DNA from: Hyaloscypha bicolor E | Lineage: Eukaryota; Ascomycota; Leotiomycetes; Helotiales; Hyaloscyphaceae | Length of the DNA stretch: 64,000 bases | Assembly (NCBI RefSeq): GCF_002865645.1 | Contig: NW_020194512.1 | Location: 2,335,183-2,399,182 of the forward strand | Direction: 5' to 3' | In this document: positions 1 to 64,000 of the stretch, one piece after another | Position numbering within the stretch: the first letter of the stretch is position 1 | How the letters are laid out: the number at the start of each line of letters is the position of its first letter | Notes under the pieces: generated by a model | What the model saw: the letters and a program-made list of their open reading frames with translations, nothing else | Told to the model about the DNA's origin: nothing | The model's database searches: none | Program-made: the position numbers and the translations under genes

Positions 1-58
1 CATAGATAGCCCAGTTCACGAAGTACGAAACAGCTCGATAGCCATCACCTCCACCCAT
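1..58 (-). CDS. 5' end of cytosolic class-V (GH18) endochitinase, truncated by window edge
   Basis: Reading leftwards from the ATG at 58, the peptide opens MGGGDGYRAVSYFVNWAIY. The GY-x-V-x-YF-x-NWAIYG stretch is the first beta strand of the GH18 TIM barrel, in the form seen near the start of intracellular ChiB-type fungal chitinases, which lack a signal peptide. The frame stays open upstream of this ATG without another ATG, so the start fits a leaderless enzyme. GH18 chitinases hydrolyse beta-1,4-N-acetylglucosamine chains and ChiB-type enzymes act mainly in autolysis. Only about 19 residues are visible, so the catalytic DxxDxDxE motif cannot be checked. A spliced upstream exon with a secretion signal is possible but not seen. 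Confidence 0.7.
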   Translation of the reverse strand, partial: MGGGDGYRAVSYFVNWAIY

Positions 59-967
59 CTTTGCGTTGGCGGGTTCAGGGTTGGTGAAGGCTGAGAGTGG
101 TGAGGCTGAGAATTGAAAATGTGAGAAGAGAAGGGCTGTCGAGATGACAAGAGGAGCTAGGAAAAGTGCAAGTCGTTGTAAAGAGGCCACTTTGTGAGTC
201 TTGGGCGGAGTTATTTTGAGGAGTTTTATGCGTCGAAGAGGGTGGATGGGGTTGTGCCGGACTATTTGAAACAGGAACACAGAGTTGACATTGTGGGGTC
301 CAATCACGAGGCTTAGCGAGACAATGACGAAGCTGGCGATGTGGCTTGGCAGGCAACAATCTGTGAGATCTTTGATTTGGGGGATCTTCATTCAAAGCAA
401 GGGTAAGGTTTCAGGGGTTGGGGTAAGTTGATGATAGGCTCTTGGTGCGCAGAAAAAGCGGCACTCTTTTTCAAAATCCCAAGTGTAAGTTGGACATTTC
501 ATTGGACTTGATGATTCCCGAGATACGGGGAGAAGTACACTCTGAAAGTACTAGAGCCTAAGGGCACATTCATGGGACAAATATCTGAAATGTTCCAGCT
601 TGACTTGAGACATCAGTGGGCTTTTCGTCCAATATAAATGAGGTTACATTCACGTGGATGACGTCTTAAGTGTAAATCTGCTTTCATTCCAATCATTGAC
701 TCTTAAATCGTAAACCATTGATTAACTGCAGCCCCGATGACTTTGTCGGAGCTGGAAGTTACATTCCTGGGCCGTTCTCAAACCGCTCCCTGTCGACGTT
801 AGAAGACCAGATTTCATTTTTGAGCTTCGATCCAGGAGACCCATGCGGGAATCAGGCGCGGTATGAGTGTAGAGGGTCGACCGCACCTCGAAATCAAAAT
901 ATCCCTCGCTCGAGTCTGGACTTTTCTCAGATAACTCAAATTGACCTGCAACAATGGACACCCATCC
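59..967. other. Intergenic, no gene supported
   Basis: This holds the upstream region of the chitinase and the 3' flank of the J-domain gene. ORFs on both strands are low-complexity or lack any recognisable motif. I see no RNA gene or repeat. Confidence 0.55.
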
Positions 968-1939
968 TTATCCATCCTTAGGATTGTTCTTCTGATGATA
1001 GATGTCCACTGGCCGGTCTTTGATATCTTCGCTAGAGCAGATCTCAGGCGGCGGAAGAACCCTTCTGTAACTTTCTTCCTTCGGATCCGTCACACCATAT
1101 CCGTATAGATCTCTTTGCTTCAAGAAGCTTTCAATCCTCTCCTCACGGCTGCCATAAGCACTCATCGCCTCCTTCCTCCTCCGCATCAAATCCTTAGAAA
1201 CGGTTTTGTGAAGAGCATCCCTCTGTTCAAGAAAGCTAATAGAATAATTTCCGGCCCGTGTAGCTTGAGTCATGCCCCCAAAAGCAGCAAATGTCAAAAT
1301 TAACCCCACGAAAGCAGCGTTCGAAACATGTCTTGGTTCTTGTGGTCCCTTTCCCTCACGCTGATACCACTTCTCCCAGTCTTCCCAGGTAGCGTTCTGG
1401 CTTGGACCACTAGGTCCTCCACCCCACCCTCTCCCACTGTGACCCCCCCATGTAGCTGGTTGCTCTGATGAATCTCGAGGACGGAGAACATCTGGTTGGC
1501 CATTCCATCCCGCTCCATATATGTCGTAAGCACCCCGCTTGACCGGATCTGACAATATATCGTTTGCAGCAACTACAAGCCTGTATCTCTCTAGCTTCGT
1601 AGCATACGGTAATCCGCTGCAGTCATCGGGGTCGTGTCGATCAGGGTGGTATAGCTTCACAAGCTCGTAGAATCTCTTCTTCGAATAAGGTGATCCTTTT
1701 TTCTGGTTGAAGATCTGGTATGGGGTCGGGATGGCGTTCGCAGACGTTATTTCTGGCCAACGAAGGCTTCCATGGTCATGCCTGGTATGGCCATCCGAGA
1801 CGATAGCATATGAACGGCATTGCTGTTGTTTTGCTCGAGATCCCGGAGGCTGGAATGGTGACGTCTTTGATGGTGGCGCTGAGGAGTGGAAAGCATGTAG
1901 ATTGGTGCTTGACAGCAGGATTCCGGATTTCTTCAACAT
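968..1939 (-). CDS. Mitochondrial J-domain (DnaJ-like) membrane protein
   Basis: This is an uninterrupted 323-codon reading frame from an ATG at 1939. Residues 1-45 are rich in Ser, Arg and Ala with few acids, like a mitochondrial presequence. A J-domain spans about residues 70-145 with the diagnostic HPD at 98-100 (LYHPDRHDPDD), followed by a conserved-looking helix (ANDILSDPVKRGAYDIYG). A Gly/Trp-rich linker follows and a single hydrophobic segment lies near residues 207-226. J-proteins stimulate Hsp70 ATPase through the HPD loop, so this one probably recruits mitochondrial Hsp70 at the inner membrane. That role is inferred from the layout. It shares a ~336-bp divergent upstream region with the plus-strand gene at 2276. 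Confidence 0.8.
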   Translation of the reverse strand: MLKKSGILLSSTNLHAFHSSAPPSKTSPFQPPGSRAKQQQCRSYAIVSDGHTRHDHGSLRWPEITSANAIPTPYQIFNQKKGSPYSKKRFYELVKLYHPDRHDPDDCSGLPYATKLERYRLVVAANDILSDPVKRGAYDIYGAGWNGQPDVLRPRDSSEQPATWGGHSGRGWGGGPSGPSQNATWEDWEKWYQREGKGPQEPRHVSNAAFVGLILTFAAFGGMTQATRAGNYSISFLEQRDALHKTVSKDLMRRRKEAMSAYGSREERIESFLKQRDLYGYGVTDPKEESYRRVLPPPEICSSEDIKDRPVDIYHQKNNPKDG

Positions 1940-2275
1940 GGCTGACGGAGAGCCAGCTCAATCACTGGCACATTTTGATCATTAGTGAGAGGGAAGAGGG
2001 TGGTATGCCTCGCTCCTTCCTCACTCAAGATATCGTGTGAGAAGGTTTACCCAAGTCCGGTCCTATTTAGTGCCTCCTCGGCTGTCGATAAGGAGACCCT
2101 CCGAAAGCTTATCGGAACGCGTCTCCAAAAGTCAATAAGAAGTCCATTCTTCTCGATCTATCTCCCGCGTCATCTTCTTCCCTCTTGCACAAAGAGCACC
2201 AACACGTCCATATGAGTGCACTTGCTCGCTCTAAAGCACAATCGTCTTCTGCATTGCGTCCCTCAAGCCTCTACC
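1940..2275. promoter_or_regulatory. Divergent promoter region between J-protein and F-box-like gene
   Basis: About 336 bp separate two divergent start codons, so both promoters must lie here. Short T/C-rich stretches occur before the plus-strand gene. No specific binding site stands out. Confidence 0.5.
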
Positions 2276-4053
2276 ATGAAGTGGTTCCCTCTCAAACGTC
2301 GGCTTCTGCCTCGGCCGAGATCGTCCAACTCCCAACCGACCGATCTTCCCGTCAAGTCCGGTGACAAGTATGATGAAGCTTCAGGGCAAGTGTACAGAGA
2401 AACATATGTCTCCATTCCGAGCGGTAATGACCAAGACTGGGCTCGAAAGAGACACGTCGTTCGCGAGCAGCACGAGAAGGACCATCTTGGCTACGAACCA
2501 GCCTATGGCGCCGAACATCCGAAGACCAGAGCTTCCAAAGGTGGTAGATCTCTGCAAGACATCGCTATGGATACCGTGCTCGACAATATTGCTAATATCA
2601 CCTTGGAGTACCTCGAGTCTCTTCCCTCTGTGTTGGTGGATCGTATCTGGTCTGAAGTAAATCAGAGGTCGGTTTCCACTAACGCTTCCTTTGCCCAAGG
2701 ATTCGAATTGTGCCGTTATAGATTTGAACTGACATGCCTACTTCTAGTACTAGGATGTCTTTTGACGTGTGGAAAACTTTCTCGAAATTGCTTCAAAATC
2801 GAAACGAAACCACACTCAGAACCTTGAGATACCGTGAAGCAATCGAATCCCCGAGATCCCCTCTAGAGACATATACCTCCCCCTTGGCCTCAAACTCCTT
2901 CGAATTCATAACTATCCTCAGTATCACAACAGCATTCAACTTACGTGACCTTGTCAAGCTGTCTGAGATTCCGAATATTGGCGTTCTTGAAATCGTTAGG
3001 ACATCCGGAACAGTTCAGTGCGTCATCTCAGATCGAGTGGTTCGGGCCTGGAGTCTCGCGGCTGTGAACGACGGAGCGTTCAAAGTCCTGAGAATTCTCA
3101 GACTTTGGAACCAGTTGGACGTCACAGGCAAATCGCTGAGCTACCTCAAGGACTTCCCTGCTCTCGGTGTCTATGATGTTCGAGGCTGCGGTTTTAATCT
3201 TCGTTCCCCTACCGACGCTCGTCTTCTAGGCTGGAAACCGACCGTCGATCGTAGCGTGCTCAATGTCCTGCATGCTGCTTGTGTTGAAAGAGCAATCATC
3301 TTGCGGGAAAACCTTGGCTTAGATCCTCAGCCCATCCGCAGAGCATCCGCCAAACAACTCTGGGATGGGGCCAAAGTCTGGAAGCTTCCTCGTGGAGAGG
3401 TGGCTGCTTTTCTGACTCGAGATGAGACGTCCAGTCCAGGGACCCCAAGAATCGCCGAATTCGCCCTAGACTTGAATAGGCTGAGCGCAGCTGCAGATAG
3501 GGTTGCAAGAATCAATCCAGGAATCGAGGGCAATTTTCGGGCCTACTTCTGGGAAACAATGGATGACTACACCTTTGAAGCGAGCCGGATGAAGATGACT
3601 TGGGAATTCCAGCTCTACTCAGCGTATGCTCGACTTGGAGAGCTCAGAAATGATCGTGATTTGTTGAGAGCCGGAATTGATATTGGAGATCAAGCAATGG
3701 TGGGTAAAGAGTTGATTAATTCCGTCCCTGTGGTTTCGATTCGTCTTGGTCCAACATCCCCGGAATTGCGTCCTACCTCCGCAGGCAACGGCTCCCACAA
3801 GTCAACTTACGGTAGTGCAATGGCCAGTAATAACTCCTACTCGTCGAATCGAATCGCAAGCCGCTCTGACTTCGATCCCAAGAACTTGTGCTTCATTCGA
3901 GTCGAGGTCCCCTTGGAAGCACAAGAATCAGCAGCTACAACCCTTGGACAAGGGAAGAAGACTAAAGAATCCGGACGAAAGCGAAACAGCTTCATGAGTT
4001 TGGCGGAAAGTAAAAGGATGAAACTGAGCGAGGTTTTAGAATCCTTCCTTTGA
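2276..4053 (+). CDS. F-box/leucine-rich-repeat-like protein, unknown substrate
   Basis: Exons 2276..2667 and 2748..4053 are joined through a GTCGGT...CTTCTAG intron with a CTGAC branch; the frame is exact and gives 565 residues. The start is the ATG opening MKWFPLKRRL. A second ATG at 2212 lies in a frame that stops after about 50 codons. Near residues 95-130, LEYLESLPSVLVDRIWSEV has the spacing of a weak F-box helix. The remainder has leucine-rich stretches (FKVLRILRLWNQLDV, YLKDFPALGVYDVRG) like irregular fungal LRRs, then a Ser-rich basic tail. F-box/LRR proteins serve as substrate receptors of SCF ubiquitin ligases. That role is inferred, and no family-level recognition goes further. Confidence 0.65.
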
Positions 4054-4541
4054 AAACAATGTTTGCGATATTGCGGGAGTTTCATTGGAGTTTGCGATGT
4101 TGCAGCAACGATACCCCCATGAGTTCTTTCTTTTCATTTGATTTGCAGGCGCGAGAACAATGATACCCAGGAGTTTGCGGATTGGAGTTGCGGTGGTTTA
4201 TGAGAGATGCTTGAGCTGGGGACTTATGGTCGTACCCATTCCGAACAATGGGGAGCTTGTGAAATGCGTGAGACCTGGCTGGGGTTTGCATGTAAGACTG
4301 AATTAGCTCTCACTCGAGATAACACCTCGCCCAAGTCTAGAAAAGTAAATGAAAAACTTGGAAAAACTGGAAAACTACTTGGCCATGACTCCTCGCAGGA
4401 TGAACCCCCTCCGGCTCTGGATAGCTGGATGAAGCAAACCTTCAGAACCGCTTGGCTCCGAGGGATGGACTGAAAGCTGCTGGATTTTATACAACCTACA
4501 CAATTTACAATCTCCAATTTCCTCTCCCTCCTGCGGCGAAA
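4054..4541. other. Convergent intergenic region
   Basis: About 490 bp lie between two gene 3' ends. Both strands contain short ORFs without recognisable motifs. No repeat or RNA gene was seen. Confidence 0.55.
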
Positions 4542-6720
4542 TCACAGCTCCCCTTTAACGACCTTCTGCTCGCCTTCTCCTGCTCCAAAAATATTCAAAT
4601 AATCATCCACAACTAGCCGCGCAACATTCTTCCCCATCAGCGCACTCGTCTCCATCGTGCTGATGAAACTCTCCATCCCGCTTGTGTAGTAGAAACCTCG
4701 TGCTAGCTCGGGGTCTTCGAAGGTGATGCGTGGAAAGAGGTAGGGGTAGGAGAACCATTTGTGGGGGTGGAACCAGGTTACTGGGGAGTGGGAGTTGATG
4801 GTTGTGAGGTCTTCGGGGGCTATTTATAGGGAGGGAGGGTTACTGTAAGTGATTGCCAGTTTGGATGGAGGAGAAAAGGGAAGGGCTCTTACCGTGAACG
4901 TTCAGTATTTCAGAGAGGAAAGACGAAGTAACAGCTTTCGGCGAAAAGATCTTATAGAGATGTTCTTTCTCCAACGTCTCAGGGTTTACCACGGTTCGTA
5001 AAGTCGAAATGCTAAAGAAGCCCGGTGAGCCAACACTATCTTCTAGTTTCTCTGATAGTGGGGCGTCTTTCGGGAGGGTAGTCAAGATCGAGGAAGGGAC
5101 TTCGTCTTTCGGTGATAGGTTGAGAAATGTTTGGTTTATTGCGTGGGGGGAGGTGAAGAGTGTTACGTGGAGCGTTACGTAGGGGATTTCGTCGGGGACG
5201 TGTTTGATGAGGCCGTCGGCGAGAGCGAGTTGCGAGAATTGGAGGGGTGCGGCGAGGATGATGGTGTCGAATGATTCTTCGTTCGTTGACAGATTACCAG
5301 TGAGAGAGTCAGTGGTGCTGGTTTTGAGCGAGTATTTCGATTTTGATTTTGAGATGGAGGTTACGGCTGTGTTGAGGAGGGTGGAGGCGTTGGAGGCGTT
5401 GAGCATGCCCGCGAAGATTTGCCAGTTGCCGCCTTGGATTTGCATTGCTCCTTCGACAGCCATGCAGACCATTGATCCAAGACCATGGATCAGGTTGAGA
5501 TTTTGTCCATAGTTGACTCGAGTAGTGGCTTGGATGATGTCGGTAGCAAATTTGGACCCGATCTGAAGATAATTAGCAGTTGATCAAACTCCGCGTCTTG
5601 CAAGACTTACATTATTAGCTGCCAGGAATTGCTCTCCAGTCATTGAAGTCACAGGTGTGAGACCCAAGTCCAGAGCCCTATCGGACAAGGACCTGAAAGG
5701 AAAGAAGGGATATTCATAAAGCTTGAGGAGCTTGGCGGAAACGTCCTTCACCAAGCGCTGGGTTCGAATAGGGGCAAGTCCATACTTCCACAAAAGTTTG
5801 GTAACATCCCAGTAGTACCACCCACTTTCTTTCTGCTTGTACACAAATTCTTTGCCATCCCAGATACCAAGAAGTTCTCCACCATCTGTTTCGGGTGTTG
5901 ATTCCTTGGGTTTAAGGCCAAGAGCTTCGCTTGAGTTCTTCAAAATTGGGTTGGCCTCAACGAAAAGACTTGCGCCGAGTTCGACGGGCTCCAGAAGGTT
6001 TCCATATGCATTGACGGTGGTTGAACGGCCGCCTACATAGGATGAGCGCTCAAAGACTGTGATGTTGAGTGAGAGCCCGGATTCGGAGGCGAATTGTTGC
6101 AAGTAATATGCTGTGGAGGATCCAGCCGCTCCAGCGCCTGAATATCATCAGCTTCTGCAACTGTTTGATGACGATGCTGTCCTAAAAACTAAGAAAACAT
6201 TTCACAGTGCATCTCAGGACTTCCTGGCAAACTGGATGTCTGCAATGAGCTTTCATCCCCGTTTGTTCAGGTGATGAGCGAAAGACTGGGAGAAAAGGGA
6301 TTTGAGACAATGAGATGGGATCTTTCCTGGGTTAATAGTAGAAGTATTGAAGGACTGAACAAAAAATAACTTGTGGAAGCAAAGATCGACACTGTACGGA
6401 CAGCTTCAGCCTTCCGAGCCGGTTTCGACGCCACATTCTTCTCGAACTTGTTCTAGAGCTAGAGATCGAGCACTATACTCCGAAAATGTGCAATTATTGA
6501 TTAGGAAATACTCCTGACGGGGGACTAAGCTTGATGAATCAATGAAATTTAACATACCAATAATTGCAACTCTTTTGGCGTTTGCATCTGGGTAAACAAT
6601 GTCCTGCGAATCAGGAGTCGCGTGAACAGATGTGAAGGGCCAAATGCCTTTGCTCTGGCCACAAAGCAAGGCCACGATGAGCGTAAGCACAAGGTTGCAG
6701 CCTGAGTAATACATCTTCAT
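4542..6720 (-). CDS. Prenylcysteine oxidase (farnesylcysteine lyase) homologue
   Basis: Minus-strand exons are 6558..6720, 5611..6137, 4893..5562 and 4542..4819, all with GT-AG borders. Frame continuity gives 545 residues. Residues 1-25 (MKMYYSGCNLVLTLIVALLC) form a signal peptide. Splicing of exon 1 to exon 2 creates the FAD-binding dinucleotide fold VAIIGAGAAGSST, followed by FERSSYVGGRST and the family-like EPVELGASLFVEANPIL. The C-terminal part (FHPHKWFSYPYLFPR) resembles PCYOX1-type enzymes, which are about 500 residues long. These lysosomal or vacuolar flavoproteins cleave prenylcysteines released from degraded prenylated proteins. The first intron is 420 nt, unusually long here, so a missed small exon cannot be excluded. 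Confidence 0.85.
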
Positions 6721-6988
6721 GGGGCTGTGTATCGTTAGTTGTTTATCTCGTTTGACGCGACCTCTCAGATCGTCAGCCTCGTCTTTCAAAAGATGTCAAG
6801 CTGCATTGTCTAGGCTACCGTAGCACCGAGCACGGAAGCCGCTAGGACCACTAGCGTGGCAGGGAAGTCGCGAGCCTTCCATTCGCGTCGAACATGAAAA
6901 AAGCTTCGAGCTCTGATAATTTTCTGAATGACATATCAAGGCTCCTGAGTACTCAAACACATCCTTCCGATCATCACTCCATACCAAG

Positions 6989-8864
6989 ATGTCTGCCGCG
7001 CAGCTTCTCAACCCGAAAGCTGAGTCCAGGGTCCGTCTTTTGCTGCTCTAGAAGAAAATATCTACTAACACTGCGTAGAGAAGAGGAGAAGCTCTACGAG
7101 TCAACATCAGTGCTGGTGAAGGTCTACAAGATGTTCTGAAATCCAATTTGGGTCCTTTAGGGACGATCAAGATGTTTGTACATGCTCTCCAACCTATTTT
7201 GATCATGACTAATAGCTCCGAGGCTTGTGGACGGTGCAGGCGCGGTACGAAAATGCTCACGTCCTCTTGATGATCCCTATTCTGATATCTGGTTTTGTGC
7301 AGATCAAACTTACAAAAGATGGAAATGTCCTGTTACGCGAGATGCAGATACAAAATCCTACTGCAGTCATGATTGCGAGAGCAGCGACAGCCCAAGACGA
7401 TATTTGTGGTGATGGGACCACGTCTGTTGTGTTGCTTGTTGGTGAACTTCTGAAGCAGGCAGACAGATATATTTCAGAGGGTTTACATCCAAGAATCATC
7501 ACAGATGGCTATGAGATTGCTAAGACGGAGTCTTTGAAGGTAAATTGCAGTTTGGGTTCCATCAGCTGTTGCTAAGGACCCTCTAGTTTCTGGACACATT
7601 CAAGCTGGAGAGAGAAGTAGACCGTGAACTGTTGCTATCCGTTGCTCGCACTTCCCTCTCGACAAAGCTCAACCACACCCTGGCCGAGAAGCTCACGCCT
7701 GACATCGTCGATGCTGTACTCGCCATCTACCAACCACCTGCGAAGCCCGACTTACACATGATCGAAATCATGAAGATGCAACATCGAACTGCCTCGGAGA
7801 CTCAGCTCATTCGAGGACTAGCATTAGATCATGGTGCCAGACACCCGGATATGCCAAAGAGAGTGGAAAACGCATTCATCTTGAGTCTGAACGTCAGCTT
7901 AGAGTATGAGAAGTCAGAGATCAACTCCGGTTTCTACTACTCAAGCGCAGACCAACGAGACAAGCTGGTTGAGAGCGAGCGTAGATTCGTTGATGAGAAG
8001 TTACGGAAGATTGTGGAATTAAAGAAGGAGGTGTGCGGCAACGATCCGAAGAAGGGCTTTGTTATTATCAACCAGAAGGGAATCGACCCCCTCTCGCTTG
8101 ATGTTTTGGTCAAGAATGGTATTTTTGCTCTGAGACGAGCAAAGAGACGGAATATGGAGAGATTACAGTTGATCTGTGGTGGCACTGCACAGAACAGCGT
8201 GGATGATTTGACTCCAGATGTTCTGGGTTGGGCAGGTCTCGTGTACGAGCATCAGCTGGGAGAGGAGAAGTACACGTTTATCGAAGACGTCAAGGAGCCA
8301 AAGTCTGTGACGATTCTCATCAAGGGCCCAAATCAGCACACCATCACGCAGATCAGTGATGCGGTCCGCGATGGCCTTCGAAGTGTCTACAACATGATTG
8401 TCGACAAGAGCGTCGTCCCAGGCGCAGGGGCTTTCCAGGTAGCTTGTGCAACGCACCTGAACAGCGAGGCTTTCCGCAAGACTGTCAAGGGAAAGGCGAA
8501 GTGGGGTGTTCAGGCATTTGCAGATGCTCTTCTGATCATTCCAAAGACGCTTGCGGCAAACGCTGGACATGATATTCAGGACGCACGTAAGCATTTCCGT
8601 TCTTATCAAATTCATACTGCTGACATTCCTGTAGTTGCAACTCTCCAAGATGCGCACAATGAGGGCAACATCGTTGGTCTTGACTTGAAGACTGGCGATC
8701 CCATGGACCCTGTTCTCGAGGGCGTATACGACTCTTTTCGTGTACTCAGGAATGCAATCGCGTCAAGTTCTGGCATTGCATCAAACCTTCTTCTTTGCGA
8801 CGAGATGCTCAAGGCAAGACAGATGGGTAGACAAGGCGGACCGGGACCTGGAATGGATGAGTAG
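6989..8864 (+). CDS. CCT6: T-complex protein 1 subunit zeta (CCT6)
   Basis: Exons are 6989..7030, 7079..7173, 7223..7244, 7303..7539, 7587..8586 and 8635..8864, giving 541 residues, the usual CCT6 length. The N-terminus [13 protein letters not shown] and the interior LVDGAG...[10 protein letters not shown] match the zeta subunit. The ATPase motif GDGTT is at about residues 89-93, and the C-terminal nucleotide-binding stretch [10 protein letters not shown] is present. CCT is the cytosolic double-ring chaperonin that folds actin, tubulin and WD-repeat proteins. Zeta is the subunit with weaker ATP turnover in yeast. The 22-nt third exon is very short but restores the conserved sequence exactly, which strongly supports the model. 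Confidence 0.95.
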
Positions 8865-10019
8865 ATCGGTTGATTATAACTGCGGCGCTCTCTCAATCTT
8901 CGACGGCACTTGGTGGCGTAAAAGCTACCTCTTGCGATTCTCGTTGGGACAATGTAACACAGCAAATGTACAACACTCAGCCATGGGGCAGAGGGCATGT
9001 AGCGGATGATTAGATAGCATTCAGTCACGAAATGAAAAGAACGACCAAAGGCCCTTCAAACATACTTCGTCAACTCAATATAGGTGGTGAAAGATGCTAT
9101 GTACATGTCTCTAAGTCTATGGCTCTCCTTTGAGGGATTGTAGGAATGTCCTGCCGAGCTTGCCTAAAATACGTCCTAGTTACTGCAATTGCTTTTGCCA
9201 AGATGCCAAGAATTCAATAAGTCGAGCAAGTGCGAGTTTTAGAGAATCGTGATTGGCCTGTCGCACCCGTCAGCCATGTTGGCGGAATATGCTGGAGCTT
9301 GGACCGGGGTTGAGCTTGAAAGGGTGGATAAAGGGGGAGGCGACACTTCACTTACTTCTGCTTATCCGCTCTGAAGCAAATTGCAAGAGTGACCTTCCTT
9401 GCAACGCAACTCCCATGCGTTTCCTTGATGTCTTGTGAGCAGAGCGAGCGCTGAGCAGCACCGCACCGCCCCGGGAGATCTGCCAGACGTGCGCAAAAGA
9501 ACCACTTTATATCCCGATTTGTGTCCATGTGTCCATGTGTCCATCTCCAAAGCCTCCCCAATGCGACATGAACACAGTCCCGCACCAGCCAGTCAGTGCA
9601 CTCACTCCACGCCCAGCGGGTCAGTGCGGGATAGCCCCCTACAGTAATACTGGTATTTGTTCCAGAGAGAAGTTCAGCCGGCACGTTTCTCCATTGACTA
9701 CACCAAGGCCCCTGTAGCCGGGATCCTGAGCTCCAGGCATTTCATCCTGACCCGTCCCAGATCCCGGACGCCGCCAAGAGCGACAGAGGCACGAACTGCT
9801 TCACCACTCGACATTTCATCGTGGCCAGATCCATGGCTTGCTCCGTTCACGACCAAACCCACTTCTCGATGAGTGTGCAAACCGACTAAGTTCCCAATGA
9901 CCCTCTGGAAAATGCTGCTACGACCATCGAAGCATCGTTGATGACCCGGTGTCGCGTGATACGCCCGCTTTCCACCTCCCTCTCCCGCCGCCCTCTTGAG
10001 GGCAACGAAGCATCTCAAG
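8865..10019. other. Intergenic and promoter region of the mannosidase gene
   Basis: About 1.15 kb contain no supported gene. A short tandem array of GTGTCCAT units lies near 9521-9546. ORFs on both strands look like translated C/T-rich leader sequence. Confidence 0.55.
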
Positions 10020-13000
10020 ATGCTGCGGTACCGGCGATACCGCGTATTCCTGATATTAGCGGCTATCCTCACTCTCGTCATTGTTCGATTAAGACACACA
10101 AGGGACTGGGCGCAATATCCGTTGACTGCAGGCTTCGAGAATACCCCTGCGCAGAAGGAGGGCAATTATGGCGGATCTCCTCCAGTCAAAACCACAACTC
10201 CAGCCAAAATTGAGAAGGCAAAAGAGACTCCACGGTCCAAAACCCAGCAGAAATTGGCCTCGAGTACACCAACACCCAAAAATGTCGCTTCCTCCACGCC
10301 AGTTGCAGAGGGCCTGAAGTCCACCCCTGAATCTGTGCCCCAGATCGTGCTACCAGACAGAGAGCCATTGCCACCAACCAAGGTCTCCATGGAAGAAGAG
10401 GAACTTGATTTGCATCCAGTAGCGCCGCCCGGGAGACAAGAATTACCTGCATTTTCTGCAGTGCCAACGACGATACATTGGGAGAAACAGGTGGAGCATT
10501 TCCCTGTACCTGCAGAGTCTATCATCCACCTACCAACAGGCGTGCCTGTCAAAATACCAAAGATCCAACATGCATTCAACGACGAGACCCCGACTGCGAA
10601 GATCAACCGCGAAAAACGCCAATCGAAGGTCAAGGAGGAATTCAAGAGGGCGTGGACTGGATACAAGAAGCATGCATGGCTACACGATGAATTGTCACCC
10701 GTCACTGGCAACTTTCGGGATCCGTTCTGTGGGTGGGCTGCGACTTTGGTGGATTCTTTGGATACACTGTGGATTATGGGTCTGGAGGACGAATTCGAGG
10801 AGGCTGCCAAAGCTATCGACATGATCGATTTCACGACAAGCCCACGTAGTGATATACCAATGTTTGAGACGACAATTAGATATATGGGAGGTCTTCTGGC
10901 TGCATATGATGTTAGTGGTGGGAAATATAAGAATTTACTGACTAAAGCTAAGGAATTGGGGGAGATCTTGATGGGGGCTTTTGACACTCCGAACAGGATG
11001 CCGGCTTTATATTACCGATGGAAACCAACTTTTGCATCACAGCCCCATCGAGCAGGTCAGAGGTCTAACCTCGCAGAACTAGGATCTTTATCAATGGAGT
11101 TCACGAGGTTATCACAATTGACCAATGATCCTCGATACTACGATGCCGTTGCCCGAATCACACTTGCACTGTCGGATTGGCAGGACCGCGGCACCCAGCT
11201 TCCCGGTGTCTTCCCCGATAATGTCGATGCATCTGGTTGCAACCGAACCGTGGCGGATGTCCAATTACCTAAGTCTGTGCCTGCAGAGGCATCAATAAGT
11301 CCAGCGAAAGATGCAGAGGAACCTATTGGATTTCAACCCGTCGATCCAGAAAATGTGAAGGAACCGAGACCAAGGAAGAAGAAGGTCAAGGGAGATACGA
11401 ATGACCTCATGTTGGAGGTGCAGGTGTTGCCTGGAGAGCCGAGCAAAGCTCAAATCCTTGGTTGGGCCGAGGACCTACCTGTTGGGCACAAGCAAAAGCA
11501 AAAGAAGGTTTCTAAGAGAGATACAGTTGAAGAGAAACCCCCAGCCGCGGACCTCGCTAGCCCAAGCCCAAATACCCCGACCCCGACCCTAAGTCCTACT
11601 ACCGACAGAATTACTGGATTGCCACTCGACATTCCGGCAGCAAAAGCTGCTGTTGGCGATACTGTTGGAAACTGGGACTGCGTTATTCAGGGCTTGGAGC
11701 CAGCGTCCCCTGGAAGAGGAAAGTTTTCTATGGGAGGTGGACAAGACTCTACTTATGAGTACTTTCCAAAGGTTTATATTTCCCTACCATTTATGAAGCA
11801 AAGACTAACTATTTTCTAGGAATATCTCCTTCTTGGGGGCCTTGACGAGACGTATCGAAAGATGTATCTCAAAACTATTGATGCAGTCCGGAAGTGGATG
11901 CTTTACCGGCCTATGGTTCCCGACAACCGTGATATCTTATTTTCTGGATCCATCACAACCATGGGCGACCCCGAACTCGATCTTAAGCTGAGTGCTGATG
12001 TAGAGCATCTCACTTGCTTCATCGGTGGCATGGTTGGGATGTCAGCCAAGATCTTTGGTATCGAAGGAGATCTAGAGATTGCCAAGAGGCTGGCTGATGG
12101 TTGTGTCTGGGCCTATGAATCAACGCTCACGGGAATTATGCCCGAAGGCGCCACGGTCATGCCCTGCAAGAGCTCTGAGCACTGTACCTGGAATGAAACG
12201 GCGTACTGGGAGTTCTTAGACCCTACGGGAGCGCAAAGAGACGAGAACTTGAGGGAATACATTGCGAATAAAGCGGCTCGTGAAGCAGAGAAAAAGGCCC
12301 AGGAGGAGGCAGCAAAGGTAGCACTCAGGGCAGAAGCAGAACTAGCCAATGCTGAAGTCAGATCTGGCAACAGCACCAGTCCTCTGGCAGAGGAAGATAT
12401 ATCTGATTATGAGTTGGATACCCTTCCTGATTCTCCCGGTAGTGCAGCTTTGAAGAAGGACAAACCGGTCTCACTGCACAAACGTCAGACCGTGAGCTCC
12501 CCGAAGTTCGAAGTCCCCAAGCCTATTACTCATAACTTCCAGGGCAGTGTTCCTGCAGCAAAGCTGGCGATATCACAAGACACACATGAACAGAAGGCGA
12601 ACGCCAAAACCATGTACCAACAGAAATTCGAGCATACAGAATCAGAATTAGCATCTATGGCGGCAGTCGGTCGACCCGTTGCAAATATCCCTGAATCACC
12701 CACTCCTACCACCCAGAACCAAGTCTTCTACGACCCTGGCCAACCCCTCTCCCACAAAGAATACGTCGAGCAAGTAATCAACCAGCAATCTCTTCCCCCC
12801 GGATTCGCCACCATCAAATCGAGGAAATACATCCTCAGGTAAGGCCTTCCCTCCTCTCCGCCATTCCCCCTTTCTAATAGTGTATGTAGACCCGAAGCCA
12901 TCGAGTCAGTCTGGTACATGTACCGCATCACCGGCGACGAGACATGGCAAGACAAAGGCTGGCGCATGTTCGAGTCGATCATCAACGCAACGTCCACCAA

Positions 13001-13199
13001 GCACGGCCACTCGGCCATCTACGACGTCCTAGACGGCGACCACTACCAGATCGACGAGATGGAGTCTTTCTGGTTGGCCGAAACGCTCAAGTATTTCTAT
13101 CTGCTGTACTCGACGCCGGATGTCATTAGTCTGGATGAGTGGGTATTGAATACGGAAGCACATCCGCTTAAGAGGCCTGTTGCTGGGGTAAAGACTTGA
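10020..13199 (+). CDS. Class I alpha-1,2-mannosidase (GH47), large type-II membrane form
   Basis: Exons 10020..11771, 11820..12838 and 12890..13199 give 1026 residues. The start is the ATG opening [10 protein letters not shown]; an upstream in-frame TTG was ignored. A signal anchor spans about residues 9-23 after a basic N-terminus, so the enzyme probably sits in ER or Golgi membrane with its catalytic domain in the lumen. GH47 hallmarks appear in order: [62 protein letters not shown] and the terminal calcium-binding TEAHPL. GH47 enzymes trim alpha-1,2-linked mannose from N-glycans. Most are about 500-600 residues. The extra length comes from a Pro/Ser-rich stem and two charged low-complexity inserts inside the barrel, around residues 425-560 and 735-920. 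Confidence 0.9.
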
Positions 13200-15062
13200 A
13201 GGGAGTGAAACCTTCCTTGAATGAGGTGGGAGGCTGTATTCTAGGAAAGGGGTGTTGGGGTGTTGGGGAGTTTGGTGGCATGGTTTCTTTGAGTCGGACT
13301 GTGCTGTGTGCGGTACGAAAGGGGCATAGGTGGAAGGGTAGAAGTGATTCTGGATACATGCATTGTCGGTGTTCTTTTTCTTGGGTACTTAGATCCGTGA
13401 TCGATGTGAGGGATAAAATTATAATAAGGCATTGTTGTCTTAAAGTCTTAATATCTTTTCACTCCTGAACTTGTACGATTGTTCGTTGCTGCATTGATAC
13501 TGCCCAGCCCAATTAGTCTGAATCCAAGTGGATTAAATACTGGCATATTGCGGGAGCTGCAAGTGATCGTTGTGCCTTGGAAGAGCTTTTGCATATAGGA
13601 TGGACTTGGATGGCTTTGTGGTGTGAGATGCCCCTGCTCGAGAGAAGTTTGCTAGTAATGACTCTTGTAGTAGAATTTTATGAATTGTGCGACTTGGATA
13701 AGAAAAGGTTGAAGTTTCTCTTGCTGCACTTTATGGAACGGCCACACTTCCAAGGTAGCTATTGCTATTGGATCCCTTGAAAGTAGGACTCTACTCCCTC
13801 ATCACGCAAATTCACCTTCTACAAGCTCTCTGTTGCTTCTCCACACTCTTCCTGCTGCAAACAACTCATCATTTTAAGGAGTATTCTGCGCGCTGGTCCT
13901 TGATCATAATTCAGAGCCTTCAAATAAACCAAATCATCTCAAACGCCTGCCCCTGTTCTAGAACTCGGCGTCCCAAAGTTACCACTCACAAATACAACAA
14001 GAACCGCTGCATACCTATGATTGAATAAGCCAGCGTCTTCTCAACTTGGGGGCTACACTGAGGGCAGCAGCCGATCCATAAAGCTCTGCCCTCTTCGCAA
14101 TTGCCAACACACCAAGACTCAGTGCAAATGCAGCAGTATAACCCCCGATCAGCCCCAGCCGCACGTTATTGTTCTACACCAGATACAGATTGACAACTTC
14201 AACCACAAGCAGTATTGCAGCAATAAACCTACTCAGAATAGACACCTCTCGAGCAATTTTCCATTCCAAGATATAAGCCAGATTGCTTTCGGCTTTACCT
14301 TCCTAAAACAATTGACCAATTATTCCCAAACGGTTGTTGTAGAAAGAAATGGATACAGGAAGTGATGCATACAACTACAAGAAAGAACACACGTTGATAT
14401 CGTCTCACAAACCTGATCAGGTAATCTTGATCATCCGGTATTCGAAGAGCTACGAGATCCTCTTCATTACCAAGCCTCAAACTACCCTTGTCCATCAGAA
14501 TAGATGTTCACTCCTGTCTAGCCTGGTATCATACGACCTCAACTACTTGCGAAGCGAACCGTCAATTTAAAGTCGACTCAAGTATTCTGGGAATGCAATG
14601 AAAACCCTGCATGCGAAGCGTTTTCCCAAATGATTCCTCACAATTCCTCGTGTACCGGTCACCTGGTGCCTCTTTTTGCAAGCAGCCTCTGAGAGACTGC
14701 AGCGTCTCTTGCGAAAGGACTATAACATTGGCTTGCAAGTCACACCAAAAGCCATCTCTACACATGCGCCTCCAGGCTTGCCTTTCGCCATTGGAGTCTC
14801 ACTTCTTACGGTGTGAATTAAGTATGTGTTCGAATCAGGACAGACCGCGTTGAGCGAAGACGTGCTTAACGTCTGGTGTATATAACAATGTCCGGAACCT
14901 CGAGTCTCAACTTTTTCCACGCATCGTTTTCAGATCTAAGGATACTCTGCAGGCTCGGCTCTCTTCTATTCCCAATGACTTCATCCTCCCTCCTCTCAAT
15001 ACATCTTTAATCACAAAGAGTTGAGTCACTGAACCCTTGTCACAAACTCCACCTCACTAAAG
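13200..15062. other. Intergenic, about 1.9 kb, no gene supported
   Basis: There are many short ORFs on both strands but none has a plausible domain, splice pattern or consistent codon use. The region runs from the mannosidase 3' flank to the promoter of the secreted-protein pseudogene. Confidence 0.5.
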
Positions 15063-15784
15063 ATGAAGTTCTTCAGCTCCCTCACTGCAATTTTAAGCAT
15101 CGGCTCTGGAGTCGCTGCCCCCCTCCGAACCAGAGATGTCTAAGTCGGAGCTCTTAGTATCATCCTCGCAACCACGAGCTCAACCCTCGCCCAAGACCAA
15201 GCTATCGCCAATACGTCTCTTCCTCCATCTTTACTCACCCACTAACACAGACCCAGCCCAAGTCCCCGCTCAAATAGGCTCGGGCATCCAATCGGGCTCT
15301 ACCTAGCCAGATCGCCTCCACACTTGTTGTGTCGTCACGTGACCTCTTAGCGCGGCACCCTGTGTCTTAGTTCTCGAGCTCCCCGCTCCTTCTCTCTTTA
15401 AACGTAATACACCACACACCCGAATACAGCTGTTTTCCACGAGAACACCAACTCTAGGGTCGTAATAACACTTCAATCCGCCGCCATCACGCTCACGGCC
15501 CCGGATATTACTGTGTTGACCCAAGACCTGACATCCCCCTCCTATGCGAAGTCCGCCATTGCGACATTCGCACAGTAGGCAAATGCCGCTGGAGTAGCTT
15601 TCTCAGCACCGACGGGGGCTATACCGCGGCAGGAATACTGGCTGCAGAGGCGGCGGTGCAACCGCTCTTGTGTCCAATGATTGCTTATGCGAAGGCTGTG
15701 CAGGGAATGGGAGCACGCAGGTTGCTGCCAGGATGGCTGGGTTGGGGAGCGCTGCTACGCAATGTCTCACTCTTGTGAGAGCTT
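15063..15784 (+). pseudogene. Secreted small protein, broken by stops and a solo LTR
   Basis: An ATG at 15063 opens a classical signal peptide (MKFFSSLTAILSIGSGVAA) followed by a Pro-Leu-Arg-x-Arg stretch that could be a processing site, then an immediate stop. Protein-like sequence resumes after it. It is interrupted at 15325-15467 by a solo LTR whose two ACACT flanks mark the target duplication. Reading across a single ACACT restores a Thr/Ala-rich segment (PDITVLTQDLTSPSYA). After further stops and a frame change, a Cys-rich end appears (NDCLCEGCAGNG). Composition recalls fungal hydrophobic-surface-binding/cell-wall galactomannoprotein types, but I cannot assign a family. It is a dead copy of a secreted-protein gene. 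Confidence 0.5.
15325..15467 (+). repeat. Solo LTR, diverged member of the same family as the 12.6-kb element
   Basis: This 143-bp stretch begins TGTTGTGTCGTCACGTGACC and ends GGGTCGTAATA. It aligns through most of its length with the reverse complement of the LTR at 25235-25388; shared blocks include CGAGCTCCCCGCTCC. It is flanked on both sides by ACACT (15320-15324 and 15468-15472), a 5-bp target-site duplication, and has no internal domain. It is therefore a recombination product of an older insertion, and its differences from the 25-kb LTR show it is older than that element. Confidence 0.85.
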
Positions 15785-18700
15785 GAACCAGATTTTGGGT
15801 ATCAGTCTTCTTGAGTAGAGATGATGCTTTGACAAGGATGGTAGTGCCCTGTACAATGGTGAAATTAATGTTTGGCATGATTATATTAGCAAGCTTTGGA
15901 GAAAGTTTTGTATGTAATAAAAGCTGTTGCAAAAACCTCATCTCCTTGTGGGAGCAAAGGCATGATTGTTGAAAAGACAACTCAAAATCCTTTCATCAGG
16001 ATGCTTGATTCCTGGTGGGAATATATTGCAATTCGTCATCAACTTGATTGACCACGTTGGAGTGAATGGTCAATGCCTAAACTTCATCATATTAGGCAGC
16101 CCCACTTGCACTGCCCCTCTCGCTTGATTCAGGGGTAAACTCAGGGGCTTGGCCAACCACCAACCCCGTTTCACAAAAACATGAGACGAGGCTAGCACCA
16201 AGAACTCACCACCTCCAAAAACAAGTAACTCTCCTCTTCTTGCAACATCCAGCCTCTCAACAATCAATCTATTCTCGAATACCACACTCATCACAACCCC
16301 ACCACCTCGTCCCTCCTCTGCTACGGAGTTTAAAATCCCCCTCTTCCCCGCAGCCAAACATCAAGCCAAAGCGAGCCGCAGATAAAAAGCCACCGCAAGT
16401 CAACCCCCAATATCCCACACCCAAACCTACATCGTCGCGAAGGACAAAGAAGCAAGCAAGACAAGCAAGATGTGTGGAATCCGCAGTTGCATGGTACTCA
16501 TCCAATGGATGACGGGCGGAACAGCGACGAAGTACGAAGAAGGCAGCGGGGAGCAAGGACCGAAACCTGTGAAGATGGGCGAAAGCGGGAAGTGGGATCT
16601 CGACATGGAGAAGCAGGCCGCAAGGGCGAAGGCGCAGAGGGAGGGCTACAAGAGTTGATGTTATTGGGCGGGACTGGGATGTGTTGTGCGGGGTGGAGGC
16701 GATAAAGCAAGTAGATTGCAATGCTCGGGGAGTCGCAACCTTAGACACCGCAGATTAGATGGTGAGGGCATGGCTGGTTGGAGATGGTGGAAGGAGGTGA
16801 GGCTTGACAAGATCTCCCCAGATCCCATAGACCCTCCGCACATAACGTCGAAAATACCAAGGGGAAGTCATGGTCCTGCTAAAGTACTGTTATACACTTG
16901 GAACTGATTTCGCCCTTTGACACCTTTATTGTCCTTAACGGTCATGGCCGTTTACGAAATAGCTTTCGGAGAGGGAACGAGAGCGTGTAGCCTGATTTGA
17001 GCTAGTGCGGTGATCAGCCTTGTTTTTTAACCGACTGTACAGATTCTAATAGGTGATTTTTTCCCCGCAACTTTCGGTTGTAAGTCAACCTGATGAACGT
17101 CGATTTTCGTCCGGTTTTACTCACGTTCTCGGATTCGAGATTCCTAATCGGGCAAAGAGATAGAGTTGAAAAACTGTGTTAGTGTTTAAGGAGTGTACTA
17201 GTTACTTGGAAACTTCAACCACTTAATTCAAGTCTGTTGGTATAAGGTAGACGAGTCGCTCTTCGGCTGGCCTGAGCTACTGGAAATACCTTCTTTTGCC
17301 AATTTTTGTTTGCTTGGAATAACTATGAGAAAGGTGGTCCATGAAATTTAAGTTTTCAACGGATATCAAATCGCTATCTCCCTTTCGAAAGAAATAATGA
17401 TCTTCAAAACTCAAGAGCAACAGGAGTTTATATCACCATCAGGCTGACCAGCCCCTCTTAAAACCTGTATATCTGCTCAATAGTCTTAAGAATCATTTTT
17501 CTTTAGCCCGATATCCTCATGCTCATGCTCACCTCACTGCCCTTTCTTCAACTGGCGTTTCATCCTCATCACCGTCCCTCCTCTCCATCGCCTTTCTATT
17601 TTGTCGCTACCCACTGTCTCACTCTACTATCCTTCTTTTCGGCCCTCCCCTTCTACCTCTTCTCAACGAACCTCCCCCGAAACTCTTCACCATCTCCCCG
17701 CTTCTCGCTACTTCTCTCCGCCGATCCTTTCTTGTCATGTCCCTCGTGCAATTTGTCGTCAGTTTCCGCATAGGATAGACCTCATCCGGTCCAAGTTCCA
17801 ACCTGATCTCGGACTTCTCTCAACTTTAATTGTGTGCTTTGAATTTCAGGGTTTGGTGAACATGTGGACAAGCTTGTTGGGTCCGCAGGTATTGACTGCA
17901 ATGAACCAAGTCCAGAGGTATCCTCGAGCTCCATTCCCAATTGCATGAAAGAATTCGTATTTCTCTCCTAATTGGTTCGAAGGTTTGGTTTCGACTATAG
18001 ATCGATTCACCAGTTGCTTGACAGGCTGGTTGACTGGTCGGCACACATGAAGTTGGACTGGTGGATTGGTCGGAGGCATTGACTGAAAGCTCGCGGAGAT
18101 ACTGAGCACCCGAATGAAGTGATGATGCCACCTGTTCCGCTTCCGATCGCAGTTCCAGTTGGGAAAGGAGAGAAAGGACCCGTTGAACCACCTGTTGCAG
18201 CACCGCTAGGGGCGGAGCGACATCTTGCGAATCTGGATGAAAGACGGGTCAAACTTGTTGTGGGACCCTCCTTATCAAAGTGATATTCGGTGTCTCGACT
18301 TGCAGGCCCGGATACGTCGCCAGTACAGCTTCGTGCGAAATATGGCCTGAAATGGAGAGAAATGATGGGGGCTCAAATGGCATTGTAGACTCCAGAATTT
18401 GCGATTTCTCGGATGTGTTAAGTTCTTGATGACGCGAAGTAGAGTACAAGAGGATTTTGATCATGATGCCGGAAGGAAGGGCTGCGACATCCGGAGACTT
18501 GACCACCCCGCCGATGCTGGCGTGGAAAGATGGCCAGGTGGAGACTTCACATGACTCAGAGTGCTTTTCGCAAGAATGACTCTTGATGTAGGATACCCCG
18601 TGGCTTTGGGAAAGCTCGCCGCGGTGATTATGGAGCTGAGGGAGTGGAGATGCCAATATCGAACGTTGTAATGAAGTTGCCACGGAAAATACGAGACCTG

Positions 18701-18947
18701 AGGAACTCGCAGAGCTGGGCGCTTGTATAATGAAGACATCAAGCAGAAGTTGAAGCTGAGGAGACAGGCAACAAAGACGGCGAGTGATCATGAAGCGGTG
18801 AAATCTTTTGCCAGATGTGACTACTCAGGAGATGGGAAAGCACTGGCTGATTAGACCCTTCATTTTCTCAAAGCGCGATTTGATTTCAAGGATACAGTGA
18901 TCTCAGTGATCTCTTCCTCTATGTATTTACCCAAGTGAGTACTCGCC
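15785..18947. other. Gene-poor region, no confident gene
   Basis: About 3.2 kb contain only short, overlapping ORFs on both strands without domains or convincing splice patterns. The only ones worth noting are the small frame at 16470 and an unspliced 180-codon minus frame at 18249-18791 that opens with ATG but has no recognisable features. C/T-rich stretches around 17540-17740 resemble leader or promoter sequence. Confidence 0.45.
16470..16658 (+). CDS. Possible small protein, 62 residues
   Basis: A complete ATG-to-stop frame encodes a hydrophobic start (MCGIRSCMVLIQW) and a charged, Lys/Glu/Arg-rich end (KWDLDMEKQAARAKAQREGY). The charged C-terminal half reads more like coding sequence than its neighbours. 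There is no known family and no splice evidence, and the opposite strand has an overlapping open frame. It could equally be chance. Confidence 0.25.
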   Translation: MCGIRSCMVLIQWMTGGTATKYEEGSGEQGPKPVKMGESGKWDLDMEKQAARAKAQREGYKS

Positions 18948-19391
18948 ATGCATCAAAATATGCTGGTCTCAAGTCTCCAGAAGCAATTCCACGCTAACAG
19001 CGAGACATGTCAGGGAAGGCCAAGTTTTGATTTGAAGAAACTGGCTCTAATACACGGGTTGTTTCTTCGCGCACAATACAACAGCATGTCTGTAATTATG
19101 TATGGCTTGCTGGATCTCAGAGAAGCCGCGAACTTGCGGCAACAGACGCTGAATGTCCAGTTCCACTTGGTCGGAATATTGGAACAAACGGCGATGTGTG
19201 ATCATAATAAGAGACTCAGGAGGTGTGGGCAAAGGGGCAGGCTTTTGGAGAAGAGTACGAGGCCAAAGATGGCGCAGCGAACGTTCTCTTGCGGCCGACT
19301 TGATTCAACAACAGGAACTCAGTGCACATTTTACTCCAAGGGAAGGCCCAACTTGATCCGACACATTGACCGAAAATATAGGAGAAGTTGA
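18948..19391 (+). pseudogene. ORF ending in a degenerate C2H2-like zinc finger
   Basis: This is a 147-codon ATG frame. Its C-terminal 40 residues (MAQRTFSCGRLDSTTGTQC...LIRHIDRKY) have the spacing of a C2H2 finger: Cys, a longer-than-usual loop, Cys, 12 residues, His. The last His is replaced by Tyr, which a single C-to-T change would cause. The frame stops straight after. The N-terminal 100 residues are not recognisable. It is probably a remnant of a zinc-finger gene rather than a working one. Confidence 0.3.
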
Positions 19392-19721
19392 ACGATGGAT
19401 TCATTCCATATGGGACTGACAATCATGGCATTCTCCAAAAAGGAACACCTGGAATGACATCAGCCACCACAATTTTCGGCCCTGCCAAGCGTTCAAGAAA
19501 TGTGCGCCTTCCACTCTGTTACGAGATGGATATCCCGGGGGCCCTCAACGATGGCAAAGGCCAGAGTAAGGGCAGAAAGATAATGTATTCTCTATCGGAG
19601 GTAGCTAGCTAAAGTACCTTCCTTCCGCCCCTAGTGGATTATGTAACACACCCCGCCCTCACCCTGGCCCCTGCCAGTCGCACGAGCTGGCCGGACGCTG
19701 TAGAAAGGAATGTTTTTTTGA
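19392..19721. other. Short non-coding stretch
   Basis: No supported gene. It lies between the zinc-finger remnant and the retroelement fragment. Confidence 0.4.
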
Positions 19722-19911
19722 GACTCGACACTCGGGGCGAGTTCTTTTAAAGGGGAGGGGTAATGTGACGGTTTTGCTAACACATGGTTGAAACGCTGAT
19801 GTCACGTGATAAGGCGCCGGTGTTTGTGGTTTGAGGGTATATATGGTAACTCCTATATCTAACCTCTCCTTATCTATTATTCTAAGAATGAGAGTACTGC
19901 ATTGATCTGTC
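19722..19911 (+). repeat. Probable 3' remnant of another LTR retroelement (polypurine tract plus LTR-like end)
   Basis: A purine run (AAAGGGGAGGGG, about 19748-19760) is followed at 19764 by TGTGACGGTTTTGC. This is the order expected at the junction of internal domain and 3' LTR. The codons just before it read like the tail of a gypsy ORF (SGRVLLKGRG). The LTR-like part contains a TATATATGG box and pyrimidine-rich transcript-start-like sequence. No partner LTR or target duplication was found, so the call is tentative. It abuts the 3' end of the CFEM gene. Confidence 0.4.
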
Positions 19912-20757
19912 TTATCTGAGTGCCTTCGACACAGTATCCCACCATCTTCTTCCCACGAAGAGCGCAAAGAACGCAAGCACAACTCCCAAAATGCTGCATG
20001 CGATTGTGATCTTCTCGGTAGAACTTAGTCCACCACCACTATCGCCTTGGCGAGCTCCTGAACTCCCCGCTCCTGGCGCTGGTACTGTCAGCGTCGAATG
20101 TATAGTAACCGGCTGAATTGGTGCCTTAGAGATAGTGGAAGTTGCTTACATTTGCGTTAGCACATTCGTACTTTATGTGCAGAGCAAGTTTGCGCGGCTA
20201 AGTACCAGGGCAGCGAGCACTGGCACGACCATCATTTTTATAGGCCACTCACTCATGCTTGTTGCCAATGTCGATGAGCCTGAGGTGGATGTCGCGGTGC
20301 TGACCACAACTACAGTTGGCGTGCTTCCTGGCGAAACTGGCAGCGTAGTTGTGCCGGCGACTTGATTTGCACTGCTCGAAGTCGGGTAGTTGTTCAGCGT
20401 GGCACCATCGATGCCGCAGTATCCGTTGTATAGCGAGACGCCGGCGGATAAGTCTATCTCGTGTGTATTGCACTGCACGTTGATACACGAGGTTAGAATT
20501 GACGAGACGGAGCTCTCGAAATCTGTGCGGCAGAAGCAGGAGTCGAGATTATTGCACCCGATGAGACCCAAAACCCCCGCGCAGCATCCGCCGAATCCGT
20601 CACCGTCAATGCAATTCTGCACACAAGGCCGTACCGAGGAGAAAGCAGGCGCTAGCTGGAGGGAGACGGTGCCATCAGCGTGGGTCTTGGGAAGGGACGA
20701 GAAGTAGGAGAGGAGAAGGCGAGATATGGCCAACGATAGCCTTGTTATAGGGGCCAT
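19912..20757 (-). CDS. CFEM-like cysteine-rich membrane-anchored surface protein
   Basis: Exon 1 is 20253..20757 and exon 2 is 19912..20144, joined by a GTGAGT...AAG intron. Frame continuity yields 245 residues. An N-terminal hydrophobic leader comes first. A Cys-rich module with ten cysteines follows at about residues 44-115 (VRPCVQNCIDGDG, GGCCAGVLGLIGC, SCFCRTDF, SCINVQC); its spacing resembles the fungal CFEM domain. A Ser/Thr-rich stalk follows. Only after splicing does a single transmembrane helix (IACSILGVVLAFFALFV) with a short basic cytosolic tail appear, which supports the intron. CFEM proteins act at the cell surface in haem uptake, adhesion or sensing. Which applies here is unknown. 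The 3' end abuts a retroelement fragment. Confidence 0.7.
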
Positions 20758-21788
20758 CTTGTAGCAAGAGGGGCAGGGTTGTTCCCCGAAAATGGGAGGT
20801 ACGCTCCATAGATATGCCCGCTCCGAATAGTTTGTTTTTCTTGTGCTGCATGTTTTTGATTCTGTGAAAGCCTGGCAGGAAGCCTAGGTGGCTGAACTTT
20901 GTTGTTCAATTGGTTTTCTGTGATGTGGCTTGGGGAAGAAAGCTTCACTACTCCAAACTCTGGTGTACGGCTATCTACTGTGGTAAATTTACTAACCCCC
21001 TCCCTACATAATTGCCAGCGGCCTCCACCGCCCCAGTTTTCAATGAGGCACGATTTTTAAGTGGTTCAGGGCCTGGTCCGCCATGTTGCACAGGGCAAAA
21101 TTTGGTCTGTGTATCAAACCAAGGGTGCACGTACCAGTACCTTCGTAGAAGATTCCCGAAGGCTTTCTGCCCTGCCAGCGGCTCCCAACCAGCTTGAAGA
21201 CACTTTCTCACTGGTTAAATACCCTAGATTCCTACCCGCACCTATACCCAAAACATACCTGCTAGCAATTATTTAGGAGGAGGGGGGGGGACAGTAGTAC
21301 CGAAAACCCGACTTGTTGTATTTCATTCGTCTTTGTCCTATCACGGTATGAAAATGGTCAGCATTTCTACTCAAAAGAGTAGAACTACTCGTCGGCTGAT
21401 CCTTACTCTGTTTGGGCGAGCTGGCCCGAACACAGTGAGGAATGGCCTGCGAGTAGACGAACTTCTGAATCTTGTGGCAAATAGACTTGGGGAAAAAAAG
21501 ATTAAAAAATTCAGACATAAGAACAGGAGTAAAGTGTATCCTCCACGAATTGCCTGCATGCAGAAAACATGTCTCGCGTGTTAGCAAAGTCGGGGTTCTT
21601 AAAGGAGCCGATCTAGCCTAATTAGGGTAGCAGCGTCGCTAATACGGAAGGCAAAACTTTGTCTCGCGATCTCATCGACCCCAATAACCACCCTCGGATA
21701 CAAATGGCAATCTCGGCGACTAATGCGCGGCGATCTGATATTGCTTTGGGTTCGTACGTGTGCTCGCTTCGACCGCAACCTATGATAG
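20758..21788. other. Intergenic, no supported gene
   Basis: This includes the promoter side of the CFEM gene and a run of G at about 21279-21291. Short ORFs on both strands have no recognisable content. Confidence 0.45.
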
Positions 21789-22178
21789 CCTTCGTCCGGT
21801 GAGACATGTCCAGCGCTAGCAAGGGGGGTGTAGCTGCACGCAAGCCTCATCTCGTTTTACTCTCCCCCCCCTGGTTTAAAGGGCACCCGAGACATTTTGG
21901 TGAGTATTTAACAGGGTGCTTGGCGAATAGAAAGTGCTAGAATTTCGAGGCTTCTAGGGCTCAAAGCCTTCTTAGACTTGATCACAGACCAAGTCTTGCT
22001 CAGTGCGAGAGGCTGCCTAGGGTGCCCTACCAATCAGAATAAGTGCTTTATACCTTCAACCCACAAAATGGTGGGTCTGCCCTTTAAACCGGGGGGGGGG
22101 GATAGTATTACGCTTCAAGAGGCTTGCATGCAGCCACACCCCCCTTGCTAGCGCTGGACATGTCTCACCGGACGAAGG
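21789..22178. repeat. Foldback (large inverted repeat) element
   Basis: Arms 21789-21886 and 22078-22178 are near-perfect reverse complements over about 100 bp. They share AGCGCTGGACATGTCTCACC, a homopolymeric G/C run and a TTTAAA core, and enclose about 190 bp of unrelated spacer. The single-strand form would make a long hairpin. It could be a foldback-type transposon or two inverted copies of a repeat. No clear target duplication was found outside the arms. Confidence 0.65.
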
Positions 22179-22372
22179 GATACTGTGATTAACAAACTTG
22201 ATTCTTAGAGGCAGACGAAGGGGAGCCTACCAACAGACTCCCTAAGCGCGCTTAGTTGGTGATCCATTGTGCTCAGAAAGAAGGCGGGTTCCGATGTACA
22301 GCCATAACACAATGCAATAATTGCAACAATTCTGCGCCATATCTGATCTAAAGGTTCTGATCGAGACCATCA

Positions 22373-24777
22373 TCTGATACGGCTTTCAACTTGTCGAAAT
22401 ACAGCCTGGCATGTCCAAATTGTCATCAACAAGTCACGGGGGTCCAAATCACGGGGTTCTCGAGGGGCCATGGCTTTCATATGGTCCAACCTTTTATCAA
22501 CACCCATGAATACATGGAAATTCGTTTCGAACAATAGGCGATTGATCTCATCGAAAATGAACGATGCTTCGGCGGCCAAGCGTTTATCGTGGTCCTTGAA
22601 GGATGCAGATGCAAACGCAGAAAGAGTGCTGGAAAGTGGCTTGCATGTGATTGGATACTTGTAGTCTTGGAGGTCGGCTGCTTTGGAAAAGTCGTTTCGA
22701 CGATTGAAAGGACTAAACTTTGAGCGTTGTTGGGGCCGACCGAAATCGACGTCGTATAGCTTCATGACCTTGTTGATTGCTGCTTCATGTGAGCATAGCC
22801 CAGAACCTTGGTATACGGATGCCGAAAAACTCTCTGACACCCATGACAGCAGCTTATCAATTTCTCTAGCTACTGTGCACTCCAGTGTGGTAGCCAGAAG
22901 AGCGGCCTGGCAATCTCTCTCGGCTCTTTCCATGGCTAACATCCGCTTTGAATGTTCCTGCAATGGTGCATTTAACATGGTATTTCGCAGCTCGTCAAGA
23001 CTCTTTTCTGTATCAAGTAGGTCCCAGCGCGCTTCGTGATAGCGAAATAGGTCCTCTCTAATGGCAATCCAGTGGTCGCTAACGACAGGCGCGGGTCTTT
23101 TTATTGGCTTCTCCAGCGGCGTTCTGGTCATTTTTGGAAGTTGTTCAAAGATTTCTGACGCTCGTCTTTTGATGGCCTCATAGTAATTGCGACGCTGATA
23201 GTGTGCCAGCCACGCGGTGTCATTCGTAAGTTCCGGTATTGCCTCTCAGGCAGATCTAGGCCACACAACCAGTTCTTGTCAAGTGATCGCATTGACATCT
23301 TACCATCTAATCTCATCATTTGATGGAAGTTCGGTGTGCATGCTAAATGCAGAGCAATGAGTTCGACAGTTTCGTAACTCCTCAAGGCCGAAGGGACTGG
23401 AACTTCAGGAGGTGGGGCTTCGGAAGTACCAATTCCTTGACCTGTCGGTGTGATCGAAGTTTGGGGACCTGGGTTGTTGACTTGGTGGAGCTGGGGATCC
23501 AACCAGATCGGGTGGCTAGAACCAATGTTGGAGGTGGTGTCCAAGGACGCAGACCTCTTGCTGCTGGAAAGTAGGGTGGAAGCTCCTGGGACCTTGGGAT
23601 CATGTCCTCGAACCGTTACGAACGACTTCCCTCCCCTCTGTTCGGCATTGGTTAATTCGTCGTCGGAATTCCCAAAGGTTTCGATATAGTGAGGAGCTTT
23701 GCCAGTCTTTCGAGGTTTTGGGTCTTTTGCGCTCTTGACTGGTACGACGGCGTTTCTAGGTCGTTGCTTCAGCTGCTTGATCCAATAGTCTCGCATGGCT
23801 ACAATGTGTTGCTCTGTTCCTGTCTCTTGAATCAGTATGCAATTCCATAAATGAGACCAACGGTAGTTAAGTGGACTTACGAGTGTATTCGCTAGGCCTC
23901 TTCGCTTTGATGTCCTCCAGAATCTTCTTGGCCTGGATTTTGTGCTTAGGAGACACCCAATCATTTTCCAATGCCTCCCAAGGATACCTTTCGACAAATG
24001 TTACAGGAACGCCCTCCACCACGTTATGGTCTTTGACATGTTTGATCCATCCTAATCCACTCTTGTCTTCCATTGAGGTCGAACACTGCGTTTCCGTCTT
24101 CATCGAGTGCCACGATATCGTTGTTTTTGTGAAAGTCATCTTGCAGGTTAGCACGTCTTGGTGCATCTTGATGAAATTGAACTGGAAAGCCGAACACAAT
24201 TTGATCCCATGACCTTTTCAAGTCTATCATCTGGTAACGCACCCAGTGCGCACGCTCAAACAGAAACCAATTTTCAACGGGCCTAGTGGAAGAAGCTTGT
24301 GGTACGTCGTGGGTTTTACTTTCTTTTGGGGACTGGAGGCAATGTGCACGAAATACGAAACATGACGTCTTGGTTTTTCTTCGGTTTAGTTTAAGCCGTG
24401 CTGCTTCGGTTGTTGTGAAATTGTGGAGTTTCAGCAAGAGCTTCGTTCATCATAGAGGCATCTCCATCTGCGTCTTTGGGAACGTTGAAAGAGTAGTTGG
24501 AAGTACCAGTATTGGGGTTGTCATCGATATTTCTATCGTTAGTCTCGAGGCTAGCCATGCTGTCGACTTCTGGGCTCGACTCGTTCTGACTTTCTGTATC
24601 ATCACCTTCGCCTTCCAGGTATTCTCCTCCATACTCGTCCAGATCAGATTCTTCATCGGGCACAAACATTCCTGCTCCCTCCGAGCCAGAATCACGGTTT
24701 GCATCGCCATATTCCGCATCCCGCAACGAAGCCCACCTTGTAGATTTCCTAGATGCCACTGGGCTCCGAAGTTTCAC
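22373..24777 (-). pseudogene. Frame-broken gene of unknown function
   Basis: On the minus strand, clearly coding segments succeed each other in different frames. They are: an acidic N-terminal part (24391-24777) with no ATG; a segment with WFLFERAHWVRYQMIDLKRS (24024-24437); and a segment with FVERYPWEALENDWVSPKHK (23867-24060). A GTAAGT...ACAG intron then leads into a Lys/Pro-rich part, and a 59-nt GTAAGA...CTGAG intron leads into the C-terminal 250 residues (IAIREDLFRYHEARWDLLDT). The two introns explain two frame changes. The changes near 24430 and 24065 have no usable intron. The latter looks like a 10-nt imperfect duplication that shifts frame. With the start lost and at least two frameshifts it is probably a pseudogene, family not recognised. 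Confidence 0.5.
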
Positions 24778-25045
24778 TCATTATCATAGTTGAAGTTGAA
24801 TTGGCCTCAGGGCGGCGTTCGATTCTGCCGAGAGCGTTCTTGTTCTTGTTGTATTAGGCTATGACTTTCCCGAGACGATCCTTCAAGCGTGGATGGAGCA
24901 CACCGTTGTTTGCCGCCATGGCCGTGTTGATCATAGCCCGGGAGGGTATTGTGCCTGGATTTGCATGTCTCTTTCCCTGCTCAATGAATGCCAAGGCGTC
25001 GTGAATAGCTTGATACCAAGGCTGTCGAGAAGGAGGACTATTGGA

Positions 25046-25234
25046 CTAAACCTTCCGTTTGTCAAGCTTCTCGAAGCTAGACTGAGCATCGGGGTCCTTG
25101 TCAAGTCTGCCAATGTCGCCCACCAACGAACCCACTCCGTCGTCGTTAATTTCATGTGGCGTGCCATCATTGCTTGAAGTATCACCGGTTATATCCATGT
25201 ATTCTTCGGGCTGGCCTTTGTTGATGATCTGAGC
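25046..25234 (-). pseudogene. 3' fragment of the disrupted homeodomain gene
   Basis: This minus-strand frame encodes an acidic C-terminal tail (QPEEYMDITGDTSSNDG, ending KLDKRKV and stop). Removing the retroelement and one copy of the TGAGC duplication makes it continuous, in frame, with the segment 37834-38046 (…HPPGDRANRSA then QIINKGQPEEY). The retroelement thus separated it from its 5' part by 12.6 kb. Confidence 0.6.
25230..25234. repeat. Target-site duplication TGAGC, left copy
   Basis: TGAGC directly abuts the left LTR and is repeated at 37829-37833 directly after the right LTR. This proves that the 12.6-kb interval inserted as one unit. Confidence 0.95.
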
Positions 25235-25388
25235 TATCACGACCCGGAGCGGAAGACCTGAAGGCAATCAGCTCTATTGGGTGTGTATGTAAACGTCTAA
25301 AGAGAGAAAGGAAGAGAGGAGCGGGGAGCTCGAGCTAAGTACAGGGTGCCACGCTAGGGCCAGGTCATGTGACGCTGACGTCACAACA
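25235..25388 (-). repeat. 3' LTR (154 bp) of the 12.6-kb retrotransposon
   Basis: On the minus strand it begins TGTTGTGACGTCAGCGTCAC and ends GGGTCGTGATA. It appears identical base for base to 37675-37828. The terminal dinucleotides are TG...TA rather than the usual TG...CA; the related solo LTR at 15325 also ends in TA. It contains a pyrimidine-rich block (CCGCTCCTCTCTTCC). Confidence 0.97.
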
Positions 25389-25400
25389 TCCCCCCTTCAG
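25389..25400 (-). other. Polypurine tract of the retrotransposon
   Basis: On the minus strand GAAGGGGGGA lies immediately upstream of the 3' LTR, the normal position of the plus-strand DNA primer in LTR retrotransposons. Confidence 0.8.
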
Positions 25401-25448
25401 TAGTAAGAGTTCTCCGAACTCGAGCAAACTAGCTAAAAAACCTCATAT

Positions 25449-28400
25449 CTACCATCCTGTTCCCGTTCCTTCGCTAGCTCCAGTCTGTCCCCAACTACTA
25501 GTAGTCTCCTTTCCTTCATCCTGAACAGCTCCAGTCTCCTGTCCATCCTGAACAGCTTGTCCCCAGCCATTGCCTTGTCCTTCAACTTCTTCCTCAGCTT
25601 CAACTTCCTCAGGTTCATCCTCAATTTCGAATTCACGGGCTACATGACGGTCCTCAAATGCCTTCGCATTAGTGATTGAGCGGACGTCGAATTCAGGGAC
25701 ATAGGTATAGCCTCTGCTAGCCTCTTGGTTAAAAGAAGAGAACTGAGCTTGCTCAAACCAAGTGACATATTGCTTTCCGGTCTTCTTCTCTTGCTATTGA
25801 ATACCTTTAATGAATATATTATCTGGAAATTCGATAATAACCTCACTACCAAAGGGAGAAGCAAAGAGACCTTCCTCGCGTGCCGGGATTATAAAGATGG
25901 CTTTAATAGAGTCCTTCTTACTATTAAAATCCTCTGTACCGCGAGGAGAGTAATAGAATGACATGTCTGTGATCTCAAGACGTTCTACCTTTTCGGGAAT
26001 AGCAGGTATATCCTTATAGGATAATTGCTTGACGTAGTTGATTATTATGTCCTCTTGGAGCTTGTTTATTGGAATACCTGGCAGAGATTAAGCTATAATA
26101 AATGAGTATTTAATAGTCCTATTAATCTCATTAATACTGAAACCGTGCTCGTCGATTTCCTTGACTTCGTTAATCGTGTCTGGCTTTACAGGATAGTTCG
26201 ACAAGTTTCCGCGTGTCTGGGGCTTCTTGGGGACGGTACAGTTACGATTACTGTAATTACCTCCGCAGTACTTGCAGGGCTAACGCTTGAGGCAGTACTG
26301 AGCCATGTGACCCTTTTCCTTACAGATCTTGCACTTAATAAATGGGCATGCGTCTCCTCGGTGCTCACAGGAGTTACATTTCTTGTAGCCGCTAATCTCG
26401 AATTTGAGGTGCTTTGTGGAACCGCATCGTCTATAGCTCTTTCTATTAAGAAGGTTTCCGTTAGCATCCTTCTTAACTTGTGGGCGTAAGGCTTCGTTCT
26501 TTGGATCCTTGTATTTACGGGCATTATGACCTCGTTCTAGACAGTTCCAGTATTAAGGGGGCAGGTAATCCTTGTCAGAAACGGTGCAAGTGCTCTTGGT
26601 GTGACCCTTCTGGCCGCATTGGAAACACTCCGATGTATCTGGGGCTTGGAGCTTAATATAGACTCCTTGAGTCTTAGTCATTTCTATGAGTATCTTGATA
26701 TTCCTAATATGCGATCTGAATATCTCAAACTCACTATTAAGGTTATAGTTTTCATAAGCTAAAGCGCCGTCTGGGATAATAATTGCAAGACTATTGTGGT
26801 ATCTAGTAATTTCAATGAGTAATCGACGGGGTTCCGTGCCAAATTCAGTCAGATAGTAAGCATTTGGCAGCATTAGGAAAACACTGTTTTGACTAATGCC
26901 TTATATAACTTTAGAGACAAGGGCATTGCAGTTCTTTAGGCCGCGGTGGTTGATTTCTGTCTGAATTATTATAGCCTCTGCCTTGTAAGGACTAATAAAT
27001 GCGAAGGACATGCCCTTATTAGCGGTGTATTTGTCTAATTAAAGCATATATTAAGCTTCCTCCATAAGTTCGATTACGAAGTACTGAGTGGCCGGATTAT
27101 ATATGGAGTTATTACCGGATTTAATAAAACTCTTTGATTTCTTAACGACGACTACGGCGAAGTTGTGTGGAATGCCAAGCTTCTTATTAAATAATTCCTT
27201 GAAGAATAGCACGTTCGGTAAAGAAGTAACCGTCTTAATAGCATTAACTATCTGGCCATGGTAAAAGGTATAATTAATGAAGTTCGTAAGTATTAGGGTG
27301 TTTATACGGAACTGCTTATTAAGGAATATGCCGTGTAAGGTTATTTGGCCGGTTTTTATTAAGATTAGTATAGTCTCAGCCTTATAGAACATGTTCTAGT
27401 ATTCGGGATTAGTAGCGGATTTAAAGAAGACTTTTATTTAAATAGGATCTCCGTTATTAATTATAAAACCGATAATTCTATAGGCACCGATAAGTGCACA
27501 GGTCATAGCAGGGGTGCGCTTTCTGCCTTTATCGAGAACTATGACTATATAGAAAGGAACTACTTGCTATGCTATAGTTCGCAAGGCTTGTCCGGATATG
27601 GCAACTACTGTATTGGCACTACCCAAGGTGTCCTTACATAGTTACTTACGACTAGCACGGACGAGAGCTCAATTAACCATATTATTATCCGGGTTCTTTC
27701 GGATATACTTTAACTTCTCTAGTAGCGCCGCATATTACTAGTTAGAGTCACGTTCCGTATTGGCCTTAAACCACATGGCCTTATAGAGAGTAAGGTTCTT
27801 GACAGATTCTGTAAAACGCTTATTACTAACCTTGCGAGTCTCATTAGTGGATTTGGTAATGTTATAGAGGTAACGTGTAGTAATAAATATCTCGGTCTCC
27901 TTATTATTATCGTGAAAGTTATTAATAAAGTATGGCTTTAATATCTTCGTATTAAACTTCGTATTCTCAGTTAGCAAAGAACCGAGACGAATAATAGTGC
28001 CTTTAATATTATAATGCTTTAGCTCCTTAGTTAGTTCCAAAGCAAGATAATTGACTCTAATATTCGTTTCCTGGATAATTAAGGCATTAAACTTCTTAGT
28101 GCGCTTCTCCTGAATATTCTTTGCAATTATTATAGCTACTAGTAGCATGCTAATTCTTGACTTCGCTAATACTACTACTCCTTGAATACGTAAGTAAGCA
28201 TAATAAATATTAGATGCGCTATTAATAAGGGAGTCTTTTTGCTAATCTGAGAGCTTATTACATATCTTTTCCTAGTTCTTTGGAGCATAATTATTAAAGA
28301 AATTAATAACTAGGTATTCTAAGGTATTATTAAAAGCAAGGAAATACTTGGTAAGATGCGCGTTTGCTAGGGCCGTATTTGGATCTGACTTAAGCTAGAA

Positions 28401-30310
28401 GAATTTGTTTAGATTATGAATAAGATCCCGATATGTCCTATTAGAATAACTGGGCTTAATAGAGATACCGAATTTTGGTGCTTTACTAAATTTAATACGT
28501 AGATACTCAAGATTACGAAAATTAGTCTTGTGGCTTGGAATTTCGGTATCTACTCAATATTCGTAGCCTTTAGGGCCTCGGAAGCGGAAATCGGGTCTAT
28601 GGAAAATAATAATGGGTAGACTATTTACTAGAGTATACTTGTTTATTTATTAAATAATTCCCATTCATGTTTATAGCTAGCGTAGCTCTTCTTTAGCTAT
28701 GGCTTCTGTAGAGATCTCCCGACGGACCTCGGCTGCTTCTTGTGTATTGTTATTGAAATCCTCACGGAAGGTGCCATTATTATTGAAATCTTGAGGGAAT
28801 ATACGTGGGCGCTTAGTATTTTTGCCTGTGTATTCTGGGCAGTCGGGGACGTCGAATGGAATGCGGATACGAACTATGTTACCTGCCTTAGGACGATTAA
28901 GCTTTGAGTTCTTCTAATTAATATATAGTAAGTATATCTTAGGAAGATTATTATTGAAGTTATTATTCTTAAAGGAAGTTCCAGGCAAGGCTATAAAAGA
29001 GATATTAAATAACGTAGCCTTCTACTTAGTATAATGGCCCTTGGAGAGATTATGCTTGCAGGTAATAGCGTAGATTTGATATATATGAGTCTCTAGTTAG
29101 TCTTGCCAAGTAGTCTTATTTATAATAACCTAGCCTTTCTTAGAGACAGGAGGGAATTCGTGGGGACAGAGGATATTTCCGATTATTAATAACTACTTGT
29201 TCGGAGAGTTCTTTACCTAAGCCTTGAGAGGATTAAGAGCCTTATCTACGAGAATCTTATTCTTGAGCTTTCCGAATATCTTTATTCTATAAGCGGCATT
29301 ATTAATAACTAGGAAGAACGTGAATATGGGTTCTTTCTGCCGCTTAGTAGAGAGGATCTCCTTAGAGAGGGATTTGAGGTATTTCGAGTAATCGCGCGTA
29401 TTCATGTATGGGATATTGGTACCGGTGGCGTTTAGCTTCTTTATGTGAAATATGATATATGCCTTATCCGTAGCGTCGAAATAGTTATTAGCCTTTGGGT
29501 TAGTGGTTTGGTAGCCAAAAGCTTCTGGTAAGGGGCCGTATTTGGCGGCGTGGACGATCGTGAAAGCCTTAATATTAAGAGAGCTAATATTAATCTTGAG
29601 AGTGTGACTGTGGATACCGCGAGGATTGACCTTTTTAGAAGGCTTCGTGTTTGGCGGGTCGATAGCGCGAGTGCTGGTCTAGCTTATGGAAAGCTGACCG
29701 CGGAAATACTCCTGTTCGAATATTAGTATAATGAATGCGACCGGTGAGAGTCTGCTATTATTACTACTTAAATTGGCCTGGTATGGTTGATTAAAGGTCT
29801 TTCCGTTAAATATGATACATGTAGAGACCTTAGGGATGACCTCGTGAACTAGCGTAATACGTGCCGGTGGCTCAGGTTTGGTTATGGTAATCGGAATGAT
29901 AGGAACGGTAGTGCTTTTAGCTAGAGTGGCTATAGTAGCGGGAGCGGTAGTACCTTTAGCTAGAGCTTTAATGGTATTGGCGGTAGGAGCTTTAATAACT
30001 TTGGCAGTAGGAGCTTTGATGACTTTGGCGGTGGGAGCTTCGATGACTTTGGCGGTAGGAGCTTCGATAACTTCGGCGGTAGGAGCTTCGATAACTTCGG
30101 CGGTGGGAGCTTTGATGACTTTGGTAGTAGAAGCTTCGATGACTTCGGTGGCGGGATCTTTGATAGCTTTAATGACTTCGGTAACGGGATCTTTAATAGC
30201 TTTAATGACTTCGGTGGCGTCTTTAAAGATATAGTTATCCTGAGCTTCTATAAGCGCGTTGGCGATATTAGTGGGGGATCGAGAGTCTATAGTGGAATTA
30301 ATTAGATAAG
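25449..30310 (-). pseudogene. Retrotransposon-borne SF1 (Upf1-like) helicase with CCHC zinc knuckles, RIP-damaged
   Basis: Between pol and the polypurine tract, minus-strand coding sequence can be followed for about 1600 codons with many stops. In order: an 8-residue tandem repeat (I-E/K-A-P-T-A-K/E-V, 29.98-30.23 kb); an uncharacterised N-terminal region; and a helicase core. The core has a Walker-A-like QGVVVLAKSR (28.15-28.19 kb), a DExx-like VIVLDKGRKRTPAM (27.51-27.55), motif III NGDPI-stop-IKVFFKS (27.41-27.46) and motif VI RRLLIEITRYHNSL (26.77-26.83). CCHC knuckles CFQCGQKGHTKSTC (26.58-26.63) and CKICKEKGHMAQYC (26.28-26.33) follow, with degenerate ones around them. A clean acidic/Gly/Gln-rich tail ends at the stop at 25449. 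Motif order and spacing fit Upf1/NAM7-type superfamily-1 helicases, which unwind RNA or DNA. A role in the retroelement life cycle is inference. Confidence 0.75.
29980..30234 (-). repeat. 24-bp tandem repeat coding an 8-residue unit
   Basis: About eight 24-bp units with consensus GGAGCTTYGATGACTTYGGC on the plus strand translate on the minus strand to IEAPTAKV-like units. They merge into 33-bp units (AIKDPVTEVIK). The frame is kept despite RIP-type changes. The array lies at the N-terminal end of the helicase region. The plus-strand open frame here is a by-product of the repeat. Confidence 0.8.
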
Positions 30311-30649
30311 GGAACTTGAATAGCTAAGTAAGGGGAAATGATTCGTTTAAATAGTTAGTGGATTAATAAGGTTACGATTATGATTATAATTACGAATATA
30401 TAGTATTAAGAAAAATTTTTGGTAATGAGATATTTATGCGAGCACTTCTCAAGGTAAATCGGGAAGCGGGATAAGGTAAATTAATAGTGATTTACCTTTA
30501 TAATATGACGGAAGCGATTTGTGATTACGAAAACTTCTAAAAAAGATATTAAAAAAGTAGTATAAGGAACCTAATAGTACTCTTCTAGTATTTCGAGGTT
30601 AGTTAATGTGTAGATGCCATCTCCTTGCGCTAGGTATTATTGTCGTAGT

Positions 30650-33600
30650 TTAATATTATTGCGGATAAAGGTTAGTTTAATATCTTTATGGACAGGTAAT
30701 ATTAGTAGCGGTATCTTTGCTCGGATTCGAACATATTAAGTAACTGCGGGACTTCTTACCGTAATAAGGTTTCTGGCTCCCATATCGTGTCTTAATAGTC
30801 TAGCCATTTGATCTTATAGAATGCTACTTGTTTTCTAATATCTAGGACCTTTCTTATTTCCTTATCCATAATCTTCTCGATTATATAGCGCTTCTCTCCT
30901 TTAATAGTAATATGTTCAGGCTCTGGCCATAGATACTTATACGGATTAGGTAAGGCTAGTTCGAGGAATTCGACTAATATAACTAGGTATATTCCCGTAA
31001 GCCATTCCGGAAGCTCGATTTTAAATAAGAGATCTCCCTTATAGCGCTCCAGGATTTAAAAGGGGCCTATTTTATTAAAAGAGAGCTTGGTTTAATTCTA
31101 TAGATAGTAATTCTTTTCATGCTTCTTGCTAATCCTGAGGTATGCGAGCTCTCCGAATTTTGGCGGCGTGTGGTTTGCGTTATAGTAGATCTTTATTCTG
31201 GCCTGAGTAATAGCGACCGCGTCTATAGCTTTGTCCCGGATATTCTTTCGGTTCTGTAAGAAATTATCTATATTTATAGTAGTCTTGCCAAAAGCTATCT
31301 TAGCTTCCCTACTATAGAGAATGGAAAATGGCGTAATACTACTTGAGGCATTAATAGTACTATTTATGGAAAGCTATACCCATAGTATAATATTTTCCTA
31401 ACCGGATTAATTATATTAATTACTAAGGGCGTATTATATGGCATGGATAAAGGTTTGGATTATATGCTTAGCTTATTTATTTACGGGAGAATAATATATA
31501 GCCGTAAATACTAGATTCGTACGGGATAGCTAGAAAAGCCTAGTCTAGAATACTAATATGAACTTGGAATCTCAATCGGAAATAATAGTATCTGGCAATC
31601 CCTAATTACGGAAAATATGCTCAAAGTACTTTTCTGCCCAGGCTTCCGCTATATCCGTTTTCTTCCTAATAAGGTAGCGGATAAATTTGGAGCATTTGTC
31701 TATAATTAGTAAGGCTTTATTATTCCCGTTCTTGAATATAGGGAGACCATTTACGAAATCGAGACATAATACTAATAGTGGTATCTTTAGATACTTGATA
31801 GGCTATAGGGATCCTCACGGTCGAATTCGAGAGGGCTTTGCTTGGGAATATACTAGATAATTCGAGGCATATTTGAGGATTTCCTTCTTTATTCTTGGGA
31901 AGAATACGTGCTATCTAAGAACCTGGAATATACGCTCTACTCTAATATATATAATAGAATCGTGTACTATCTTAAGCAAGATCTTGAGGTATTTACGTAA
32001 TATATACAAGTATTCCCTATTATTATCTCGGAAAAAGAGGAGTTTTAATTTTATATCCCGGCGGAAGTTATATAAGGTTATAACCGGACCGTTTTCGTTA
32101 TGGATTATATTATTATAGGTTCTATATATTTGCGAGTATATTTTCCGGAAACTAATATCTTTGGGCAAAGCCTCTGCTACTTGCTTTAAGAATCCAGGTT
32201 AAATATATAGAGTAAAGACTATGTGCTCTAGTGGTTACGGATACGAAGTCTCTTTAGCCAGAGCCTCTTGAGCCTGTGGAATTTCTTTAACTTGTGCCGT
32301 CCCTTGAGCTTATAAAGAGCCTTAAGGCTATGGAGTCACTTTGTTAAATTATATGAGATCTTCGGATTTAGTTAAATACGCCTTGGCCTCATTCTTAACT
32401 ATTACTCGTGTCTGTACCGGGAAAGCATATATTAGGAACATATGCTTCTGGAGTTATATAAGTTCTTTTACGGGATATAGGACATAATCTATTACTTGAG
32501 TAGGCTTTCCTGAAATGCGAGATAGGCCGTCTGTATTTGCATGAGTCTTTCTAGGGTAATACTTAATCTCTATGCGGTCCTAGTACTTGGAGAGAAATAG
32601 TCGCTAGTTCGCTAATCTTATGGAATGCTTATTAACTAGGCCTATGTCTTTAAAAGTATTTATAATCGCCTTATAATTAGTATAGACCGTAATTTTGCTA
32701 TTATCTAGGAAATGAGGAATCTTTTAGAGTATTTATATAAGAGCTATGGTCTCTAATTTAGTTAGCTAGTAGTTATATTCCGCTAGAGTCAGGTCCCTGG
32801 ACAAATATAGAATCGGGTACTCTAATCCGTCCGGTCTAATTTAATATATAGTACTACCGAATTCCTATTCCTTACTACTATTTACGTATATAATCTAGTC
32901 CTTATTAAAATTAGGGTAGCCTAGCTGAGGGGCGGCATAAAGGCGTTCTTGGAGGATTACGAAAGCCTTTTTTGCGTTATTAAGTACGAGATTTTCTTTC
33001 TATTTCTTTATTATTTTATTTAGCTATTTCTTGGCCTAGTAATCTTGTCCGGGACCTTATATAGGAGCTCCCTTAAATCCTAAGGTCTTTAAAGCTTGCA
33101 TTAGTCACGAAATCCCGGTATAGTAGTCGACGAACTTTCTATAATAGTTAAAGAACCCTAAGGTATTCTCTAGTTAAGCCAGGGTACCTGGAAATCGCAT
33201 TTCTCTAATTACTTTAACTTTTTTGTCTAATATGCTTAGTCCGAGATAATTAACCCAGTGGCCTAAAGCTTTTAGCCCTGGCTATACGAAATGGCACTTT
33301 AATAGGTTTAGGGTAATTCCGGAGTATAATAGGATTCTGAGGATAGAGAAGAGATAATTAATATAGGTTTTAATATTCTTTGAGAAGATAATTATATTAT
33401 TAATATAGACTAGGACGAACTTCCAAAGGTATTTGCTAAATAGTTTTTCTATCCGGTACTAGAAGAAGGCAGGGGATATAGATAGACCTATTATACTAAC
33501 TATTAGCTACTCGTGTTCTTTGTGAGGAATTATAAAGGCTATCTTCTACTAGTCTAATACGCGGATTAGTTACTAGAAGAAACTCTTAGTCATATTAAGG

Positions 33601-35540
33601 TATGAGAATACTACTTCTCTGCCCATAGCTTCTAGGATATTGTCTTATTTTGGTAAAGAGTATATATCTTAGTATAATTTGGTATTTACCTTATATAGAT
33701 CTATTATAAATCGGGGCTTCTCGTCTTAGTATATAATGAATCCCGGTAATATATAAGGTAAAGGCTATCCTAATAGTACTAGTTTAATAATGCTAGCTTT
33801 CCGTAATAGGTCGAGGATTATATCTATAGTATCCCGGTCGCGCTTAGAGAAACCGTATAGTATTTGCTTGAGATCTGAGATATTAGTATCTTTGCGGAAA
33901 GGGATTAGTATTTTGATTCCGTTATTGAAATAACCTAACTCTTTATGAAAAAGACGGGCATTCTCCTTAATGACTTATAGGACACGTTAATAATTATCTT
34001 CTCCCCAAGTATTAGAGATATTAGCTTGGGATAAGTCTATGCCAGGGTCTAGTAAAGGCTAAATCAAGTGTGAATAGCCGTCTGGGTACTTCCCTTCTAT
34101 ATCTTGCTATATTAGTAGTAGACCTTAAAAGACTTTAGCTAATCCGAGGTATACTTTAGCCTCCTTGTCTATGTTTTGCGGGGCGGTTTCCAGGCAGTCT
34201 AGTAGACCGATAATCTTGCCTGCTAGAAGCTTAATTAGGGTCTTTCCGAAATTTGCGTAAGGTAATAGCCTTGTAGTCCCGTCCGTAATACTATTAATGA
34301 GTATACCGAATATATCTAAGGCAAGGTCATATTATGGCTGAGGGTTTATAAGGTATCCGTGATTTAGATATGGCAGGATGTGGTATTATACTGCGATATT
34401 CTGGCCGTGACCTGGAGGTATAATGACCGTTTCTATTACGTAGATCTGGGCTCGGTAATACTAACTAATTCGTGTAGCACGTTATTTCTCGGTATTAGTA
34501 TTAGGCAAGTACGAAATCCGGATCTTCTTTTTATTATATATAAGGTAATCGAAGTCTAGATCTGTCTTTAACTAAATAATATCTATCTTGCTTGGCTTAA
34601 GGAAAGATGTTCCAAGAAGAATATTATATTAGAGCTCGTTAATGATATATACCTTAGCTATGAACTCAACTATTTCTCTTTCTATTATAAGGAATTATAT
34701 AGGAATGCGTGCGAATAGCGTAGTGGCCGGGCCGTTACTAATACCAGATAGATTAATAATATCTTTACTTATTTATTATGGAATATTAGGAAAGTGAGTG
34801 TCTATAACGTAGCGGTTAATAAGGCAGATGCCGGCACTAGTATTAGGATAACAGGATACTGGATCTCTTTCCGGATTATAAGTTGTGGCTCGTGTATTCA
34901 TATAAAACTTGTGGGCTTTGCCGTTAATAAAGTATACTTCTCTAGTAATTACTACCTCCTTTGGGTTTCTTTAATCGCGTGATTAAGGGTTAGGTTTTGC
35001 AGGCTATAGCTCGCTTTCTATAGGTGGCGGCTCGGGTTCTTGTGGTAATACTACTCGTGGCTTTACTAGTAAAGGAGTAAATCTTGACCCCCGTAGAGCG
35101 GGACCGAAACTGTCTAATAGTCTAGTGATTGAGATATTACTACTAGAAGTATCGAGAATATAAGGTAATTATACGGGATTACTATTTTATAGTAAAGGAG
35201 GCGCGAGGTCGAAAAGTACTTCTAAACGGGAAATAGAACGAGAAATAGCTAGTAACTTTTGTGTAGTAAGTAGTACTAAATTCATGATTATAAGGTTAGG
35301 ATTAAGGATAAGGGGCCCTCCTATTTAATTTAGGAGTAGTGGTCTACTAGTCCCGCGTGGCCGCCGTTCTCGTTTTCCTATAGGATATTAGGATCCGTGA
35401 ACGTCGGTAAGAAATAGTTACTAGGTGAATTATTATTAGAAGGGCCCTAATATATAATATATGTATCGTGGAAGATCTAATAGACTACTTTGGGGACTTG
35501 AACCAAGTCTGAGTATTTGTTATTATAGTTATTATATGAA
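30650..35540 (-). pseudogene. Retrotransposon pol: reverse transcriptase, RNase H, integrase, chromodomain
   Basis: Minus-strand segments, broken by stops, match a Ty3/gypsy pol in order. The RT palm is VLVYINNIIIFSKN near 33.39 kb, with YINN in place of YIDD. RT thumb/connection follows (LGLSILDKKVKVIREMRFPG; GFFNYYRKFVDY). The RNase H end has RIEIKYYPRKTHANT near 32.55 kb. The integrase zinc-finger/core includes CLDFVNGLPIF, IISD-stop-DSKF and an NK-stop-AKHIIQT remnant (31.4-32.1 kb). A chromodomain has FYKIKWLDY-stop-DTIWEPETLL near 30.75-30.88 kb. This domain order defines chromoviruses, whose chromodomain guides integration to chromatin. No catalytic domain is intact. Confidence 0.85.
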
Positions 35541-35549
35541 TAGTAGGCT

Positions 35550-37459
35550 AGTACCTATAGGCTATTATTGCGGAAATTGAAATCGCTACCACGGTTATTA
35601 TAGCCTCCTCGGTAGTATCCGTTTCCACGATTATAGTAGCCTCTATAATAGTTGTCTCGGTATCCATATTTACTACGATATCCTCCACGGCCATTATATC
35701 CGTCGCGATTCTCGTATTCTCCGCGGTAGTTAAACCGATTTTAATTACTATATGGGCCTCATTTACCTTCATAATTATTATATGCTCCCCGGTTATAGCC
35801 TTTACCGTCTTCCTTTTAATTTGGACATTATTAATTAGGCTATATAATGACTAGGGCATTTGGCTATTATTAGTGCGGGCTACTGAGAATTTGTGCTATA
35901 GCTTCTCGTGAAATATAGCGAGAAAAATTAATAGAACAAGGGTTTTCCTAGTTTCGGTAGCCCTAGTTTCTGTTATTTCAATGGTTCTGGTAGGAATTAT
36001 ATTAGTTATACTGGCCGTACTAGTCGGAATTATTGGCGGAGCTCTTCGTGTTCGATTTCTTAACTATCTTGCGGATAGAGGCATGCTAGTCTCTGGCTAA
36101 TGCTTCCTGTATATAGACGCTAGCCGTAAATTGCTCGATAGTATTAGTACTATTAAGCTTGACTACTAGTCTGAGAGTGGGGTCGAGTTCTTTGTGGAGA
36201 TATTGAATAATTAGGTCTTTATTAACCTCTCTAGCTTCAATATATAGAGCCTGCTTCTTGTGTAGATAGTCTCGTATAGGGAGTTCGGATTCCTTATTGA
36301 AAGAGTGCTATATATAATTAGCTTCTTATAGTATAGTTAACGCGTTTATTCGGAACTGTGCGGTAAGCTTTATTATCTATATTTCTAGAGAGTTATTTAT
36401 AGCCAGTCGAGTAGTAGTAAAAAGACTATCGAACCATGACTGAGCTACTCCCTTTATAGCTCTGGGAAGCAAGCTAAGGATTGTCTTCTCGCTATATAGC
36501 TCTGCCATACATTCTAAGTAATTAATATATGATATGACTTGAGTAGTACTATTATACTAGAGGTTATTAGCCTTAAGCTTATTAGTATACTAGGTTCCGG
36601 ATTATTTTACGGGAGTGCCTTGGCGATATTACTACTAGTACTTTCCTTGGCCAGGTGAATCGAAACGCGTGGGACTATTTCGGAATTATTTCATAAAGGC
36701 TATAAACCGGCTAATATTAGTAATATAGCTATTTCTACTCATAAGATCTTATATAGCTCTAGCGTGGTTCAGAGTACGGATCTCCGGTTTAATGACGCGG
36801 GTAGTAGCTATAGCCATTATCTTATTAGTATTATTAAAGACTCCTGTTACCTCAAGGTTTAAATGATCCGTATAGACCCGTTCCCAAGCCATTTTAATAA
36901 AGGCTATGTTCTTGGCCTATTACTTTATGGTATATCCTGTACTTCCTATAGAAGTAGCTATATTATCTAGTATCTCCGAAGCAGGTATCCCTAGCGGATC
37001 TTTTTCTTGGTATCTTTGGAAGGTTTCGGAGAAAAGGATAGGCTTGAGAGGGCTTTTGAGATCTAGATTTAGGCGGACCAGTAATAATTATTAGGAGCGG
37101 ATAGGTAACGAGTGTATAGGGTTTTGGTAAGGTAGAGAACGCTATCTAAGTAGTAGGTCCTCGGAAATAGGAGATTCGTCTTGTATAGGCTCTTGGTAGT
37201 CCCAAGGAGCCGGACGAGGTGTAACTGGGTGAGGGGCGGCTTGAGGAGAAGGCGTAGCGGTTCGAGGTCTCGTTCTTGTGGGTTGAGGAGCTCTCGGAGG
37301 GGAAATAGGAACGGTGGTAGGTTTCGGAGTAGTAGGGAGAGCTAAAGAGGGTTCTGCTTGAGAGGGTCCTGCTGGGGAAGGTTCTGAAGGCTCCTTCCGG
37401 AATCGGCCGTCTGCTCCTCGAGCTCTGTGCTTTCGATTCTTTTGGTTTCCAGTCGGCAT
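35550..37459 (-). pseudogene. Retrotransposon gag with Arg-Gly-rich region
   Basis: An ATG at 37459 opens a clean Pro/Ser/Thr-rich N-terminus (MPTGNQKNRKHRARGADGRF) to about 37142. After that, RIP-type stops begin. A capsid-like segment follows (NIAFIKMAWERVYTDHLNLE near 36.85-36.91 kb). Near 35.56-35.82 kb there is an Arg/Gly/Tyr/Asn-rich tract (NGRGGYRSKYGYRD). No intact CCHC knuckle is visible in this gag, though Cys and His codons are ones RIP would turn to Tyr. Gag forms the particle and binds the RNA. Confidence 0.7.
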
Positions 37460-37654
37460 CTAGCTAATCCATAGGAGACGTCGTAGCACAGTGCGCACAG
37501 TGTGACTACTAAAGACTATGTGATTCTTCGATTAGTGATTTGGATTCGAATCGGTGGCGGATTGAGAGGTGTGTGGGGGTTGGTTGGAATCGCGAATCTG
37601 GTTGCTGTAGTCGAAATTACGTAGGCTCTTGGTTTCCGGAGGTCAAATCAAGAA

Positions 37655-37674
37655 TCAGACTGGCATTGCTACCA
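37655..37674 (-). other. Primer-binding site of the retrotransposon
   Basis: On the minus strand TGGTAGCAATGCC follows the 5' LTR directly. The TGG start is complementary to the CCA end of a tRNA primer. The exact tRNA was not identified. Confidence 0.7.
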
Positions 37675-37828
37675 TATCACGACCCGGAGCGGAAGACCTG
37701 AAGGCAATCAGCTCTATTGGGTGTGTATGTAAACGTCTAAAGAGAGAAAGGAAGAGAGGAGCGGGGAGCTCGAGCTAAGTACAGGGTGCCACGCTAGGGC
37801 CAGGTCATGTGACGCTGACGTCACAACA
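37675..37828 (-). repeat. 5' LTR (154 bp) of the 12.6-kb retrotransposon
   Basis: It appears identical to 25235-25388 in all positions compared by eye. As the transcriptional start of a minus-strand element it should hold the promoter. It contains CACATGACC and a pyrimidine-rich block but no clear TATA box. Confidence 0.97.
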
Positions 37829-37833
37829 TGAGC
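37829..37833. repeat. Target-site duplication TGAGC, right copy
   Basis: This directly follows the right LTR and equals 25230-25234. Confidence 0.95.
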
Positions 37834-38609
37834 CGATCTGTTCGCTCGATCACCAGGAGGATGTCTCAGCTGAGGAGACTTCGCCTTTCGACGGGCGAGA
37901 GCACCTTGATTATCGATGTGGATAGTCTTACTTTTGTGGTCGATAACGAGCTTCTCTGCTGAGAAGTGTTCTGCCGCCCACCAGGCGCAGAAGCTTCCCT
38001 GCCTCCATGTTCTTGCTTCCATTTTTTTCAACCATACTGGAACCAATTCTATATTCCGTCAATAAGTGTTCATTTGCTAATAAGCTTATGAACGAACGTT
38101 TATTTTATCCAATGGTACCTTCAAATCCTTTGCAAACCGACGCTTTGTTTCCGTGGTAGGCTTTGGATCTTTGATAAACTCTCGTTCTAAGATATCAACT
38201 TGATTCTTCCCGAGGTAAAAAGGAACCCGTGGTTTGGTCTGCGGAAATCTGTAAAAGTCATCCAACAATGAGTTGACCTCGTCGTTATCATCGTCGTCAT
38301 TATCGTCGCCGATGTAGTTGGTTTTGCGTCGTCGACAACGAGCTTCTTTGCAGAGAGGTGTTTTCCCGCCGTAGGAGCTTCCTTGCCCCCTTCGTAATAC
38401 CTATCGTATTCTCCTTCCTGAAAATATGTTCCAATTTCACTAGAATTCCACGAGGGCAAATATTGGTTGTATTGTGAGTCGAGTGGCTTGCTGGTTTCTT
38501 CGGGGTTGCATTTTGTTCTAGCAACAAACGCCACATTTCGGCGCCTTCCTCGGCAGGCCGTTCTGGTGGTCTGGAAACCATTTCCTGGGTTGATTGTAAT
38601 AATAAACAA
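37834..38609 (-). pseudogene. Homeodomain transcription-factor gene, decayed and split by the retrotransposon
   Basis: A homeodomain is recognisable on the minus strand: an acidic run (DDNDDDDNDEVNSLLDDFYR), helix 1 (LGKNQVDILEREFIKDP), helix 2 (TETKRRFAKDLKVPLDKIN), then a GTTCGT...TATAG intron. After the intron helix 3 starts NWFQYG and is cut by a TGA, with KKWKQEHGG behind it. WFQ plus basic residues is the DNA-contacting helix. The upstream part (YNQYLPSWNSSEIGTYFQEG) lies in another frame. A frameshift after the homeodomain leads to AEHFSAEKLVIDHKSK, which runs up to the insertion point and continues at 25234. So it already had a stop and frameshifts, or gained them after the insertion. 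Homeodomain proteins bind DNA in development; no target is inferable. Confidence 0.65.
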
Positions 38610-39002
38610 GGTAAGAAATCGGGGAGAGGACTTTTCTCATATGTGAAGAAGCTTCTTTATTTTTAAATTCTATCCATGCACTGTTTGTAAACTGCTTCTC
38701 CCTAAGTGGATTGGCTTTATACATGTGCTCACACATAGCTCAGGGCCTCTAATTTACAAAGGAAGTTTAGCAAACTAATTTACACAAGCACAGATTTATG
38801 TGTTTGATTTGTAAATATTGCCTAATTTAGATTATTCCAGACACTTTTCGAAGCAGGTCCTCTAGTCTCGTCATTATCTCCTCGAGGGAAAAAAGGGGGG
38901 CATACAAATGCAGGGTCCACGCATTCTCGCTAAGCCAATAAGCGAGATCCTTAAAAAAGAAAAAAGAAAGTTTTTGCACTGAGAAGCCCCATAATTCATA
39001 TG

Positions 39003-39066
39003 AGGTTCATATAGGAATCGAACCAATATCTCCGGAATCAGAATCCGACGTGCTAACCATTCTGGG
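39003..39066 (-). pseudogene. tRNA-Gln(CUG)-like fragment, 5'-defective
   Basis: The minus strand reads AATGGTTAGCACGTCGGA (D arm and anticodon 5' stem), a TTCTGAT loop with CTG at positions 34-36, a TCCGG stem, and GGTTCGATTCC of the T arm, ending GAACCT. The 5' acceptor strand that should pair with the 3' GGTTC complement is missing, replaced by CCCTCCCAG, and the T stem has a mismatch. So this is a tRNA-derived relic or SINE head, not a working gene. Confidence 0.5.
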
Positions 39067-39623
39067 AGGGCTAGTGAGCAAGAGTTTTGCGAAGTTGAGA
39101 GAGACACTTCACTTACACACCACTAAGAGTTGTTAGAGCAGTGCAATATAATTAAGGGCCATTGACGCTTACATGAACCGGTGACGAATTTATCGTCATT
39201 GGGAAAATTTTCCAAAAATTCGCTTATTTAAAATTTTATTAATGGTACCAAAAAGTGCCGAAAATCTCGGCTAAGAGCGGCTAGCGGCGGGCCCAAATTC
39301 TCTTTAAGTTCAGAGGGACGTCGAGACGGTCTCAACGTCTCCTAATTCCAATGTTCGCAGCGCACAGATAAGAAGCTTGATCATAGGAATATTCAACAAT
39401 TGATCACACTAAAATTGCTACTGCTGATATTGGCACACGGAACGCGCTTGTGGTCACTAACTAATTTGAGTTCTTCATTGTTCCGCTATGTGATAGAGGC
39501 AATCGATGTCAGAGCTCAATGTAAACTTTCATTCGATCAATGATTTTGATAACGGTGATAATTTTCATTCATAAAATCATTTTATCCTCAAGTCACAAAC
39601 TGCCTCACTTAGCAACGTTACCC
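39067..39623. other. Non-coding, AT-rich
   Basis: No gene supported. It contains AT-rich stretches near 39190-39250 and short ORFs only. Confidence 0.45.
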
Positions 39624-40410
39624 CTAATCCATCACTTCAACGCAACTGCCATTCCAAAACATCATTCCAGGTAAAATTGTCCCCTCTGCTTGAATCAACT
39701 TTAGCATAGTTGGATCACGACGCTTACCACCATCACTATATTCACGCCAGTAGGTGCGCCACACCCCAGCTATTCGACGGATCTCCTCGAGCAAATGCTG
39801 CTCTCCCACCACTATTTGTATCCAAGTGCTATTCTGTCGTTTATGGTATTGATGGACAAAATGGGACCATAAAGCGATTATACTCTTGAAAGCCTTGGTT
39901 CTAGAACAAAACTGACACTTCAGTTCCGGTTTTCCAACACGGGTCGACTCAATGACCTCGCTCACGATGTCCTCGGGCTCTAAGTTAATAGTTGCCTCGA
40001 CACAGGACGTGAGTGGAAGTTAGCACTCGAACGTTGGGTAGGGGCGCTATCGTGGTTGGGGTGGCGGCGTTGTAAGAGGGGCTTGACCTTTGACCTTGAG
40101 AACAAAAAAAAATCTGTGAGGAATGCCTCAAATATATTGAAAGCTACATGTGGTATCAAACAAGGACGCTTGTCCGTGTATTTCGTGCAATAGCGGGGAA
40201 TAGGGAAACCCTCTTGCCGCAGAAATTTTGCCTTGCATGGCACTCTTTGCGATCTTCATTCTCTTCAACACTTTCGAATACAAGATGCGTCAAATATAAG
40301 TGGCAATGGCAAAGATGTGAGCCTTGTTTCGGCTTGTATAGACCATTTCCGAGAAAATTAATAAGCTCCAAACTGTCCCCGGGCCAGTGGGTATCTGCGA
40401 ACCATGCCAT
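39624..40410 (-). pseudogene. Cys/His-rich (zinc-finger-like) gene with frame breaks
   Basis: An ATG at 40410 opens MAWFADTHWPGDSLELINFL followed by a Cys/His pattern (SHLCHCHLYLTHL). The same theme continues after a frame change (RYCTKYTDKRPCLIPHVAF, 39980-40243). It then continues in a third frame with CQFCSRTKAFKSIIALWSHF and a distal His (39624-39965), a C2H2-like finger. A GTGCTAAC branch-like site before the last part suggests one change could be an intron. The first change has no evident splice sites. It resembles poorly defined fungal zinc-finger proteins. It is probably non-functional but possibly a mis-spliced real gene. Confidence 0.4.
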
Positions 40411-41769
40411 TACGCGAGTGAGGGATGTGGTGTAGTCATCGTACTAGTATCATTTGCTGGTTTGAAATCGAAATACGCAATAGAATAGATAGGCTTAGGT
40501 CGCTCCGTGGCCAGACCTTCACTCCCCTTATCCAGCACAAGAACTGCTCTAGCACGACAACCAAAGATCCTCCACGTATGCCCTCCGGAGGATATACTCC
40601 CATCTTCCTTGGGTCTTTAAACTTGTGTTGTGCTCAGTCAAGTCGTCATTCCCTCCAAGACAAAGGATCTCCTTTGCTTTCCAGATCGAAGGATCCAGAC
40701 CATCACATGTTTTGGAGCGACGGAGCCACGCTTCCTGTCGCCTGTTTGGCATTGCCCGTTTGCCTTCCAAATCGCGGCGATTTGCTTCGAGTAGAGCTCA
40801 TAGGGCGTCTGGCTAGCTGGGGGCTGGCCATTTTGGAGATTGGAACATTAAAATTATAACAGCGATTGAATTGAGCAAAAACTAAAAAGAATTGAGATGG
40901 AGATCTTCAAAAGAAGCACAAAGACATAGAAAATGGTAGATCATGAAATCGTGGCGGAAATCATGGCCTCTTTGTTCGTTGACACCAATGAAACTGCATT
41001 CAACTAATTCAAGTTACTTACGAGCTTCGAATTACGAGAATAAAGGGCGTTGAATAAAAACGAGTAGGCATCAGTGTAGACAATATTTTGTGCATTTGAT
41101 TTGAATTCCCGTGCAGAATAAATAAAAATGAGGAGAGAGGAGGATTGGGAGGTTAACCTGAAGGAATCTTCAACAAGAACAAGGAAATCCAAAAATCCAA
41201 ACTCTAAATCCGAAGGGAGCTTTCTTCACCTGAACCTGGTAGTGATAATGAACTGAGCGGACAACTCCAAGAAATCATACGTCGTCTGGTGGCAAGAACA
41301 CCTCCAAATGAGGCAGGCACCCCCGGTGACAGCGAGGGGCATAATTTGGCAGCCTTCCATATTAATAAGATCTACCTTGTGCGACAACCTTGACAACGGA
41401 GTTTTAATTCAGGATCATTAACACACCGATACCAGTTTCGCAACAGAGAAACAGCCTTCAAACATCCAAGACAAGGTTTTGGTTCCATTTGATGATGAAG
41501 GCAAAAGCCTCTCTCAAAATGATTTCGTAGGTAACATATGAACAGTGCCTAGACTCCCGGACCAAGGTGTATGTAACACGTTTTGATTGGCCATGATCCA
41601 GCTCCTCTCATGAAATAAAAATCTATAAACAAGAAATGTCCGTTGTGAGCGGGCGCGTGTCCAATACCAGCATCAAGAATAATCATAAAGACATAAACGT
41701 TCGCTTCACGTATCGCTGCAAATGCACGCAACACAAGATACACCTCTCCCTCCTCTCCCACCAATATCT
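40411..41769. other. No confident gene
   Basis: About 1.36 kb. A minus frame at 40549-40770 (ATG start; RSKTCDGLDPSIWKAKEI) may be a further fragment of the decayed gene to its left. Otherwise there are only short ORFs. Confidence 0.4.
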
Positions 41770-42114
41770 CTAAGTCCGCAGACCCTCATCCCACTTTACT
41801 TCCCGCACACTGATCCGGCTCTGTCTCTTGTCCTCTCTCCCTTTTCGCCAATCCATCTTATCCAGACCCATCTTGCTCAGTCGTCTGCTCCCTTTGCTTT
41901 CCTTGCTTTCCTTGCTCCTGCTCTCTTCCTCGCTGTCACTGCCGCCTGCGCTACATTTTGCTGAATATGTGGAGGTTGGGGAGTAGATGTATTCCCCGTC
42001 AACGTATTGTGCTTCCGAGACAAATGTGCTGCGTCGGTTGCGCCTGCGGGTGTATCTCTGCTCCAGGCGGAAGAGCTCGATTTTTTGAGATATGAGGTCG
42101 AAGATGTTCACCAT
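41770..42114 (-). CDS. Small basic/charged protein of unknown function
   Basis: An ATG at 42114 starts 114 codons to a stop. The first 60 residues look like genuine protein (MVNIFDLISQKIELFRLEQR, then RRRNRRSTFVSEAQYVDGEY). A Ser/Glu/Lys/Arg-rich low-complexity tail follows (SDSEEESRSKESKESK). There is no transmembrane helix or signal peptide. The amphipathic Ile/Leu-rich start followed by an Arg cluster suggests a protein-binding or nuclear role, but no family is recognised. An intron near the 3' end is possible. Confidence 0.6.
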   Translation of the reverse strand: MVNIFDLISQKIELFRLEQRYTRRRNRRSTFVSEAQYVDGEYIYSPTSTYSAKCSAGGSDSEEESRSKESKESKGSRRLSKMGLDKMDWRKGREDKRQSRISVREVKWDEGLRT

Positions 42115-44856
42115 GGTGAAGGATGTGAGGAGGGTTTACGGTGGTTGGGAGTGAAGCCTCGAAGGTAGGCCGGCGAAATATTCGATCGAGGGTTGGAATC
42201 GCGCAATTGGGTTTGGGTGTGCGTGGAAGAAGATCGACTGAGGTGTTCTCGTGTTCGTGAAGCTCCGTCAAGGTCACCTCAAGTCTGGCCGCTTAGGATT
42301 GCTTTTCCAGGAAGGAAGATGTCTGTGTATGTTGACAACGGGAAAAAGCAAAGTAAAACAGCGCGACAAATCTCGATCAGATGTCTATCGATAAGTCTTT
42401 GGGAATCAGAAACCGCATGGGAGGCATCGCAAAAAAGTAGTCACGACGTTACAAAAAGAAAGAAAGAAAGGTCCCAACGATAAGGGCCAACCCCGTTCAT
42501 ATTAAACCCGTTGACCAGCGCCCGCCCCTCCCAAAGCGGCCTGGCCTCACCCCAGACCCATCTTGACACCCTGTACAATATTAGCCGGTGGTATTGCGCT
42601 AGTATCCGCCATCCAGGGCCAAGTGCCCCAGAATAGTCCAAGTCGAAAGTTAAAATGCAACCAAGTGCGCGTTCGGCCAGGGCGTCACCCTGGGCAGCCT
42701 ATCTCAGGCCGAGAAATCTCGGCCTGCAGCTTGATGTGTCAAAATCCAGCAGGTCGAAAGGGTCGCGCGTTGTCTGTGGGCCGCACGGCACGCACGCTAG
42801 AACACGCCATTGAAAAGCCCTGAGCACATTCTCCTGCAGGGAAGGCGACGTTCTCATTGGCCTCCCCGAGAAGGACGGCCCAGCGTCCCGCTCAAAAGAT
42901 CGAGAGAATGCCGAGGAGTTGGTAAATGAAGAGTTGGTTTGAATTGTCTATGCGCATATGGCTGGTTGGGATGAAAGTCTTTTGTTGAAGCACCTTTTCA
43001 TCCGACGTGTCTCAGCTGGCGCGCGCCCTCCCGCTTCCAATAGTGGGAGATCCTTCGCAAATCATCCATGTCAACTGTCAAGCTTTCCGTCTCTTATCGT
43101 AGATGCACGGTTATCGAGGTGTCAGACGCACACAGAAAAGGCACCTTCCAGTCGTCGGGCCTTCACCCGTTTTGTCAAGCCACCCCAGACCAGGTGCATA
43201 AGGTATGCAGCAGGTAAGTCGTGATGTTACAGATCCATCCAATCCCTGCCGGTATATTTGCGGGGCGCTCTTGGTGTCCCTTGCATTGTCGAAAACCTTT
43301 CGACCTCACCTCTAGTAGGCATTTCTCATGCGCTTGAGCATTCTGAATGCGAATAATCTCTGGCAAACCAAGTGGCTAGCATTGCTCCTCAACCTTGACA
43401 TTGCAACATAAGCACTCATCTCATTCTCGTCATTGTATGGAGCGTACCTGCTTGATCAGAGAGGAGCTATTTCATGGCATCCTATTCGTAATATTTGTTG
43501 AGCTGAACGACATTGATGCCAGTGAGAACTTGTAGATTCATCATGTCCCCAAATGCTGTCTAATGGATTCCGTGTTGCTGAGTCCAGCTCAATGTCCTTT
43601 CCATTTTCTCTTGATATAGACCGCTGGATCGAGCTTTTCGGCTTCGCTGGTGTAAGCGTTGGACGAGCCGTATTGAACTTGCCCGGATCCAGAACGAGTT
43701 CGTGTTTCCTGAGGCGTTGCTCGGCTTTTTCTTAGTCTGCGTTCAGCTGCTTAGTTGGTAATGGTCAGTAGCAGTTGCGTCGACCGTAGCTGAGCAGCAT
43801 TGAATGACAAGTCTAGCTTTCGACTTTAACTCCCACCCATCATCCATTATATCGCGACGAATACCTCTGGGAAGTGGAAAAAGAGTGAACCCCTAGACAC
43901 GAGTGTTGAACAGCGGAAGTACTGGCCAATTGGGGTGCGTCCAGAATAGCCTTTCCTCATGAAAAGAGACTTAGATGCCATTGAAATAATGATGTGCCTC
44001 TCCCTATATTGTGCTTCTTTTGAGGTCCTGCTGGCGTGCCTTCGCATTGCAGTTTGGTAGCCTGGCTCCACAGGGCGCCGGCCAAGCATCACGCCGATGG
44101 GTTGGCTTCCAAGATCCGAGTCAATCTCGTACAGGGGACAGATCCTAATAGTGTATTGAACGCTTTCATTTTTAAAACTGCAGATGTATTGAAATGAAGT
44201 CGCAAGATGCGGCTTCACATCCCTCGTAGAAGCTCGGTAGTTGGAAAACAAGGGGCGATGCATGCAACTGGCACATGCAAGCCTCGCCAGCGGAAATGCT
44301 GGCACCCTCCACTTGGAGGTACAGTCACGATAGGGGCGCCTTGATGGGGCTGTAGAACCGGGTTGGGTAATTACATATATCATGCTTCTTCAACGCTTTG
44401 TTACAACAAATGGCTCTGATATCGGGCGCAAGTGCCTTCATGCAATCCAGCCATTCAGATGTCGGTATTTCCTCGCACAGAGCTCCATTGCTACCCGAAA
44501 CGCTGGTAGCCGTCCATCTATGTGCCCTATGCCCTACGGCAGACGTCAGTGTGCTGCTGGCAACCTTTTCCCGTGTGACTACGATGCAGATACATTTAAG
44601 GTATCCTCCCGAGTATCGTCCAGGGTTGCGAGGTGGGATATAGCAGCTCTGTCCCCGCACAGTCAAACTGGGGACTTTTTGTTCGCCACTTTCAGAAAGA
44701 CAGAGCCCGGGAAACTTACCTATGCCTAGTGCAAGAGAGTGTAATATTCTGGCTGCTTCCATCTTTTTTCTTGGGACGCCCTGCTCGTGTGGTTATGAGT
44801 CGGAGCACTGCCGATGTTCTGTGGTTAGTGAGTCATTTCGAATATTGCCGCTGACA
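42115..44856. other. Gene-poor stretch with low-confidence ORFs
   Basis: About 2.7 kb. Two overlapping minus frames with ATG starts (43847-44383, 178 codons; 44325-44762, 145 codons) have no recognisable motifs, and codon content does not favour them. A GAAA microsatellite lies near 42460. A compact hairpin, CAGGCCGAG / CTCGGCCTG with a 4-nt loop, lies at 42703-42724. Confidence 0.4.
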
Positions 44857-45834
44857 TTAATCAGGTGGCGGCTGCATCGTAGTCTGCCTGGTGTAAGGAA
44901 AGCGCTCTTGACTTTGGCTATCTTCCTCCTCGATGCCATCTGTATATCCAGAACTGGTATACCGCGGGCTATGAACACCTGCGTTGCAATATGCGCGTAG
45001 CGCAGTGCCAACCCAGACGGGGTCTCCAGGATCTCCCATTCCCATGCCAAAGGTTGGTGGTCGTTGTTGTCTGGTCAGTTCTCGAGCACGCTCCGCTTCA
45101 TCGACGTCTCCTTCGAAGAGCAGGTCAGCTAGATGGACGGATTCCCGAAGTTACCAAGTCTAGCATACCTTGATTTCTCTTTCGTTTTCCACCCATAGTG
45201 GGGTTGTCGATCTCCAGGGGTGCGCCTTTCAACCAGTTTCGTCCAAAGCTTATATCTGCGCGCATGTGATCCTCCTCTTCATCTGAGACCACACGAAATA
45301 TGGTTGGATGAGTCCTGCCACTTTCTTGCGGCTTGTGCCACACCAGCCTTATCGTATTGCCACTGATCAGAGACTGGAGCCCACGGCTTTCAAGTGCTGA
45401 CAAGCAGATTTTGCTCTCTTCGTCCTCGCTGTGTTCACAACCTATGGGCTCGGATTTCATAGAATTGCCTGATCCCTGGATGAGAAGAATAACGGTTTTC
45501 TGGAGAAGATTTGGGTCAGCAGACAGAACTTAAGGGTTATGACTTGACATACTAGGTTCGACGCTTGGGGGTCGGTCGTGTAGCGGGGGAAGGAGGACTC
45601 GGATTCGGGAGACGGTGGCAGATTCCCTTGTTTAGGAACTGGTGGAATGGTCCTGGGTATGGATTTCTGGACAAGAGCTGTTGTGTAACGTCTTATTTCA
45701 TGTTCAGAGGAGTCCACCACGCTCCCATCGAAGCCAGACTCGATCAGATGTTGCCGACGTGATGGCCAGTCTTCGTGTGGATTCGACAATGCCACTTCCC
45801 TTACAGCGACCTCCAAGTACTTCGGCAGCGGCAT
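44857..45834 (-). CDS. Fungal protein with a degenerate retropepsin-like segment
   Basis: Exons 45553..45834, 45169..45499 and 44857..45110 (GTATGT...CCAG and GTATGC...GAAG introns) give 288 residues in continuous frame. The middle part (TIRLVWHKPQESGRT, then FRVVSDEEEDHMRADISFGRNWL) resembles the second half of the aspartyl-protease-like fold in many fungal orphan proteins. The D-T/S-G triad expected earlier is not visible; a QGSGNS stretch stands there. The C-terminus is polar and ends QPPPD. The neighbour at 46640-47618, on the same strand, carries a better version of this fold, so the two may be old duplicates. Function unknown. Confidence 0.6.
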
Positions 45835-46639
45835 TATCCCATTCTGCAGATGGTTGCAGCCGTTGTTACTGAGTCATTCCGATGATGTCGCAATTCTTGG
45901 TAGAGATGTAGTAGGGACTCCCCCCGCCAAGAAGCTGTTGTTGTCCGGTGGGCGTCGATTATGCGGAAGTGAGGCAACGGTATGTCAAACCCCTAAGCAA
46001 TACAAAGCTCAAGTTGACGTAAATTTCTGGGAGAGAGGAAATTGAGCTGCTTCCACGACCTTTCCAATCGCGATCAGGGCGCTGCGCATTGCAGATAGAT
46101 ACAACCACCGATTACGGGAGACTGGAACGCAAATTAAGACACCCCGCGGCTTCCCGCCAATGGCTGGAGGACTTCAATTCGTTCCAATTGTCCAATTGCT
46201 CCACGAGGCAAGTAAGGTCAATAAAGAGTTAAATAACATAGCTTTCATACAGCAAGGCCAACTTATCTCCGCGCCTGCCAAAAGTTGGTGAGTTAGCCCG
46301 GAAGTGTGTACCTAACTGACGCCCCTTATTTCAGCGACTGTTTTCGGGTACTTCCAAAGCACGAAGGACCACACAACGCCAACACCAATGTATGTGAAAT
46401 TCATTCCACCCTGCTGTTCTTAGCTTTCCCCTTCACCGTCCTCACTTCCTACCTGGCGCTTGACCTACGCTACGCTGCCCTGACGCGGTGTTGGACGTCT
46501 GATTTACCTTTCTTTGCGCTAATCTTTTGCTCTCCTCTACTGCCTTCTCTCTTTCTCGCTTCATGTACTCTTTCTCTTCTGTACCGAGAAGATGACTCGT
46601 CAGTGGCGGCACTCAAACTTGTTTTCTCTCATTGAAGAG
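45835..46639. other. Intergenic, about 0.8 kb
   Basis: No supported gene. The plus frame at 46306-46635 is a T/C-rich promoter-type translation without motifs. Confidence 0.45.
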
Positions 46640-47618
46640 TTACACACCTTCAGTAGCGTTCTTCTTCGCTAGAACCCACACGGTCTTGTCAAATTTGAGG
46701 ATTCCTTCTTCGTTGAGGAGGAGGTGACTACCGAGGACGACATCAAAGGGTGCGCATTTATTGGCGATTCGGAACTTGCTCGTGCGAAGTTTGCGATTTC
46801 CTTGGGCAGCACACCAAGGTATCTCCACCATTTCAGTCGATTTCACTGTCTTTCCGCCGAAGTCAATAAATATAGCCTCACTTGTTTGGATCCTCTCCCC
46901 CAAGGCAAGGGTTGCCAAAGAACTTTCGCATATCCAGTTGTCTAGCGTGCCGGTATCAAGAGTGGCCGGAAAGGGGTGCCATTTATCTTCAGTTGCCGAA
47001 TACATGCTAACAAATTGTAGGCATGGATTAGAGTCATATTCCTACTTGAGAATTTAGTGCTGTTTACAATCTTGGGTGGAGCTGTATCACTTTCACCAGG
47101 GCGACTTCGGTCTCTGTCGCGTGGTTTGATGGAACTGGTTCTGGAGGTTGAAAGAAGCTGGGGCCGGAACCTGACGATGACGATTGGTAACTTGTCGGTC
47201 GTCGCGAACGATATCTTGCAAGTGGGTCGAAGCCACCATTCTGTTGACGTTTGGCAATCCGCTCTCCATGGTTGACATCTCTGGGAATGCCCGAAAATAG
47301 GAATCCCAGCTCCTCAAGTCGGATTTTTTTAATTTCCAACTCCATATCTGCCCACTCTTCGTCGGTCATATCTCTATAAGTTTCTTCCATTTTGTGTTGT
47401 GAAGTAAAGCAGCCCTGTTCGGGAGTTGAGCAGTTTCTATGAAATGGCGGTGGTTGCGCAGCAATCCTTCTCCGAACGGGCAGCAATGGGTGGTTATATG
47501 TGGTTTCAATCTCAGCGTTATGGGAATTGGCGCCCAATAGATGGTTGCGAACCATCAGTGCCATTTGGCTGTCTAGCCTTGACTCCCATCCGTCTCCAGG
47601 AACATTATAAAATGCCAT
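46640..47618 (-). CDS. Retropepsin-like aspartyl-protease domain protein
   Basis: Exon 1 is 47097..47618 and exon 2 is 46640..47041, joined by a 55-nt GTGAAA...GTAG intron; the frame is exact at 307 residues. The C-terminal 130 residues carry the active-site-like triad in FPATLDTGTLDNWICESSLA. Strand sequences follow, IFIDFGGKTVKSTEMVEI and APFDVVLGSHLLLNEE, and fit a single-domain pepsin-like (retroviral-protease-type) fold. The N-terminal half is polar with a possible coiled-coil (DEEWADMELEIKKIRLEELG). Such proteins are common in fungi. Whether they cut substrates or only bind is not established. Confidence 0.65.
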
Positions 47619-47760
47619 TGAAGACCACAGTTGACAGCAAGTATGCTGGTAGCGGAGCCTTCTCTGGTCCGCAGCCTTGAAATCAAGACAATTATTCCAT
47701 TCAAGCTGCGAATGTCTCTCTTATGAGGAACAGCGACGTACTAGAGCAGGCTGATTTTAC

Positions 47761-49181
47761 ATGTTGTCTAGCAAAGTCTTTTTTTGGGCATTCTCAGGAA
47801 GCTCCGATATGCCGACACCGAGTTGCGAGAAAGGTGGTGCGGGTGGACAGGGAGCCTCGTCAGCCTCACTTTTCTGCAAGGCAGATTTAGGCCCCCCTAC
47901 AGGAAGAGGCAGGTCAAGGACACTTGATAATCCGAGCCGTCGTCAATCACATGTTGGGCCGCTACTACAAACAACATTCCCCTCAGCCGACTCCTTCAAA
48001 TCCTTCAGGGCCTGGAAATTGATGTCCATGATGGAAGGATATCCGGCCATAGCTCAAATCATGAGCAATCACGATGAACTTGCGATATTCCGTCGCTTTA
48101 AAGAGTTAAATACGCTGAACTTACTTTATTCGCAAGCGGAAATCATACATCTGGAGGCGGAGCTCAAGAGCCTATGGGAGGTTGACAAGTCACACCCTGA
48201 AAGAGACTTCCACCACCGGGACTGGTGGTCACTCGCCTATTCTCAAGAAGATGGGAACAAAGAGCAATGGCAAAAGGTCTTGGAGATAAGAAAAAAGCTG
48301 GAAGCCTACAGTGGGTTTTCACATTCCCAAATTTAATTCTTCATAGCTCCAATTACTGCTTTTACCCTCTCGATATCAATAATTCATCAAGGGCTAGATC
48401 TCAGCGATGTATCTCCTACTACCCACATCCAGCCCCTTATCCTCACCTATCATACGGTCAGAGATTCTCGGCAAACACAACTTACTTGTGACGGTAATAG
48501 ATAACCGTCTTGCCCAGCAGGTATTCCTGTCTCGACTTGAGGCACCAAACCCTTATGATCTCGCCTTCCTCCGAGATTGGTTTGAGCGGCCCAACATGGG
48601 GAACTTCCCATTACGTGGTCCAGATCAAGAAGCTTGGAACAAGGAAACCGAAACCGACCTGCTTGCAACCCGTCGCCGAAGCCATGAAGATCCGTTCTCT
48701 AGCTGGTTCATCGATACCGTGATACCAAAATTCCATCGCGTGTTTGGGTCTCGCATTAAAGTGAGTGGTATTCCCTGGCATGCCTCTCCTCTAGTTATGA
48801 CAATCGCGGACCTAAGTATCACTAGAAACCTATACCAGAAGCTCCACTCTCAGAGATAGCCCACTACCCAGAGAAGGCACTCCTGACAGTAGTCAACATC
48901 CTCGGAACGCTCATAGCCTCACTCTTGCCCATCGTGTCAATCATCATTCTCTACTTTATCACGAATAAGGTCGTTCAACTCGGCGTCGCAGTGGCTTTTA
49001 CAGCCACGTTTTCTATTTGCCTCATATTGCTTACGCAGGCGAAGAGAATTGAGATCTTTGCTGCTACTTCGGCGTAAGGCTGCCTTGTGGTTTACCTCTT
49101 ATTTGAGAAAACTGACGGATGGGTAGTTTTGCCGCTGTCCAGGTGGTTTTCGTGGCAGGAAACGTGGTTGTCTTGGGATAA
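47761..49181 (+). CDS. DUF6594 membrane protein
   Basis: Exons 47761..48310, 48501..48760, 48826..49073 and 49127..49181 give 370 residues with all junctions in frame. The order matches the DUF6594 layout. First comes FRRFKELNTLNLLYSQAEII followed by a Glu/Trp-rich helix (EQWQKVLEIRKKLEAY). Then PYDLAFLRDWFERP and PFSSWFIDTVIPKFHRVFG. Three C-terminal hydrophobic helices follow (LGTLIASLLPIVSIIILYFI; GVAVAFTATFSICLILL; FAAVQVVFVAGNVVVLG). The third is created only by the last splice. The function of the family is unknown; it is a fungal membrane protein. The start is uncertain: MPTPS at 47809 is an alternative. The 190-nt first intron is long. Confidence 0.8.
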
Positions 49182-49518
49182 ACGAAGGTGCAGAATACTC
49201 TCAACCCATGGGGTCGGTAAAGCTTCACTAGCAGTTTGAGCTTATGGGAGGCTCTTGAGTGTTATAAGGGTGGTTGAAGGAGGGATTTTGTAATTTCTGC
49301 TCCATTTGATTAAGGGGATATGAGCCGCGGATGAATTAAATCGGACCCATCTCTAACTCATCAACCCTCCTTGCCTCATAAAAATCCCGAGGTAACAGGG
49401 AGTGAGCTGTGAGTATATGAATTCATCCAAATCCTGATATGCACCTTTGCGGCGTCTTCTGTCTCTATGGTATCAATACAACTACTTGTATCCTGTCACA
49501 TTTCATCGTTATTAATCA
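49182..49518. other. Convergent intergenic region
   Basis: About 340 bp between the 3' ends of the DUF6594 and Atm1 genes. No features seen. Confidence 0.5.
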
Positions 49519-51719
49519 TCATGATCTTGGCCTGTTTTCTCTCTCCTCCATATCGACATCATCGATATCAACCTCACGTTCCACCTCGCCCTCTTCATTG
49601 AACAAAGTCTCTTGCGCTGTTACTAGAGTCAGAAAGAGTAAAAGGTGGGGTGTAAAGGGTACTTACCACTCCAGAGCTCAGAATATAGCCCGCCAGTATC
49701 GATGAGCTCGCGATGTGTGCCGCTTTCGGCAACTTGTCCTTCCTTGAGGACAATGATCTTATCGCTGTCATAGATAGTCCTCAACCGATGAGCAACAAAC
49801 ACACTTGTTCTTGCCTTCTCTCTTAAGATGCTGTTGATGTTTTGCATCAGAGCCTGCTCTGTGTGGGTATCCAGCGCCGAAGTAGCCTCATCGAAGAACA
49901 GCAATGGTGGATCCTTCAAGATCAATCTCGAGACTGCTAGACGTTGCTTCTCTCCACCCGAGATCATCATGCCTCGTTCTCCTACCATTGTCTTGTAACC
50001 ATCTGGGAATCCAGAGACAATGTTGTGTATCTGCGCTCTTTGAGCAGCAGCTTGGACCTGCTCAGGAGAAGCACTCATATCACCATATCGAATATTGTGT
50101 TCAATGGTATCGTTGAACAAGGGAGTATCCTGAGGAACGACACCAATAGCCTTTCTCAGCGATTCCAAGCTAATTTGACGGATGTCCTGGTCATCGATGA
50201 GAATCCTTCCTTCTTGAACATCATAGAAACGGAACAGAAGTCGCAGGATGGTGGACTTCCCGCATCCACTGGGCCCAACAACGGCAATCTTCTTCCCAGC
50301 TGGGATAGTAAGAGTGAGATTCTTGAGGATTGGACGGTCTGTGTGATATCCGAACGTCACGTTCTCGAATTTGATCTCTCCACCTTTGGTGAGCTGTAAT
50401 GGCTTCGCATTCGGAACATCCTTGATCGCCACATTGACCTTTTGAAGGTTGAAGAGCGTCTCCATGTCCAGAAGAGATTGTCGAAGCTCTCGATAGACGG
50501 AACCCAAGAAGTTCAACGGGAGAGAGAGTTGGAACACAAGTTGATTGACCATGACAAGGTCCCCAACTGTCAGGTTCCCACTGGCAACACCATCAGCAGC
50601 CAGATACATCATTGCCGTCAAGGCGCTAGAGAATATCAGGTTTTGACCACTGTTGAGGAAAGCTAACGAGGTCGCGACCTTGATTGAGGACTTCTCATAA
50701 GCTTTCAACGCCTGATCGTATCTTGCAACCTCATACTTCTCATTATTGAAGTATTTGACGGCCTCATAGTTGATCAACGAGTCGACTGCAACAGTGGATC
50801 CTTTGTTGTCTGCTGCATTGGCTGCTCTTCGAAACTTGGTTCTCCATGCTGTTGTCCAGATCGTAAATGCGGTATACCCCACCATGGTCAATGCTGTAAT
50901 AGCAGCGAATTTCGCTCCATAGTGATATGTCAAGAGGCCGCAGACCATCGATATTTCCAGAGCTGTCGGTAAGACGTGAAAGACCATGGAAGTCAACAGG
51001 AAACTGATGCCTTTGGTACCTCGATCAATAGCTCTCGTTAGACCTCCCGTCTGTTTCGTGAGATGGAAATTTAGATCCAACCTCAACAGATGATCAAACA
51101 CATTGCAAGCCACCCTCCGAATGGCCTTCTGAGCAACACTAGCAAAGACCGCATTCCTCAATTCTGAAAAAACAGTTGCCCCAATCCTAGTGAGTCCATA
51201 TGCCAAGATCATAGACCCAGCGACTGTGGTAGCCGTGCCTCCCACAGCCACAAAATCGATATTCATTGAATCAACAATGCTCTTGAAGTAGAACGGCACT
51301 TGGACATTCAGTACTTTGGCTCCGACGAGCAGGCCCAATGACAATCCCACCCGGAATCTTGTCCCCAGACTGTCCTTTGGCCACAAGTACTTCGCCATCT
51401 CCTTCATGATAGCCCAGTCAGCCTTCCGCTGCTCCTTGTTCGTCTTGTCATCCAGAGCCAGAGGATCCTTTCGTGCTGTGGTAGTGAAGGCAGGTGCTGC
51501 CTTCTTCGCTGTTTCTGGTATCTTACCAGGGATATTATCTGCGGCTCTTGGTTCTCTCAGAGCTTGACTCGGTATCGTCGTTTGTTTTCCCTCATCTTTG
51601 CGGAAGCGACTTGTGCTGGTGAAGACCCTCAATCCAAGGGTGGGTTGGATCCATGGGTGGAGCCGGAATGAAGCTCTTGCACTCAAGCAAGAAGATCTAT
51701 GTAGACTCCTCACAATCAT
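49519..51719 (-). CDS. ATM1: Mitochondrial ABC transporter Atm1 (Fe-S/glutathione-persulfide exporter)
   Basis: Exon 1 is 49667..51719 and exon 2 is 49519..49622, giving 718 residues. An Arg/Ser-rich presequence ([20 protein letters not shown]) targets the inner membrane. Then come one six-helix ABC exporter membrane domain and one nucleotide-binding domain with Walker [10 protein letters not shown], signature [13 protein letters not shown], Walker [13 protein letters not shown] and the H-loop FVAHRL. The half-transporter works as a homodimer exporting a glutathione-bound sulfur species that the cytosol needs for Fe-S assembly. The short last exon encodes the acidic tail ([19 protein letters not shown]). 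The start at 51719 is the first ATG; an in-frame GTG lies two codons upstream. Confidence 0.95.
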
Positions 51720-52097
51720 TTTCACCCAATTTTTAGCCCTCCTATGGCTCTGAAATCATTGAAACCGCCGCCCGCATCGTTTTCGTGCTCGTTCGCGGAG
51801 AGCTTGGAGGGGTTGCTTCGTGAAGCTGTTCCTCGCGTCAAGAGAAGGCCGGAGATCGGACTAAAACCCAGAACAGGTAAAGAAGAGCTGGAGACAAGGC
51901 ACACAAAGTACGAATCGCGTTCCGATGTGCGATCAAAAGGATGCGGAATTCGTTTACATGGGGTTGATGTTCACAAGCTTACCTATTGCGCAATCAGGAA
52001 CTCAAGCCTTAGGCCAAAATAATTCTGTGAGGCAATTCTTGAAAGCTCATGATTTCGGACGTTTTGATATTGGCATCCACCAACGGCAACAGCAGCA
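51720..52097. promoter_or_regulatory. Divergent promoter between Atm1 and Aim24 genes
   Basis: About 380 bp separate the start codons of two genes for mitochondrial proteins, so both promoters lie here and could be co-regulated. No specific element was identified. Confidence 0.5.
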
Positions 52098-53362
52098 ATG
52101 CGCGGTCGAATAGCGTTAAGAAATGTTGCCCGAGGCTTTCGGCAGCTTCGACAACCAGGTGCTGGAGCTCATTCCCGGAGAGCTATCCAGATCAGCGCAA
52201 CGCCGACGACTGAGTCTCCCATACTCACTGGAGATGTTCTGGGAAACTCAATTGATGCGTCGACGGATCCTGAAGGTGAGGAAAAGTCTCACTTCTGGTT
52301 TGATAAAGCCTGCTGATACATGGTAAACAGTAGATGCTCGATTCGAAGTCCTTGGCGCGCCATACTCTCTTTTGTCTGTTTCGTTATCTGCCTCACAAAA
52401 ACTGTATACTAGGAGGGGCACATTGGTTGGAGTCAGTGGGAAGGCAGAAAATGTAATTCAAATTCCGAGCCCCATACAATTCGAAGTGATTGCTGATTCA
52501 AGTCCAGGCACAATCCACGTTATCCATCTTAGAACCCTTTCGAAGAGCAGCTCTTGGCATCCCATTCCTTTACCAACGAATCTCCTCCACAAGTCCCATA
52601 ACAGCCCTAATATCCACCAAATCGCCACTCACTTCCTTCACTGTATTACATCTTAATGGCACCGTGGACTGGATGGTAGCGCAGCGGAAAGCACTGCTTG
52701 CTTGGACTGGTCACACGCTTTCCGTTTCTCCATCCGCAAATACGAAAATGAATCTTGCTCACTGGGGGAATTCACAGATCACAGGGAGAGGTCTGGTAGC
52801 GTTGGCTGGCCCAGGACAGATATACCAGGTTACGTTGAGGCAGGGAGAAGAATATGTTGCGCACCCGGGAAATGTGGTTGCGTACACGATCACGCAACAT
52901 CCACCATTGCCATACAGATTCAAGTCATCGAATCTCAGATTGCAGATCCCAGATTTAGGGCTCGGGTATCTGGTGCCAGACATCAAGTTCTTCAGAGTAA
53001 TGCGGCAGACGGAGACGTGGAAATTCTTTACAAAGATGTTGTTCAACTTAAGGACGCAAGCGAGGAGGACGATATGGGGAGATCGACTGTTCTTGAAGTT
53101 TCATGGCCCGACGATGATTTTGATGTCTTCGAGAGCGTCGAGGATTAGTGATGTGTTGACCGCCAGGGATGTGAATGAGATTGCGGATACTCCTGCGGGC
53201 GTTGTGCAAGAGGCTGTTACGTTAGTCAACAAACCGAAAGAGGATGAGGGAATGATGAAACAGATTTCGGATGTGCCGACTGGTTTCCATGTGGCGGAAG
53301 TGAATAGGGATGGGAGTGTTGTATTTGAGGACGCTAAGGATGTCAAGCCGTTTATTCGGTAG
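52098..53362 (+). CDS. AIM24: Mitochondrial biogenesis protein Aim24
   Basis: Exons 52098..52275, 52331..52452 and 52508..53362 give 384 residues, close to the yeast length. The Arg-rich N-terminus ([17 protein letters not shown]) is a mitochondrial presequence. The beta-rich TRAP-like core follows, with [58 protein letters not shown] and [18 protein letters not shown]. Aim24 sits in the inner membrane and supports MICOS and respiratory-chain integrity. It is divergent from Atm1. Confidence 0.93.
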
Positions 53363-54035
53363 GACTGAATGTGTATGATATGAATCAACGGATGAATGTA
53401 TTATACAAGAAGATCCACCCTGGTTCTTCAGATTTCTTGTTCCTGAGAAGTGCGAATATATGTGTTCAGAAGGTAGCTTTGAGAAGGCAAGGGAGCTCAA
53501 TTCATCCAGTCTAGTGACTGCCCGCCTCTATCGTCACAATAGCTCAGCCAATGGACACTTATTTCATCTGATCTCAACATCATTTCAATTCACTACTTGA
53601 GCGAATTTGTTGCACTTAGCACTCTACAAGTGTTCCTTTCCCTCACTTTTACTCGTCCGTTCATACTTACACTCAAGAATTCGATTTTGTTGCATATGCA
53701 ACAAAACAAAGGGGAGTGAGTGATTCACTCAAGTAGAGCTCGATCTGATGAAAGCTGGCATGAGGCTACAAAGACTCGACATTTCAATGTCCCAGAAATT
53801 TCGGAACATTGACTCCTGACTTGCAAGAAAACTTCTTACCAAACGATTCACTTTATGTGTCCTCGGCACAGAGTGAAAGTGATGATACAATCATAGTATT
53901 CAATAACCCTGCCCAACTTTCATGCTCTCTGAAACTCTGCTCACAACTGATAGACTCCAATAATCCAATCAATGCTCAATAACTCCAACAATGCAACGCC
54001 TCTCTGCCCCCCACACACTAGCTAAGCTTTCATAA
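53363..54035. other. Convergent intergenic region with a perfect palindrome
   Basis: About 670 bp between the Aim24 and kinesin 3' ends. It contains the 22-bp palindrome at 53685-53706. No gene is supported. Confidence 0.5.
53685..53706. repeat. 22-bp perfect palindrome
   Basis: TTTTGTTGCAT is followed directly by its reverse complement ATGCAACAAAA, with no spacer. CACTCAAG occurs on both sides. It lies midway between two convergent genes. It could be a protein-binding site or mark the core of a small inverted-repeat element. Confidence 0.8.
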
Positions 54036-56421
54036 TCAAACAAGCAACGCACTGACCCCCTCATAAGCTCTCTCCACACTCCTCTTCCCCAGACCAGGTA
54101 CCATAATCAACTGCTGCAAAGTCCTAACATTTCCGCCCTCATCCTCATTCTGCAACTCCAAAAACTCAACTAAATCCCTCGCCTTCTTCGCCCCAACACC
54201 ACTCAGCCCCTTAATCATCGCGATATCCCTCGAATTCACGATATCAAGAAGATGTCGCGTTCTCGGAGTGAGAGATCCGTCTGTGTCATCAGCAAAGATC
54301 TTGAGTGAGGATTTAGTGGCTGATTTGGAGGGTTTGTGTTTTTTGGCTTTGGAAGACTTGTAGGAGAAGCTGTCGTCATCTTCGTAGTCTTCTTGTTGGA
54401 AGACTGCGGACCCGTTGAATTCATCGTCCGAGTCGGCATTTGCTTTTCGGCGGGGCTTCGAGTCACAATCTTCTTCTGGCGCTTCGAAGGCTGTTGGTGG
54501 TGAAGGGAGAGGGATCGGTGCGGTGGCTGGTGCTTTTCGGCTTTCTGCGATAGTTGAAGCGGATGCTCTCGCGGCCTCTTCTCTCTTGGCTCGGATCTTT
54601 GCTCGAAGGTTCTCGATCTTCTTCTGCAGCTTCTCTTGCCCGGGGAAGAAAGGTACGGCAAGTTCGTACATCTTCAACGCGCTAGAGTCTTCCCCTCGCT
54701 CCTTGTGTTGCTTGGCCATCAGCAAGAATCGGAGACCTTCTGCTCTTGCTTCCTCGGCCTCGCCACTCTCGATCTTTCGTTCCAAGGCTTCAAGTCTCCG
54801 CTGAACAGCTTCGCTGATGTCAGTTGGCGGCTTTGGTGCAGGCTGGTCTAAGGCCCGATGTGCTAGAGCCTCTTGCACCTTCTTCTCAATCATTTCCTCG
54901 ATCTTGGCGGCTGATAATTCTGCGTTCGATCGGACTCCTGTCGGATTAGGCCGAGCCATCTTCGTGGGGCGTGAGTTAGGGTTGGAATCCGAGGGTCTCT
55001 TGTTAGTTGAATTTGTTCGTCGAATAGACTGCGGTGCTGTACCAGACGAACGTGGACCCGAAGGCTTGCTTCTATCAGAGTAAACCGAAAATGCTTTTGC
55101 AGGCTTGTCTCCCTTTTGAGATGCTCCATTTACGTGAGTATTGTGAGCGTTCGCTAATGGTCTCAGTGGTTGACGCTGAATTGATGTTCCCGTGATGGAC
55201 GCCGTCTTTCTTGGGGGTTGTGTAAACACGACTTCGTTCTCTATCTCGCGGACCTCTATTCGCTTTGCCCTTGAGCTAACGTTGAGACTCGAAAGAGTGT
55301 CTAGGTGATAAGATCGTAACGGCGCTAAATTCAAAATCATGATAGTGATACCGTTGTTCTGGCCTAGGCTAAGGATTCTCGTCATCTTGCTCTCTCGATA
55401 ACTAAAACATCCGTTAGCTTGAGCGTCCCAACTCTGGCACCTTTCACAGCAATGATTGGGGGGCTTACGGGATTCTCTTATCCCCACGTCCAATAGCATC
55501 AATACACGAGCTCAGCACAAATAAACTCTTATTAATACTCGCCGACTCCACCAATCTCTCCTTATTATTCTCTGTCCGCCGATTGTCCTCTGAACCAGCC
55601 AGGTCAATCGCCGAAGCCGTACTAATCAAAGTCTCATCCCCGTTCGTTTGAATAACCTTGACCATCAAAATAGCATGACTCCGACTGCTCTGTGCATTAA
55701 GCTTCGTTCCTGCTGTACTCCGATTATTATTCGCCTCGATGTAGAGTCGCTCGAAGTCCTTCAAGTCATCGCAAGCTCGTTCCGATAGACCTACGACTAC
55801 TGTCTTGCCGTCCTTCTCCCGGAGAGGTAATCCCGCGAGAGAACGCTTATCTGGTGGCTCGAAAAGGTCGTAAACTTTGTCGTTGTATATTTCGTAATAC
55901 GAGAGCGTAACTGTGACTTCAGTCTCACCTCCAGAATCCTTCGTGATCTTCTTCCCACGTCGATATATGCCACTCAGCAGTCGAGGAATGACGCCTCTCT
56001 CCGCCAGCTTCAATCCACCTCTCATGGTATGTGTCTTCCCTGTTCCTGTAACGCCGTATGCAAAGATCGTAACATCGAGACCTTGGAAAAGAGACTTCAG
56101 ATGGGGGGCAACTATTTTTCTGTAAGCGCAATCAATTATGGTGGAGACAATCCTCGTACCTTCGTTCGTGAAAAGCTCCTCTTGCGTGGTGTCCATATCA
56201 TAAACGCCATTGAACGAGAAACTAAACTCCTCTGCCTCGTTCTTGGGATTCGGTATCCGCACAATGTTCATAGTCTTTCCATCACCGCCACTTTCTGCAC
56301 GCACAATCGTGTCTTTATCCAATTCTTTGTCGAGGAGCGGGCGGATTCTTGCGACCACTGCGAGCCTGTCAGTACAAAACAGCGACGCGCCTTAGAGGAT
56401 TGTTTTACCTCGGACAGACAT
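54036..56421 (-). CDS. Kinesin-10 (KIF22/Kid-type chromokinesin)
   Basis: Exons 56409..56421, 55469..56357 and 54036..55401 give 755 residues. A 13-nt first exon supplies MSVR, and splicing yields the canonical VRVVARIRPLL start. The motor domain (residues 1-350) has P-loop GVTGTGKT, switch I SSRSHAIL and switch II DLAGSE. Another junction restores RIPYRESKMTRIL. A basic linker, a predicted coiled coil (EAVQRRLEALERKIESGEAE) and a C-terminal helix-hairpin-helix pair (IKGLSGVGAKKARDLVEFL; LIMVPGLGKRSVERAY) follow. Motor plus C-terminal HhH is the Kid/KIF22 layout: a chromosome-bound plus-end motor generating polar ejection forces. The motif is typically a DNA binder. Confidence 0.88.
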
Positions 56422-57356
56422 TGTGGGCCAATTAGGAGGTATCAGGAAGAGAAAGAATTGAAGAGACGCCTGCAATGGAAAATTGAGTGTGTGGAGACAC
56501 TTGCCCACTACTCCGGGAGTTCTTGGTGGTTCGTCGGGGTACCGGAATCGAGGTCGTGATGACACTGTTTTGCGAGCAGTTGCCATGACAACGCCAAGTT
56601 GGCGCTTCCTCGTCAGTTGAGTTGAAAAACTGAGAACTACAACCCAACCTTAGTTGAACATGTCCGGAACTATTTTCTCAGAAAAATCGAATGGCATTTC
56701 AAGGCTTTGCATCTTATTCTTCCTATCCTTGGCGAACCTCACAGCAGAAATTTGTCCTAGAAGCATCAAAAAGCAATTCGAACGCAGTTGACCATGTTCA
56801 AAGAGACTATTTTCCTCCATGGCATGGTTTCATATGGAGCGGGTATGCATGGATGTCAGGATGTCCCCAAATTTTCAACTCCAAAACTTCATCAGTTTAA
56901 GTTTAAGATTACAGGACCCTGTGATTTTGTAGACATTGCCGCATTGAACGGCTTCTGTCGTTATCAGGTGATGCATTCCCTCTATTGGGCTTTGAATGGG
57001 ACTTCAAATTAGGCGGACTAGATGATATCTGAACGTTTAATATAGCCTCAATTCGGATTGAACGTAGCATCCCAACCCCATACTCCACGTTTTCGTCGGC
57101 AATGGTAAAGGATACCGACCTATCTCGGTAATAGTAAAGAACTCAAACCTATACAAAGTTGGTGGCGTGCATTTTTATCGACTTAACCGCAACTTACCAA
57201 TGTTCAACAACCGAAGTTGTAGGCACCCTCTCAATTGCACGGTGTTTGAAGATGACCGGGCTCTGGAGGTATCTGCGGTATATCCTGACCCCTTGCTGCG
57301 AAGTTTTGAGACGTATGACACTTAAGCATCCCTCGCATGTGTATAAGTACTAGTCG
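56422..57356. other. Intergenic, no supported gene
   Basis: About 0.9 kb upstream of the kinesin gene and beyond the end of the composite gene. Only short ORFs are present. Confidence 0.45.
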
Positions 57357-57364
57357 GTGGTACC

Positions 57365-57928
57365 CAGTGTGTCAAAGGATTAATCACGTTAATCAAATTA
57401 ATCAATTAATTAATCAATTAATGTGATTAGATTATGATTAATGTAATTCATATTTTTTTTGATTAGATTAGAATAATTAATCAGATTAATCATGATTAAT
57501 CTGATTAATCTGTCACGTGACTATAGTAAATCACTGTTTACTTAATAAGTATTAAATAACTAAGGCACCTATCAGGTAGCCCTAGTTAAACTAAGCCAGG
57601 GCTTATATAATAGTAGCTATATACTAGCTTTTAATAATAATAAACTAGTTATTCTCCTACATTCCTCCTTTTTTAATTTAGCTTCGGGTCGCTTACTAAG
57701 CATTGCCGCCCCTGATTAGTATAGCGCGAGAGCTAGAGCGGGCAGGAGCGTTACCATATTAGGCTAGCACGGTCACGTGTATGATCACGTGTGTATTAAT
57801 CAGATTAATCAGATTAATCATGATTAATCTAATTAATACGTGAATAGAATATGATTAATGAGTATATTTCGTGATTAGATTGGATTAATGGCCATTAATC
57901 TAATCTAATCTAATCATTTGACACACTG
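57365..57928. mobile_element. 564-bp non-autonomous hAT-type element (MITE)
   Basis: Perfect 12-bp terminal inverted repeats CAGTGTGTCAAA / TTTGACACACTG are flanked by a perfect 8-bp duplication GTGGTACC (57357-57364 and 57929-57936). An 8-bp duplication with CA-G termini is the hAT signature. The interior is AT-rich, packed with GATTAAT/ATTAATC sub-repeats near both ends, and contains no transposase frame. The perfect ends suggest a fairly recent insertion. Confidence 0.92.
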
Positions 57929-59881
57929 GTGGTACCGGCGCTCTCAAATTATAATAACCCTCGCTACTGAAGAAATCTTTCGGCTCCCAGGGGAGATCGA
58001 CAGGGTCTTCTTGGAACCAGGTGTTGACAAGGTTTTGTACGTTCCCCTGATTCCCTGCGCTGCTAGAATTACCCTCACCGCCAATGGCCGGTTGCTTATG
58101 GATAGTGCATCCTAGACATTTGCACTCGTATGGACAAGGACAAGCTTGCGTGTCTCCGCCGCAACCTTCTGATGTAAACGGGTAGTCAACGAAGAAGAAT
58201 TCAGTTGCTGATAGTGATTGCTCTTCGCCGTTTTTATAAGTCGTGCTTGACAGCGTGTGTGCTGTTGGTGACGAGACAGTGTTAACTGGGAGTGGTTGAG
58301 AAGATATGTTCCCGTTCATGGATGTTTGGGTGATGTTGTACAATTCCCTCGGTTCTAAACTTACAGATGATAGGAGCCTTAGGACGTACTCTAGGCTTGC
58401 ATCGTTGAACGGATGAGCAGCGCACCCAATACATTGGCAGCCATTGCCACAGCTACACGTATAAACTGTATCAAGAATTTCGGGGATAATAGAGCCATCA
58501 AATGGTAGGAGTGGGTTTTGGGAGTAACCATACGTCGCCGGGTATGTGCAGGCCGTAGGCTGGGGACCATGTTGGGTAAAGTTCGTTTTATTTCTCAAAA
58601 GCCGGACGATAACTCGCTTGAACATTCCAGGGAGGTCTTCCGGCTCTTCATCAAAGGCCGAGTCCCGATCCCTAGAAGATGACGGCGTAGTCACCACTCT
58701 GGCCAATCCCGAGAGACGTCGCCTTTTAATTGAAGATTCTTCGTCGGCATTCTCATCATCCTCCATCCGGAATATCAACTTGCAGTCCGGATTTGAACTG
58801 ATAAGTGCTTAGATTCCTTCGTTGATAGAAGAGAAAGGAGGATGGAATAACTGACCATTCCACCTGGACACCTTTCTTCTCTTTTGATATGGTGTCGCAT
58901 TTCGGGCAAACTACACTGCTCCTGCCAGCATCTTTGAAAATCATGCTCATCTCAAACTTCCGTCCGGGCTCGGAGAATTGAGACCACGACCTTGTCCTGG
59001 GCATTGTGCCTCTGCTCACACTATCTTCAATTTCGAACTCTCGTTTCTGGACTTTCTTCTTACCAGCGCGTGCCCGAAAGTGGCTGAGGAGGACACTATC
59101 AAACATCTGGGAAATGTCAACGACTGGGCGTGATTGTTCAGAAGGATATCTTGCCTCCCAAGAAACCACTAACTCGAGGGGAAGCGGTAGAAGCTTTCCA
59201 TGGGCATCTTCCAAGGTCATAGGTTCTTGCTTCCAGCATGAAGCAAATCCTATAGGCCCACTTGTCTGAACGCTGACAGAAGTCATCACCTTCTCGAGAG
59301 TTTTCCTCATCCGAGTAACTGATGTCTCGAATTCGGCGCTTTAGAAGTTAGTCAGGCGACGTGATTGAAAGAAACAAAGGATAAGTCACATTCTCTGCAG
59401 CGAGTTCTTGACTCCTTCCGTATCAGATTCAAGGTCTTGCCGACGGCGCTTTTGAGACACCTTGGCAAGTACGATTCGCTGTTGTCTGATCTCAGATGCT
59501 TGACGCTCCAACCCGTATTCGACTTGCTTCAAATAGCACTTAACACTCTCCGAATCTGATCCAACTAGTAGACTATATGACTGAGTGAGTTATGTTCACT
59601 TAGAAAAAGGGAGAATGAACCAACGCTGAAGCTGCCTCCGTGGTTTGTGCAATATCGAGATCCTTAGCTAGGTCCAGGGGGGAAGTTGCCGGTCTTTTCC
59701 TGCGTGGATTATACTTTATGAAGCCCCATTCTTCAAGCTTGTTCTTGTAAGCTCGGAGACTTATTGATATTAGTCATAGCTAATACTCAACGGAATGTGA
59801 GGTAATTACTCACGATGGATTGAACTTCCGTGTTTCATCCAAGATATCTCGAACCTCCTCGAGAGACTTCCCTCCTTTCAT
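57900..59881 (-). CDS. Composite Clr5 / ubiquitin-like / zinc-ribbon / copper-motif protein
   Basis: Exons 59814..59881, 59621..59759, 59390..59580, 58856..59338 and 57900..58797 join in frame to 592 residues from the ATG at 59881. The N-terminus is part of a Clr5 helix pair (EEVRDILDETRKFNPS, AYKNKLEEWGF). Its expected first helix (NWGEVKAEIEKLY) is encoded just upstream but with no ATG in frame; an ATA stands where one could be, so the start may be lost. Then come a coiled coil, a fungal ubiquitin-like segment (HGKLLPLPLELVVSWEA, SQFSEPGRKFEMSMIF), a spliced C4 zinc ribbon (CPKCDTISKEKKG, CSNPDC) and a basic patch. Two CxCxxxCxCxxCxxH copper-type motifs follow (CSCGNGCQCIGCAAH, CPCPYECKCLGCTIH), as in Mac1/Cuf1 regulators. 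The last eight codons and stop lie inside the hAT MITE. It could be a fusion of two genes. Confidence 0.6.
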
Positions 59882-60846
59882 GTACAGCTTTTCAATCTCA
59901 GCCTTGACCTCTCCCCAGTTATAAGTTATTATGAGGTGTGTTAGTAGTATTCAGCAAGCAATGCAGGGTACGTGAAGGTGGGTCGTCGAAGGGAAATTGA
60001 ACTGGGCTGCGCGGTAAAACTGATAAGTGCGGCTGAGAAGTAAAATAAGCTAGGCGAGAAGAAATCCGGAAAATGGATGAAATGCGAAGATGAGCTTCTT
60101 GAACATATTTGAAAGGGCGAGGAAATCAGTCGGTCTGAGTCTTTGCCGTGCATTTCGTGGTTAGGTCAACTGTTTTGGCTCAAAAATGAAAGTGCTGTTT
60201 TGGTGGCGGCTGCTGGCTGCACTCAGCTAGGCCACACGGCAGATCTAGTGCACCAATGAAGCGCATCAAGATGGATGGGCTACAGGGGCGAGTTGCTTCG
60301 CTCATAGAGGTCCAATCCTGCAAATCACCAAGTGGTTGATGTCAGGTCGTGGCTGTGGCTGTGAGGTTTTTGCGTTGAAGAAAGGTGCAGTGCGTTGGAA
60401 GCTGCGTGCTGCACGCAAGAGCCGCAGATAGAATCACGTAACCATTCTATTGGCCTACGAGGCTGGCTGGCGCCTGGGAAAATGCGCACAGCAAAGTGCA
60501 GTTTTCTAAGCCGACCAATTGTGGACGGCGTGTCAAGCCACCGCCCTGTCTGAGGCCAGAGCAGATATTCGTATCACATTGAATGAGAGGTAGTACAACT
60601 TAGACGGAAATGTAAAGTGCAAAAATACTACGTCTTGTTGTTGAGCTGGCGGGTTTCGTGGTGGGCCATTTCTCATTCATACCTGGCTTATCCCCGAGAT
60701 TTCCATTCGTATTAGAGACGGAAACCCCAGGTTTCCTCCGACTCCTTAACCCAGCTCTTGATCTTTCGTCAAGTATATAGGCAACTCTCATTTTGAAGCC
60801 AGAACGTTTTAGGGAATCTGCCATTGCTTCTAAACTTCCCCCACCT
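59882..60846. other. Upstream region of the composite gene
   Basis: About 1 kb. It includes the probable lost N-terminal codons (59882-59935), a TACTAAC-like site near 59945 and leader-like C/T-rich sequence. A minus frame at 60600-60944 (SLEAMADSLKRSGFKMRVAY) may be a 3' exon of the frame at 60847-61230. No other gene is supported. Confidence 0.4.
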
Positions 60847-61230
60847 CTATCGACCTTTTCGACTTCTTCGGCTTTGACTTTGATGCCGGTTGCTGGTGTC
60901 TCTAGGCACATAAAACTCCGGCCCTTGATTTGTGAGTTGCACACTTCTTACCAAATTGCCAGGTTTTTTAGTCTGTACTTTAGAGGTAGGATATTGACTT
61001 GTGCAATCCGTACACAGCTCCAATGAAGACCACCGAACACGGCGAAACAAAAGCTCTGTGCAAAACCTGCACGGTCCGAATGGCAGCAGGCCACAAGTAT
61101 GTTGAAGGGTTCCCCCTTCACCCTCAAAGAACGGACGCTTCGAATTCGAACACTTGTTCCCCCACGCCGACCCTATATTCAAGCATCGACTCAGACCATC
61201 GACAACAATCGTCCAAGTCGAGCCAGACAT
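60847..61230 (-). CDS. Doubtful Cys-containing protein
   Basis: A 127-codon ATG frame contains CGLLPFGPCRFC and LCTDCTSQYP, a possible four-Cys zinc site. A GTAAGA...CCTAG intron could join its middle (KKPGNL) to a short basic tail. The plus strand has an equally long overlapping frame, so the strand is uncertain and no family is recognised. Confidence 0.25.
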   Translation of the reverse strand: MSGSTWTIVVDGLSRCLNIGSAWGNKCSNSKRPFFEGEGGTLQHTCGLLPFGPCRFCTELLFRRVRWSSLELCTDCTSQYPTSKVQTKKPGNLVRSVQLTNQGPEFYVPRDTSNRHQSQSRRSRKGR

Positions 61231-62486
61231 CTGCAGGCTCTGGGCACGTCCTCCCTCCCGCCAATGTCAACCATCGCAGTGCCTATATGACGAATGTAGA
61301 CATCTTGCACATCGGTGCACAATTCGCGCACAACTTTATGGAAGGTCATAAACACATTGATGTTGCGGACGGGCAAGCCTAGGATTTGGCTTGGGGATCG
61401 TGGAGGAACTCGGTCCTGGAGGAAGAACACCACTGGGTGATGGCGCATAGAAACCGCGGGCGGGGCATTTACGCATAAAAGGGGCGAATGGTGGAGCGAT
61501 TCTTGTGGTGTGAAAGTTGCAACATGATATGTTTTCTGTTGAAAGAAGCATCTGACAGTAGGACGGGAGAAGGGTTGCATTTCGGTTAAAGGTGTCTTGA
61601 GCTTTCCTAGTAGCTTCAATATGAAATTTTTTGTAGCCAGACACCACACCAATATAAGGTGGCCACCATGTCCAAGACTCTTGGGTACTAGAAGTAATTT
61701 TTTATGCTGCCAGCAGACTCGGCCGCAGATGGCTTGTGCAAGGTGGCTCCCTGATTGAAATGGATAAAATAAAACATGGCGGGTGCATCGGCGCGATATT
61801 TTTGGGACCCCGAATGGAACTTTGTTGAACGCGTAGAGATAAAATGATTATCGTCTCTCAACTTGCATGTCCTGCGATAACGCTATCCTAGACAGCTGCC
61901 ACGAGGGCTGATGTTGGTCTTGAGGTCTATGGCTTCGTCCAGAGTGCCAACTCGGGCTTCGCACTTCGCGTCTCGACGAACCTCCGAGGTATACCAACAG
62001 CTTTTAACCCGAACTTCATATCCTCCCGCGTTCTGCCCGCGCTGAGTAAGAGAGGCTTCTGGAGGAAAGATTCCGGGCCAACACGAACCCGAGCGTGAGG
62101 TGTTGAGCTCTACGTCAAACATTAAGAGCCGACATCGGACTCCCGCAGGCTCACAATCCATTCTTTCGTGCATAATAGATGAAGAAAGCATAAGTTACTT
62201 CGTGATAATAGAGCTTCAGGTTTTGCAGAACTCGAGAAGACCACAGCCGCAGATCTGTTCAGACTTGGGGCCACTAGGATATTGAGATGCGTGAAATTGA
62301 GAACAGCAAGTTGAAATAAAAAAGCCTTCTCGCAAAATGTCATCTGATTATCAACCAATATACTATAAGGTTGAGATGAAAGTTGTGGTCTGAACTTGCA
62401 GAAAGCTTTGACTGGGGATGAGGTTGAAATTCGGTTTACTGGATGAGGATTAGCAAGCGGCCCGTTCACAGGCTTTGAGAGGACTT
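61231..62486. other. Intergenic, no confident gene
   Basis: About 1.25 kb. A 102-codon minus frame at 61883-62191 starts with ATG and has several Cys but no recognisable family. Otherwise nothing is seen. Confidence 0.4.
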
Positions 62487-62488
62487 TA

Positions 62489-62757
62489 CGAGCCTGCGGA
62501 CATGGGTCTGTGAATTACAGGGCACTTTTCAGGCGTCGCGAATTGAAAGGCGATCAATTGAATTCAATTCTATTAAATAACCACAAAATATAATAATATA
62601 AAAGGTAAGCAGTACGATAATTAAGAAGAAGAAGCTATAGTTTATTCTCTTAATATAATTAGAAGAGTACTAGCATCTTTTAAAAAGTTGGAGTTTTCCT
62701 TTAGTGGAAGTTGGTCGCTAAAATACCCTATTCCATAGACCCGTGTCCGCAGGCTCG
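62489..62757. mobile_element. Tc1/mariner-type MITE 1
   Basis: The left end CGAGCCTGCGGACATGGGTC follows a TA. The right end (62720-62757) is its near-perfect reverse complement, GACCCGTGTCCGCAGGCTCG. The interior is AT-rich without a coding frame. TA next to the inverted repeats is the Tc1/mariner target signature. Confidence 0.7.
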
Positions 62758-62760
62758 TTA

Positions 62761-63225
62761 CGAGCCCGATCGCATAAGTCTCAGGCTAATTTAGCGAGGG
62801 CACCTCCCAAATCCAACAACCCCACAATATGCCTACTACCCCCTCACCACTCGTGTTTAACCATACTCTAGGCTTTGAAATTGCTACGAAATAGAAGGAG
62901 GCAATACGGGAGCTTCATGGCTAGAAACAAGTCAACTGGGGAGCTAATAGAGCGCTAACAGCTCGGTAAAACTACGATTTATCGTATTTTGGGCATATAA
63001 TGTTCCCCTACTACAGTTGCCGAGATAAAAGCAATATTGCTAGAGGAATGGGATAAGATTCCACAAGATTGGATAAATAAGTTGATTTTAAGGCAGAATC
63101 ATTGGGTTTAGGTGCTAATGGAGCGTTACGGGTAATTAACTCCTAATTAATATAATATGGTTGTGAATTGATTGGGGCGAAGTGTGCCTGATAGCCTGAA
63201 AAACAGACTTATGCGATCAGGCTCG
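62761..63225. mobile_element. Tc1/mariner-type element 2 with transposase remnant
   Basis: This abuts element 1. The ends CGAGCCCGATCGCATAAGTC and (63204-63225) GACTTATGCGATCAGGCTCG are inverted repeats. Inside, plus-strand fragments such as EIKAILLEEWDKIPQDWINK followed by LMERYG resemble the C-terminus of Tc1-like transposases, with stops between them. It is a dead, internally deleted copy. Confidence 0.65.
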
Positions 63226-63838
63226 TGAGAAGGGGTCATCCACCAACCACCCAAAACCCCTTCCCGCCCACGCCTACCCCACCAAATTTTTCCGATTTTT
63301 CAAAGTCTTTGCAAAATTCTAAAAACTTTCCAGATTATAGAGAATACTCGAAATATTGTGAATATCGTGTTAGTTCTTCGAATTTGTAGCGTTAAGGTCT
63401 CCAAGATCCAAGTTGAGCGGGAAGGGGGTGTGAGCGATTGGTGAGTGACCCCTTCTGCTCGTTGACACATCTGCCATAGTACAGTTTCGCCTATGGCTGT
63501 AGCGAGGAGACCCCCTGTCTTTGACATTGCGGTGCCTCGCACTCGCCTCGCGTCTCTCGGTCTTCGGCCTTTGGCTGCGAAAAAGCGACAAGTGTCTCTC
63601 TTCTCCTTATTCAGATATCTTATTAAAGATGCAGTGCCCAGGTCTATGGCATCTGATACGCGCTCAAAATCTTCTTCAAAACTGTCTTTTGCATCTCAGT
63701 TGTTCTCGTTAGAAGGACCAAGCTAGAAATCAAAATTCGTTTATATTGCTTTGTTTTGTTGATCAGAGCGAGTCTCTAGCCTCTCCATCTCCGCCGTTAA
63801 CTCGGAAATTTCTTGCCATCCTCATTGGGATTGTATAA
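63226..63838. other. Intergenic / promoter of the last gene
   Basis: About 610 bp. Overlapping frames on both strands at 63370-63726 have no motifs. A TATAAAT-like TTGTATAAATGG directly precedes the ATG at 63839. Confidence 0.4.
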
Positions 63839-64000
63839 ATGGCTACAAATGCCCCTTCTTCTCGTTCTTCTACAGTTGCAGACGGCAACATGGACGACAA
63901 AGTTGAATCAGTGCCTTACCATGGCCGCAGGCACTCCACAGAACGGCAATCACTTGAACGAATAGGAAGCCAAAACAAGGAGACTGAAGCGAATATATTT
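63839..64000 (+). CDS. 5' end of a gene running off the window
   Basis: An ATG at 63839 opens a frame that stays open for 54 codons to the window end. It is hydrophilic and Ser-rich (MATNAPSSRSSTVADGNMDD; HSTERQSLERIGSQNKETEA). Such cytosolic polar N-termini are common in fungal transporters, but nothing here identifies the product. Confidence 0.5.
   Translation, partial: MATNAPSSRSSTVADGNMDDKVESVPYHGRRHSTERQSLERIGSQNKETEANIF

Follow-up and report, generated by a model that had tools for sequence, protein, structure and literature searches.

The retrotransposon and its third gene

The window, a stretch of 64,000 nucleotides from Hyaloscypha bicolor E, contains an LTR retrotransposon on the minus strand with an additional, helicase-like open reading frame, ORF3, downstream of pol (Table 1). 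The first-pass annotation had treated it as a single travelling element, and this holds: the two LTRs are identical, without a difference over 155 aligned nt, TGAGC is duplicated on both sides, and a polypurine tract is present. On the plus strand the LTR termini read TATCACG...CACAACA, which gives each LTR its length of 154 bp. Paired LTRs with a short target duplication are found in the window and in three further copies. Four flanking ORFs have no Pfam match.

Table 1. Features of the retrotransposon, in window coordinates
Feature	Position	Strand	Basis
Whole LTR retrotransposon, 12.6 kb	25235-37828	minus	
Target-site duplication TGAGC, 5' side	37829..37833	.	sequence
5' LTR, 154 bp	37675..37828	-	100% identical direct repeat, termini
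Candidate primer binding site (TGG...), adjoining 5' LTR	37660..37674	-	sequence only
gag region in broken pieces, one weakly Arc/Gag C-lobe like	35558..37459	-	Arc_C E 0.089, not significant
Reverse transcriptase piece	33285..33458	-	RVT_1 E 0.0017, below cut-off; PDB best E 0.64
Integrase piece	31605..31802	-	Ty3-G Gag-Pol E 0.0056, sole PDB match up to E 10
Possible chromodomain, end of pol	30795..31055	-	Chromo E 0.081, weak
ORF3, decayed 1,624-codon frame, helicase-like with zinc knuckles	25452..30323	-	frame reading, P0002 alignment
Tandem repeats, 24- and 33-nt units, N-terminal part of ORF3	29963..30219	-	
SF1B helicase core, motifs I to VI (GVVVLAKS ... RRLLIEITRYHNS)	26790..28181	-	relatives' motif alignment; AAA_12 E 0.0003 on 27054-27395
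CCHC zinc-knuckle array	26238..26627	-	zf-CCHC E 0.0022, below cut-off; pattern scan
Acidic tail with GW/WG motifs	25452..25661	-	
Polypurine tract (GAAGGGGGGA)	25389..25398	-	sequence
3' LTR, 154 bp	25235..25388	-	direct repeat, termini
Target-site duplication TGAGC, 3' side	25230..25234	.	sequence

The gene order along the element is reverse transcriptase, integrase, then ORF3. The domain scores of gag and pol are weak because the element is decayed; seven of ten gag/pol pieces match nothing retroelement-like in Pfam even at E 1, and the integrase piece has no Pfam match. The RVT_1 piece upstream of a Ty3-G-like integrase piece marks the element as one of the Ty3/gypsy (Metaviridae) type. 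The chromodomain announced for the end of pol has a match there, but a weak one (13.3 bits against a cut-off of 25.1). Ty3/gypsy elements usually end after the integrase or have an env-like gene. The LTRs and the order of reverse transcriptase and integrase are shared with fungal Ty3/gypsy chromoviruses, the chromodomain possibly so, and the 4.9-kb ORF3 is extra. An env-bearing Ty3/gypsy element of the errantivirus type was rejected, the third ORF being helicase-like, with no envelope family among the Pfam matches of the ORF3 pieces or of its intact relatives P0002 and P0003.

The roughly 4.9 kb of same-strand coding sequence reported in front of the polypurine tract is indeed one frame, but that of a decayed gene. 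The single frame holds 30 stops, compared with 82 and 199 in the other two forward frames. ORF3 is broken in all four long copies of the element found in the genome, with 64-73 stops in the other three. Between the window and the second copy on C1 there are 845 transitions and 23 transversions, and differences among the four copies are nearly all transitions; the 11-27 transversions per pair are too few for a codon-position selection test. Over element positions 1000-5000, TpA/ApT is 1.37-1.45, compared with 0.66 in the flanks, and (CpA+TpG)/(ApC+GpT) is 0.56-0.57, compared with 1.30-1.31. With this strong transition bias, the decay is most likely the work of repeat-induced point mutation (RIP).

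Intact relatives of ORF3 and the helicase core

P0002 is an intact metagenomic protein of 1,619 aa, known from JGI contigs up to 28,194 bases long, which aligns with the ORF3 of the window in one single frame at 51% identity over 1,499 columns with 41 gap positions. Opposite the 30 stops it carries tryptophan 10 times, glutamine 7 times, arginine 3 times, and other residues 10 times. Translated with an X for every stop, ORF3 residues 690-1420 recover P0002 with E 4.9e-254, as the sole match among 7,691 candidates. Up to E 0.1, the whole X-marked frame matches neither a Pfam family nor a PDB chain, and the window frame in 10 pieces yields only AAA_12 and zf-CCHC, both below cut-off, so the case for a helicase rests on the intact relatives. 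The second of these, P0003, is 44% identical to P0002 over 1,149 columns, and its residues 23-1169 match ORF3 of the element at 38% identity. A protein search with P0003 found P0003 and P0002 alone among 7,988 scored candidates. Viral contigs held no match to the ORF3 family, and 33 pattern matches in bacterial and archaeal genome contigs included no relative. At the level of sequence, identities of 51% (over most of the length of P0002) and 38% to ORF3, and of 44% between the two relatives, suggest a long life under constraint.

Both intact proteins have SF1B helicase motifs in order, followed by CCHC knuckles. Through them, the motifs quoted in the first-pass annotation align in order with those of host Upf1, Sen1 and Dna2, which we take to be motifs I to VI, and the description of Upf1-like SF1 helicase motifs in the right order is thereby borne out. 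P0003 exceeds the cut-offs for AAA_11 and AAA_12 and has motifs I-VI in order, the combination that defines an SF1B Upf1-like helicase, and it exceeds the cut-off for zf-CCHC as well; P0002 exceeds that for AAA_12, and AAA_11 was not reported. Upf1, Sen1, Dna2 and IGHMBP2 likewise combine AAA_11 with AAA_12 and motifs I-VI in order, but the ORF3 family differs from them in an atypical P-loop, a CCHC array after the core, and low identity. Judged by alignment and pairwise BLASTP, the similarity to host Upf1, Sen1, Dna2 and ZNFX1-like proteins is weak (best E 3e-9, Upf1 with P0003). P0003 matches the IGHMBP2-family model TIGR00376 at E 2.5e-8, far below the equivalog cut-off. The canonical Walker A GxxxxGK[S/T] is absent, being replaced by GVVASAKS and GCVASAKS in the intact relatives and GVVVLAKS in the window. 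The last P-loop glycine is thus alanine in both P0002 and P0003 (GxVASAKS), so that the protein may have little or no ATPase activity.

Several known types were tried and set aside. The family is not an Upf1 orthologue: the cysteine-histidine domain of Upf1 has no Pfam match up to E 1 in P0002 or P0003, and the Upf1 gene of the host is another one (C3:1413500). The Dna2 nuclease domain does not occur among the Pfam matches of the two proteins. The viral SF1 helicase of insect retrotransposons scores 19.3 bits with P0003 (PF01443, cut-off 21), compared with 55.5 for AAA_12. On C51, C5 and C62, decayed loci with AAA_12 proved to be copies of a ZNFX1-like gene and do not belong to the ORF3 family. 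By sequence, the PDB offers CCHC proteins and no convincing helicase, and a profile search places SMUBP-2 at E 0.69; the AlphaFold model of P0003 with P0002 is unusable (mean pLDDT 30). The ORF3 family may represent a separate clade of SF1B helicases, one whose P-loop is unusual.

The CCHC knuckles reported behind the helicase motifs are there, directly after motif VI, as two readable patterns in the window and five (C-x2-C-x3-5-H-x4-C) in P0002. The acidic tail described as adjoining the polypurine tract was also seen in the window, and each of the four long copies has the 3' end of ORF3 next to its polypurine tract and 3' LTR. Tryptophans make up 5 of the 89 tail residues in P0002 (binomial P 0.003) and 3 of 70 in the window (P 0.045), the tail having been picked post hoc in both cases. 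P0003 stops shortly after the second knuckle, without a GW tail.

Proposed role of ORF3

Helicases and enzymatic third genes have precedents in other retrotransposons. In insects, SF1 helicases of viral type occur as an accessory domain, as in the element described here, and silencing suppression or RNA quality control has been proposed for them (Lazareva 2015; Morozov 2017, 2019, including PMC6338049). According to the available parts of these papers, the insect helicases stem from plus-RNA viruses and reside mainly in LINE proteins, with some LTR-element proteins by fusion. ORF3, unlike these, is a separate SF1B Upf1-like ORF in a fungal Ty3/gypsy element. LTR retrotransposons of bdelloid rotifers have an ORF3 for an enzyme behind pol, in the place of env (Rodriguez 2017, PMC5408684), which in the available text is a GDSL lipase or DEDDy exonuclease, where here it is helicase-like. 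Among the open-licence papers listed, judged mainly by title and the opening of the abstract, none describes a Ty3/gypsy element of a fungus that carries an SF1B helicase ORF. A long-conserved helicase-like ORF3 would represent a new accessory type for Ty3/gypsy.

We consider it rather probable that ORF3 is the third gene of a Ty3/gypsy-type element, SF1B (Upf1-like) helicase-like with CCHC knuckles, and that its product is a predicted RNA binder, likely shielding or remodelling the element RNA against host surveillance. By analogy with retroviral nucleocapsid and other CCHC proteins, the knuckles of the intact protein would bind the element's own RNA. The helicase core would translocate at the expense of ATP, or merely clamp, the latter being considered because the P-loop is atypical. 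The GW tail, in turn, would dock Argonaute. In this manner the long element RNA, with its third gene beyond distant stop codons, would be shielded against RNA silencing or breakdown through the Upf1 pathway. The host has four loci with Argonaute-type Piwi domains, one of them with several stops, and GW motifs in the tail are few. Arabidopsis SDE3 joins helicase motifs to an AGO hook (Garcia et al. 2012, as cited in the available parts of PMC3763480 and PMC10991848). SDE3/MOV10 is likewise an SF1 RNA helicase, which in the case of SDE3 serves host silencing. Such an ORF3 would allow a test of whether retrotransposons carry genes of their own to counter RNA surveillance.

A role within the particle is a less likely reading, in which ORF3, with its CCHC knuckles, would be another chaperone of the nucleocapsid type, equipped with a helicase motor and unwinding structure in the 12.5-kb RNA or in cDNA during reverse transcription. 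HIV nucleocapsid is matched by the CCHC pair of P0002 at E 0.0005, the array stands immediately behind motif VI, and cooperation of transposon helicase and reverse transcriptase is suggested by Morozov et al. in the available text of PMC6338049. The atypical P-loop speaks against such a motor. Moreover, P0002 is encoded by a separate ORF, and in the window ORF3 is divided from pol by many stops, so that it is not just a portion of gag or pol. That Ty3/gypsy elements mostly do without a helicase also counts against this reading.

It is doubtful that ORF3, with its conserved, unusual P-loop, nucleocapsid-like knuckles and GW tail, acts as a mimic of the host RNA-surveillance helicases, a counter-surveillance factor that covers the RNA of the element and draws Upf1 or Argonaute complexes away. 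If true, it would be the first example from a fungal LTR element of a helicase-type gene for counter-defence.

Co-travel of pol and ORF3

Copy counts come from one host genome and are lower bounds. The helicase probe is near full length in four of at least 6 genome matches, and the pol probe in four of at least 18, at the same four loci. All four long copies have outer LTRs and their own 5-bp duplication (GGGTC, AGTTA and CCTAT in the three others), with pol and helicase both present. The expected copies of 12-13 kb with pol and helicase between LTRs do exist, four out of four, but all are broken by stops; the gag/pol pieces of the other three are more decayed than those of the window. P0003 has at least 7 matches among 10 scored candidates, namely the four long elements and three partial pieces (one on C45, two on C16). 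None of these is an intact gene apart from the element, and for this genome the possibility that the helicase region exists only as a separate element or host gene is not supported.

It is also unlikely that ORF3 is a passenger, a cellular or foreign helicase gene captured once, which hitch-hiked in one burst and is useless to the element. The few transversions show that the four copies come from one recent ancestor, so that one capture could account for their co-travel in this genome, and the proliferative advantage of the bdelloid ORF3s is likewise unclear in the available text of PMC5408684. Against this stand the lack of a host donor gene among the matches of P0003, the strong divergence from host SF1 genes, and the long constraint suggested by the intact relatives. 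Of the two origins first proposed, captured host cargo or a true accessory gene, recent capture from the host is disfavoured by the weak SF1 similarity, and the accessory gene is supported.

A helicase-bearing element nested inside an ordinary gypsy element is highly improbable: a subtelomeric helicase/gypsy chimera formed by insertion is reported in Colletotrichum higginsianum, with a helicase that is DEAD/RecQ-like in the available text (PMC5576322), but here the pol-ORF3 junction, contiguous in the window and, in each of the three other long copies, covered by one alignment, is the same in four insertions with different duplications, ORF3 meets the polypurine tract and 3' LTR in every one, and the remaining matches are partial, which argues against a host gene as well as against a nested junction near 30.3-30.6 kb. 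A composite that formed before the burst and moves as one is a case of the accessory gene, not of nested insertion. The C45 piece and the first C16 piece are less decayed, with 5 stops and 1 stop. The first C16 piece lies about 4.4 kb from an LTR of the family, in opposite orientation.

An element that travels with its third gene

In the host genome examined, ORF3, the third gene of the minus-strand LTR element in the window, located in the env position between pol and the 3' LTR, is part of the element and moved together with it. The search covered one genome (82.0 Mb, 76 contigs), and its match counts are lower bounds. By its RIP-like decay, its size and the style of its genes, this genome is likely that of a filamentous fungus. 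A 1.5-kb helicase probe matched at least six places, four at full length and two partially, and a 1.5-kb pol probe matched at least 18, of which four were nearly full, one, on contig C75, was about a third and 13 were short. Probed separately in this way, helicase and pol have their full-length matches in the identical four loci: the window element and the copies on C1, C3 and C55. These are four insertions with distinct target duplications, each carrying both parts, and the first-pass annotation was thus right that helicase, pol and LTRs moved as one element. The pol-ORF3 junction is unbroken in all four, window included, so that a nested junction at this boundary, which the annotation had raised as the alternative, is not borne out. 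Judged by where their LTRs lie, the C1, C3 and C55 copies are longer, at 19 to 27 kb, and they contain interruptions that probably stem from later insertions; in the C3 and C55 copies such interruptions lie inside ORF3.

C75 has a 5' LTR, the first 1.65 kb of the element and part of pol, with no match there to the helicase, C-terminal or P0003 probes. P0003, an intact metagenomic protein relative of ORF3, matched at least seven places: the four long copies and three pieces, of which one is on C45 and two are on C16. One C16 match is weak (E 4.3e-5). The C-terminal probe found further pieces on C31 and at C3:1251672. An intact stand-alone gene of the ORF3 type was not found in the genome searched, where counts are lower bounds.

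The window element is 12.6 kb long and is bounded by two identical repeats identified by direct-repeat search, with TGAGC at both outer LTR edges. Its interior runs from gag pieces to a reverse transcriptase piece (RVT_1, E 0.0017, below the Pfam cut-off), an integrase piece (sole PDB match Ty3-G Gag-Pol, E 0.0056), a weak Pfam chromodomain match (E 0.081) and ORF3. When the flanks are rejoined minus one TGAGC copy, a 137-aa open frame on the minus strand spans the empty site (25234/37834). We take this frame to resemble RNase H, and the element may therefore lie inside an older retroelement remnant. An inverted repeat elsewhere in the window (83 nt, 84% complementary, 224 nt spacing) could be a small DNA transposon.

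Features of the window and target duplications of the four long copies
Feature	Position	Strand	Basis
5' LTR, 154 bp	37675-37828	-	repeat and termini
3' LTR, 154 bp	25235-25388	-	repeat and termini
Candidate primer site, TGG...	adjoins 5' LTR of window element		sequence
Polypurine tract, GAAGGGGGGA	just ahead of 3' LTR, window element		sequence
ORF3 frame	30323 to 25452	-	
Tandem repeats, 24- and 33-nt units	29963-30219		
Inverted repeat	21789-21871 / 22096-22178		
Target duplication TGAGC	window element		with outer LTRs
Target duplication GGGTC	C1:1545813		with outer LTRs
Target duplication AGTTA	C3:1376131		with outer LTRs
Target duplication CCTAT	C55:498765		with outer LTRs

ORF3 and its intact relatives

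The ORF3 frame holds 1,624 codons and 30 stops; the remaining two forward frames hold 82 and 199. Against Pfam, the relevant matches from ten pieces of the window were limited to two, AAA_12 at E 0.0003 and zf-CCHC at E 0.0022, both below cut-off, and the whole frame with X at stops gave none. Residues 690-1420 of the X-marked frame had a sole match among 7,691 candidates, P0002 (E 4.9e-254), an intact 1,619-aa protein from a JGI metagenome with six members on five contigs, which is 51% identical to ORF3 across 1,499 columns. P0002 in turn found P0003 (1,200 aa; two matches including the query itself, 4,772 candidates), and the two share 44% identity across 1,149 columns. P0003 exceeds the cut-offs for AAA_12, AAA_11 and zf-CCHC; P0002 exceeds that for AAA_12, reaches 19.1 bits for zf-CCHC against a cut-off of 20.8, and has no AAA_11 reported in the Pfam scan. 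About 500 residues N-terminal to the helicase core are conserved between both proteins and match no Pfam family. C-terminal to the core lie CCHC knuckles, of which P0002 has five patterns and P0003 two, with two still readable in the window. P0002 ends in an acidic tail with GW/WG motifs that is also present, more or less decayed, in all four copies. The tandem repeats lie in the N-terminal part of ORF3, and alignments among element copies break around them.

We aligned P0002 and P0003 with the host Sen1, Dna2, Upf1 and two ZNFX1-like genes; four of these host helicases were named from PDB matches, and the C42 gene solely because it resembles the C28 gene. Both proteins retain motifs Ia, II (DE), III (GD..Q), IV (Q(F)RM), V (QG) and VI (R...SR). 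Their P-loop reads GVVASAKS or GCVASAKS, with the lysine and serine kept and the preceding glycine replaced by alanine; being common to both intact relatives, this looks like a clade feature, not decay. In pairwise comparison P0002 and P0003 resemble the host helicases weakly, the best pair being P0003 and Upf1 at E 3e-9. Sequence search of solved structures at E limits of 0.1, 0.01 and 1 gave no convincing helicase, with SMUBP-2 at E 0.69 under the last limit. Additionally, the host carries decayed extra copies of a ZNFX1-like SF1 helicase gene at L071, L072 and L073 (C51, C5 and C62), whose matched parts contain 31, 34 and 15 stops and whose composition is RIP-like.

Proposed role and known systems

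We are highly confident of the identity of ORF3; the RNA-shielding mechanism proposed for its protein is tentative, and identity and mechanism taken jointly are held with moderate confidence. The CCHC knuckles would bind RNA, the SF1B core would translocate or clamp, and the GW/WG tail may bind Argonaute; Argonaute-type Piwi domains are present in the host. Because the third gene lies beyond distant stop codons, the element RNA should draw host nonsense-mediated decay. A protein with a likeness to Upf1 and SDE3 would be in a good position to protect this RNA.

In the portions of the literature available, SF1 helicases of insect retrotransposons derive from plus-RNA viruses (PMC6338049, PMC5563155, PMC4686597), the ORF3 of rotifer LTR elements is a lipase or exonuclease (PMC5408684), and the fungal mobile helicases described are of Helitron, AcademH, KolobokH or RecQ type (PMC10799480, PMC4522978, PMC5576322). 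Among the papers listed by the literature searches, none reported a fungal LTR element that carries an SF1B helicase.

Decay and age of the insertions

A comparison of ORF3 in the window copy with that in the second C1 copy, over 4,707 sites, counts 845 transitions and 23 transversions, and the remaining five copy pairs show a like transition excess. Dinucleotide indices are RIP-like through most of the interior of the window element, and not in its flanks or final 440 interior bases. Opposite the ORF3 stops, P0002 has W, Q or R at 20 of 30. Stops are fewest in the window copy, at 30; the others have 64, 71 and 73 (61+12) in matched parts.

The LTR pairs of the four long copies differ at 0/155, 3/124 (34 gap columns), 3/157 and 3/156 positions, and since these differences are so few, the insertions look young. 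In these copies nearly unmutated LTR pairs contrast with heavily mutated, RIP-like interiors. Five further LTRs (L019-L023, on C51, C51, C23, C46 and C70) are 97-100% like those of the window, one being identical over 154 nt; as no other element sequence lies within 1.5 kb, they seem to be solo LTRs from a subfamily that was active recently.
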